Shown here: one piece after another, positions 1 through 41,953 of the stretch
Position numbering within the stretch: position 1 is the stretch's first letter
Layout of the letters: each line of letters starts with the position of its first letter
Assembly (NCBI GenBank): GCA_016867835.1
Contig: VGIQ01000010.1
Location: 1 to 41,953, forward strand
Reading direction: 5' to 3'
Source: Calditrichota bacterium
Lineage (GTDB): Bacteria; Electryoneota; AABM5-125-24; Hatepunaeales; Hatepunaeaceae
DNA: 41,953 nt
Made by a program: the position numbers and the translations under genes
Notes under the pieces: model-generated
The model's input: the letters and a program-made list of their open reading frames with translations, nothing else
What the model was told of the DNA's origin: nothing
Databases searched by the model: none

Positions 1-116
1 AAGCGGTATCAGGTTGTTAAAAACAGGCATTGCGCTCAATCTTGATGCCGCATCGATAATGAGGCTTAGATGGTCTAAGATACGAACACTCATCGCCTCA
101 ATCAAGGGGATGGTGC

Positions 117-167
117 ACACCTGTCTGTTAACTGATTGCCAACCGCGTTGAGGCAGGTGTTTGTTTT
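117..167 (+). terminator. Weak terminator-like hairpin
   Basis: ACACCTG (117-123) can pair with CAGGTGT (154-160), and a T-rich stretch (TTGTTTT) follows. The loop is long, about 30 nt, so this is a weak candidate. It could end transcription of a gene lying to the left of the window, and it faces the convergent 3' end of the tryptophanase gene. The rest of the first 181 bases shows no convincing gene. Confidence 0.25.
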
Positions 168-181
168 CCCTCCAAGCGCGA

Positions 182-1840
182 TTAGCGCACTAACGGTTCG
201 AATCGGGAGAGAAAGTGGGGGAGGGCTTCAGGACGGTGAATGAACTTCATTCCCCGCCAAGGGATTTGGCTGCGCTTGCGATGCAGATCGACGATAGCAG
301 AGGCAACGTAGTCAAGGTGGGCATCGGTATAGACTCGTCGCGGCAAAGCCAGGCGAACATAATCCTCGACTGGCGCAACGCGGGAGGCTCGTCCCGTTGC
401 GGGGTCCCAATCACCGAACATCACCGTGCCGATTTCGCACGAACGGATACCATAGTCCCGGTAGAGCATCACTGCAAGTGTCTGACCGGGAAGGTCTTCG
501 GGTGCGATGCGAATGCGATCGGCATCGCTCCAGTAGGCGCGACCGGCAAGGAAGACGCCGTGCCCGCCGCAGGGCGACTTGACCGGAATGCCGCTATCGT
601 GCAACTGGCTCCAAAGCCGTTGCACCTGCCCGATGCGCTGGGTAAGTCGGGCGTCATTAACCCCCTCGACGATACCGACAGCCAGCGCCTCAAGGTCCCG
701 ACCGGATAAGCCGCCATAAGTGTAGAAGCCCTCGATCTCGACCATATGTTCCCGGCAGCGATCGCGCAGTACCGGGTGCCTGGTGGCGATAAACCCGCCC
801 ATATTGACGAGACCATCCTTCTTGGCAGACATCGTGCAGCCATCGACGAGCGAGAACATCTCCCGGGCGATTTCGGCGACCGGCCGTCCCTTGTGCCCCG
901 GCTCGTATTGCTGAATGAACCAGGCATTCTCTGCAAAACGTGCGGCGTCGAAGAAGAAAGGCAGCGGTGGGAGTCCGTCCAAGACCGGCTCGAGGCGGGA
1001 GCCGTAATGATCGATCATCTGCCGCATCGCCCGCATATTGCTGAGCGATACCGGCAGGCCGCCTCCGGTGTTGTTGGTGATAGTCAGCATTACCATCATC
1101 ACAGCAGCGAGATGGTCGGGATTCCCCAGTTGTCGTTCCAGTGCATCCAGATCGATGTTGCCGCCAAAAATACCGTGCTCGAAGCGGTCCTGCTGGCTCT
1201 GATCGACGACCAGTTGATTGCGGGTGATGAGGCTCGCCATCTTGAGCCTTTGGTCCTGTCGGCGGCGACGAGCCGGCGGGAGTGATGCTTCGGCAGACGA
1301 TCCGTTTCGATCATCCTCGGTCAAACGGCCATGGAGCAGCACATTGGCGGCGGTGGTGTCGAAGAAAGAGTTGATCAGGATGCGACGCCGCAGGGGTTTT
1401 CGCCCGTCGCAACAGACAACGCACTCTGCACCTGCAATGTCGCGTTGATACTCGCAGGCGAATTCGCCAAGAACGTGAAAGAGGATATTCTCGGCGGCGC
1501 GTCCTTGATGGGTCGGGATGATGTGAAAGGCCTCGCCGATTACGCCGCGAACTGCGGCTTCGAAGCGGTCGAATGAAGTTGCTCGCGCATACGACTCGTC
1601 GCCCACCATCATCGCTGCCCATTGCTCCTGAGACATAGCGCCGGTGCCGGAGTCGGTCAGAAGATCGATCGTAACGTCGCGTGCCGGAATGTTGAAGAGG
1701 TTATAACCGGCTTCCTGCAGGAGAGCCTCCCGACGGGCGACCGACGACGGATCGAGCGGCGAGGCGGCTTCGATCGGCTCGACTACTTTTATCTTGTACG
1801 GCTCGAAACGGATCGCCTCAGGCGGAGTAAAGGGAGTCAT
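182..1840 (-). CDS. tnaA: Tryptophanase (beta-eliminating lyase, PLP-dependent) with an extra insertion
   Basis: Predicted PLP enzyme splitting L-tryptophan into indole, pyruvate and ammonia. Visible family motifs are IDLLTDSGTGAMS, IPTHQGRAAEN, SFFDTT, FFDAARFAENA and SAKKDG; one of the lysines in the last (about residues 340-341 from the ATG) should bind PLP. The stretch GIRSCEIG has Ile where tyrosine phenol-lyases carry a substrate-binding Arg (MERG), which favours tryptophanase. From the ATG at 1840 the protein is 552 residues, against about 470 for E. coli TnaA. Much of the excess is an Arg/Gln-rich insert between SFFDTT and GGNIDLDALE. A GTG at 1888 would add 16 residues that look unlike the family N-terminus, so I prefer the ATG. 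It is transcribed alone, divergently from the epimerase gene. No TnaC-like leader peptide was recognised. Confidence 0.88.
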   Translation of the reverse strand: MTPFTPPEAIRFEPYKIKVVEPIEAASPLDPSSVARREALLQEAGYNLFNIPARDVTIDLLTDSGTGAMSQEQWAAMMVGDESYARATSFDRFEAAVRGVIGEAFHIIPTHQGRAAENILFHVLGEFACEYQRDIAGAECVVCCDGRKPLRRRILINSFFDTTAANVLLHGRLTEDDRNGSSAEASLPPARRRRQDQRLKMASLITRNQLVVDQSQQDRFEHGIFGGNIDLDALERQLGNPDHLAAVMMVMLTITNNTGGGLPVSLSNMRAMRQMIDHYGSRLEPVLDGLPPLPFFFDAARFAENAWFIQQYEPGHKGRPVAEIAREMFSLVDGCTMSAKKDGLVNMGGFIATRHPVLRDRCREHMVEIEGFYTYGGLSGRDLEALAVGIVEGVNDARLTQRIGQVQRLWSQLHDSGIPVKSPCGGHGVFLAGRAYWSDADRIRIAPEDLPGQTLAVMLYRDYGIRSCEIGTVMFGDWDPATGRASRVAPVEDYVRLALPRRVYTDAHLDYVASAIVDLHRKRSQIPWRGMKFIHRPEALPHFLSRFEPLVR

Positions 1841-1913
1841 TGGGTGATGATCTTTGTGACGAGTTTGAAAGGGATTTCGACACGGCACAGGGCAGTTCGG
1901 TAAGCCCTTTAGG

Positions 1914-1942
1914 TTGCGCGCCTTGCTTGGGGTTCCTATATT
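1914..1942 (+). promoter_or_regulatory. Candidate sigma70-type promoter giving a leaderless epimerase mRNA
   Basis: TTGCGC (1914-1919) and TATATT (1937-1942) are separated by 17 bases. The expected transcription start falls at about 1948-1950, on the ATG of the methylmalonyl-CoA epimerase gene, which has no upstream Shine-Dalgarno sequence. This is pattern matching only; the -35 box is imperfect. Confidence 0.35.
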
Positions 1943-1947
1943 GAACT

Positions 1948-2370
1948 ATGCTTCCCGTTGATCTCAATCTGCCGCCCGGCTGCGCCATCGATCATATTGC
2001 CATTGCGGTGGAGGATCTTGATGCCGGTGAAAGCCTTTATAGCCAATTCGGGCTGGCTGCCGGACGCGAGTCCATAGCAAGCGAAGGTGTTGAGGTCTCC
2101 TTCATTGCAACCGCAGGCACAAGGATCGAACTTATACGACCGCTAGGGCCCGACACCCCGGTGGGACGATTTCTCTTGCGAAACGGCCCCGGTTTGCACC
2201 ATATAGCAATCGTCGTTCCAAATATAGATTCGACGCTCGAACAGTTGGTCGGGCAGGGTGCCCGATTGGTGGGCGAACGGGTGCGAACGGGCGCAGCAGG
2301 CCGAAGCGTTGCCTTCCTGCATCCCCGTTCGACCGGAGGGGTCCTAATAGAACTTATCGCCGCGTCGTAA
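1948..2370 (+). CDS. mce: Methylmalonyl-CoA epimerase
   Basis: Interconverts (R)- and (S)-methylmalonyl-CoA, linking propionyl-CoA and succinyl-CoA metabolism in the cytoplasm. The 140-residue length is typical for this vicinal-oxygen-chelate fold enzyme. Two paired beta-alpha-beta modules are visible, each starting with a metal-ligand histidine context: IDHIAIAV near residue 16 and LHHIAIVV near residue 84. The C-terminal GGVLIELI carries the conserved glutamate. The start ATG lacks a Shine-Dalgarno and sits just after a TATATT box, so the message may be leaderless. It is the first gene of a long plus-strand run, but the next gene is a PLP lyase rather than a mutase. Methylmalonyl-CoA mutase is not in the window. 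Confidence 0.88.
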   Translation: MLPVDLNLPPGCAIDHIAIAVEDLDAGESLYSQFGLAAGRESIASEGVEVSFIATAGTRIELIRPLGPDTPVGRFLLRNGPGLHHIAIVVPNIDSTLEQLVGQGARLVGERVRTGAAGRSVAFLHPRSTGGVLIELIAAS

Positions 2371-2429
2371 TACTCATTTCCGCAGCGAGAGCCGTATATC
2401 CTGCTGATGTCAATCATACCGGAGCCTTG

Positions 2430-3626
2430 ATGATCAAACCGGAATGGGGTTTCGACACCCTCTGCGTACACGGTTCAGAGGGAATCGATCCACGCACCGG
2501 CGCCGTCGCGCCACCTATTTATCAAAGTTCTACCTTCGCCTTCCAGAATGCCGATCACGGCGAGCAACTCTTCCGTGGCGAAGCGAAGGGCTACATTTAC
2601 TCCCGTCTCGGCAACCCGACTGAGGAGTGTCTCGAGCGCGAGATGGCATTTCTCGAAAAGGGTGAAGCCTCGCTCGCTCTATCTTCGGGAATGGCGGCTG
2701 AAGTCGCCGTCATCCTGACGCTTTGCAAGACCGGAGACAATTACGTTTCGTCGGCTACGGTCTATGGCGGGACGCATGCAATGAATATCGGGCTGATGCC
2801 CCGGTTCGGTATAGAGGCTCGTGAAGTGCGCGCTACACATCTGGACGAACTCGAAGCCGCTATCGACGACCGGACCCGACTACTGTTCATCGAGACCCCT
2901 GCCAATCCAACGCTCGACATCATCGACATCGAAGCCTGTGCTCAAATCGCCCGGAGGCACGGCATCCTTCTGGTGGTGGACAATACCTTTGCCACCCCGC
3001 TCTTACAGCGTCCGCTTGAGTTTGGCGCCGATGTCGTCGTTCATAGCGCGACGAAATACATCGGCGGACACGGCGACACGGTGGCCGGCATCATCGTTGG
3101 TTCGGCAGGACTTATCAAGCAGGTGCGCAAGGAGACCCTCAACCATATCGGCAGTTGTATCAGTCCGTTCAACGCCTGGCTGCTTTTGCGGGGACTTAAG
3201 ACCCTCGCCGTCCGGATGCGACGGCATTCGAGCAACGCACTGCAGGTAGCCCAGTATCTGACCTTTCACCCGCGGATTCGACAGGTCTATTATCCCGGGC
3301 TCCGGTTTCATCCCGGGCATGAACTGGCGCGACATCAGATGAGCGATTTTGGGGGCATGCTCGCCTTCGACATCAAAGGCAGCCGCGAAGACGGCAAGAG
3401 ACTCATGGATGCAGTTGAACTCTGCACCCTTGCCGTCAGTCTGGGGGATTGCGATACCCTTATTTGCCACCCGGCTTCAACAACGCACTCATCTTACAAC
3501 ACTGAACAGTTGGAGCAAGCCGGAATCAGCGAAACGCTCATCCGGCTGTCGGTGGGGATTGAGGATGCCAGGGATATTTGCGCCGACCTCGGGCAGGCGC
3601 TGAAACGGATCAACGAGCCCGGATAG
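2430..3626 (+). CDS. Cys/Met metabolism PLP enzyme, probably methionine gamma-lyase or cystathionine gamma-lyase type
   Basis: A 398-residue trans-sulfuration family enzyme acting on sulfur amino acids. The PLP lysine is K209 in HSATKYIGGHG; YSRLGNPT (57-64) contributes the Tyr/Arg that contact phosphate from the neighbouring subunit, and VVDNTFATP precedes the lysine. The stretch SLGDCDTLICHPASTTHSSY is typical of the family C-terminal domain. Against a pure methionine gamma-lyase reading, the position of its characteristic active-site Cys (YGC) is Gly here (YGGT, 112-115), as in cystathionine lyases and O-acetylhomoserine sulfhydrylases. The substrate is therefore uncertain. ATG at 2430 is preferred over the TTG at 2427; CGGAGC upstream is the likely ribosome binding site. 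Confidence 0.85.
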   Translation: MIKPEWGFDTLCVHGSEGIDPRTGAVAPPIYQSSTFAFQNADHGEQLFRGEAKGYIYSRLGNPTEECLEREMAFLEKGEASLALSSGMAAEVAVILTLCKTGDNYVSSATVYGGTHAMNIGLMPRFGIEAREVRATHLDELEAAIDDRTRLLFIETPANPTLDIIDIEACAQIARRHGILLVVDNTFATPLLQRPLEFGADVVVHSATKYIGGHGDTVAGIIVGSAGLIKQVRKETLNHIGSCISPFNAWLLLRGLKTLAVRMRRHSSNALQVAQYLTFHPRIRQVYYPGLRFHPGHELARHQMSDFGGMLAFDIKGSREDGKRLMDAVELCTLAVSLGDCDTLICHPASTTHSSYNTEQLEQAGISETLIRLSVGIEDARDICADLGQALKRINEPG

Positions 3627-3636
3627 GAAGGATAGA

Positions 3637-4095
3637 ATGAAATTCGAGGAACTCCTTGGTGCCGCCGGCTTGACTCGCGACTTCAACGAAGAGGAAATAT
3701 CGGCGCTCGCCTCTGTGGCGGAAGAGAGACGCTTTCCCAAAGGCTCGGAGGTGATCCGTGAGGATTCCAAGTCGCGGGATCTCTTTGTAATCTCACGAGG
3801 ACGAGTCTCTATCAGGCTGACCCTCCCAACCGAAATCGGTAAGGAAGAGGTCATCTATACGATGCGGGACGGTCAGATATTCGGGGAACTTTCGCTTGTC
3901 GATGGTTCACCGCGATCGGCGACTGTTCGCACCGAAGACGAGGTCGTCTGCCATCAGTTCGAATACGTCCGACTTGCGCAACTGCTCGATGACCGTCCCC
4001 GCATCGGTTATCTCCTGATGCGCAACCTCGCATCAATCATCTCCCAGCGCGTCCGCAATACCAATATGCTCTGGCGCAATTCGCTCATCTGGTAG
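3637..4095 (+). CDS. Cyclic-nucleotide-binding domain protein (Crp-like sensor domain only)
   Basis: This 152-residue protein is a single cyclic-nucleotide-binding beta-roll. The phosphate-binding cassette is visible as FGELSLVDGSPRSATVRT (about residues 88-105), preceded by PKGSEVIREDSKSRDLFVISRGRVSIRL. It ends with a short helix (IISQRVRNTN) and has no helix-turn-helix, so it is not a complete Crp/Fnr regulator. It may be a stand-alone sensor or act on a partner protein. AAGGA lies just upstream of the ATG. It starts 10 bases after the PLP lyase gene and ends 8 bases before purM, so all three are probably cotranscribed. The ligand cannot be read from sequence. Confidence 0.82.
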   Translation: MKFEELLGAAGLTRDFNEEEISALASVAEERRFPKGSEVIREDSKSRDLFVISRGRVSIRLTLPTEIGKEEVIYTMRDGQIFGELSLVDGSPRSATVRTEDEVVCHQFEYVRLAQLLDDRPRIGYLLMRNLASIISQRVRNTNMLWRNSLIW

Positions 4096-4103
4096 GAATC
4101 ATA

Positions 4104-5084
4104 GTGGATTATCGCGCAGCCGGCGTCGATATTGCCGCCGGCGATCGGGTCGTCGCCGGAATCAAGGAACGACTCGGGAAGGACGGGCGCCGGATCGGGC
4201 ACTTTGGCGGAGCATTCCCCCTCGATGCAAGTCGCTACCGCAAGCCGGTTCTGGTATCATCGATCGACGGCGTTGGAACGAAGATCTCGGTCGCATTGGC
4301 GATGGGGGAACTCGAAGGAGTCGGGTGCGATCTGGTGCATCACTCCATCAACGACCTCGCCGTCTGCGGCGCCGAGCCGCTCTTCTTCCTCGACTACATC
4401 GCGATGGGCCGACTCGATTCCGATGCCGCTCTCGCCGCTGTGGGCGGTATTGTAAAAGCCTGCAAGGAGTGGGATGTTGCTTTGGTTGGAGGCGAAACTG
4501 CCGAAATGCCGGGGGTCTATCGAGAGAGCGAAATCGACCTCGTCGGGACAATTGTCGGGATTATGGACGAGGCCGATCGAATTGATGGTGAGACTATTGT
4601 CGAAGGTGATGTTCTCATTGGCTTTCCCTCCTCGGGACTCCACACCAACGGCTTCAGTCTGGCACGGCGCGTCCTGTCCGACGCCGGCATCGGCTACGAC
4701 CGTTATGTGAGCGAATTGGGATCGACTGTTGGCGCGGCACTGCTTGCCGGGCATCGTTGTTACCTAAAGGAAATTCGGGCTCTGCGGTCGGCATACAGGG
4801 TGAAAGGTCTCGCCCATATCACCGGGGGAGGCTTGGAAGGGAATACCCACCGGATCATTCCTCATGGTCTGCAAGCGGTTTTCTCATGGGGGGAATGGCC
4901 GGTGCCTCCGATTTTTGGCTACTTAAAGCGAACCGGAAGTCTTACTGATGACGCCGTGCGCCCGGCATTCAACATGGGGATCGGCCTGTTGGCGGCACTA
5001 AGCCCCCCTGATGCGAGGCAGGCATTGGCATCCGGTGAATGGACGTTTGCACCGATGCAAGTCGGTGTCGTGAAAGCGATTTAA
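4104..5084 (+). CDS. purM: Phosphoribosylformylglycinamidine cyclo-ligase
   Basis: AIR synthetase of purine biosynthesis: it closes the imidazole ring of FGAM with ATP to give AIR. The 326-residue length is close to the usual 340-350. Family motifs are visible: SSIDGVGTK (ATP/Mg binding), HHSINDLAVCGAEPLFFLDYIA, GGETAEMPG, DVLIGFPSSGLHTNGFSLAR and HITGGGLEGNTHRIIP, followed by FNMGIG. It starts with GTG at 4104. The stop codon overlaps the plsY start by one base (TAATG), suggesting translational coupling. No other purine genes are nearby, so it is an isolated pur gene within a lipid-metabolism neighbourhood. Confidence 0.95.
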   Translation: MDYRAAGVDIAAGDRVVAGIKERLGKDGRRIGHFGGAFPLDASRYRKPVLVSSIDGVGTKISVALAMGELEGVGCDLVHHSINDLAVCGAEPLFFLDYIAMGRLDSDAALAAVGGIVKACKEWDVALVGGETAEMPGVYRESEIDLVGTIVGIMDEADRIDGETIVEGDVLIGFPSSGLHTNGFSLARRVLSDAGIGYDRYVSELGSTVGAALLAGHRCYLKEIRALRSAYRVKGLAHITGGGLEGNTHRIIPHGLQAVFSWGEWPVPPIFGYLKRTGSLTDDAVRPAFNMGIGLLAALSPPDARQALASGEWTFAPMQVGVVKAI

Positions 5085-5713
5085 TGGCAGCGGCAGTCAC
5101 ATCGCTCCTTCTGGCTTACCTGATAGGCTCCTTTCCAACCGGGGTTCTGGTGAGCAAGGTTATTCTGGGACGAGACGTTCGGGAGTTCGGCAGCGGCAAC
5201 CCCGGTGCGGTCAACGTCTGGAGAGTTTTCGGCTTGGGCTGGGGCTTGTTCGTCGTTACTTTCGATGCCGGAAAGGGTTTTTTGGCGGTTCTACTGACCG
5301 AGTCGCTAACTGGTGGCAACTGGGAGACTTTACCGACTTGGGGCGGCCTGGCTGCGGTAATCGGGCACATTTGGTCGCCATTCACCAGGTTTCGCGGCGG
5401 GAAAGGCGCCGGTGTCGCCTGGGGAATGGGGCTGGCAGTGATGCCGTTCGCTGCTTTGATCGCACTGGGACTCTGGCTGGTCGTTGCGGCTCTGACCCGA
5501 TACGCTTCCGTAGCCGCATTATCTGCGGTTCTCTTTTACTCCGGGCAGGCTCTCGTTTTCGGCAGCGGTCAGTTGAAGGATAAGAGCGCCTGGATGATCC
5601 TGCCAATTCTCCTTACCTGGACGCATCGCTCCAACTTGCGACGCCTTCTGGAGAGGCGCGAGTTGCGCATCGGACATGACGAGAGCCTCACCCGGCAGGC
5701 ACGTTCGGCTTAG
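5084..5713 (+). CDS. plsY: Acyl-phosphate glycerol-3-phosphate acyltransferase
   Basis: Integral membrane enzyme that transfers an acyl group from acyl-phosphate to glycerol-3-phosphate, the first step of phospholipid synthesis in bacteria using the PlsX/PlsY route. From the ATG at 5084 the product is 209 residues, normal for PlsY. The three active-site loops are present: SGNPGAVN (37-44), DAGKG (61-65) and GGKGAG (105-110), between about five hydrophobic segments. A longer reading from 5039 would overlap purM by 46 bases and adds residues unlike PlsY, so it was rejected. It is followed after 15 bases by gpsA, which makes its substrate. Confidence 0.94.
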   Translation: MAAAVTSLLLAYLIGSFPTGVLVSKVILGRDVREFGSGNPGAVNVWRVFGLGWGLFVVTFDAGKGFLAVLLTESLTGGNWETLPTWGGLAAVIGHIWSPFTRFRGGKGAGVAWGMGLAVMPFAALIALGLWLVVAALTRYASVAALSAVLFYSGQALVFGSGQLKDKSAWMILPILLTWTHRSNLRRLLERRELRIGHDESLTRQARSA

Positions 5714-5728
5714 GATGGTGCGATTCTG

Positions 5729-6727
5729 ATGCGTATCGTCGTAGCCGGAGCCGGGAGTTGGGGGACAACGTTGGCAATCATGCTGGCGCGTCGGGCCGGG
5801 GAGGTGTTTCTGTGGGAGTTTCGTCCCGACTTCGTCCGGCAGATGATCCGGGAGCGTGAGAATCGCGAGTTTCTGCCGGGATATCCCTTTCCCGACAATC
5901 TGACCCCCATCGAGAATCTGAGCGCCGAATGCGTTGCCGACCTGATGGTCATGGCGGTCCCTTCACATGCAATGAGGCGCGTAGCGGCAATTATGCCCGA
6001 TGGCCCGGGGCGGAACGCACTGGTAGTGTCGGTAGTCAAGGGCATTGAAGAGACGACGCTTCTGCGGATGACGGAAGTCCTCCTGGATGTTTGGAAGGAG
6101 CGAATCGCCCCCGGACAGGTCATTGCCCTCTCCGGGCCGTCGCATGCCGAAGAGGTGATCAAGGGGATTCCGACGAGCGTGGTCGCGGCATCCTGCGATC
6201 TAACCTCAGCACACAAGGTTCAAGAGGTCTTTTCCAACGAGCGCTTTCGAGTCTATGCCCACGATGACGTTGTAGGGGTGGAATTAGGCGGTGCGCTGAA
6301 GAACATAATTGCGCTTGCAGCCGGCATCGCCGACGGGCTTGGCTTCGGCGACAACACCAAAGGCGCGCTGATGACCCGCGGCCTCGCCGAAATCACCCGG
6401 CTCGGCGTTAAGTTAGGCGGACGACCGGCGACCTTTGCCGGTCTCTCCGGGATGGGCGACCTTATCACCACCTGCACCAGCCGCCACAGCCGCAACCGGT
6501 TTGTCGGTGAAGCGTTGGGCCGGGGCCGTAAGTTGAGTGAGATACTGGCTGGAATGACGATGGTCGCCGAAGGCGTCCGGACAACCCGTTCGACCTACGA
6601 TCTGGCGCGCCGGGAAGCGGTCGAAATGCCGATCGTCGAGCAGGTGCACCGGATCCTCTTCGAGGACGTCGATCCCCTCAAGGCGACGATGGAATTGATG
6701 TCCAGACGCCTCAAGGTGGAGGATTAG
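5729..6727 (+). CDS. gpsA: Glycerol-3-phosphate dehydrogenase [NAD(P)+]
   Basis: Reduces dihydroxyacetone phosphate to sn-glycerol-3-phosphate, supplying PlsY, encoded just upstream. The 332-residue protein begins with the Rossmann motif AGAGSWGTTLA (6-16). It carries LSGPSHAEEV (134-143), the catalytic lysine K191 in GGALKNIIALAAGIADG, and the substrate-binding GDNTKGALMTRGL just after. The C-terminal all-helical domain contains the conserved GLSGMGDLITTCTS. All key residues are intact and the length matches the family. The plsY-gpsA pairing is a common and sensible bacterial operon. Confidence 0.95.
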   Translation: MRIVVAGAGSWGTTLAIMLARRAGEVFLWEFRPDFVRQMIRERENREFLPGYPFPDNLTPIENLSAECVADLMVMAVPSHAMRRVAAIMPDGPGRNALVVSVVKGIEETTLLRMTEVLLDVWKERIAPGQVIALSGPSHAEEVIKGIPTSVVAASCDLTSAHKVQEVFSNERFRVYAHDDVVGVELGGALKNIIALAAGIADGLGFGDNTKGALMTRGLAEITRLGVKLGGRPATFAGLSGMGDLITTCTSRHSRNRFVGEALGRGRKLSEILAGMTMVAEGVRTTRSTYDLARREAVEMPIVEQVHRILFEDVDPLKATMELMSRRLKVED

Positions 6728-6812
6728 GATAGAATACCGGAAGCGTCCGACTTACCGAAAAATGATTCGCAGGGACTCCTGACCAAAGAACTAATACAAA
6801 TCGCACTCGTAT

Positions 6813-6831
6813 TGATAGCGAGTTCTTATCA
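6813..6831. promoter_or_regulatory. Short inverted repeat TGATA-N9-TATCA upstream of pheT
   Basis: TGATA (6813-6817) and TATCA (6827-6831) form an inverted repeat in the AT-rich gap between gpsA and pheT, 18 bases before the pheT start. It could be an operator or part of a promoter, but five-base arms may occur by chance. No classical T-box leader or Phe-codon-rich attenuator peptide was recognised in the 121-base gap. Confidence 0.2.
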
Positions 6832-6848
6832 TTATTGTCGTTGACTGG

Positions 6849-9308
6849 ATGAAATTCTCTTACAACTGGCTCCGCGATCTGGTGCCGTTTGACCAGTCGC
6901 CGGAAGCCCTTGCCGATATCCTTACCTCCCTTGGGCATGCCGTCGATGGAATCGATACAGTCGGTGCCGCATGGACCGGCATCGTCGTCGGCAAGGTGCT
7001 CGAGTGCGCACCTATCGAAGGCAGCGACCACCTTTCGCTCTGCCGTGTCGAAGCCGGCCGGGACGAAGCGCTCCCGGTTGTCTGCGGCGCGCCCAATGTC
7101 GCTGCGGGCCAAACCATCGCATTTGCCCTGCCGGGCGCCCGGCTCCCCGGAGGTTTCGAGATTACCTCGCGCAAAGTGCGCGGCGTCCTCTCGCATGGGA
7201 TGATCTGTAGCGAGCGTGAACTGGGTCTTTCCGACGAACACAAGGGCATCCTCGTGCTGCCCAATGACCTTCCAGTAGGAACTCCGCTGGAAGAGCACCT
7301 CGCGCCGAGGGACTGGGTCTTCGACATAGACATTACCTTCAACCGCCCCGACTGCCTTTCACACCTTGGCATCGCCCGGGAATTGTCGGCCAAATTGCGC
7401 ATTTCGCTCAACCTGCCATTAACCGGCGGCCTGTCAAGGCAGCAAACGAACGACGTTCTTGCGAGCGGAGCATTAGGTGTGGGTTCCCTGCCGCTGGAGA
7501 TCAGGATCGAGGATACTCAACACTGCCCCCGCTACACCGCACGGCTTGTGGAAGACGTGACCGTCGCCTCCGCACCGCTCTGGATGCAAGACCGGCTCCG
7601 CGCAGTCGGCCTCAGACCGATCAACAACATCGTCGATATCACCAACTTCCTGCTACACGAGACCGGCCATCCTCTTCACGCCTTCGACTATCGCCTGATT
7701 GAACAAGGCAGGGTCATCGTTCGTAATGCAGCCGAAGGCGAGCGCTTCACCACACTCGATGGCAGGGAGCGTCTGCTTACAGCCGAAGACCTTTTGATCG
7801 CCGATCCGGTGAAGGGTATCGCACTTGCCGGCGTTATGGGCGGACTCAATAGCGAGATCAACGACGCCACCCGGGACGTTCTGATTGAGTGTGCGGTCTT
7901 CGAGCCGACGGGCATTCGACGGACTTCGCAGCGTCTTGGCTTGGTGAGCGATTCGTCACGCCGGTTCGAACGGGGAGTCGATCCTGATGCGACACCCTAT
8001 GTCGCCGCCCGTGCAGCTTGGTTGATGGCAGAATTGGCAGGCGGTCGACCGGTTGAGGAAGCGCTTGACGTTCAGCCGGCTGCTTTTCAACCCAGGTTGG
8101 TCTCTTTTCGCCCCTCCCGCGGTCGTAGTCTGCTCACCCTCGACCTGGACGACGCCGCGATGGCGTCTCACTTGAAAGCGCTCGGCTGCGAAGTCGAATC
8201 TCAATCGTCAGGCGATGGCACGGAACGACTATCGGTTACCGTCCCTTCCTGGCGGCACGACTTGAACGAGGAAGCCGACCTGATCGAAGAAGTCGCCCGC
8301 CTCGAAGGTTACGACGCCGTCGTGCCGGCGGTTAGGTCGCAACTGCCACTGGTGCGCGATCCGGCTCAAGACCGATCCCGCCGGCGAGTCAGCCAGATCA
8401 AGCACGCTATGGTGCAACTCGGTTTGCGCGAAGCGATCCCCTGGACTTTGGTGCCGGTGTCGGATGGAAGCGGATCGAAGGCTAACGCTGATGCCCACAG
8501 ACTAATCAACCCCATCAGCGACGACCTTGCGTTCCTGCGCGCCAGTCTGCTGCCCGGCCTACTTCAAGCCGCGGTCCGGAACTTCAATCAAGGCCACCGG
8601 ATGATCCGGCTCTTCGAGTGGGGGCGCACCTTCGAAAAGGCTGGTAATGATTCGACCCGGCCAGTCGAACGACTGAAACTCGGCATCATTCTTGCCGGTT
8701 ATCTCCGCGAAAAGTCCTGGGGGGATGCCGGATGCAATTGGACGATTCACCATGTGAAGGGTCTGGCGCTCGACGCGCTTCGTCTGCTCGATGTTGACAA
8801 TGTCAGTCAGATTGATTACCTTGTTCCTGAGGGGTTTTCCACCGGCGCGACCTTAAGTCGCGGAGAAACGGGAACGTCGGCAATTGTCGGGCATTACGGC
8901 GCTCTCAAGGCGGATCTTGCCCGTCGGTTCGATGCCGACTTTCCGGTCTGGTATGTGGAATTTGAAGGCGAGCCACTGCTGGGGGCTTCGCCGATCGGGA
9001 CAACGACTTATCATCCCCTTCCGCGCTATCCGGCGGTATTGCGCGATTTAGCACTGGTCGTCGAAAAGGGAGTTCCAGCCGGTCGGGTCGAGGACTTACT
9101 GCAGAGGACTGGCGGGGAGTTGATTGTCGGAGCCCGGCTGTTCGATCTTTTTGAAGGAGGTGGAGTTGGCGACAGCCGTAAGTCGCTGGCTTTTCACCTT
9201 ATCTTCCGAAGCCATGATCGAACCCTGACCGATGGTGAAGTCGATAAACTGGTGAACGGAATGGTCGCTGCGGCGAAGCTTGAGTTCGCCGCCGAACTCC
9301 GCGGCTGA
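6849..9308 (+). CDS. pheT: Phenylalanyl-tRNA synthetase beta subunit
   Basis: The beta subunit of the (alpha-beta)2 enzyme that charges tRNA-Phe; it carries tRNA binding and editing. The 819 residues cover the whole family architecture: N-terminal tRNA-binding OB domain (about 40-150, with CGAPNVAAGQ and SHGMICSERELGLS), B3/B4 editing domain (about 210-380, with RLGLVSDSSRRFERGVDP at its end), B5 domain (about 400-480), a core catalytic-like domain, and the C-terminal ferredoxin-like anticodon-binding domain (about 725-819, starting YHPLPRYPAVLRDLALVVE). No pheS lies upstream; gpsA precedes it after 121 bases. No clear Shine-Dalgarno is seen before the ATG, which follows an AT-rich stretch. 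Confidence 0.96.
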   Translation: MKFSYNWLRDLVPFDQSPEALADILTSLGHAVDGIDTVGAAWTGIVVGKVLECAPIEGSDHLSLCRVEAGRDEALPVVCGAPNVAAGQTIAFALPGARLPGGFEITSRKVRGVLSHGMICSERELGLSDEHKGILVLPNDLPVGTPLEEHLAPRDWVFDIDITFNRPDCLSHLGIARELSAKLRISLNLPLTGGLSRQQTNDVLASGALGVGSLPLEIRIEDTQHCPRYTARLVEDVTVASAPLWMQDRLRAVGLRPINNIVDITNFLLHETGHPLHAFDYRLIEQGRVIVRNAAEGERFTTLDGRERLLTAEDLLIADPVKGIALAGVMGGLNSEINDATRDVLIECAVFEPTGIRRTSQRLGLVSDSSRRFERGVDPDATPYVAARAAWLMAELAGGRPVEEALDVQPAAFQPRLVSFRPSRGRSLLTLDLDDAAMASHLKALGCEVESQSSGDGTERLSVTVPSWRHDLNEEADLIEEVARLEGYDAVVPAVRSQLPLVRDPAQDRSRRRVSQIKHAMVQLGLREAIPWTLVPVSDGSGSKANADAHRLINPISDDLAFLRASLLPGLLQAAVRNFNQGHRMIRLFEWGRTFEKAGNDSTRPVERLKLGIILAGYLREKSWGDAGCNWTIHHVKGLALDALRLLDVDNVSQIDYLVPEGFSTGATLSRGETGTSAIVGHYGALKADLARRFDADFPVWYVEFEGEPLLGASPIGTTTYHPLPRYPAVLRDLALVVEKGVPAGRVEDLLQRTGGELIVGARLFDLFEGGGVGDSRKSLAFHLIFRSHDRTLTDGEVDKLVNGMVAAAKLEFAAELRG

Positions 9309-9407
9309 TGCGATAAGAAGTAGGGATGCAGTTGCCGTCATCCGGATATCCGGTCCCGCACTGCAAGGTCAACTCGAACCACAGACAGGATAGATAAAGT
9401 CAACCTT

Positions 9408-9665
9408 ATGGAACTTTCGGCATTGGAGTCGCTTGAGCGGCAGGTTACCCGACTGCTTGAAGGTTATCGTCAGGTGCGCACCGAACGCGACGACCTGGCC
9501 CAGCGCGTGATCCGGCTCGAAGCCGAGAACACCGATCTCCGCAGTCAGAACGACGACTTTGCCGAGCGCATTGAGGAGGCCCGGCGAAACACTCGCGATC
9601 CGGTCAAGGAAGAGCGCATCCGGGCCAAGGTAGATGAGTTGCTGGCCAAGTTGGAAGGTTTTTAG
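9408..9665 (+). CDS. Small coiled-coil protein, ZapB-like
   Basis: An 85-residue, highly charged protein that is almost entirely predicted coiled coil: heptad-like spacing of Leu/Val/Ile runs from LESLERQVTRLLEGYRQV through RVIRLEAENTDLRSQ. The C-terminus KEERIRAKVDELLAKLEGF continues the helix. Size and composition resemble ZapB or DUF904-type cell-division coiled coils. It lies between pheT and zapA, an arrangement consistent with a division role, but sequence similarity of short coiled coils is weak evidence. It is most likely cytoplasmic since no signal peptide or membrane segment is present. Confidence 0.7.
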   Translation: MELSALESLERQVTRLLEGYRQVRTERDDLAQRVIRLEAENTDLRSQNDDFAERIEEARRNTRDPVKEERIRAKVDELLAKLEGF

Positions 9666-9785
9666 CGCCATTGAGGTTGTTTACCTGCGACCTGCCCGGG
9701 CGCATTCGCTCACTTGCAGGGCGGAAGGCCGTCACGATTATGGCACTCATTCGGAAATGGCCGGACGGTGAACAATAAAGAACTT

Positions 9786-10094
9786 ATGAACCGTGCCGAT
9801 CATAATGGCGACGAGACCGTCTCGGTGACGATCTTTGGCCAGGAATACCCCATTCGCGCTTCCGGCGATGTGGACTACATCCGCAATGTAGCCCGCTTTG
9901 TCGATGAGCGCATGACCCTGGTCGAGGAGCAGACCGCTATTCGGACTCCCGCCCGGATAGCGATTTTGGCGGCGCTCAATATCGCCGATGAACTCTTCAC
10001 GCTGAGGCGCGAAAAGGATAGAATCCTGAGTGAATTTGAGGAGAAAGCGCGAGAACTATCGGAAGCGCTGAATCAGGGCATCAACAACTTGTAG
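9786..10094 (+). CDS. zapA: Cell division protein ZapA
   Basis: A 102-residue ZapA-family protein, expected to bind FtsZ and promote Z-ring bundling. The N-terminal domain reads VTIFGQEYPIRASGDVDYIRNVARFVDERM, with the family pattern of a short beta sheet followed by the conserved YI..VA..VD.RM helix. It is followed by ARIAILAALNIADELF and a C-terminal coiled coil. I start it at the ATG at 9786; the in-frame region upstream to 9714 does not resemble ZapA. It is followed by a structured 300-base gap holding a candidate 6S RNA, then rny. The zapA-6S neighbourhood is widespread in bacteria. Confidence 0.9.
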   Translation: MNRADHNGDETVSVTIFGQEYPIRASGDVDYIRNVARFVDERMTLVEEQTAIRTPARIAILAALNIADELFTLRREKDRILSEFEEKARELSEALNQGINNL

Positions 10095-10124
10095 ATGCTC
10101 CTCGACTGCGGGATTTGTAGAAGC

Positions 10125-10363
10125 AGCCCGCTCTTGCCACAGTTCCATAAAGAACCAACAGTTAGAACCTATGGGAGCGCGTTTCTAAACGTCGCTTGCG
10201 GACCGCAGTTCGCTTCGTTCATGAGGCGGATACCGGAGGTAGTTTGTGAGGCGACCCCAAAGTCTCCCCTCTCGATCTGCCGCCGGTCGGTGGAGGCGAA
10301 AAACGTGTAGGGCGGCACCCACCCTATCAGGATAGGTTCTTTCAGGAACGGCAGGAGCGGGCT
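10125..10363 (+). ncRNA. ssrS: Candidate 6S RNA (SsrS-like) between zapA and rny
   Basis: The 301-base gap between zapA and rny folds into a long closed rod. AGCCCGCTCTTGCC (10125-10138) pairs with GGCAGGAGCGGGCT (10350-10363), 14 pairs with one G-U. It continues inward with GTTCC (10142-10146) to GGAAC (10345-10349) and AAAGAACC (10149-10156) to GGTTCTTT (10335-10342). A competing pairing exists: AGAACCTAT (10164-10172) with ATAGGTTCT (10332-10340), and the 3' strand alone can form the small hairpin CCTATC-AG-GATAGG (10323-10336). A terminal stem, an open centre and a short 3'-side hairpin, located just after zapA, are the classical 6S RNA features. At about 239 nt it is longer than the usual 180-200, and I cannot align it base by base to known 6S RNA. 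Confidence 0.6.
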
Positions 10364-10395
10364 CTCTATCTCACCAATACCAGGGCCGATATACT

Positions 10396-11958
10396 ATGAT
10401 CAGTCTCTTGCTTGCCTTGGGAATGGTCGTCGCAGCAGTCGGGCTGCTGGCGATCGGATGGCTCGTCAAGGATCGCGTCGATCATGCCCGTAAAGCAGCA
10501 GCCCGGGATGAGGCTACCCGGATAGTCGCCGACGCCGAACGTGCCGCAGAAAACCTCCGTCGTGAAAAACTGCTTGAAATCCGCGACGATCATCTTAAAC
10601 TCAAGACCCAACTTGAGAATGACTTCGAGACCAAGCGCGCCGACCTGACCCGGCTGGAACGGACCATCCGCGATAAGGAGCGGCTCTATCTGCAAAAGGT
10701 CGAAGCCCTTGAAAAGCGCGGACGGGAGATGAAAGTCGCGGACCGGGAGCTGCGCGAGCGTGCCCGGCGTATTGAGATCGATCGGGCCGAGGCGGCACGA
10801 CTCAAAGATGAAGCCGCAGGTCGGCTGGACCGGGTAGCCGGGCTGAGTCAGGACGACGCCTTGGCACAACTCAAGCAGGAGTTGATCGAGAAGGCGAGGT
10901 TCGAAGCCGCCGACTCGATCCGTCAGATTCGCGAACGCGCCCGCCAGCAGGCTGACCGGGAAGCGCGCGAGATCGTCGTCCAGGCCATTCAGCGATCCGC
11001 TGCCGATCACTCCGCCGAAACTACAGTCACCGTGGTCAATATCCCCGGCGACGAAATCAAGGGGCGGATCATCGGGCGCGAAGGACGCAACATTCGCGCC
11101 TTCGAGGCCGCCACCGGCTGCGAAGTAATTATTGATGATACCCCCGAAGCAGTTACCCTCTCCGGCTTCGACCCGTTTCGCCGGGAGGTGGCGCGGCTGG
11201 CGCTTGAAAAACTGGTTGCCGACGGTCGCATCCATCCTGCACGCATTGAGGAAGTCGTTCACAAGGCTCAGGATGAACTTGAAGTCAAGGTCATCGAACT
11301 GGGCGAACAGGCAGCTCTTGAAGTTGGCGTCGATGGCTTGCATAGCGAACTCTTGCGGCATCTCGGGATTCTTCATTATCGCACCAGTTACGGCCAGAAT
11401 GTCCTCAAGCACTCGATTGAGGTGGCGCGACTGGCAGCCCTGATGGCGGCGGAATTGCGGCTTGACGCCAAACTTGCCGCTCGCTGCGGGCTGCTCCACG
11501 ACATCGGTAAGTCGATCGACCGCACGACCGAAGGCACCCATGTCGAATTGGGAATGGATCTGGCTCGCCGCTTCAACGAGCCGAAAGCCGTTCTGAATGT
11601 GATTGCCTCGCATCACGATGACGTCGAAGCCGGGTCGCTCATCGCCTGCCTGGTGCAGGCCGCCGATGCCATTTCGGGAGCCCGTCCCGGTGCCCGGCGC
11701 GACAGCCTTGAAGGATACATCAAACGGCTTGAGACCCTGGAGAAGATTGCTACTGGTTTCAGCGGAGTCGCTAAGAGTTATGCGCTTCAGGCCGGGCGTG
11801 AAATTCGGGTGATGGTAGAGCAGGAGCGGACATCCGACGGCGACGCGACGCAACTTGCCGCCGATATCGCCCGGCGGATCGAAGCAGACCTCGAATTCCC
11901 GGGTCAGATCAAGGTGACGGTGATCCGCGAATTTCGCGCCGTTGAACTGGCACGCTAA
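10396..11958 (+). CDS. rny: Ribonuclease Y
   Basis: Membrane-anchored endoribonuclease that initiates mRNA decay. The 520 residues show the full architecture: an N-terminal transmembrane helix ([20 protein letters not shown]), a long charged coiled coil (about 30-200), a KH domain with [15 protein letters not shown] (about 219-233) and an HD domain with the metal-binding pair in [12 protein letters not shown] (about 360). [16 protein letters not shown] precedes the HD, as in other RNase Y proteins. It follows the candidate 6S RNA. TATACT immediately before the ATG is probably coincidental. The whole antisense strand is open here, but only this strand makes a recognisable protein. Confidence 0.95.
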
Positions 11959-11962
11959 ACGA

Positions 11963-13558
11963 GTGAAGTCCGACTCCGCTACAGACCGCGATGGCTTGAG
12001 GGGACTCGTTCTAACGAACGGACGCGTCTATCGACCCGAAAGAACTGGATTTCGACTCGAGGCATCCGATCTGCTCGTTCGGGGTGAGCGTCTTTTCGGT
12101 CTTGCACCGCGCGGCAATGGGTTTGGCAACACCGCCGACGGCTGTCTCATCATCGATCTGCACGGGCGAATTGTCCTACCCGGACTTGCGGATGCTCATC
12201 TCCATTTGTCCGCCGGCGGTCAATCGCTCGCGATCCCTAATCTTACCGGTCTGGGAAGCAATGAAATTCGAGCGGTCATTGAGAAGTCCTTTCGTGCAAT
12301 TGAAAGCGCCGGGCGCCGCTGGATTGAAGCGTTTAACTGGGAATCTCGCTACGGATTGTTGAACGCCGATCTGCTCGAAGATGCTTGCCCCGGGATTCCG
12401 GCGACAGTGCATCAGAAGGACTTGCACACCTGTTGCGTCAACCGGACGGCACTCGCGATGGCAGGCATCGACAATGCCTCCAACGTTCCAACTGGCGGAC
12501 GAATAGAGACCGATGTCAACGGACGCCCAACCGGTATTCTCCGCGAGTCGGCAATCGATCTCGTCACCCGTTTTCGACCGCAACTTACTCCAAACGACCG
12601 GGAGCGGTTCATTCAAGGCGGTATCGACCATTTGGTCTCACGGGGCTTGACCGGAGTCTGCGAAGTCCTCGATCCCGGAAATGCCGAAGTCTATGACTAC
12701 CTTGACCGAGAAAGTCGCTTGGCAGTTGATATCGATGCCTGGCGCCGTTTCGAGAATTGGGACGGCGCATCGCCCCCGCCGCCACCGGGACGGCAATTTA
12801 AGGTGCAGACCTTGAAGGTCTTCCTCGACGGCAGTTTCGGATCGCGGACAGCTGCGCTCTTCGAGCCTTATGCTGATGACCCAACCTCCGTCGGGATGTT
12901 GATGTTTGGCGATACGGAACTTCTTGATTTGTGCCGCGCCGGCGCCTCCTTTGGCTGGAGAATGGCGCTGCACGCTATTGGCGACCAGGCGGTCGATCAA
13001 GCCGCCCGGATTCTGGCCGAGACGCCGGTTTCGTCGAGTGCGCCGCACCGCATCGAGCATCTGCAGATGTTGCCCAGGAATGGAACAGAACGTATCGCCC
13101 GGTCGAAGACGACGGCTTCCATCCAGCCGGTTCACTTGTTGGACGATCAGGTCTGGCTCGCGGAGAGGATAGGTGTGGAACGATGCAGGCGGTCGTTCAT
13201 ATGGCGATCTCTGCAAAGCGCCGGAGTTCCCATTGCAATAGGAAGCGATTGGCCGGTTTCTACTCCCGACCCGCTTAAAGCCCTCCATGTTGCCATCAAT
13301 CAGGCTGGGTATTATGCAGAGCCAACCCGACTTTTCGATCCAGCCGAGGCGTTATTCCCCGGCCAGGCAATCGCCGCAATGACTACCGGTTTCGCTGCTT
13401 CCACCGGTTGGGAGAGCCTTCGGGGACGCATTGACCCAGGCTTTCAGGCCGACTTCACTATCGTCGAAGGCGTCAGTTCCGATCTCGCCGATTGGTCTGA
13501 AGCCCGGGTGGTGATGACCATCGCCCGAGGCAATGTAGTCTATGAAACACAGGAATAA
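11963..13558 (+). CDS. Amidohydrolase family 3 protein (YtcJ-like)
   Basis: A metal-dependent hydrolase of the composite-domain amidohydrolase group, of unknown substrate. Metal ligand motifs are in place: LADAHLHL, the first-shell histidine region HQKDLHTCC, KVFLDGSFGSRTAAL, HAIGDQAVD, HRIEHLQM and GSDWPVSTPDP. The C-terminal beta-sandwich ends with GFQADFTIVEG, typical of these enzymes. About 531 residues from the GTG at 11963; a TTG at 11942 would add seven residues and overlap rny by 17 bases. It begins just after rny, so cotranscription is likely, but no functional link to RNA decay is apparent. It has no signal peptide and is presumably cytoplasmic. Confidence 0.86.
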   Translation: MKSDSATDRDGLRGLVLTNGRVYRPERTGFRLEASDLLVRGERLFGLAPRGNGFGNTADGCLIIDLHGRIVLPGLADAHLHLSAGGQSLAIPNLTGLGSNEIRAVIEKSFRAIESAGRRWIEAFNWESRYGLLNADLLEDACPGIPATVHQKDLHTCCVNRTALAMAGIDNASNVPTGGRIETDVNGRPTGILRESAIDLVTRFRPQLTPNDRERFIQGGIDHLVSRGLTGVCEVLDPGNAEVYDYLDRESRLAVDIDAWRRFENWDGASPPPPPGRQFKVQTLKVFLDGSFGSRTAALFEPYADDPTSVGMLMFGDTELLDLCRAGASFGWRMALHAIGDQAVDQAARILAETPVSSSAPHRIEHLQMLPRNGTERIARSKTTASIQPVHLLDDQVWLAERIGVERCRRSFIWRSLQSAGVPIAIGSDWPVSTPDPLKALHVAINQAGYYAEPTRLFDPAEALFPGQAIAAMTTGFAASTGWESLRGRIDPGFQADFTIVEGVSSDLADWSEARVVMTIARGNVVYETQE

Positions 13559-13570
13559 TCAGGTTCCTCT

Positions 13571-14299
13571 ATGAAGCCACTCATCGGCATCAGTGCCAAC
13601 ATGAGCCCGCCCAACGACCCCAAACGCACCTTTTCGACCAGCGTCAAGGTGCACTATCTACATGACCCTTATTGCCAGTTCATTCTCGCCGGTGGAGGTA
13701 TCCCGGTGGTGCTTCCACCGGTCGAATCGCCAGATGCGGCGCCGGCTATCGTCGCCGGATTGAACGGCATCCTCATCAGCGGTGGATGCGACGTCGATCC
13801 TGCTTTTTACGGTGAGTCGAACCATGCATCTATGAACTGCGATCCGGCGCGGGACCGGTTCGAGATGGAACTGGTAAAAGCCGCGCGCGGACTATCCCGA
13901 GCCGTGCTCGGCATCTGCCGGGGGATGCAGGTGATCAACGTGGCTTTTGGCGGAAGCCTCTATCAGGATGTCCCGACGGAGATTGAAGGCGCGCTTCAGC
14001 ACCATAATTGGGAAGACGGCAGGGAATCGTTCCATAGCATCCTCCTGACCCGCCACTCGCCGCTGAGCGAAGTCTTGGAACGCGATGAGATTCAGGTCAA
14101 CAGCAGCCATCATCAGTCGATCAAAGACCTCGGACGCGGGCTTGTGCCGCTGGCTGCTGCCAACGACGGAGTGATCGAAGCCGTCCATTGCCCCGACGAC
14201 CGCTTTACCTTCGGGGTGCAATGGCACCCCGAACGGATGCTGGGGGAAGCCCAAATGGTGGAACTTTCACGCTGGTTCGTCCGCAATGCAGCACAATAG
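13571..14299 (+). CDS. Class I glutamine amidotransferase-like hydrolase (peptidase C26, PuuD-like)
   Basis: A 242-residue gamma-glutamyl hydrolase of the C26 family. Members cleave gamma-glutamyl amides such as gamma-glutamyl-GABA in putrescine breakdown. The N-terminal PLIGISANMSPP and GILISGGCDVDPAFYGE are family hallmarks. The nucleophile is the Cys in LGICRGMQVINVAFGG; the His-Glu partners are in FGVQWHPERM near the C-terminus; NSSHHQSIKDLG lies between. No other putrescine-pathway genes are adjacent, so the substrate is not settled. It starts 12 bases after the amidohydrolase and probably shares its transcript. Confidence 0.88.
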   Translation: MKPLIGISANMSPPNDPKRTFSTSVKVHYLHDPYCQFILAGGGIPVVLPPVESPDAAPAIVAGLNGILISGGCDVDPAFYGESNHASMNCDPARDRFEMELVKAARGLSRAVLGICRGMQVINVAFGGSLYQDVPTEIEGALQHHNWEDGRESFHSILLTRHSPLSEVLERDEIQVNSSHHQSIKDLGRGLVPLAAANDGVIEAVHCPDDRFTFGVQWHPERMLGEAQMVELSRWFVRNAAQ

Positions 14300-14383
14300 C
14301 GGAAACTGCCGGAGCACGCGATAGTGCCTATCCGGTATGGCGGGATTGGGCTGCTAATAAGACTCCTCCATCGAGCCATCGGT

Positions 14384-14405
14384 TTGACATTATCATTAAT
14401 ATAAA
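14384..14405 (+). promoter_or_regulatory. AT-rich promoter-like region before holA
   Basis: A perfect TTGACA (14384-14389) sits in an AT-rich island ending in TATAAA (14400-14405), about 27 bases before the TTG start of holA. The spacing of 10 bases is too short for a standard sigma70 promoter, and no good -10 lies at 16-18 bases, so only one of the boxes may be used. Confidence 0.25.
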
Positions 14406-14432
14406 CAAAGATTTGCATCCCCTGTTCTTGCC

Positions 14433-15446
14433 TTGAACTACTCCGACTTTCAGAAGCACCTCACTGCCGGGTCGCTTCTCCCGGCATATCTCTTCACCGG
14501 AAGTGAGGATTACCTCGCCGAAACCGGATCCGATGCGCTGGTGGATATTGCGCTGCCTCTCGACGAACGACAACTCAACCTGACGGTGCTCTACGGTCGT
14601 GAGCCGTCCGGATTGGCTGAGGCGTTGACGACACCGCCCGTTTTTGCGCGGATGCGGGTGGTAGTCGTAAAGCAGGCACACGAACTTCCGGACAAGATGC
14701 TCGACGCCGTAGATCGCTACCTCGAACGGCCTCCCGAGGACGGGCTGCTGATTCTGCGAGCCGCCGATGCCGACCGTCGAAAGGCATTCTTTCGGCGCAA
14801 GTTCGCAAATTTAACTGTCGTCGATTGCGAAACTCCAAGGACGCGGGAACTGGGAGAGTGGATTCGTCGTTACTTGCAAGGCATTGGTTACAGGATTGCC
14901 GCTGACGCCGTCGATCATCTCGGAAACGTTCCCTGGCCAGGCTTGCGCGATTTGGTGCAGGAACTCGACCGGCTGGCTTTGATGGTTTCAATGGGCGGAG
15001 AAATCACCCGGAGAACTATCGAAGAGGCTGGCGGCGGAGGCTTCGTCATTCAACGGTACCGGCTTACCGATGCGGTGGGTCGAGGTGATATGGTCGCGGC
15101 GATCCAGGCCGGCGATTCGTTGAGGTTGTGGGGCGGCTTCAAAGCAACCCAGTTGATCGGAGACCTCTTCCGCTTCTTCTCGCAGTTGTGGTTCGTAAAG
15201 CGGGCTCAGGAGCGGGCAATGATCGACGAAGCGAAACGGTTGCTTGGCCTGAAGGATTTCGTCTTCCAAAAACACCTTGGCCTGGTCCGGGGAATCGCGC
15301 GCGACACCATTGAACGGGCAATCATTCGACTCCACGACGCCGATCTCGCCATCAAGTCCGGTGAACGCGACGAGGAGGTCGAGATCGATCGGATCATCAT
15401 TGAATTGACGGGACTTATGCGCGCCAAGGCGGCGGGAATAGCGTGA
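14433..15446 (+). CDS. holA: DNA polymerase III delta subunit
   Basis: The clamp-loader subunit that opens the beta clamp. At 337 residues it matches HolA length. The N-terminal part resembles the family (LLPAYLFTGSEDYLAE near residues 16-31, VFARMRVVVVKQAHEL near 70-85). The middle has the expected LGEWIRRYLQGIGYRIAADAVDHL and WPGLRDLVQELDRLAL, and the C-terminal collar domain has DADLAIKSGERDEEVEIDRIIIEL. The start is TTG at 14433, since no ATG or GTG fits upstream in frame. An AT-rich stretch with TTGACA (14384-14389) lies upstream and may hold its promoter. It overlaps the sigma factor gene by four bases (GTGA). Confidence 0.9.
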   Translation: MNYSDFQKHLTAGSLLPAYLFTGSEDYLAETGSDALVDIALPLDERQLNLTVLYGREPSGLAEALTTPPVFARMRVVVVKQAHELPDKMLDAVDRYLERPPEDGLLILRAADADRRKAFFRRKFANLTVVDCETPRTRELGEWIRRYLQGIGYRIAADAVDHLGNVPWPGLRDLVQELDRLALMVSMGGEITRRTIEEAGGGGFVIQRYRLTDAVGRGDMVAAIQAGDSLRLWGGFKATQLIGDLFRFFSQLWFVKRAQERAMIDEAKRLLGLKDFVFQKHLGLVRGIARDTIERAIIRLHDADLAIKSGERDEEVEIDRIIIELTGLMRAKAAGIA

Positions 15447-16027
15447 ACGATCGAACCGTAACCGATGAGGAGTTGATTCGCCGCTTTCAGAGCGGGGAGG
15501 ACGGTGCTTTCGATCTGATCGTAGCGCGCTATCGGGGGCCGCTCTTCAACTTTATCTATCGCATTCTCGGCGATCCCGCCTTCAGTGAAGACATTCTTCA
15601 GGAGACCTTCATCCGGGTCTGGACGAATCGGAGTAGTTACCGCGAGATAGCTAAATTCTCGACTTGGATCTATACCATCGCCGGCAACCTCACCAAGTCG
15701 GAACTGAGACGACAGAAGATTCGTCGGTGGGTCTTTCTCGGTGGCGGTAAGAGCGGCAACTCGCGGGAAGATGAGAAACCCCTCGATATAGTCGATGACA
15801 ATGCCGATCCGGAACGAGATCTCGAACGACGCACCATTCAGCGCCGCGTCGATGCCGAGATCGCCAAACTGCCTCTCGTCTTTCGTGAAGTCATTGTCCT
15901 GCGCGATGTGCAGGAACTTTCGTATGAAGAAATAGGTTCAATACTACAGATACCTTTGGGGACTGTGAAGTCGCGGGTCAACCGCGGACGGGCGCGTCTC
16001 CAGGAACGGTTGAAGGATCTCCTCTGA
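15443..16027 (+). CDS. RNA polymerase ECF-type sigma factor (RpoE-like)
   Basis: A 194-residue sigma factor with only regions 2 and 4. Region 2 is visible as DEELIRRFQSGEDGAFDLIVARYRG and EDILQETFIRVW, with FSTWIYTIAGNL downstream. Region 4 reads LPLVFREVIVLRDVQELSYEEIGSILQIPLGTVKSRVNRGRARL, whose helix-turn-helix recognises the -35 element. The linker between them is long and charged. It is translationally coupled to holA through a GTGA overlap. The next gene encodes a membrane protein with a zinc-finger anti-sigma domain, so its activity is probably held in check at the inner membrane. The inducing signal is not evident. Confidence 0.93.
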   Translation: MNDRTVTDEELIRRFQSGEDGAFDLIVARYRGPLFNFIYRILGDPAFSEDILQETFIRVWTNRSSYREIAKFSTWIYTIAGNLTKSELRRQKIRRWVFLGGGKSGNSREDEKPLDIVDDNADPERDLERRTIQRRVDAEIAKLPLVFREVIVLRDVQELSYEEIGSILQIPLGTVKSRVNRGRARLQERLKDLL

Positions 16028-16104
16028 GCGCCACGGCAGGGGAGGACGAACAGGACAAAAACCGGTCTGTCCAATCAGCGGATAACGGAAACCAATAGGA
16101 AGTT

Positions 16105-16662
16105 ATGATCAATTGCGAACTATTTGAGCGCGATTTCAAGGCCTGGCAGGATAAGGAACTCGCCGGCGAGGCGATGCGAGGGATGGACGATCACTCCCGC
16201 ACTTGCGCGCATTGTGCTACGTTTACTGCCGATGCTGCCAACTTGCGCCGGCGGCTGGCGAAATTGCGTCCTTATCAGCCTTACAACGAGTTTGAGCATG
16301 ATCTTGGCGTTGCCCTGAGGTCATTGCGTCGGCGCGGATCAGGTGCATCCATGCGTCGGGCCGGATGGACGGTTGTGGGGGCTGGTCTGGCTACCGGCTT
16401 GGCTATCGGCTTGTTGATGATCCTACCCGAACCGGCCGTTTCGCCCACCCGGCTGGCTACAGTCCCGCCGGTAACGAACTCGACCGTCGTTCCCGCTCTG
16501 CCTGTCACGCAACCGGCCGATGCGGCGTCGGTCAACGTTCCATCTGTGGCTGAGGCGCGCCGGGATAGCGGAAACAGCCGCAGCGACTCACTTCCGCGGG
16601 ATGTAACTCCCGCCTATGATGTCAATCGCCATTCGCAGGTCGTCTCAGGTAGCGGCCGATAA
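16105..16662 (+). CDS. Membrane anti-sigma factor with HxxxCxxC zinc-finger domain
   Basis: A 185-residue protein of the ZAS (zf-HC2) type. The N-terminal cytoplasmic domain contains HSRTCAHC (about residues 30-37), the zinc-binding HxxxCxxC motif that grips ECF sigma factors. A single transmembrane helix follows (about 87-106, GWTVVGAGLATGLAIGLLMI), then a Pro/Thr/Val/Ser-rich periplasmic tail of about 80 residues without recognisable fold. It begins 77 bases after the sigma gene and ends just before a strong terminator, defining a holA-sigma-anti-sigma transcription unit. Signal-dependent release, possibly by proteolysis, is inferred from the family. Confidence 0.85.
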   Translation: MINCELFERDFKAWQDKELAGEAMRGMDDHSRTCAHCATFTADAANLRRRLAKLRPYQPYNEFEHDLGVALRSLRRRGSGASMRRAGWTVVGAGLATGLAIGLLMILPEPAVSPTRLATVPPVTNSTVVPALPVTQPADAASVNVPSVAEARRDSGNSRSDSLPRDVTPAYDVNRHSQVVSGSGR

Positions 16663-16686
16663 GGGTCTGGCGAAGTAGGTGCAGTT

Positions 16687-16719
16687 AAAGGGCACGGTCC
16701 TCTACCGTGCCCTTTTTTT
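16687..16719 (+). terminator. Rho-independent terminator after the anti-sigma gene
   Basis: AAAGGGCACGGT (16687-16698) and ACCGTGCCCTTT (16704-16715) form a perfect 12-base stem around a CCTCT loop, and the T run extends to 16719. This is the clearest terminator in the window. It also separates the plus-strand unit from the convergent minus-strand pgeF gene. Confidence 0.92.
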
Positions 16720-16735
16720 CATTGAATCGCCGACG

Positions 16736-17506
16736 TTACCGGAATAGGCCGGTTACCAGCGCCATTGCCACTGTTGCAGTTCCGTCTCGCCGGTATGATG
16801 AGAAGTGTAGATTGCAGGACGTGCAGATGCCGGAGTCGGTGATGGACTCCGGCGCCAGGTCGAGTGCCTTTAACTCACGCTGGATAAAAGAAGGAAGGTC
16901 GAGTCGCGTCTGCCCGCTGTTCACTGCTTTACAATTATCTGGAAACTGATCCGCGACCTCCGGCCCCACCGGATAGCAGCACTTCCCGATAGTCGGCCCG
17001 ATCCAAGCCTGCATCCGCTTAGGAAAAGCCCCTCTTGAGGCCATAGCATCTACCAGAGCCGGGATGATGCCGGATCGCAGTCCTCTCCATCCGGCGTGAG
17101 CCTGTCCCAGCACCTGTTTCACCCGATCGTATATTACGATCGGCGCGCAATCGGCGTGGGTGGTAAGCATCGTAACTTCACTATAAGTGGTTATCATTCC
17201 GTCGATACCGGGTAGTCCGTTGTCGCGCATTGCCCCGCGCCCAACATCCTCCGGCGTTACGACCGCGATCCCGGCGCTGTGGACTAACTCACCCGCCACA
17301 ACCCGCTCCCAATCGAAGCCATACCGGGTCAGAAAGCGCTTGCGATTGGCTGCTACGACCTCTTTCGGCGCGCGCTTGAAGGACATCTGACCGTCCTGAC
17401 GGAGCGATAGGGCAAAGCGAATCTCGCCAACCCATTCAGGGAGGCGCACGATCTCAGAATCTTGCGGCATTAAAGACATGGCTTGCGTTGGATTCAACCT
17501 GAACAT
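16736..17506 (-). CDS. pgeF: Polyphenol oxidase / purine nucleoside phosphorylase family protein (YfiH, DUF152)
   Basis: A LACC1/YfiH family protein. Members act on purine nucleosides, and PgeF in E. coli removes misincorporated L-Ser from peptidoglycan precursors. Zinc-ligand motifs are intact: THADCAPIVIYD, GQAHAGWRGLRSGI and IGPTIGKCCYPVGPEV, with CTSCNLHFSSYRRDG near the C-terminus. The ATG at 17506 gives 256 residues; ATG at 17479 is a nearly equal alternative, and neither has a clear Shine-Dalgarno. The 5' end lies across the start of the plus-strand lipoprotein gene, so the two divergent genes share or overlap their control regions. Confidence 0.88.
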   Translation of the reverse strand: MFRLNPTQAMSLMPQDSEIVRLPEWVGEIRFALSLRQDGQMSFKRAPKEVVAANRKRFLTRYGFDWERVVAGELVHSAGIAVVTPEDVGRGAMRDNGLPGIDGMITTYSEVTMLTTHADCAPIVIYDRVKQVLGQAHAGWRGLRSGIIPALVDAMASRGAFPKRMQAWIGPTIGKCCYPVGPEVADQFPDNCKAVNSGQTRLDLPSFIQRELKALDLAPESITDSGICTSCNLHFSSYRRDGTATVAMALVTGLFR

Positions 17507-17521
17507 AACTTGAAAGATACT

Positions 17522-18337
17522 TTGCTGCAGCGACGACTCCAAACTACCGATCGTTTCAGGCAACGACGATGGTGGCGACTATTAGCACCTGCCGCGGTTC
17601 TGTTGCTGCTGGCAAGTTGCGCAGTTGACGAAGGCGGCTCAAGGGAGGTTGAGCGGGACGTTGGTCTCTACTGGGGGCCGGGCGTTTGGGTCGAGAGCGC
17701 TATTGCCACCCGGACCGCACTGCGTGCGCTTCAGATTGACTTCGACACGCTCGGTATAAGCTCACTGATGCGGGGTGGAGCAGGGCGTTTTCGCACTTTG
17801 ATCGTCCCGGGAGGTGATCCCCGGGAAATGGTCGAGTCGCTGGGACCAGTAGGGCTCGACCGGATCCGGTCATTTGTGTCGTCGGAAGGAGGGTTCATCG
17901 GGCTTGGTGGCGGAGCTGCATTAGCCGGACCAACTGTGAGCAGCGAAGCCGGGCTGGGACTGCTCACCACACCTGCCCGTTGGCCGGTCGACCTTATCGC
18001 TCCCTACCCGCAGCATTCGATGACGGATATCGACCGCCGCACCGGAGCATTACTGATCCCCGGCGCGCCCGGGTATCAGACCCTTTACCGGTGGGGGCCC
18101 GAATTTCCCAACCCTGATCCCAGTCGGACGGAAGTCATCTATCTTTATCGACAAACTGGCACCCCATCGCTGGTAACAACTGCCTACGGCTCCGGTTACG
18201 TGGTCCTGGCTGGTTTCCAGCCCGAGTTCGAGGAAGGCACCGGCGCCGATAGCAGCGGATTCGGCGCCGATCTCGTCGATCCCGACTCCGAGCGCGCCCT
18301 GCTCCGGGCAATGATCGACTATTCACTTGGAAGGTGA
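17522..18337 (+). CDS. Lipoprotein with BPL_N / class I amidotransferase-like domain lacking the nucleophile Cys
   Basis: The N-terminus has Arg residues (RRWWR), a hydrophobic stretch and a lipobox ending LLASC, so the mature protein is probably a lipid-anchored periplasmic or outer-membrane protein. The body resembles the N-terminal domain of biotin-protein ligase (BPL_N) in the class I glutamine amidotransferase fold: VGLYWGPGVWVES, FRTLIVPGGDPREM, GGFIGLGGGAALAG, then GSGYVVLAGFQPEFE. The nucleophile elbow, normally with Cys, reads GLGGGAALA, so amidotransferase chemistry is unlikely. The start is uncertain: TTG at 17522 follows GAAAG, but TTG at 17510 or 17483 are also open. The 5' end overlaps the divergent pgeF region. 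Confidence 0.75.
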   Translation: MLQRRLQTTDRFRQRRWWRLLAPAAVLLLLASCAVDEGGSREVERDVGLYWGPGVWVESAIATRTALRALQIDFDTLGISSLMRGGAGRFRTLIVPGGDPREMVESLGPVGLDRIRSFVSSEGGFIGLGGGAALAGPTVSSEAGLGLLTTPARWPVDLIAPYPQHSMTDIDRRTGALLIPGAPGYQTLYRWGPEFPNPDPSRTEVIYLYRQTGTPSLVTTAYGSGYVVLAGFQPEFEEGTGADSSGFGADLVDPDSERALLRAMIDYSLGR

Positions 18338-18341
18338 GAGC

Positions 18342-18665
18342 ATGCCGCTGAAATCTATTGACATCGCCCGCCTCCGCATAGGTCACACTCAAGCCGAGTT
18401 CTATCTGGCTTGCGAACGAACCGGCAAGCCCGGAGGCGACTTCGAAGGCCCGATGATCATCCTGACGCCGCAAGCAGCCAAGAGCCTGCAGCGCCAATTA
18501 AAGCAGTCGCTGCCCGGGGGTTCTACCGTAACGATGCAATCCGGCAGGCGTAAAGAATCAATCGCCAGGCAGGTCATCAAAGCCCTCTACAAGAGCCGTC
18601 AAGTATCGAGCAAGATGGTCTCGGTCAACACCTCCCGCCGACGTCATCTACCCGATAAGGAGTGA
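18342..18665 (+). CDS. DUF3467-like small protein
   Basis: A 107-residue protein with the DUF3467 pattern: LRIGHTQAEFYLACERTG near the N-terminus, then MIILTPQAAKSLQRQLKQSL, resembling the family core of a beta strand pair followed by an amphipathic helix. The C-terminal 40 residues are Arg/Lys/Ser-rich (SGRRKESIARQVIKALYKSR) and probably disordered or nucleic-acid-facing. The family function is unknown to me. ATG at 18342 follows GGTGAG, in frame with a short reading from TTG 18327. It lies 4 bases after the lipoprotein gene and one base before the peptidase gene, so it is within an operon. Confidence 0.75.
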   Translation: MPLKSIDIARLRIGHTQAEFYLACERTGKPGGDFEGPMIILTPQAAKSLQRQLKQSLPGGSTVTMQSGRRKESIARQVIKALYKSRQVSSKMVSVNTSRRRHLPDKE

Positions 18666-18666
18666 C

Positions 18667-19848
18667 TTGGAAGACTTCTTGAAAATCGGGGAACAACTCA
18701 CCGCCGCGCAACTGGACGGCTGGCTCATCTACGATTTCCGCGGCTCGAATCCAATACTTGCCCGCATCCTGGGTCTCAAGCCCTGGACCACACGACGGCT
18801 CTACTTTTTATTACGACCCCATAAGGGACCCCTTTGTATCGCGCACCGGATCGACGCAACGATGCTGCCACCGCTGGATGCCGATCTTCATATCTATGGC
18901 GACCGGCAGGAATTAAGCCGCTTGCTTGACAAATGCCTCGAGAGCGTCAAACGCCTGGCAATGGAGTATGTCCCGGATGGCGCGTTGCCGGCAGTAGCCT
19001 ATGTCGATGCCGGAACTATCGAGAACATTCGTTCAAGAGATATTGAAGTCGTCTCATCCGGGAATCTGATCCAGGCAGTTACAGCAGTATGGTCGCCGGA
19101 AGCACAGGCGCGGCACCTTGAAGTGTCGCGACAAGTCGCTGCGATCAAGGATAATGCCTTCGCAATGATCCGGGAAGCGCTGATTGCCGACCGCACAATA
19201 AACGAATTCGATGTTCAGAGGTTCATCCTCACTGAATTCGACCGGCTGGGGTTGGAAACTGAAGAGATGCCGGTTGTCTCCACCAACGAAAGAAGTGGCG
19301 ACCCGCATTACTATCCCACCGAATCGCGGCACCATACGATCCAAAGAGGCGACTGGGTCTTGATCGACCTTTGGGCTCGTGCTCCCGGATCGCAGCATAT
19401 CTTTAGCGACATCACCTGGGTTGGCAAGTGGGGCGAGCCATCGGCGGAACAGCAACGGGTCTTCGACGTCGTTCGGTCGGCGCGGGATGCCGTTGTTATG
19501 CGAGTCGAGGAAGCGGCTTTGAAAGGGGAAGGGCTGCAAGGCCGCGATCTTGATAATGTCGCGCGAGGAGTCATCGACGCTGCTGGATATGGTGCGGCTT
19601 TCTTCCACCGAACCGGACATTCGCTCTCGCCCGGCGATCATGTTCACGGGCTTGGCGTCAACCTTGACAACTTCGAAACCGATGACCGCCGCAACCTTAT
19701 ACCGGGCATAGGATTCACCGTTGAACCGGGTATCTACCTATCGGGCTTTGGTGTCCGGCTGGAGATCAACATCTATATGAAAGCCGACGGCCCATTGGTA
19801 ACGTCACCGGTTCAGGACCGTATCATCCGTCTCGACCTTAGCCAATGA
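18667..19848 (+). CDS. M24 family metallopeptidase (Xaa-Pro aminopeptidase-like)
   Basis: A 393-residue creatinase/aminopeptidase P-fold protein: an N-terminal creatinase-like domain (about 1-155) and a C-terminal pita-bread domain. The five metal ligands appear in place: Asp in VLIDLWAR, Asp in FSDITWVG, His in FHRTGHSLSPGDHVHG, Glu in GFTVEPGIYL and Glu in VRLEINIY. The spacing around the first ligand is unusual (DLWARAPGSQH rather than DxG), so substrate specificity is uncertain. It starts with TTG at 18667 after an AAGGAG ribosome binding site and ends in a four-base ATGA overlap with the next gene. No signal peptide; cytoplasmic. Confidence 0.88.
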   Translation: MEDFLKIGEQLTAAQLDGWLIYDFRGSNPILARILGLKPWTTRRLYFLLRPHKGPLCIAHRIDATMLPPLDADLHIYGDRQELSRLLDKCLESVKRLAMEYVPDGALPAVAYVDAGTIENIRSRDIEVVSSGNLIQAVTAVWSPEAQARHLEVSRQVAAIKDNAFAMIREALIADRTINEFDVQRFILTEFDRLGLETEEMPVVSTNERSGDPHYYPTESRHHTIQRGDWVLIDLWARAPGSQHIFSDITWVGKWGEPSAEQQRVFDVVRSARDAVVMRVEEAALKGEGLQGRDLDNVARGVIDAAGYGAAFFHRTGHSLSPGDHVHGLGVNLDNFETDDRRNLIPGIGFTVEPGIYLSGFGVRLEINIYMKADGPLVTSPVQDRIIRLDLSQ

Positions 19849-20642
19849 GTGAGTCAGCCCACCCGGAAGCATCGGACCTGCTGGAACTCCCCTACCCGGC
19901 TCTTTTCCTGGCTGACTGCCATATCCCGCTTGTCGTCCGCCCGGGGCAGGAGACTTGGCGCAGCCGGGTGATTCAATTTCTACGTGAGGTTGGACCTTCG
20001 GCAAGGTCACTTGTGCTGCTGGGCGACCTCTTTGACTTTTGGTTCGAATGGCGTCGCGTCGTTCCGGGTGCGGCTTTTCCAGTCCTTGAGGCAATCGCCG
20101 GCCTGTGCCGTCAAGGCGTCCAAGTGCTCTACATTGGTGGCAATCACGACGGGCACATCGGGCAATTCCTGCAGAACGAGGTTGGAATACGCATCTCGCG
20201 GCAGCCGGTCGATGCGCTCATCGGCGAGAAACGCTTCCACCTGATCCACGGCGACGGACTGGCACCGCGCGATCGCGGCTATCGACTCCTGCGCCGCATC
20301 GTCCGATGGGGGCCAACCGAACACCTCTATCGTCTAATCCACCCCGACCTCGGTATCTACCTCGCATATTGTCTCTCCGGAACATCGCGCAGCCATTTCG
20401 GTGAAGCCGGACGGACGACTGCCGAAGACTACCGCAAGTATGCGCGAACAGTCATCGACCGGGGCTTTGACTTCGTCGTCATGGGGCATCGCCATGAAGC
20501 CGAATGGCTGCCTCACAGCAGCGGCGGGATGCTCGCCATCGGGGACTGGATCAGAAAGGGTAGTTACGGGTGGTTCGACGGGAAGCGGGCAATCCTAAGA
20601 TTTTATAATAATGATAGTAACGCTGCTTCCTATAACCAATGA
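19845..20642 (+). CDS. lpxH: Metallophosphoesterase, UDP-2,3-diacylglucosamine diphosphatase type (LpxH-like)
   Basis: Calcineurin-like phosphoesterase expected to hydrolyse UDP-2,3-diacylglucosamine to lipid X in lipid A synthesis. All metal motifs are present: FLADCHIP (H for the usual DxH), LLGDLFDFWFEW, GGNHDGHIGQFL, IHGDGLAPRDRGYRLL and VMGHRHEAEW. The LFDFWFEWR sequence is a hallmark of the LpxH group rather than generic phosphoesterases. At 265 residues it is slightly longer than E. coli LpxH (240), as in FCB homologues. Translation is coupled to the peptidase gene through ATGA. No other lipid A genes are nearby. A 500-base noncoding region follows. Confidence 0.83.
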   Translation: MSESAHPEASDLLELPYPALFLADCHIPLVVRPGQETWRSRVIQFLREVGPSARSLVLLGDLFDFWFEWRRVVPGAAFPVLEAIAGLCRQGVQVLYIGGNHDGHIGQFLQNEVGIRISRQPVDALIGEKRFHLIHGDGLAPRDRGYRLLRRIVRWGPTEHLYRLIHPDLGIYLAYCLSGTSRSHFGEAGRTTAEDYRKYARTVIDRGFDFVVMGHRHEAEWLPHSSGGMLAIGDWIRKGSYGWFDGKRAILRFYNNDSNAASYNQ

Positions 20643-20675
20643 TTGCTTGAAGTGAAAGGTGATGGTAAGATCGTC

Positions 20676-20736
20676 GTTCCCGCTAAGGCGGGAACCCAGT
20701 CCGGCATGACAGACCTCCTTTTGTGACCTGTCATGC
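20676..20736. repeat. Intergenic REP-like palindromes
   Basis: Two adjacent inverted repeats follow the LpxH-like gene. GTTCCCGC (20676-20683) pairs with GCGGGAAC (20688-20695) around TAAG, followed by CCAGT, and GCATGACAG (20704-20712) pairs with CTGTCATGC (20728-20736). The first has the form of REP-type elements scattered in many bacterial genomes. A transcription-end role is possible, but no T run follows. Confidence 0.5.
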
Positions 20737-20746
20737 GATACGATTG

Positions 20747-20785
20747 TGTCACCCATCTCCCCGCACGTTTGTTACCCATCTCCCC
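20747..20785. repeat. Direct repeats resembling an insertion-sequence end
   Basis: TGTCACCCATCTCCCC (20747-20762) and TGTTACCCATCTCCCC (20770-20785) agree at 15 of 16 positions. Such tandem TGTNACCCAT(C/G)TCCCC motifs recall the ends of IS481-family elements as I remember them. No transposase gene is seen nearby, so this would be a solo end or relic. A separate CCCCCGC-TGA-GCGGGGG hairpin (20796-20812) follows. Confidence 0.35.
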
Positions 20786-20944
20786 AGACTATACACCCCC
20801 GCTGAGCGGGGGGACAAAACAAGATGATACTGCACCCATTAATAATGACGATTGACTGACAAAGAAACCTGCCGTTTGTTCCTTCCGGCTTCCCAAACCC
20901 CTCTGACTTTCGTCCCCACTCACTATACATACCATTAGACGAGA

Positions 20945-20980
20945 TAATGAGAGCGAGCATTCTCTCGTTATGATTATAAT
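20945..20980 (+). promoter_or_regulatory. TATAAT box with upstream inverted repeat
   Basis: A perfect TATAAT (20975-20980) is preceded by the inverted repeat TAATGAGAG (20945-20953) / CTCTCGTTA (20962-20970), nine pairs with one wobble. No consensus -35 is present, so the repeat may be a binding site for an activator or repressor. It is 166 bases upstream of the cytochrome b gene at 21146. The rest of the 20.64-21.15 kb gap shows no convincing gene on either strand. Confidence 0.35.
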
Positions 20981-21145
20981 ATAACGAATACCTGTGTAGT
21001 ATCCCTCAATGACCCGTCTGTAAGGCGAAAAAACGCGCGCTTGCAATTGCATATAGTTAATACGATAACGAATAGCCTTGAATGGCGTGGCACGGCGTTC
21101 GCAAAGTATGAGTCTGAACACCTCACACTCCTTATCAAAGGCAAG

Positions 21146-21802
21146 ATGGAAAGTTGGATTGCATTCGGAAGAGGCCCGCTCTTTCGACTCTCGTTTGGCC
21201 TAATGCTATTGGGACTGGCACGGATCATTTTTCTGGCGGCGATGCGACAGAACGGCGCCGCATCGCCACAAGGTCTCTGGTCCGGTCGGGACCGTTGGAT
21301 GGCGTCTTTGAAGAATCCCTTTACGGCTGTCATCCTTCTGATCTTCCATGTAAGCCTGATTCTGGTGCCGCTCTTTCTACCGGCGCATGTGATTCAATGG
21401 AAGCAAAACGTCGGCTTCGCCTGGCTGCCTATTTCACAGCGACTCTCGGACATGCTGACGATAGCGCTCATAGCGACTGCCATCGCACTGCTTGCCATCC
21501 GGGTCGGGCGCATCATCGTCGGTCAACTGCGCCCTTCAAAGGGGCTAATATGGCCGATCTTCCTGATAATACCCTTTATTAGCGGCTTTATCTGCGTCAA
21601 CCTTGACGTGACGCCCAATGTCTATTACGGCTCACTCTTGATTCATGTCTATAGCGGCAACCTGGTGATGCTGGCGCTGCCGTTCACGCGGATGGCGGCT
21701 TGCATCCTCGAACCACTGGCAGTCGCAACAGTAGCGCTTTCGCCGGTTCCGGCTCTACGGCGTTGGTTCTTGAAGACCGGGCTGGCCGCGGAGGATATCT
21801 AA
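21146..21802 (+). CDS. NarI/DsrM-like membrane cytochrome b
   Basis: A 218-residue integral membrane protein with about five to six hydrophobic segments (for example FRLSFGLMLLGLARIIFLA, AVILLIFHVSLILVPLF and LTIALIATAIALLAI). Histidines in IFHVSLILVPLFLPAH and IHVYSGNLVMLALPFTR are placed to bind two b hemes near opposite membrane faces, as in the gamma subunit of nitrate reductase, DsrM and HmcE. It probably exchanges electrons with menaquinone. ATG at 21146 follows AAAGG; an upstream TTG start at 21041 would add residues that do not look membrane-like. It starts a four-gene redox module that continues with Fe-S, NrfD-like and multiheme proteins. Confidence 0.75.
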   Translation: MESWIAFGRGPLFRLSFGLMLLGLARIIFLAAMRQNGAASPQGLWSGRDRWMASLKNPFTAVILLIFHVSLILVPLFLPAHVIQWKQNVGFAWLPISQRLSDMLTIALIATAIALLAIRVGRIIVGQLRPSKGLIWPIFLIIPFISGFICVNLDVTPNVYYGSLLIHVYSGNLVMLALPFTRMAACILEPLAVATVALSPVPALRRWFLKTGLAAEDI

Positions 21803-21803
21803 T

Positions 21804-22355
21804 ATGAAGGCAATTCTGACCGATGTTACGCACTGCATCGGCTGCAGACAGTGCGTAATGGCTTGCAAGAAGGCCAACGAACTCGAAGACGAACTGCCGC
21901 GCCGGTGGGTGCTCGAGGACGGACTCTCGGCGCACAACTGGACGGCAGTGCTCGAAACCGACGGCGTCTTTGTTCGTAAGCAGTGCCGGCATTGTCTCGA
22001 ACCGGCTTGCGCATCGGTTTGCCCGGTGGCTGCACTTCACAAGCACGAATCGGGTGCGGTGATCTACGACTCCAACAAGTGCACGGGTTGCCGCTACTGC
22101 ATGATGTCGTGCGCGTTTGGGATACCGCGCTACAAATGGGAGAGCCGGGTCCCGACGGTCGCGAAGTGTGTGTTGTGCTATAAGCGCATCGAGCAGGGGC
22201 TCCAGCCGGCCTGCACCAGCACCTGCCCGGTCAAAGCCACCATATCTGGCGAGCGCGCCGATCTCTTGAAGAGGCACGCAAGCGCATTGCTCTGCACCCC
22301 GATCGCTACATCGACAAGATATGGGGCGAACACGATGTGGGCGGGACGGCGGTGA
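21804..22355 (+). CDS. HybA/DsrO/HmcB-type ferredoxin with four [4Fe-4S] sites, frameshifted near its C-terminus
   Basis: Electron-carrying iron-sulfur subunit with cysteine groups for four [4Fe-4S] clusters: CIGCRQCVMACK, CRHCLEPACASVCP, CTGCRYCMMSC and the split CVLC...CTSTCP. Residues 1-155 read normally. After GERADLL the frame drifts into RHASALLCTPIATS and stops at 22355. The expected continuation, EARKRIALHPDRYIDKIW followed by VGGTAVIYISHIDLDF, is intact in the plus-two frame, so one base appears to be missing at about 22263-22267. The true protein would continue in the next frame and end in a membrane helix. There is no visible signal peptide. It starts one base after the cytochrome b gene. 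Confidence 0.82.
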   Translation: MKAILTDVTHCIGCRQCVMACKKANELEDELPRRWVLEDGLSAHNWTAVLETDGVFVRKQCRHCLEPACASVCPVAALHKHESGAVIYDSNKCTGCRYCMMSCAFGIPRYKWESRVPTVAKCVLCYKRIEQGLQPACTSTCPVKATISGERADLLKRHASALLCTPIATSTRYGANTMWAGRR

Positions 22356-23071
22356 TCTACATCAGCCACATCGATCTCGATTTCCTCACTTACGGCCAGA
22401 AATTGTCTCGCGAGCCGCTGCCGCGTCTTACGGCTCCGGCGATGGAAGCGGTTCCCTACACCTTCGTCGGTATGGGGATCTTTATGACCGGCTTGCACTG
22501 GATCATTCGGAGGCGGATGAAGGCTGGTGAGGGAGATGGAGGAGCGAGTCATTCTGTCACGAAGGCGGGGAATCTGAAGGAGGCAGCGATGACGACCCGC
22601 GTTCGTAACGTCAAACTGGGCTTATGGGGGATTACGGGCCTCGGCGGTGCGGTGGCGATCATGCGCCTCTTCTTTGGCTTGGGAGCGACGACCAATCTCT
22701 CCGACGGGACGCCCTGGGGGCTCTGGATTGGGTTCGATGTGATGGGCGGGGTAGCGCTCGCTGCCGGCGGCTTCGTCATCACCGCCACGGTCTATATCTT
22801 CCGCCGGGAGGAATTTCATCCTATCGTCCGGCCGGCGGTGTTGACGGCGTTTCTGGGCTATATAGCAGTCATCATCGGACTACTCTTCGATCTGGGCCTA
22901 CCCTGGAACATCTGGAGGCCGATGGTCAAGCGGCTTAATCCCCGCGCTCAAATTCGATCCGACGATGGTCTTCATTCTACTGGCGGGATTTGGGCTGGCG
23001 GCAATGTCCGGTGCGACGGTGCGGAGCCGAGGAATCGAAGAGACGCCGGTGCATCGCGCCCGCGGTGGTGA
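22337..23071 (+). pseudogene. Displaced C-terminus of the ferredoxin joined in frame to a truncated NrfD/HybB-like membrane subunit
   Basis: The first part (to about 22558) is the missing end of the upstream ferredoxin: VGGTAVIYISHIDLDFLTYG and a membrane helix VPYTFVGMGIFMTGLHWII. There is no stop before ATG 22589, which has a strong GAAGGAGG site and begins an NrfD/HybB-like quinone-interacting protein. That protein has about four hydrophobic segments (LGLWGITGLGGAVAIM, WGLWIGFDVMGGVALA, PAVLTAFLGYIAVIIGLLFD) and the family stretch LGLPWNIWRPM. After about 113 residues, near 22925, recognisable sequence stops and the frame runs through unrelated codons to 23071. HybB proteins are usually 300-400 residues, so roughly two thirds is missing. 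Confidence 0.7.
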
Positions 23072-23687
23072 TACGCTCTGGATCGACGGCAACATCGACG
23101 GATTTGGAGCGATTTTTTCGCACAAGAACCATATGCGCGGAGCATGGCGGGGTGACCTTTGCATCGAATGTCACGAGGCGCCTCCGACTTTTACCGACGG
23201 GCACTTGATCGGAGATCGCGAGTCGGATCCGACCTGCGTCCGGTGTCATCACATGAACCTTCCCCGCGATGCCAACACCGGCTGCGCGACCTGCCATCGC
23301 GACATGTACCGGCCGACCGATGCCTTTGGTCATGTCTGGCATTCATCACGGTTCGGGGCCGATCTCGGTTGCTATGAATGCCATGCTCGCGGTGAGCCGA
23401 AAGTATCTGAGAACGCTCCCAAGTGCACCAAGTGCCACAGCGACTTAGTTGCCGAAGGCTCGACGATTGAGTTCCATCACTATCAGGCTCCAGGCTACGT
23501 CGAAGCGATGCACAATCTCTGCATCACCTGTCACAATGCCAAGGCGGAGATCAATGGGCAACCTGATCTGGCGCGGTGTGCGACCTGCCATCCCGGACAA
23601 CGCGACTTCATCGACCGCATCGATCTGGCTGCCCGGCACCGGCATTTGAAGGGGAAAAGGGTGGTGTTGCCGCTCCTAAGGGAGTGA
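22965..23687 (+). CDS. Seven-heme periplasmic cytochrome c
   Basis: A 240-residue multiheme cytochrome with seven CXXCH motifs: CIECH, CVRCH, CATCH, CYECH, CTKCH, CITCH and CATCH, with further histidines that can serve as distal ligands (FSHKNH, HHMN, HVWHSSRF). The N-terminus MVFILLAGFGLAAMSGATV looks like a signal sequence, but has no positive charge before its hydrophobic core, and the reading frame is open upstream (ALKFDPT). The true start may therefore be lost together with the end of the HybB-like gene, whose out-of-frame tail it overlaps by 107 bases. By position it would be the HmcA/DsrJ-like partner that takes electrons from the membrane module. Confidence 0.82.
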   Translation: MVFILLAGFGLAAMSGATVRSRGIEETPVHRARGGDTLWIDGNIDGFGAIFSHKNHMRGAWRGDLCIECHEAPPTFTDGHLIGDRESDPTCVRCHHMNLPRDANTGCATCHRDMYRPTDAFGHVWHSSRFGADLGCYECHARGEPKVSENAPKCTKCHSDLVAEGSTIEFHHYQAPGYVEAMHNLCITCHNAKAEINGQPDLARCATCHPGQRDFIDRIDLAARHRHLKGKRVVLPLLRE

Positions 23688-23759
23688 GCGGGTATGCGGG
23701 TGAGCGATAAGCGAGTGAGTGAGGGTGGACCACTCGCTTGCTCACTTACCCGCTCACTC
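23682..23759. repeat. Large inverted repeat made of degenerate 7-8 base GTGAGCG units
   Basis: GAGTGAGCGGGTA (23682-23694) pairs perfectly with TACCCGCTCACTC (23747-23759). Inside, GTGAGC-GAT-AAGCGAGTG (23700-23717) pairs with CACTCGCTT-GCTCAC (23731-23745). The arms are built from repeated units of the type GTGAGCG / ATAAGCG. It lies between the convergent cytochrome and cold-shock genes and could stop transcription from both sides. Related units recur at 40011-40047. Confidence 0.7.
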
Positions 23760-23761
23760 AT

Positions 23762-24031
23762 TTACCAGGACCTGCTTCCGACCGGTGTAGCGTCCTGGGC
23801 GGGGGGTTCCGGAGGATTGAGCCTTTCGACATCGAGCGCTTGCAGCCCCCGTTCAGTGTTGCGCAATGAGAATTCGACCTCCTCGCCAACTTCCAGGGTC
23901 TTGAAGCCGCTTCCCCTGATGCTCGTGAAGTGAACAAAGAGCCGCGGCAGACCTTCAGACTTGATGAATCCGTAGCCCTTACGCGGCAGGAAACTTTCGA
24001 CCACTCCTCGATGTCTATCTACCTTCTCCAA
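23762..24031 (-). CDS. Cold-shock-domain protein
   Basis: An 89-residue protein whose first 70 residues are a cold-shock domain: RNP1 is KGYGFIKSE (residues 18-26) and RNP2 is LFVHFTSI (31-38), both retaining aromatic residues that stack on single-stranded nucleic acid. The domain start VDRHRGVVESFLPRKG is slightly divergent from CspA. A Pro-rich tail (PPEPPAQDATPVG) follows. The start is TTG at 24031, preceded by AAAGGA. It lies 61 bases downstream of the RND pump gene on the same strand, with two hairpins between, so it may be partly cotranscribed with the efflux operon or have its own promoter. Confidence 0.85.
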   Translation of the reverse strand: MEKVDRHRGVVESFLPRKGYGFIKSEGLPRLFVHFTSIRGSGFKTLEVGEEVEFSLRNTERGLQALDVERLNPPEPPAQDATPVGSRSW

Positions 24032-24049
24032 GCGTTTCCTTTCAATAAC

Positions 24050-24090
24050 GCCGTCATCCTGACGGCTTGCTATGAACCGGCGAAAGCCGG
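24050..24090 (-). repeat. Two hairpins between the RND pump and cold-shock genes
   Basis: GCCGTCA-TCC-TGACGGC (24050-24066) and CCGGC-GAAA-GCCGG (24077-24090) are consecutive perfect palindromes in the 61-base spacer. Without T tracts they are unlikely to be efficient terminators. They may protect or uncouple the mRNA ends, or be REP-type intergenic repeats. Confidence 0.45.
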
Positions 24091-24092
24091 CG

Positions 24093-27000
24093 TTACGTTG
24101 CCTTTTTCCCCTCGAACATCCGGTAAATCACCGGAATCACTACCAAAGTGAAGACCGTCGAAGAGACGAGCCCGCCTATCGAGACGATTGCAAGCGGGGA
24201 CCGAAATTCTCCACCGGCGCCAAGCCCCAGAGCCAGCGGCAGCATTCCGATAGCGCTGGCGAGGTTGGTCATCAGGATTGGCCTGAGCCGCACCGGACAG
24301 GCTTGCAGGATCGCCTCGTCGATGGGCACTCCCTGGCGCCTGAGGGTGGTAGTATAATCAAGCAGCAGAATGCCGTTGTTGACGACAATCCCGACCAGCA
24401 TCACCATTGCCATCATTGAAAAGAGAGAGATGGTGTTGTTGGTCAGGAAGAGCGCCAGGAGTACACCGATCAGCCCCAACGGCAGGGTCAGTATAATTGT
24501 GAAGGGATGCTTGAACGACTCCAGGATCGCCGCCATCAACATATAGGTGAGGATCGTCGCGAGGAGGAGCGCTCTTAGCAGTTCCCCAAACGACTCCGCC
24601 ATCTGCTCGGCTTCACCGCCATAGTGAATTGTGTAGCCTTCGGGCAGGGTCAGTTGATCGGTATAGGCGCGCAACTGACCGACCTTCTCGCCCAACGTCC
24701 CTACGCCGATATCGGCATAGACATAGACGATGCGGTTCTTGTCCTTATGTGAGATCGAGGAAGGTCCCTCGGCGTAGCCTACTTCGGCCAGATCTGAGAG
24801 CAACACCTGTCGGTCACCGGTCTTTATATAAAGAGCGCCAATCTCCTCGCCAGAGGCAATCTCGGCAGGATCGAGACGGACCCTGATGTCGTGTTCTTCG
24901 CCGCGATCCCGAAACTTCGATGCAACTTCGCCCTCAACCAGGTGGCGGAGTGTCATACCGAGACTGGCTATTGAGAGTCCTTGATCGGCGACGCGCTCGC
25001 GATGCGGCAGCGCGCGAATCTCCGGCTTGCCGATCTTCCAACTCGATTCGATGTTGATCAGCCCGCCGAGGACGTGCATCCGGCTCATCAAACTGTCGGC
25101 CAGTCCCAGCAGTTGCTCGGTTTCACGGCCAATGATCTCGATCTGCATGTCGGACTGGCCTCCGCCGCCCATCGGGTCGGCTTCCTTGACCCGAATCTTG
25201 GCGTCGGGGATATTGGCCAACTCAGGGCGGAGTAAGTCCATAAACTCGGATGTCTTCATGGGCCGAAACTCTTGATCGACCATTCGGACGATCACCATTC
25301 CCAACTCGACGCCCTGTCCCGTGCCCTGCCCGCTATACTCGGTCTTGCCACTCGATGCAAAGACCGACTTTACATATGGTTTCCGGGTAATGCGGCGGGC
25401 TATGTCGGTTACAACGGCATCGGTTTCACCGAGGGCGGTTGCAATCGGCATCTCAACGACTACTGTGAAGGTCCCGGTGTCGGTCTTGGGGAAAAACTCG
25501 GCGCCGATGAACCCGAATATGAGAAGAGCAAAGGACCCAAAGAATAGCAGCGTCACCAGCCCGAGCGTCGCAATCTTATGGCGCAGTGCCCAGGTGAGGA
25601 TTTTGCGATACTCCTCCCGCCAGATCAAGTCCAACCTATCCCACCACTGAGCGAACTTATCGAGCCAGCCATAACCTTGGGCTAATGCCGTAAAGGCCAG
25701 GACCATCAGGAGCAGCAGCGCCGGATCGATGCCCAATCTCCACCATACCACCAGAAAAATGAGAACTCCAAGCGTAGCGTAAATGACCTTCTTGATCGGT
25801 CGTGACGCCATCATCGGTGTCAAGGTGAATGAGACCAGCAGCGAGAAGAGCGTGGCAAAGGTTACGGTAAGCCCAAACTGCTTGAAGAACTGCCCCGTGA
25901 TCCCCGACATGAAGGCCATAGGCGTGAATACGACGACATTGGTCAGGGTCGAGGCTGTAACCGCCAGCGCGATCTCTTTGGTGCCAATGGAGGCAGCCTC
26001 AAGGGACGACTTCCCCATCTGCCGATAACGCTCGATATTCTCCAGCACTACAATGGAATTGGCGGTCAGGATTCCTACCGAGATTGCCAGTCCCATCAGA
26101 GACATAAAGTTGAGGGTGAAGCCGGCGAAGTCGATCAGGATGAAGGTCGCAATGACGGATGTCGGTATCGATATCGCCGCGATCACCGTCGCGGGTAAAC
26201 TATGGAGGAATATGAAGAGGACGACGGCGGTCAGTAGAGCGCCGATGATCAGGTTGCCGAAGACGTCATCGACCGAGTCTTTGATGAATTGGCTCCGGTC
26301 CCGGACAATGTCGATCTTGACGTCGGGCGGGAGTGCGGTGCGGATTTTCTCGAGTTCCTTGAATACGTCAGCGGCAGTCTGAACCGTATTGGCGTCCGAC
26401 CGTTTGATGAGACCGACTCCGATAGACGATTCGCCGTTGAACGTGGCGCGTTCGCGTACCTCCTTGAAGCCGTCTTCGATCCAGCCGAGCTGGTCAAGGC
26501 GCACCTTGCGATTCTCCTTCAGAGGAATCTCAAGCGCTTCCAGGTCAGCGAGGTTCTGAAATTCGCCCTGCATCCGGATGGAAATCTCACTCTTGCGACG
26601 GGAGATGTGCCCGGCCGGGATGTTGAGATTGGCGGCTCCGATGAAGGCGGTTACCGCTTCGGGAGCGAGGTTATATTCCCGAAGCTGCCGGCGCGAAAGA
26701 TGAACCTGGATCTCTCTCTCCTTGCCACCGGTCAGGTTGATGCCGGCAACACCGCGGATACGGGTAAGTCCGTGCTTGACGTCATCCTCAGCGATTTCGA
26801 AGGTCTCCTCCAGCGCCCGCGGTGACGTTACCGCCAGGTCGATGATCGGCATACTGGCGAAATCCCACTTCTGAATCACCGGATCCTGCAAATCCCGGGG
26901 CAGTTTCCAGCGGATCAGGTCGATCTTGTCGCGAACGTCGAGAGCGGCGAGATCGACACTCATCTTCAGGTCAAACTCGCAGAGGACGAGGGTTAGACCC

Positions 27001-27257
27001 TCTTGCGAGATCGACGTTACATGTTTCAAGCCGCCGATGGAACTGATCTCCTCTTCGACCGGTTCGGCGACCAGCCGTTCCATCTCTTCCGGTCCGGCTC
27101 CGGGGTAGATGAGCGTGGCGACGACGAAGGGGAATTCGACGTCGGGAAAGATGTCGATTCCGAGCCGGGTAAGCGAGAAAAGCCCCATCACCACAAAGGC
27201 GCCTATTACCATCGTCATCAGGATAGGACGGCGGATCGATATGTCAGCGAGTTTCAC
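24093..27257 (-). CDS. RND efflux pump, inner-membrane subunit (AcrB/HAE family)
   Basis: A 1054-residue transporter with the duplicated RND layout: N-terminal membrane helix, a porter domain (about 40-330), TM2-6 (about 330-490), the second porter loop, and TM8-12 (from about 880). Typical motifs include RRPILMTMVIGAFVVMG, FPDVEFPFV, YPGAGPEEME and, near the C-terminus, VGIVVNNGILLLDYT. The TM4 region reads SVGILTANSIVVLENIERY: the two Asp residues that carry protons in AcrB (D407/D408) correspond to A399 and N400 here. It starts 8 bases after the adaptor gene. Substrate cannot be told; multidrug or lipid-like compounds are typical for the family. Confidence 0.93.
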   Translation of the reverse strand: MKLADISIRRPILMTMVIGAFVVMGLFSLTRLGIDIFPDVEFPFVVATLIYPGAGPEEMERLVAEPVEEEISSIGGLKHVTSISQEGLTLVLCEFDLKMSVDLAALDVRDKIDLIRWKLPRDLQDPVIQKWDFASMPIIDLAVTSPRALEETFEIAEDDVKHGLTRIRGVAGINLTGGKEREIQVHLSRRQLREYNLAPEAVTAFIGAANLNIPAGHISRRKSEISIRMQGEFQNLADLEALEIPLKENRKVRLDQLGWIEDGFKEVRERATFNGESSIGVGLIKRSDANTVQTAADVFKELEKIRTALPPDVKIDIVRDRSQFIKDSVDDVFGNLIIGALLTAVVLFIFLHSLPATVIAAISIPTSVIATFILIDFAGFTLNFMSLMGLAISVGILTANSIVVLENIERYRQMGKSSLEAASIGTKEIALAVTASTLTNVVVFTPMAFMSGITGQFFKQFGLTVTFATLFSLLVSFTLTPMMASRPIKKVIYATLGVLIFLVVWWRLGIDPALLLLMVLAFTALAQGYGWLDKFAQWWDRLDLIWREEYRKILTWALRHKIATLGLVTLLFFGSFALLIFGFIGAEFFPKTDTGTFTVVVEMPIATALGETDAVVTDIARRITRKPYVKSVFASSGKTEYSGQGTGQGVELGMVIVRMVDQEFRPMKTSEFMDLLRPELANIPDAKIRVKEADPMGGGGQSDMQIEIIGRETEQLLGLADSLMSRMHVLGGLINIESSWKIGKPEIRALPHRERVADQGLSIASLGMTLRHLVEGEVASKFRDRGEEHDIRVRLDPAEIASGEEIGALYIKTGDRQVLLSDLAEVGYAEGPSSISHKDKNRIVYVYADIGVGTLGEKVGQLRAYTDQLTLPEGYTIHYGGEAEQMAESFGELLRALLLATILTYMLMAAILESFKHPFTIILTLPLGLIGVLLALFLTNNTISLFSMMAMVMLVGIVVNNGILLLDYTTTLRRQGVPIDEAILQACPVRLRPILMTNLASAIGMLPLALGLGAGGEFRSPLAIVSIGGLVSSTVFTLVVIPVIYRMFEGKKAT

Positions 27258-27264
27258 TTACCGC

Positions 27265-28314
27265 CTAACCTGCGTTAATGATGCGGACCCGGGCGCCGTC
27301 TTCGAGGATTTCTGCGCCGGAAACGACGACCTGAGCACCGGCTTCGAGTCCGCTCTGAATCCAGGCTGCAGCGTGATTTCGCCCGCCCAATACAACCGGA
27401 ACGCGACGCGCCCGGTCGGATTCAACGACATAGACGAACCAGCGGTCTCCATGACGTTGCAGCGCCTCAGGTTCGACTTGCATGGCCTCCTGCAGATCTA
27501 AAACGTAAAGTTCGGCTTCGGCCATTAGACCGGGACTGAATGAGACCGCATCGGGACGCTCGTCGATGGCAATCCAGGCGGTAAAGGAGCGTGCCTCCTT
27601 ATCCGCCGAAAAAGCCAGCCGTTCAACGCGCCCGGATGACTCGCTCCCGTCCGCGAAGACCCTGCAGCGAGTGCCGGTTTCCAGCAGGCCGCGATCGCCG
27701 GCCGGTAGTTCGACCTGCAAGCGTAGTTTGTCGCTCGCGACGACTTTGCCGAGTGGCATACCGGGTGCCGCAAAGCGTCCCGGCTCAGCCTTAAGTTCGG
27801 TAACTACGCCACCTATCGGACTGGTGAGGGTCAGCAGCCGCTCAGAGGCGTCGTAATTCCGCTTGGCGATGTCCCGGGCAAGTGTGACGCCGTCGAAGAC
27901 CTGCCTTGATACTGCGCCCTTCTCGAAGAGCGCCGAAATCCGGTCATACTCCCGGACGGCGTTGTCATAGGCCAACCTGGCTTGTTGATACGACGCCGAG
28001 GGATTCTCGCGCGAGAGTTCGCAGATGATAGCGCCTTCATCGACACGCTGGCCTTCACGCACCATTACCCGCGCAACATACTCGCCGATCATCGGAACGA
28101 TCTCCGCTTCGGCGCGACCGACAATGGTGCCTGATACCCGCCGGGTCAACTTGAATTGTCCTGAAGCCGCAGGTGCGACCTTGACCGGAAAGCCTTCGAC
28201 AGATTGAATTTCATAGATGGTGCGCGAGGCTTTGGCCTGGCGCCGCTGCAGGAACCGGAAAGCCATCAGGCCAGCCAGTAGGACGATGACCAGCCAGAGG
28301 AATAGGCGTCTCAT
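27265..28314 (-). CDS. RND efflux periplasmic adaptor (HlyD/AcrA-type membrane fusion protein)
   Basis: A 349-residue adaptor joining the RND pump to the outer-membrane channel. It opens with an N-terminal membrane anchor (RRLFLWLVIVLLAGLMAFRF). It then shows the two halves of a biotinyl-lipoyl domain (GTIVGRAEAEIVPMIGEYVARVMVREGQRVDEG and LTSPIGGVVTELKAEPGRFAAPGMPLGKV) around an alpha hairpin (about 105-165), followed by beta-barrel and membrane-proximal domains (SFSPGLMAEAELYV, VVLGGRNHAAAWIQSGLEAGAQVVVSG split across the end). Gene order TolC-adaptor-RND with short spacers is a standard tripartite operon. No lipobox is present, so the anchor is a helix. Confidence 0.92.
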   Translation of the reverse strand: MRRLFLWLVIVLLAGLMAFRFLQRRQAKASRTIYEIQSVEGFPVKVAPAASGQFKLTRRVSGTIVGRAEAEIVPMIGEYVARVMVREGQRVDEGAIICELSRENPSASYQQARLAYDNAVREYDRISALFEKGAVSRQVFDGVTLARDIAKRNYDASERLLTLTSPIGGVVTELKAEPGRFAAPGMPLGKVVASDKLRLQVELPAGDRGLLETGTRCRVFADGSESSGRVERLAFSADKEARSFTAWIAIDERPDAVSFSPGLMAEAELYVLDLQEAMQVEPEALQRHGDRWFVYVVESDRARRVPVVLGGRNHAAAWIQSGLEAGAQVVVSGAEILEDGARVRIINAG

Positions 28315-28374
28315 TTCGAGTCGTAATCCTTAATGAAGACAAGAGGCAACAAGGTGCCCCATAGAGAGAAGTCC

Positions 28375-29751
28375 TTAGAAGTTCTGATCGCTGCGCACAG
28401 CACGGTCATATTCCGCATCGGCGACGCGCAGGTCATACTCCGACCTTAGCATGCCAAGCCGGGCGTTGCTGAGTGCCAGGCGCGCATCCTGCACTTCGAG
28501 GTCGGTGCCGACGCCCTGGGCGAAGCGCAGTTCGGCAATCTCGAACGCTTTGACCGCCAGTTCAACAGCGGCGTGGCTGCTGGCTACGCTCTCGGCTGCG
28601 CGCTGACGCTCGGCGAGCAGAGCGGTTACTTCGAGGCGTATGCCTTCCTCTAACTGGCGCTGCATCAGTTCAACCCGACGCAATGCGAGTCGAGCCTTCT
28701 CGATGCGCCATTCGGTGGCAAAGCCATCGAAGAGCGGGACGCTGGCGACGATCTGGAATCGCAATCCTCGCGACCAGTCGGGAGGACCGACCTCGGCGAT
28801 ATGGTCGTGCGAAGCCTGAAGTTGATAGGTTACATTTAGGAAGAAGTTAGGCCAGTAGAGCGAGCGCTCCTCAACCTTGAGGGCAAGGGAGCGGAGGTCG
28901 TAATTCAAGTCCATCTGGCGAAACTCCGGCCGCGACTCGCGGGCACTGAACAGCGCTTCTTTAAGTCCCAGCCGGGTGGATACCGCTCCGATGGCAACTT
29001 CGTCGGTCAGGATGATGCGGCTGTCGGGATCGAGCCCGAGCCGATTGCGCAGGTTCGTCTCGGCAACAGCGACGGCCTGGCGGGCGCGAGCAATTTCCGG
29101 TTCGATCAGACGGTGGTTGGTGCGGGCGCGCAAGAGGTCGAACTGGCTTGCCGCGCCGGCGTTGAACATCTGCTCGGCGGTGTTGACATGCCGTCCGGCC
29201 TGCTCGTAGGTTTCCTCAACGACTTCAAGCGACTTTCGAGCCAGCGCCAGGCCAAAGTAGTCGTGAATGACGATTGACTTCAGTTGTGCACGGGCGGCGG
29301 CATGGCCTTCGCGGGCGATCTTCCGGTAAGTCTGTGCCGCTTGAACCGCCAGTCCAACTTTACCACCCAACCAGAGCGGCTGATCGAGGGACATCTGCCC
29401 GGTTATATCGTTCACAGGCTGGAAGCGAATCCGGCCTCCAAAGGCCGGAATGTAACTCGACGGCGCCACGACATACCTACCGGTTACAGCCGTTGCCTTA
29501 ATCGTCGGCATGGCAGCCGAGTAGGCTTCACCGACTGTCGCGTCGCCCTCCTCGATGTCGAGTTGCGACGACTGGAGTGCAATGTCATGCTCACCGGCCA
29601 GACGTAGAGCGTCGCCCAGGGAGAGACTTAGATTCACCGGCTCGGCGTTGACGATACCGGCGGTCATCAGCGCGATGATCGCTGCACCACCGGCACCAGG
29701 TAAGAGGATTGACGGACGTGCGAACAGGGGCATCACAATTCTTGTTTTCAT
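28375..29751 (-). CDS. TolC-family outer-membrane efflux protein
   Basis: A 458-residue outer-membrane channel for the efflux complex. After a hydrophobic N-terminal signal region (about 15-35, IIALMTAGIVNAEP), the protein shows the internally duplicated TolC layout. Long amphipathic helices (SLGDALRLAGEHDIAL, FNAGAASQFDLLRARTNHRLIEPEIA, RFAQGVGTDLEVQDARLALSNARL) flank short beta strands (FFLNVTYQLQASHD). The two FNAGAASQFDLLRA / FAQGVGTDLEVQDA repeats are typical. It is the first gene of the minus-strand operon, with a good promoter upstream. Confidence 0.9.
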   Translation of the reverse strand: MKTRIVMPLFARPSILLPGAGGAAIIALMTAGIVNAEPVNLSLSLGDALRLAGEHDIALQSSQLDIEEGDATVGEAYSAAMPTIKATAVTGRYVVAPSSYIPAFGGRIRFQPVNDITGQMSLDQPLWLGGKVGLAVQAAQTYRKIAREGHAAARAQLKSIVIHDYFGLALARKSLEVVEETYEQAGRHVNTAEQMFNAGAASQFDLLRARTNHRLIEPEIARARQAVAVAETNLRNRLGLDPDSRIILTDEVAIGAVSTRLGLKEALFSARESRPEFRQMDLNYDLRSLALKVEERSLYWPNFFLNVTYQLQASHDHIAEVGPPDWSRGLRFQIVASVPLFDGFATEWRIEKARLALRRVELMQRQLEEGIRLEVTALLAERQRAAESVASSHAAVELAVKAFEIAELRFAQGVGTDLEVQDARLALSNARLGMLRSEYDLRVADAEYDRAVRSDQNF

Positions 29752-29790
29752 AATCCTGCCTGTTGCAGGGAGTCATTTGATTGAACCTTT

Positions 29791-29820
29791 AATATATTGA
29801 CTCCACATCCAATCGGTCAA
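29791..29820 (-). promoter_or_regulatory. Sigma70-type promoter of the efflux operon
   Basis: On the minus strand, TTGACC (29820-29815) and TATATT (29796-29791) are separated by 18 bases, about 40 bases before the TolC-family start codon. Both boxes are near consensus. This is the strongest promoter-like pair on this strand. Confidence 0.5.
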
Positions 29821-29844
29821 CGGCTTTCGCTAATTCAATGGTCG

Positions 29845-29906
29845 AAAACCCAACTTTAGGAAGGGTTTTGCGTGGGCTCAGCTGGCTGATGCAATGCTTT
29901 CATTGC
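29845..29906. promoter_or_regulatory. Two inverted repeats in the divergent efflux/cytochrome control region
   Basis: AAAACCC (29845-29851) pairs with GGGTTTT (29863-29869), and GCAATG (29891-29896) with CATTGC (29901-29906) around CTTT. The 280-base region between the divergent TolC and cytochrome genes holds no gene. These could be regulator sites or mRNA leader hairpins. Confidence 0.3.
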
Positions 29907-30001
29907 GTGAAAAGACGCAAGTAGAGGTTTCCTTATAAACACCTTGTCATCATCATTCTTCTCAACATCATCACCTGCATCACTAACCTGCTGGCGCGAT
30001 T

Positions 30002-30026
30002 ATTGTAAGATGCGACAATCTACAAT
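30002..30026. promoter_or_regulatory. Palindrome just upstream of the multiheme cytochrome operon
   Basis: ATTGTA-A-GAT (30002-30011) pairs with ATC-TACAAT (30018-30026): nine pairs, one bulged A, loop GCGACA. It ends five bases before the GTG start of the seven-heme cytochrome. It may be an operator or a hairpin that covers the ribosome binding region. It does not match the Fnr consensus. Confidence 0.4.
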
Positions 30027-30031
30027 CAACG

Positions 30032-30979
30032 GTGAAACGGATCGCTCATAGCGGAATGTCTCTGCCTATAAAGTCTTGCTTTGCAGTGAAGTTGTTGCAT
30101 GCCCCTCTTGCCTGCAGTATCATATCGGTCGCGATAGCAGCGGCAGGTCCGGTGATAGCGGCGGATGCGCACGTTCCGACCGATGCTGCATGTATAGAGT
30201 GTCATAGCCGCTCCAATCGTCTGGTGGAACGCCTCACCCCGACCAAAGCGAGCCGGATGCTCGTCGATACCACTGCGATGGAACGTTCGGTTCACGGATC
30301 CGCCTGCCTCGCCTGCCATTCGAATGGTACCGCCCTGGCCATCGCCGACCATCCTGCGACTACCACCACGAACTGCGGCAGGTGCCATGCTGCCCAGGAA
30401 GCCGAGTGGAGCGAATCTATCCACGGGTTGCAGGCGCAAGCCGGAAACCTTGATGCTCCGCGCTGTAATACCTGCCATGGAGCTCACGACATCCGGATGC
30501 ATGACGACCTTGAGTCGCCGGTCTATCGCCGCAATCTTCCGGCCACTTGCGCAACCTGCCACGAGTCGACAGAACTGCAGAGCAAATATCGCTTTTCGCG
30601 CAACCGGCTGCTCACCTATAAGAACAGTTATCACGGTATTGCTGTCAAATTCGGCCGGGCTGAAGCGGCCGATTGCGCCAGTTGCCATAGCGCTCACTCG
30701 ATCCGGCCTTCGAGCGATCCGCGCTCTTCGATCCATCCGGCAAACATCCCCTCGACTTGCGGTAAATGCCATCCCGGGGCAGGGGAGCAGTTCGCCCGGG
30801 GAGGTGTCCACGTCCTGGCTGAAAAGCAGAGTTCACCGGGGATGTTCTACGTCCGGAAGTTCTACACTTGGTTCATAGGCACCCTGATGGTTCTCTTCTT
30901 CCTTTATATCGTGATTGAACATACCGGATCTGCCCGGGCGCGCCGTAAGGAGAGATCCCGGGAAGGAGGCAGGAGGTAG
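30032..30979 (+). CDS. Membrane-anchored seven-heme cytochrome c
   Basis: A 315-residue cytochrome with an N-terminal signal sequence (about 20-43), seven CXXCH motifs (CIECH, CLACH, CGRCH, CNTCH, CATCH, CASCH, CGKCH) and a C-terminal transmembrane helix (YTWFIGTLMVLFFLYIVIE) followed by a basic cytoplasmic tail. The heme domain should therefore lie in the periplasm. The part SYHGIAVKFG to SIHPANIPSTCGKCHPGA is closely repeated in the nine-heme protein two genes downstream. The start is GTG at 30032 or ATG at 30056. Immediately downstream, with an AGGAGG site, comes a cytochrome b, so the pair probably forms a quinone-linked complex. Confidence 0.88.
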   Translation: MKRIAHSGMSLPIKSCFAVKLLHAPLACSIISVAIAAAGPVIAADAHVPTDAACIECHSRSNRLVERLTPTKASRMLVDTTAMERSVHGSACLACHSNGTALAIADHPATTTTNCGRCHAAQEAEWSESIHGLQAQAGNLDAPRCNTCHGAHDIRMHDDLESPVYRRNLPATCATCHESTELQSKYRFSRNRLLTYKNSYHGIAVKFGRAEAADCASCHSAHSIRPSSDPRSSIHPANIPSTCGKCHPGAGEQFARGGVHVLAEKQSSPGMFYVRKFYTWFIGTLMVLFFLYIVIEHTGSARARRKERSREGGRR

Positions 30980-30980
30980 T

Positions 30981-31670
30981 ATGGATTCTCCTTCGACTCA
31001 GAACAACGTTAAGAATGCGTCATCGGTGCTCCGGTTTCCGTTCGTCTGGAGGATTCAACATGCGTTGATGGCTCTGGGGGTCATTGGATTGGCGCTCTCC
31101 GGGCTGGCTTACCGATATTACGACACCGGGCCGGGAAGATTGCTGATGTCCTTCGAAGGTGGATTCGGAGCGCGCGGAATTTTGCACCGGATATGTGCCG
31201 CCCTGCTCGGTGCGGCTATTGTCTGGCACTTCTTCTGGGTCGTCTTCACCCGGAGGGGACACGACGATTTCCTCGCACTCATGCCGGAGAAGGGCGATAC
31301 CCGACGGTGGTGGGAAGCGCTGAAGACGAAACTGCGTGGTGAGCCGTATCGTGCCGATTGGGGACGATACACCCTCGGCCAAAAGGCGCAGTATTGGATC
31401 ATCGCAACCGGTTCGATCCTCATGGCGCTCTCGGGATTGATGCTGCTGTTGGGTGATCGCATCCTCGGTATGATGCCAAAGCAGGCGCTCGACCTTATAC
31501 GGGTGATTCACGGCGGGGAGGGCGTCGAACTCATGATCTTCATCGTCTTATGGCACCTCTATTCGACGCATCTCTCGCCGGGTCGTTTTCCGATGGACAA
31601 TGCCTGGTTGACCGGTCGCATTTCGCGGGAACGGCAATCTCGAGAGCATCCCCGGGAAGTCGTCCCATAG
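30981..31670 (+). CDS. Di-heme cytochrome b (FdnI/b561 type), first copy
   Basis: A 229-residue membrane protein of the formate dehydrogenase gamma/b561 type, with four hydrophobic segments (LMALGVIGLALSGLAY, ICAALLGAAIVWHFFWVVF, YWIIATGSILMALSGLMLLL, VELMIFIVLWHLY). Histidines at RIQHALM, ILHRICA, IVWHFFW and VLWHLYSTH are placed as b-heme ligands. It should take electrons from, or give them to, menaquinone and pass them to the preceding seven-heme cytochrome. ATG at 30981 follows AGGAGG. The next cytochrome gene starts immediately after its stop codon. The second cytochrome b, at 32795, is a clear paralogue. Confidence 0.87.
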   Translation: MDSPSTQNNVKNASSVLRFPFVWRIQHALMALGVIGLALSGLAYRYYDTGPGRLLMSFEGGFGARGILHRICAALLGAAIVWHFFWVVFTRRGHDDFLALMPEKGDTRRWWEALKTKLRGEPYRADWGRYTLGQKAQYWIIATGSILMALSGLMLLLGDRILGMMPKQALDLIRVIHGGEGVELMIFIVLWHLYSTHLSPGRFPMDNAWLTGRISRERQSREHPREVVP

Positions 31671-32798
31671 ATGCTGACTATGACGAAACTTTTCTTCTTA
31701 TCGTCGTGCAACTGGCTTTCAAAGAGCCTTAAATGCCCGACACTTACGACGATCGCGACGGCTTTTGTGCTGACCGGTTGGAGTCCACTTAATGCACAGA
31801 TACAGGCGGTTGCATCGCCCTCGTCGCGTTGTCTATTCTGCCATGGCAAGGTGGACTTTGTAAAGCGTTGGCAGGATGGTCGGATAGACAGCCTCTTCGT
31901 CGATGTGAGGTTACTCGATGTTTCGGTTCACTCCCGTTGGAATTGCACGGATTGTCACTCGACGGTGACGACGCTGCCGCATGCACCTGTCCTTGAGCGT
32001 GTTGACTGTAGCCGGTGTCACTTCTCTGGCAATCCATCAGGCGCTCCTCAAGGAGAATTATACGACCAATATCGACACTCGGTCCATGGTCGGGCAGTGG
32101 CAACGGGCAACCGGAAAGCGCCGATTTGTCAGGACTGCCACGGCGGGCACAACGTCCACCGCCGCACCGACGAAGCGAACCCTCTTGGGCATAAGCGAGT
32201 TGCCACCACCTGCGGTCGCTGCCATACCGAGGCTTATGCCGAGTTCCGGCTGTCGGTTCACGGCACCCAACTCGAGTCAGGCAACCGGGATGCTCCCTCC
32301 TGCATCAATTGCCATGGCGAACACGACATCCGACCGCCGGACGATCCCGAGTCGGCGGTTACGACCCGAAATGTTATGAACACCTGCTCAGCCTGCCACG
32401 CTTCAGAGGCTTTGAAGGAATCCTACGGTGTCCGGACGGTGCAGGTCGAAACTTACAAAGGGAGTTATCACGGCATTGCCGTCAAGTTCGGCCAGAATCG
32501 TGCAGCCAGTTGCGCCAGTTGTCATGGACATCACGACATCCTTCCCTCGAGCGACCCGAAGTCCCGGATCCATCCGGCTAACATCCCGGCAACCTGCGGC
32601 TCATGCCACCCGGGAGCCAATGCCAACTATGCCCGGGGACGGATTCATATAGATGCCGCGAGCAAAGATGCTGGAATAATATACTATGTAGCATCGTTCT
32701 TCAAGTATCTCACCATCGGGACGCTTATCGTCTTGATCATCAATATCATCCTCGACCTTAGACGACGCCTTTTGACGCGACGGGTGCACAAGTCGTGA
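31671..32798 (+). CDS. Membrane-anchored nine-heme cytochrome c
   Basis: A 375-residue cytochrome with an N-terminal signal region, nine CXXCH motifs (CLFCH, CTDCH, CSRCH, CQDCH, CGRCH, CINCH, CSACH, CASCH, CGSCH) and a C-terminal transmembrane helix (YLTIGTLIVLIINIILDL). The last third aligns with the seven-heme protein at 30032: I count 47 identities in 67 positions over the SYHGIAVKFG to ARGRIHI region. It ends in a GTGA overlap with a cytochrome b gene. This nine-heme plus FdnI-like arrangement resembles a split version of Geobacter CbcL, in which both parts are one protein. A second ATG at 31680 is a possible start. Confidence 0.88.
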   Translation: MLTMTKLFFLSSCNWLSKSLKCPTLTTIATAFVLTGWSPLNAQIQAVASPSSRCLFCHGKVDFVKRWQDGRIDSLFVDVRLLDVSVHSRWNCTDCHSTVTTLPHAPVLERVDCSRCHFSGNPSGAPQGELYDQYRHSVHGRAVATGNRKAPICQDCHGGHNVHRRTDEANPLGHKRVATTCGRCHTEAYAEFRLSVHGTQLESGNRDAPSCINCHGEHDIRPPDDPESAVTTRNVMNTCSACHASEALKESYGVRTVQVETYKGSYHGIAVKFGQNRAASCASCHGHHDILPSSDPKSRIHPANIPATCGSCHPGANANYARGRIHIDAASKDAGIIYYVASFFKYLTIGTLIVLIINIILDLRRRLLTRRVHKS

Positions 32799-33697
32799 GT
32801 GACTCTCTCGACCGGATCCTGACCGAAGCCGGCCTTGACGATGAAGCCGGTCGGAGGGACTTGCTCGAAGCGCTCGCGACCGAAGTGGGCGAAGAGCGCC
32901 TCAGCCAGATCATCACTGCGATGGCGTCTGCAAAGAGTCGGGCGCTGTCCAAACCTCAAGCCCCGCTAACTGAACCTCACGTATCGCATCCTCGGGTCGA
33001 ATCGAAGACCTATCTCCGTTTCAACCTCTCGACCCGCATCCAGCATGGAGTAATGGCGTTGTCCGTGCTTATTCTCATCGTTACCGGGCTCCCCTTGAAG
33101 TTCCATGATGCCCGGCTTTCTCAATGGGTGATGAACTTGATGGGAGGCATAGAGGTCTCGGCAATCGTCCATAGGGTCGGCGCAACGCTGCTGATTGGTG
33201 TCGGACTGGCACACTTGCTCTACATATCGCTCACCCGGGTCGGCCGGCGGGATTTGTTCCTTCTACTTCCCCGCTTCAAGGACTTGCGCGACTGGATCCT
33301 GATGCTAAAATATTATGTCGGTTTGACTGAGGAGAAGGCTCGTTTTGGGCGGTTCAGTTACATCGAAAAATTCGACTACTGGGCGGTCTATTGGGGTATG
33401 GTCATCATGATCACGTCGGGATCGCTGCTCTGGTTTCAGGACTTCTTCCTCAAGTTCATCCCGAAGTGGATGCTCGACATCGCCAAGGAAGCGCACTCCG
33501 ATGAAGCACTGCTGGCAACGCTCGCGATCATCGTCTGGCATTTTTACAATGTCCATTTCTCGCCGGCCAAGTTTCCGATGAGCAAAGTCTTCATTAACGG
33601 CAAACTAACCCGCGAGGAGATGGAAGATGAGCATCCTCTCGAACTCGAGGAGATGGAGAAAGAGAGCCAGGGACGAAAGACGAAGAGTGAACAATGA
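32795..33697 (+). CDS. Di-heme cytochrome b (FdnI/b561 type), second copy
   Basis: A 300-residue cytochrome b: an N-terminal soluble extension of about 65 residues (DRILTEAGLDDEAG onward), then four membrane segments with histidines in RIQHGVMAL, VHRVGATLLIGVGLAHLLY, and IIVWHFYNVHFSP. The C-terminus is highly acidic/basic (EEMEDEHPLELEEMEKE). It shares the RIQH...VHR...WHxYxxHxSPxxFPM layout with the first copy but has an extended N-terminus and tail, so the two are diverged rather than recent duplicates. Translation is coupled to the nine-heme cytochrome by a GTGA overlap. It probably links that cytochrome to the quinone pool. Confidence 0.87.
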   Translation: MSDSLDRILTEAGLDDEAGRRDLLEALATEVGEERLSQIITAMASAKSRALSKPQAPLTEPHVSHPRVESKTYLRFNLSTRIQHGVMALSVLILIVTGLPLKFHDARLSQWVMNLMGGIEVSAIVHRVGATLLIGVGLAHLLYISLTRVGRRDLFLLLPRFKDLRDWILMLKYYVGLTEEKARFGRFSYIEKFDYWAVYWGMVIMITSGSLLWFQDFFLKFIPKWMLDIAKEAHSDEALLATLAIIVWHFYNVHFSPAKFPMSKVFINGKLTREEMEDEHPLELEEMEKESQGRKTKSEQ

Positions 33698-33758
33698 AGT
33701 GGGATAACGCCACCATTCCGGGTTCAAGGCCTCATCAGAAGCCCTTCAGCACTTATTC

Positions 33759-35339
33759 ATGATTCGCTTTTTCATAGATTTATGGCGGGTGGTCGTCGAG
33801 CATCGGAAGCCGTTGCTTTTGACAACCGGTGGAATCGTCATCTTCGTTGCTATCGTTAATGGCGGCTACTACTTCTACTCGGCGCGACCGGAGTCGTGCC
33901 TGGTCTGTCACTATATGCAGCCTTTCTACGACCAATGGCGCAATTCGGCGCACAGGGATGTCAACTGCACCCAGTGCCACCCCGGTCGTCGGACATTGAT
34001 CGACACCTACCTGCTGCGCTATCTGACCAACTCCTACCGCAGCCGTCCGCATGCCAACGTAACTGCCGCCACTTGCCTTAAGTGCCACGACGAGTCAACC
34101 CTTGTCGGTGAGATCACCTACCAGCGCGGCATCAAGTTCAACCACGAACATCACCTCGGGCAGATGCGTCGCGGCAAGAAATTGCGCTGCACCTCCTGCC
34201 ATGCAACCGGTATGCCCGACTCGAAGTTGTCGGTTGACAACGAGGCTTGCTATCTCTGCCACTTCATGGAGGCAGCCCAGGGACGCGCATTCACATCCTG
34301 TAATGCCTGCCATGGCATACCGACGGTGAAGGTGGAACATCAGGGATTCCAGTTCAACCATCAGTCCTATGTTGGTCCGGAGGGCAGCGGTCAGGGCATC
34401 GATTGCTCGGCCTGTCACGTGTCAGTCGTGAGTGGCGGGGGGGCGGTTCCGGAAGCAAAATGCTACGAATGCCATAAGACGCGGGTCGATATCCGGCGGG
34501 ATCTTGATGCCGTGCATCGGCTCCATATCACCGAGCAGGGTGTCGATTGCTTCCGATGCCACGACCGAATCGAACATGGCAAGGTTGAAATGTCCGGCGC
34601 GCTGTCGCTCGACTGTGCGAAGTGCCACGCTCCCGAACATGGTGCGACGATGCAGATGTTCATGGGCACCGGTGGTGAAGGCGTAGCCGATCACCCCGAT
34701 GCGATGTTCCTGTCGCGCGTCTCGTGCGAAGCCTGCCATACGCCGGGGGCAGTGCAGATGAACCTGCCCGGAAGAATGCCGCGTCAATCGACCTTTGCCG
34801 AAAAGCGACAGACTTGCGTCTATTGCCATGGTGCCGGCTACGACCGGATGCTCGACGACTGGAAAGTCGGTTTCGATCGTCTGGTGAGCGAACTTCGCCC
34901 GTTGGTGGCAGCGGTCAAGGCGCCTCCATCCTCCTACCAGAATCGGGAGAGGATGTTCGTAAGCGAGGCTTTGCGTAAAGCCCGGGTTAACTTCGATCTT
35001 CTGGTAGAAGGCAAGGCGGTCCACAATCCGTTTTATGCGCTTTCTCTGGCGCGGCAGATATTCACCGCAGTTGATTCGGCAGCAGTGGCAAAGGGAACGT
35101 CGCGGCCGACGCCGCCGCAATTGTTAACGCGTGCTGATGCGGCTTGCATGCTCTGCCATACCGCCCGGCCTCCGGCGGCGGAAATGCCCTTTTCAGGAGC
35201 GACCTTCTCGCACGAATTGCATGTCGAAGGTGCTGGTCTAAGTTGCACCCAATGCCATTCGTCAACCACCCACCGAACACAGGATATCGACCGGTCCACT
35301 TGTGTTGAGTGCCATGAGAACCGGTTTGTGGCCAAATGA
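33759..35339 (+). CDS. NapC/NirT-anchored fifteen-heme cytochrome c
   Basis: A 526-residue protein beginning with a transmembrane anchor (LLLTTGGIVIFVAIVNGGYYF) and a NapC/NirT-type first heme, SCLVCHYMQPFYDQW, followed by NCTQCHPG. It has fifteen CXXCH motifs: CLVCH, CTQCH, CLKCH, CTSCH, CYLCH, CNACH, CSACH, CYECH, CFRCH, CAKCH, CEACH, CVYCH, CMLCH, CTQCH and CVECH. Between hemes 12 and 13 is a heme-free helical stretch of about 100 residues. Its arrangement, including MFMGTGGEGVADHPDAMF, is shared with the larger cytochrome that follows. The NapC-like start suggests direct or indirect quinol contact, and the long heme chain a periplasm-spanning wire. Confidence 0.87.
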   Translation: MIRFFIDLWRVVVEHRKPLLLTTGGIVIFVAIVNGGYYFYSARPESCLVCHYMQPFYDQWRNSAHRDVNCTQCHPGRRTLIDTYLLRYLTNSYRSRPHANVTAATCLKCHDESTLVGEITYQRGIKFNHEHHLGQMRRGKKLRCTSCHATGMPDSKLSVDNEACYLCHFMEAAQGRAFTSCNACHGIPTVKVEHQGFQFNHQSYVGPEGSGQGIDCSACHVSVVSGGGAVPEAKCYECHKTRVDIRRDLDAVHRLHITEQGVDCFRCHDRIEHGKVEMSGALSLDCAKCHAPEHGATMQMFMGTGGEGVADHPDAMFLSRVSCEACHTPGAVQMNLPGRMPRQSTFAEKRQTCVYCHGAGYDRMLDDWKVGFDRLVSELRPLVAAVKAPPSSYQNRERMFVSEALRKARVNFDLLVEGKAVHNPFYALSLARQIFTAVDSAAVAKGTSRPTPPQLLTRADAACMLCHTARPPAAEMPFSGATFSHELHVEGAGLSCTQCHSSTTHRTQDIDRSTCVECHENRFVAK

Positions 35340-35359
35340 ACGGTGATAGAAGTGGATTA

Positions 35360-35394
35360 AGGCGGGCTCCCAACCGGGAGCCTGCCTCACTTTT
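35360..35394 (+). terminator. Terminator or attenuator between the two giant cytochrome genes
   Basis: AGGCGGGCTCCC (35360-35371) pairs with GGGAGCCTGCCT (35376-35387), with one G-U, around AACC, followed by CACTTTT. The T run is short, so partial termination or mRNA 3'-end stabilisation is more likely than full stop. Confidence 0.5.
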
Positions 35395-35484
35395 GAAGAA
35401 TGAGAGGTCCGAAAGTAGCCGCAGATGGTACTGACATACCTTCTGGCAGCCCCGATTGGAGCACTTGTTGCAACCGCAACGATC

Positions 35485-35556
35485 GGTGAGGGTGGACGTC
35501 CTCGTCCGCCCGCACCACGTCTCCACTTTACACACCGGACGAAGGCGTCCGGCGTG
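35485..35556 (+). repeat. Two strong hairpins before the eighteen-heme cytochrome gene
   Basis: GGTGGACG-TCCT-CGTCCGCC (35491-35510), extended outward by GGTG (35485-35488) and CACC (35513-35516), is followed by CCGGACG-AAGG-CGTCCGG (35535-35552), extended by CAC/GTG to 35531-35556. Both have four-base loops and GC-rich stems. With the hairpin at 35360 they make three in a 249-base spacer holding no gene. They may be repeats or control the second giant cytochrome. Confidence 0.5.
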
Positions 35557-35588
35557 CACGAACCAAGTTCAAGTTCGAATAATCGATA

Positions 35589-37661
35589 ATGCTCCGCGAA
35601 ATTATAAATATCGCCTACGGCATCCTGAGCCTTCCTATCCGGATCGTCAGGAAGATCGTCGAACGCTTTCAACGTTGGGGTTGGAAGCGGACGCTGTTGG
35701 TCGTTTCTGTGGCTTTCGTCCTTGTGACGGTATTGATGACGCTTTTCGTCGAGGCGACGTCGCAGCCGACGTTTTGTGTAACCTGTCACTACATGCGGCC
35801 CTACTTCGCGTCATGGGAGGAGTCGTCGCACCAGGGCGTCGCCTGCACGATGTGCCATTTTCCTCCCGGCATAAAGAGCGCACTCAAGCAGAAGTTCACA
35901 GCATCGTCGATGGTAGTGAACTATGTAACCGGCATCTATAAGCGTTCCAAGCCTTGGGCAGAGGTCTCGGATGAATCCTGCCTTAGGCCGGGCTGCCACG
36001 AGACGCGGCTGCTCGAAGGCCGGGTTGAGTTCAAGGAAGGCATCATCTTCGACCATAAGCCGCACCTGACCGAAGATCGACTCGGCAAGACTCTGCGCTG
36101 CACTTCATGCCACAGCCAGATCGTTCAAGGCGAGCACATATCGGTAACCGAGACAACTTGCTTCACCTGCCACTTCAAAGGCGATGCCTCAGGGGAACTT
36201 TCACGCTGCACAAAGTGCCATGACGCACCGATAGCATCGCCGACCGGCGCTTCAGTTAAGTTCGATCACGTTCGGATAGTGGAGCAGGGGGTGTCGTGCC
36301 TCAGGTGCCACGGCACAATGCAGGTCGGGACCGGCGAAGTGCGCAAGGAACGATGCTCATTTTGCCACGCGGACCTCGGCAAGATCAACAAGTTCGACGA
36401 TACGCCGTTCGTCCACAGAAAGCACATTGCCGAGCACAAGGTCGAGTGCCAGAACTGCCACCAGGAGATTCTGCATCGCTCGGTTTCGCGCACCGATGAA
36501 GTGAAGCCGTCGTGCGAGGACTGCCATCCCGGGTTTCACGGAGTGCAGGTCGATCTCTTCACCGGCACCGGTGGCAAGGGCGTCGAACCTCATCCTTCTA
36601 CGATGTTCCAGTCGGGCCTCAACTGCCGGGGCTGTCACATTCAAGCCTCTGCTGCTGATGGCTTTGCTGAGAAGGGGATCACCTACAAAGCCTCAGGCGT
36701 GGTTTGCACTCCATGCCACGATCCGGGCTACGACCGCATCCTCGAAGGCTGGAAGCGTCGCAACAGCGAGCGGCTCATGCAAATCCAGCGCATCGAGCAG
36801 ACTGTGGCCGGGGCAGTAAAAGGCGTGAGCGTCGAGCATCGGGCTGTGGCGGACTCTCTGCTTGAAGCAGCCCGTTACAATATCTCGATGGTCGATCTGG
36901 GACATGGCATTCATAACATCCCGTATGCCGAGGCGCTGTTGGGAACGGCTTATGGCCAGTTGCAAAGCGCCTATCAAATGGCGCGGCCGGGGGCTAACCC
37001 GGGGTCGTTCGAGATCGGACTGCCAAAGTCGGGCGCCGACTGTATGACCTGTCACTATGGCGTTGAGACGATGATCGTTCAGCGCACCACCGGAAGCCCA
37101 TTTCCCCATTCACCGCACGTCTTGCAGCATGGTCTGGCTTGCCTCAAATGCCATGACAACTCGAAACGGCATGGCAGTCTGGCTCTCTCCCGGAACGAAT
37201 GCAACAGTTGCCATCATAAGACCGACGCCGGCAAGTCGCCAGATTGCCAGAACTGCCATTCGCTGCAGGCGACGCTCTTCAAGGGTGATTCCACCTGGGG
37301 TTCCGATGCCTTTGCGGATGCAATGTCCGAGTCCGGAATGGAATGCGCGGACTGTCATTTGCCGCAAGAGAACGCCGTGAAACGGTCGGGCGGTGAGACC
37401 TGCGCCGAGTGCCACGACGAGACCTATGCCGACCTGCTGATAGACTGGAAAGATGAGACAACGCACGGGATTGCAGTCGTCGATTCACTTCTTCACATCT
37501 GCCGCAACGTTCAATTGCCTGAACTGACTGCCCTTCGCCAGGAAACCGACCGCATCCGTAAGGACCGCAGCCTCGGCGCTCACAACCACGGCCTGGTGGT
37601 GGCGATTCTCAAGCGCAACAGGGTCCGGCTGGAGACATTCATCAAGGAACAGGGACTATGA
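35589..37661 (+). CDS. NapC/NirT-anchored eighteen-heme cytochrome c with one CX4CH site
   Basis: A 690-residue paralogue of the preceding gene. It has an N-terminal anchor helix (about 36-54, TLLVVSVAFVLVTVLMTLF) and NapC-like CVTCHYMRPYFASWEESSH, then CTMCH. There are seventeen CXXCH motifs plus one CX4CH (CLRPGCH, residues 131-137, codons 35979-35999) at the position of CLKCH in the fifteen-heme protein. Shared landmarks are LGKTLRCTSCH and LFTGTGGKGVEPHPSTMF. A heme-free helical region (about 390-500) precedes six more hemes, and the last 75 residues are heme-free and helical. It is preceded by three hairpins. Likely periplasmic, carrying electrons over long distance. Confidence 0.87.
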   Translation: MLREIINIAYGILSLPIRIVRKIVERFQRWGWKRTLLVVSVAFVLVTVLMTLFVEATSQPTFCVTCHYMRPYFASWEESSHQGVACTMCHFPPGIKSALKQKFTASSMVVNYVTGIYKRSKPWAEVSDESCLRPGCHETRLLEGRVEFKEGIIFDHKPHLTEDRLGKTLRCTSCHSQIVQGEHISVTETTCFTCHFKGDASGELSRCTKCHDAPIASPTGASVKFDHVRIVEQGVSCLRCHGTMQVGTGEVRKERCSFCHADLGKINKFDDTPFVHRKHIAEHKVECQNCHQEILHRSVSRTDEVKPSCEDCHPGFHGVQVDLFTGTGGKGVEPHPSTMFQSGLNCRGCHIQASAADGFAEKGITYKASGVVCTPCHDPGYDRILEGWKRRNSERLMQIQRIEQTVAGAVKGVSVEHRAVADSLLEAARYNISMVDLGHGIHNIPYAEALLGTAYGQLQSAYQMARPGANPGSFEIGLPKSGADCMTCHYGVETMIVQRTTGSPFPHSPHVLQHGLACLKCHDNSKRHGSLALSRNECNSCHHKTDAGKSPDCQNCHSLQATLFKGDSTWGSDAFADAMSESGMECADCHLPQENAVKRSGGETCAECHDETYADLLIDWKDETTHGIAVVDSLLHICRNVQLPELTALRQETDRIRKDRSLGAHNHGLVVAILKRNRVRLETFIKEQGL

Positions 37662-37713
37662 TGGTAATGATGTGGTAATGATGACAATGATGAATGGACG
37701 CGGTTGGAGTTTC

Positions 37714-37737
37714 CGGTTGAATTGACCTACCTTTTGC
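37714..37737 (+). promoter_or_regulatory. Possible promoter of the LVIVD-repeat gene
   Basis: TTGAAT (about 37714) and TATAGA (about 37738) are separated by roughly 15-18 bases in the 99-base gap after the giant cytochrome, before AAAGGGAGAG and the ATG. Direct repeats of TGATG-like sequence precede it (37662-37695). Weak evidence. Confidence 0.25.
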
Positions 37738-37760
37738 TATAGACATTCAAAGGGAGAGTA

Positions 37761-39956
37761 ATGCACACCGCTCTAAGAGTCATTGGCCTGTGCGGCATGC
37801 TGCTCGCTGCCAACGTGTCGGCGCAGGACTCGGTAGGTGTTTCCTGCATTGGGAGGATATTCCACGATTGGGACAACGCCGTCGGGATCGCCCTTGACGG
37901 TAACCTGACAGTCGTTGCAACGCAACTTTCAGGAGTGCACTTCCTGGACTGCAGCGTTCCTGAACAGCCGGTTCAGATAGGCACCTGTCGCGGAAATGCT
38001 TCCAGTGAAGCCGTAGTGGTCCGCGATGAATTTGCCTATGTGGCCGCCGGCCCGGATGGGCTGGCGATCTACGACTACTCCGAGCCGCGCCGCCCCACAG
38101 CAGTCTCAATGTTGCCACTCCGGGGCCGCGCCTGGGATATCGTTCTGAACGGCGATCTGGCTTATCTGGCACTCGATGTCGAAGGCATTGCGGTAGTCGA
38201 TGTCGCGAATCCGGCGGAGCCAGAGTTGCTCATGGTGCTTGACACCGTCGGTTCGATTCGCAAGATCGCTTTGGCTGAAGACTATTTAGTCGTAGCCGCC
38301 GATACGGCCGGGGTCATGATTCTTGACATCCGCAATCCGCGCCGCCCTGAAGTTGTCAGCATCACCTTTGTCCCCGGCCAGACCCGGGCGGTGGCTGTTG
38401 ATGGTCGAATCGCCTATCTGGGTGCCCACTCGCGCGGCTTGCAGGTGCTTGACTTCTCCAACCCCATTGCGCCTCAGGTCGTCGGATCTCTCGCGACCCC
38501 GGACAACGCCATCGGCATGGCTTATGATGAGGGTCGAGCCTACATCTGTGCCCGGTCAAGCGGGTTGCGCATTGCCGACGTTACCGACCCCCGCAATCCA
38601 ATGCTGTTGGGAATCTTCGACTCACCGGGGAATGCCCGTGATGTGGTCATAAGGGAGGGGGCTGCTTATCTGGCCGATCTTAGTGCCGGTTTTCGCATCG
38701 TCGATGTGACCAATCCGGCTCAGACCCGGGTGATTGGATTCTACGACACACCGGACTACATCCTGAATCCAAAGTTCTCGAGTGCCGTCTTATCAGGTTT
38801 CTTTCTTGTTGTTACCAAAGGCGAAGCCGGTATGGGGATCATCCAATTGGCGGGACAACAGCCCCCGTTAAACCTCGGCAATTACAACTCCCCCGGTCGC
38901 GCGTTGGATGTCTTCACCTCGGGGACAACGGCGTATATGGCAGACGATTCAGCGGGGCTGCGGGTGGTCAGTTTTGCCAATCCGGCGTCGCCCCGCTCGG
39001 TTGGATCCTATGGCCAGACCCAAGCCGTTCAAGTGAAATATGCCGGCGAATTGGGAGCAATGGCGGCGCCCTATATGCTTGTTGCCAGTCCAGCAGCCGG
39101 TGTGCAGTTCTTCGATGTATCAGCACCCGAATCGCCACAACTTGTCCTTACGGTCGATGAGTTAGGCGGGACACGGTCGCTTGCGGTCTTTCGGATGGGC
39201 AATTCGTGTCGAGTCTATTGGGCGGCCGGCGAGAGGGGGCTTGCGACGATGACCATCTCGGATCCGCGGCAGCCCGATCAGGTTCAGGTTCGGACGTTCG
39301 ACCTTGGCGGGCCGGTCTATAATGTCGCCTCTGGCGGCGAGGTCGATCGGGTCTATGCAGCCGTGGATGGCAGCGGCATAGCAATACTGGCTATCGATCG
39401 GGAGGAGTCGCTCCTCGGATTCATTGAATTGACAGGTCCCGTCCACAAGATGGCGCAACGGGGAGATCATCTACATGTTGCCAACGGTGAAGACGGATAT
39501 CGGCTCTTCGACTTGTCGGCACCGGATGCGCCTAATGAAGTCGGCTACTATGACTTCGATGCTGAGTTTTCGCCGTGTCTGGGATTTACCCTGCTTGCCG
39601 ACAATGTGGTAGCGGTGGTCGATACCGGCAGCATTCGCATACTTGATGTGGCCGAAGCGATGAGGGTCGAACAAAACGCTCATCCCGTGCCGAAAGACCA
39701 CCTCTTTGCCATCTATCCCAATCCTTTTAATGCCGCTCTTACGATCTCTTATGAGGGATTACAAGCAAAACCTACACGCATCGGTATCTATAACCTTTCC
39801 GGGCGACTGATCAGAGAGTGGGATGTAGAAGGCAACTTGGGTGTTGCAGGGAGACGCCTTACATGGGACGCAGCTGATGCCGCCAACGGGACTTACTGGG
39901 TGTGGATGGAGTCGAGTCAAGGAATCGCTTTGAAGAAGGTGGTCTTACTCAAGTAG
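37761..39956 (+). CDS. Secreted LVIVD-repeat beta-propeller protein with C-terminal sorting domain
   Basis: A 731-residue protein with a signal peptide (1-21, ending ANVSAQ). Many LVIVD-type repeats of about 40 residues follow (for example AYLALDVEGIAVVDVANPAEP, AYICARSSGLRIADVTDP, AYLADLSAGFRIVDVTNPAQ, split here to show the shared pattern YxA...GLxIxDVxxP), predicted to form beta-propellers. The last 80 residues are a FlgD-like sorting domain with YPNPFNAALTISYE and GIYNLSGRLIREW, ending VVLLK, as in type A T9SS cargo. It should be exported and attached or released at the surface. It has its own upstream AAAGGGAGAG ribosome site and possible promoter. No catalytic motif is evident. Confidence 0.87.
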   Translation: MHTALRVIGLCGMLLAANVSAQDSVGVSCIGRIFHDWDNAVGIALDGNLTVVATQLSGVHFLDCSVPEQPVQIGTCRGNASSEAVVVRDEFAYVAAGPDGLAIYDYSEPRRPTAVSMLPLRGRAWDIVLNGDLAYLALDVEGIAVVDVANPAEPELLMVLDTVGSIRKIALAEDYLVVAADTAGVMILDIRNPRRPEVVSITFVPGQTRAVAVDGRIAYLGAHSRGLQVLDFSNPIAPQVVGSLATPDNAIGMAYDEGRAYICARSSGLRIADVTDPRNPMLLGIFDSPGNARDVVIREGAAYLADLSAGFRIVDVTNPAQTRVIGFYDTPDYILNPKFSSAVLSGFFLVVTKGEAGMGIIQLAGQQPPLNLGNYNSPGRALDVFTSGTTAYMADDSAGLRVVSFANPASPRSVGSYGQTQAVQVKYAGELGAMAAPYMLVASPAAGVQFFDVSAPESPQLVLTVDELGGTRSLAVFRMGNSCRVYWAAGERGLATMTISDPRQPDQVQVRTFDLGGPVYNVASGGEVDRVYAAVDGSGIAILAIDREESLLGFIELTGPVHKMAQRGDHLHVANGEDGYRLFDLSAPDAPNEVGYYDFDAEFSPCLGFTLLADNVVAVVDTGSIRILDVAEAMRVEQNAHPVPKDHLFAIYPNPFNAALTISYEGLQAKPTRIGIYNLSGRLIREWDVEGNLGVAGRRLTWDAADAANGTYWVWMESSQGIALKKVVLLK

Positions 39957-39967
39957 GCGGGCGATCA

Positions 39968-39987
39968 GGGGGGGAGCCTGTTCCCCC
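39968..39987. terminator. GC-rich hairpin after the LVIVD-repeat gene
   Basis: The G-rich run (39968-39975) can pair with TTCCCCC (39981-39987) around a five-base loop. No T tract follows. Its position at the convergent end of two genes suggests a termination or RNA-end role. Confidence 0.3.
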
Positions 39988-40010
39988 AGATCCAAGAAGA
40001 CAAGTGAGAC

Positions 40011-40047
40011 ATCGCTCGCTTATCTGCCTACGCGCTTACCCGCTTAC
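40011..40047 (-). repeat. Degenerate 7-8 base GTAAGCG repeats running into the nth-like gene end
   Basis: Read on the minus strand, units GGTAAGCG, GGTAAGCG, CGTAGGCA, GATAAGCG and AGCG follow one another, the first two inside the last codons of the endonuclease III-like gene. The same unit type builds the arms of the inverted repeat at 23682-23759 (both share CTTACCCGCT on the plus strand, 40035-40044 and 23745-23754). Both lie between convergent genes. Confidence 0.5.
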
Positions 40048-40669
40048 CATACTCGCAAATCTCCCTTAGCGGGCATGTCAGACATTTAGGTTCCATTCTG
40101 CAATACTCCTTGCCGAGCGCTACCCATTGGGCATGGAAGTCGTTATAGAGGGCCGGATCCGGCGGCAATTGCCGCTGGAACCAGGCCCTCAATTGCTCAT
40201 ACTTGACCCTACCATTGGATAGCCCCAGCCGGGCTAAGGCTCGCGTCGTGTAGGCATCGATCACAAAGACCGGCTTGCCGAGGGCATAGAGTAGTATACA
40301 GTCCGCGGTCTCGGGACCGATGCCCTTTATTGCAAGCAACTCCCGCCGCAGCGTCCCGGTATCAACTGGCGAACCCGATCTGACTAACCACCACCGGCAA
40401 ATTGACTTCAGTCGTTCCGCCTTCTGATTGAAGAATCCGGCGGATCGAATAATAACCTTCAGGTCGTCGTCCGGCAGGGCAATGATCGCTTCGGGCGAAA
40501 GCGCATTCGAGGCTTTGAGATTGGAGATGGCTCGCTCGACATTATGCCAGTTTGTGTTCTGAGTCAGGATTGCGCCGATGACAATCTCAAACGGCGTATC
40601 GCCCGGCCACCAGTTGCGATACCCGAAATGGTCGTGGAGACGGCGGTAGATATCAGGAAGATCAGTCAC
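40028..40669 (-). CDS. Endonuclease III-like HhH-GPD DNA glycosylase with Fe-S cluster
   Basis: A 213-residue base-excision repair glycosylase. The helix-hairpin-helix is LLAIKGIGPETADCIL and the catalytic Asp is D138 in VFVIDAYTTR. The residue that is the lyase Lys (K120) in E. coli Nth is E120 here, so it is probably a monofunctional glycosylase of the MutY/alkylbase type rather than a true endonuclease III. Four cysteines for a [4Fe-4S] cluster are spaced C-X5-C-X2-C-X5-C, one residue shorter in the first gap than in Nth. TPFEIVIGAILTQNTNW is typical of the family N-terminus. Confidence 0.87.
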   Translation of the reverse strand: MTDLPDIYRRLHDHFGYRNWWPGDTPFEIVIGAILTQNTNWHNVERAISNLKASNALSPEAIIALPDDDLKVIIRSAGFFNQKAERLKSICRWWLVRSGSPVDTGTLRRELLAIKGIGPETADCILLYALGKPVFVIDAYTTRALARLGLSNGRVKYEQLRAWFQRQLPPDPALYNDFHAQWVALGKEYCRMEPKCLTCPLREICEYGKRVSA

Positions 40670-40746
40670 TCGTCGTCAATGCGTTGTGCCATTTTAGGAC
40701 GCCTATCCTCCTCTTTCCTTTCGGTATATGAGGATGACATGGGTGG

Positions 40747-41631
40747 CTATCTATCGGGAGTCTTTGTCAAGAGGGTGGCCAGTTCGTCAAAGCGCCGGTC
40801 GGGTGGCAGCCGCTTCAATAGTTCCCGGCTTAAGAGGCTGTAGATTCGCTCCAGATTAGGAAAATCGTCAAGGGCTTGCAGGTGCCTTGCGACCGTCGCA
40901 GCGTCAGATCGAACGACCGGTCCGGTTAAAGCCCCGAAGAAGCCTCGCTCGTGGTAGTTGGCGAGGGTCTTATCGACCAGCGGTCGAAGGGTCTTGAGCG
41001 CTTCCGCGCGCGTGAAGCCTCCTCTATCAAGCAAATCGACAGCCACTTCGAGGAGCGCGACCATCAGGCTCGATCCGAAAACCGCCGCGAGGTGATAAAA
41101 GACCCTTGTCTCCGGAGGGACAATCGCGGCCTTTGCGCCGAGCCGCACGGCAAGAGCCATTCCCATGACGACCGCTTCATCGTCGCCTTCCAGACCTACC
41201 GTAATCCCCTGAAACGACTCCCATCCCTCCCGACCGGTGAAGGTCTGAAAGGGATGCCAGGCGAGTGCGTATCCTCCCGCTGCCCGCACCGGCTCCAGCA
41301 CTTCCGACGACACCGCACCAGCCGTGTGTGCGGCCACGACTCGCTGCTGTTTTGCAGCGATCCAGTTGCTGACATCGACTCCGCACCCTGCAAGGCTTGA
41401 GTCCGGGACTGCCAAAATGACCATCCCGATATCAGTCGGCAATTCGCCAATGCTCGAAAATCCCCGATACCCGTTGCGCTCGACATTGTCTAACTTGTGC
41501 GCAACTATCCCTGCAAGGAGGACGTCTTCAACCTCGCTGAGCGCCCTTGCGAGGGCTTTGCCAAGCCTCCCGTAGCCGACTATGGCAATTTTGGGGATAA
41601 TCCCGTTCGAAGCAGGTTGCAGGTTATCCAT
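40747..41631 (-). CDS. Rossmann-like/DUF2520 NAD(P)-binding protein
   Basis: A 294-residue two-domain protein. The N-terminal Rossmann fold begins IAIVGYGRLGKALARAL (GxGxxG), with VILAVPDSSL and AAHTAGAVSSEVLEPVRAAG downstream. The C-terminal helical DUF2520 domain starts WHPFQTFTGREGWESFQGI and contains VFYHLAAVFGSSLMVALLEVA and a helical bundle. Related proteins resemble ketopantoate/imine-type reductases, but substrate is unknown. ATG at 41631 overlaps the end of mltG by eight bases with GAGG upstream; a TTG start at 41658 is less likely. Confidence 0.83.
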   Translation of the reverse strand: MDNLQPASNGIIPKIAIVGYGRLGKALARALSEVEDVLLAGIVAHKLDNVERNGYRGFSSIGELPTDIGMVILAVPDSSLAGCGVDVSNWIAAKQQRVVAAHTAGAVSSEVLEPVRAAGGYALAWHPFQTFTGREGWESFQGITVGLEGDDEAVVMGMALAVRLGAKAAIVPPETRVFYHLAAVFGSSLMVALLEVAVDLLDRGGFTRAEALKTLRPLVDKTLANYHERGFFGALTGPVVRSDAATVARHLQALDDFPNLERIYSLLSRELLKRLPPDRRFDELATLLTKTPDR

Positions 41632-41953
41632 CGCTGCCTCGCGACGCAGCCAGTTCACGTCGAAGGGCTTGCAGTTTCTGCTTTGCCTTCAGGAAGTCAT
41701 TATAGGAAGAAGAGAAATGGTGCGAACCGTCGCCTTGCGCGACGAAATAGATGAAATCGACGTCCGCTGGATTTAAGGCGGCGCGAATCGCCCGCAGGCC
41801 CGGGCTGTTGATCGGTCCCGGCGGAAGGCCGGTTCGACGATAGGTGTTGTATGGGCTGTCGATGGCGAGGTCGCTCCGATAAAGTCTGCGGGGGCCGTCG
41901 TGAATGATGTATTGAATCGTCGGATCTGCTTCCAGTGGCATCCGCTTGCGGAG
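41624..41953 (-). CDS. mltG: Endolytic murein transglycosylase MltG, C-terminal fragment (cut by the window edge)
   Basis: The last 109 residues of an MltG (YceG-like) protein, entering from the right edge. MPLEADPTIQYI, TYRRTGLPPGPINSPGLRAIRAALNPA and FVAQGDGSHHFSSSYNDF, the C-terminal core of the LytG/YceG domain, are all recognisable. The catalytic Glu lies upstream, outside the window. MltG is an inner-membrane enzyme that cleaves glycan strands and sets their length. The gene overlaps the DUF2520 gene by eight bases, so they are probably cotranscribed. Confidence 0.9.
   Translation of the reverse strand, partial: LRKRMPLEADPTIQYIIHDGPRRLYRSDLAIDSPYNTYRRTGLPPGPINSPGLRAIRAALNPADVDFIYFVAQGDGSHHFSSSYNDFLKAKQKLQALRRELAASRGSDG

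Follow-up and report, generated by a model that had tools for sequence, protein, structure and literature searches.

A conserved cluster of two bc-type cytochrome pairs and 15- and 18-haem NapC/NirT-type proteins, a probable inner-membrane entry module for extracellular electron transfer

Most of what is known about the inner-membrane entry points of extracellular respiration comes from Geobacter and Shewanella, where they occur in separate loci (ImcH, CbcL, CbcBA and CymA). Geobacter CbcBA combines a seven-haem c-type cytochrome with a b-type cytochrome, and we know of no second bc pair of this kind beside it. Quinol dehydrogenases of the NapC/NirT/NrfH kind carry their domain behind one N-terminal helix, and CymA and NrfH are small, with four to five haems. 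In the CbcL/MtrH/MtoC family, an N-terminal multihaem c part with 3–23 CXXCH motifs is followed by a HydC/FdnI-type b part, while ImcH has three N-terminal helices, an adjoining CX3CH and 5–9 CX2CH motifs (PMC6295460). Cbc5 (CbcEDCBA) comprises three c cytochromes, one b cytochrome and one membrane protein (PMC11434368). The closest published precedent that we found for the locus described here is the unnamed "cluster 1" of MBNT15 bacterium SHF-111, which holds four multihaem c cytochromes (9–16 haems) and two b cytochromes and was proposed to draw on the quinone pool for Fe(III) reduction (PMC9386147).

We analyzed a stretch of 41,953 nucleotides (hereafter the window) containing a run of six genes on the plus strand between positions 30032 and 37661 (Table 1). 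Recounting gave 48 CXXCH motifs and a single CX4CH (CLRPGCH, gene 6 residue 131), in exact agreement with the figure given in an initial sequence-only reading of this DNA. When each c protein was shuffled with its composition preserved, the mean was 0.04–0.11 motifs and the maximum 2, which excludes a chance origin of the CXXCH counts. Genes 1–5 are packed as an operon: genes 1 and 2 are separated by 1 bp (the ATG of gene 2 lies at 30981), genes 2 and 3 abut, genes 3 and 4 overlap in GTGA, and 61 bp separate genes 4 and 5. The very short spacers or overlaps originally ascribed to the whole run thus hold for genes 1–5 but not for gene 6, which follows a 249-bp gap with a strong hairpin and may therefore be its own transcription unit. 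This hairpin, a possible transcription boundary, was identified by folding energy alone; the terminator scan did not flag it. Outside the cluster, about 6 kb upstream, lies an additional seven-haem cytochrome gene (22965–23687). The upstream RND efflux genes and the downstream LVIVD/T9SS protein were considered as cluster members and rejected, as no homologue of either adjoins the cluster in loci L041 and L043.

Table 1. Features of the multihaem cytochrome cluster (positions in the window)
Feature	Position	Strand	Details
Gene 1, seven-haem c7/c3-type cytochrome	30032..30979	+	7 CXXCH; PF14522, PF14537
Gene 2, dihaem b561 / HydC-FdnI-type cytochrome b	30981..31670	+	0 CXXCH; PF01292 E 1.7e-13
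Gene 3, nine-haem c-type cytochrome, c7/c3-type, C-terminal helix	31671..32798	+	9 CXXCH
Gene 4, second b561-type cytochrome b	32795..33697	+	0 CXXCH; PF01292 E 2.4e-12
Gene 5, NrfH/NapC-like anchor and 15-haem periplasmic domain	33759..35339	+	15 CXXCH; TIGR03153 E 4.8e-10
Hairpin between genes 5 and 6	35347..35395	+	-31.5 kcal/mol, z -4.2; short U run
Gene 6, NrfH/NapC-like anchor and 18-haem periplasmic domain	35589..37661	+	17 CXXCH + 1 CX4CH

Judged from their sequences, genes 1 and 2 and genes 3 and 4 look like two bc quinol oxidase pairs of the CbcBA/CbcL type. The gene 1 protein has a signal peptide and one C-terminal membrane helix near residue 276. The family profile of the gene 2 and gene 4 cytochromes matches FdnI (1kqf_C), the b-type subunit of formate dehydrogenase N, and all 19 aligned homologues share six invariant histidines. 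Relatives of gene 3 are found across many phyla at 40–51% identity, and those of gene 4 (52–60% identity) occupy the equivalent position in other loci. Natural c–b fusions of CbcL layout align with gene 3 over their c half and with gene 4 over their b half, and a fused relative is present on another contig (C70) of the same genome. As in the CbcL/MtrH/MtoC family, nine c haems precede a HydC/FdnI-type b part and both halves of the fusions are covered; however, members of that family are one polypeptide with six helices, whereas genes 3 and 4 are separate, are doubled by genes 1 and 2, and are joined to NapC/NirT-type proteins with 15–18 haems. Likened by description only, CbcBA shares with genes 1 and 2 the arrangement of separate seven-haem c and b genes but differs from the cluster in gene order. 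Cbc5 was set apart on its published content, which is unlike the four c and two b cytochromes found here. The MBNT15 cluster 1, matched by its published text only, likewise combines four multihaem c with two b cytochromes in a single locus, but its fourth c cytochrome was read as an outer-membrane reductase and its haem counts are unlike ours (PMC9386147). The sequence-only reading had considered that the set might match a named complex; what we found is a published cluster of equal composition, but one without a name.

The 526- and 690-residue proteins encoded by genes 5 and 6 each consist of a single N-terminal helix, as in NapC/NirT/NrfH quinol dehydrogenases, an NrfH-like domain and subsequent c7-type repeats. 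Against PF03264, gene 6 scored 46.0 bits (cut-off 24.1) and gene 5 just under the cut-off (22.3). The two are paralogues of about 31–33% identity, and a maximum-likelihood tree of 39 NirT proteins separated a gene-5 clade of 15 sequences from a gene-6 clade of 24, both with support of 100/100. Sequence comparison thus places genes 5 and 6 in a 15–18-haem NapC/NirT family of two old clades, unlike ImcH or CymA. ImcH likewise has a NapC/NirT-like domain in an inner-membrane multihaem cytochrome, but an assignment to ImcH was rejected on account of the one helix and the 15 and 17 CXXCH motifs (15–18 haems); compared with the small CymA and NrfH, the haem complements of 15 and 18 are far larger. 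Because of the two-clade topology, the window locus can be described as a gene-5 cassette joined to a gene-6 type that is widespread across the window's phylum. The 18-haem quinol-dehydrogenase-like family is the most unusual part of the locus.

We examined the haem sites of gene 6 in an alignment of 16 orthologues, one being the window's own and the other 15 coming from its phylum. All 18 sites are kept in every sequence (16/16). The third is CX4CH in 15 of them and a plain CX2CH (CXXCH) in the remaining one, and this combination of conservation and replacement argues that the odd motif binds haem. Sixteen conserved free histidines and Met69 are candidate ligands for the 18 haems, so that nearly all of them can be six-coordinate, leaving at most one or two open. 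Profile searches with gene 6 matched the nine-haem OcwA of Thermincola (6i5b, E 7e-21) and NrfH (2j7a, E 2e-11). Its AlphaFold model was mediocre (pLDDT 70, pTM 0.44), and a fold search with it returned OcwA, NrfH, MccA and NrfA, the first three with probability 1.0 and none with E < 0.001. Gene 6 thereby resembles the NrfH/NrfA system and OcwA, except that one polypeptide combines both, beginning with an NrfH-like domain, continuing through a long c7-type middle and ending in an OcwA-related part. With such matches, and given that OcwA, with ordinary CXXCH haems, can reduce both hydroxylamine and nitrite (PMC6703420), genes 5 and 6 could be quinol-linked reductases in which an NrfH-like anchor is fused to an OcwA/NrfA-related module acting on a soluble periplasmic substrate, e.g., nitrite or hydroxylamine. 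We regard this as improbable: gene 6 contains no CXXCK, its conserved candidate ligands would leave at most one or two haems open, the similarity of its C-terminal part to OcwA/NrfA spans the c-haem stretch and helices but no known active site, and the family is linked to porin-cytochrome genes, as described below.

Using a contig scan and open reading frame maps, we found the core order of c, b, nine-haem c, b and NapC/NirT-type cytochrome in at least eight other bacterial phyla. A check on gene-order conservation had been proposed in the sequence-only reading, together with the possibility that the order exists only in this contig; the core order is in fact kept across phyla and recurs in many other genomes. 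Counted in were variants that begin with a c–b fusion, carry an additional c gene or lack the first b, and a few contigs are cut. Specifically, the core is present in three Myxococcota/"Deltaproteobacteria" MAGs (L082, L083, L107) and in MAGs of Poribacteria (L084), Zixibacteria (L085), Calditrichota (L086), BMS3Bbin03 (L087), Bacteroidota (L089, L090, L119), Acidobacteriota (L091, L118) and Syntrophorhabdaceae (L092), as well as in an unclassified bacterium whose locus has the seven-haem form seen in the window (L088). It also occurs in NC10 (L114), where nine haems were confirmed for gene 3 and the gene-5 and gene-6 types stand in tandem as in the window. In another family of the window's phylum, two genomes (G021, G024) carry an 11-haem c, b, nine-haem c, b and 17-haem NirT in matching order. 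A close relative of gene 4 is present in only 3 of the 39 genomes of that phylum, which suggests that the cassette has spread laterally. The five-gene core is therefore real, conserved and widely distributed, and it is without a name.

Within the window, we detected no outer-membrane barrel accompanied by periplasmic and surface multihaem cytochromes, and the original description of a quinone-linked conduit without a porin or recognised terminal reductase is fair for this stretch. Searching the rest of the genome for porin-cytochrome genes, as had been advised, revealed a set on contig C17, unlinked to the cluster, with genes for a barrel, a ten-haem periplasmic cytochrome and an eight-haem surface lipoprotein cytochrome. 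Both C17 cytochromes match those adjoining gene 6 in relatives, and the barrel matches the linked barrels weakly. Contig C22 possibly carries a second such set, which encodes 20- and 40-haem proteins and is truncated where the contig ends. Downstream of the cluster in three Bacteroidota loci, and in the same orientation, come genes for a 4-haem protein, a barrel, a 14-haem and a six-haem protein. The L089 barrel aligns with the barrels that adjoin gene 6 in genomes of the window's phylum (hhalign probability 97%), and the L089 six-haem protein has a TIGR01904 domain, whose name refers to Geobacter sulfurreducens. Across the window's phylum, the gene-5/6 types and the porin-set periplasmic cytochrome occur together in 21 of 22 genomes, compared with 6 of 17 (Fisher 7e-5, kinship ignored), and lie within 20 kb of each other in 9 of 21. 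The electron exit or entry had been described as none of the recognised systems; the parts of the cluster itself do resemble known kinds, and an exit can now be proposed, since relatives have porin-cytochrome sets beside the cluster or gene 6 and this genome has a homologous set on C17. That the set is unlinked in its own genome would also suit a CymA-like periplasmic hub that serves several periplasmic reductases and has no outer-membrane exit, as CymA-type hubs feed several reductases (PMC6295460). Such a hub is made very unlikely by the porin-cytochrome genes that lie next to the cluster in Bacteroidota and next to gene-6 family members in the window's phylum.

We therefore favor, with a probability of roughly 0.68, a reading in which the locus is the inner-membrane side, or entry module, of an extracellular electron-transfer chain; it would oxidise quinol (or else reduce quinone), and electrons would exit via the unlinked porin-cytochrome complex. 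The dihaem b cytochromes of genes 2 and 4 would oxidise quinol in the membrane and pass electrons to the periplasmic seven- or nine-haem subunits (genes 1 and 3). Genes 5 and 6 would act as single-helix quinol dehydrogenases of NrfH/NapC type, whose NrfH-like domain would also oxidise quinol, and their 15- and 18-haem periplasmic domains would gather electrons and bring them across the periplasm, to leave through the barrel, ten-haem and eight-haem lipoprotein components of the C17 complex. The haem sites, domains, gene-order conservation, and linkage and co-occurrence with porin-cytochrome genes were observed; we infer that quinol is oxidised, that the proteins form a complex, which partner they dock on and that flow is outward. 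This reading is weakened by the unlinked porin set and weak barrel match, the relation of the gene 6 C-terminal part to the reductase OcwA, a co-occurrence count that ignores kinship, and negative searches for MenD and MqnA/D in the genome. MenA was found, and the menaquinone linkage suggested initially is plausible in that respect, with menaquinone the likely quinone.

The direction of flow is favored as outward over electron uptake by about 2:1. Electrons could instead run inward: a partner cell, a mineral or extracellular Fe(II) would donate them, the porin set would conduct them to the quinone pool, and nitrate or oxygen would finally accept them. CbcL/MtrH/MtoC relatives occur in Fe(III) reducers and Fe(II) oxidisers alike, with no distinguishing sequence feature (PMC6295460), and the genome encodes NarGH, NarK and an alternative-complex-III-like cluster. 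Conversely, a search of the genome for RuBisCO, the one route examined as a sign of inward flow, found none. In the Zixibacteria and Calditrichota loci (L085 and L086), the core shares its run with an ImcH-type gene that encodes three helices, CX3CH and 6 CX2CH, and ImcH has been implicated only in quinol oxidation (PMC6295460). We thus consider inward flow unlikely, though a serious competitor to the quinol-oxidising entry module. NarGH, NarK and the alternative-complex-III-like cluster represent other respiratory routes, so the multihaem cluster would be one branch.

The locus is a variant assembled from known kinds of component, such as bc pairs and the NapC/NirT domain. In the window and in at least eight other phyla, most of these lineages being uncultured and represented by MAGs, two bc-type pairs are combined with a long NapC/NirT-type wire in one cassette, which offers a concrete marker of extracellular electron transfer in genomes with no annotated MtrB-like porin. 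It also makes testable whether a single protein both oxidises quinol and crosses the periplasm. Tentatively, and with the odds against it, genes 5 and 6 may constitute a distinct quinol dehydrogenase class in which the protein's own 15–18-haem domain reaches across most of the periplasm and docks directly on the porin-embedded cytochrome. If so, these spanning proteins and the two bc pairs would form a shuttle-free conduit from the inner to the outer membrane that different phyla have in common.

The HmcB-like, NrfD/HmcC-like and seven-haem cytochrome genes lying about 6 kb upstream of the six-gene multihaem cluster constitute a second quinone-linked electron-transfer set in the window. The frame of its NrfD/HmcC-like membrane protein looks truncated or frameshifted. 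On the other side, directly downstream of the 18-haem cytochrome gene that closes the cluster (gene 6), lies the gene for an LVIVD-repeat protein.

Coordinates of features in the window and on other contigs of its genome
Feature	Location	Positions	Strand	Basis or class
HmcB-like Fe-S protein, short NrfD/HmcC-like membrane protein and seven-haem cytochrome	window	21804-23687	+	domain matches
LVIVD-repeat protein with C-terminal type IX secretion signal	window	37761-39956	+	domain matches
One-piece 19-haem c + b561 protein, 872 aa	L044, contig C70	1193-3808		
20-haem protein and 40-haem protein, then barrel-like protein	L045, contig C22	7545-13295		
Barrel, ten-haem and eight-haem lipoprotein genes	L048, contig C17	7590-10679		porin-cytochrome set

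MenA was found in the genome to which the window belongs (locus L185); a search of this genome, scored complete, for MenD and MqnA/MqnD returned none. Loci L184 and L187, on contigs C72 and C135, hold relatives of geranylgeranylglycerol-phosphate geranylgeranyltransferase and of digeranylgeranylglycerophospholipid reductase, both of them archaeal-lipid enzymes.

The 20-haem and 40-haem proteins on contig C22 comprise 626 and 1032 aa, respectively, the latter with internal repeats, and the barrel-like protein that follows them is incomplete, as the contig ends within it. The fusion on contig C70 represents a single-polypeptide counterpart of the split c/b pairs of the window, and the porin-cytochrome set on contig C17 is homologous to the sets that adjoin gene 6 in relatives.
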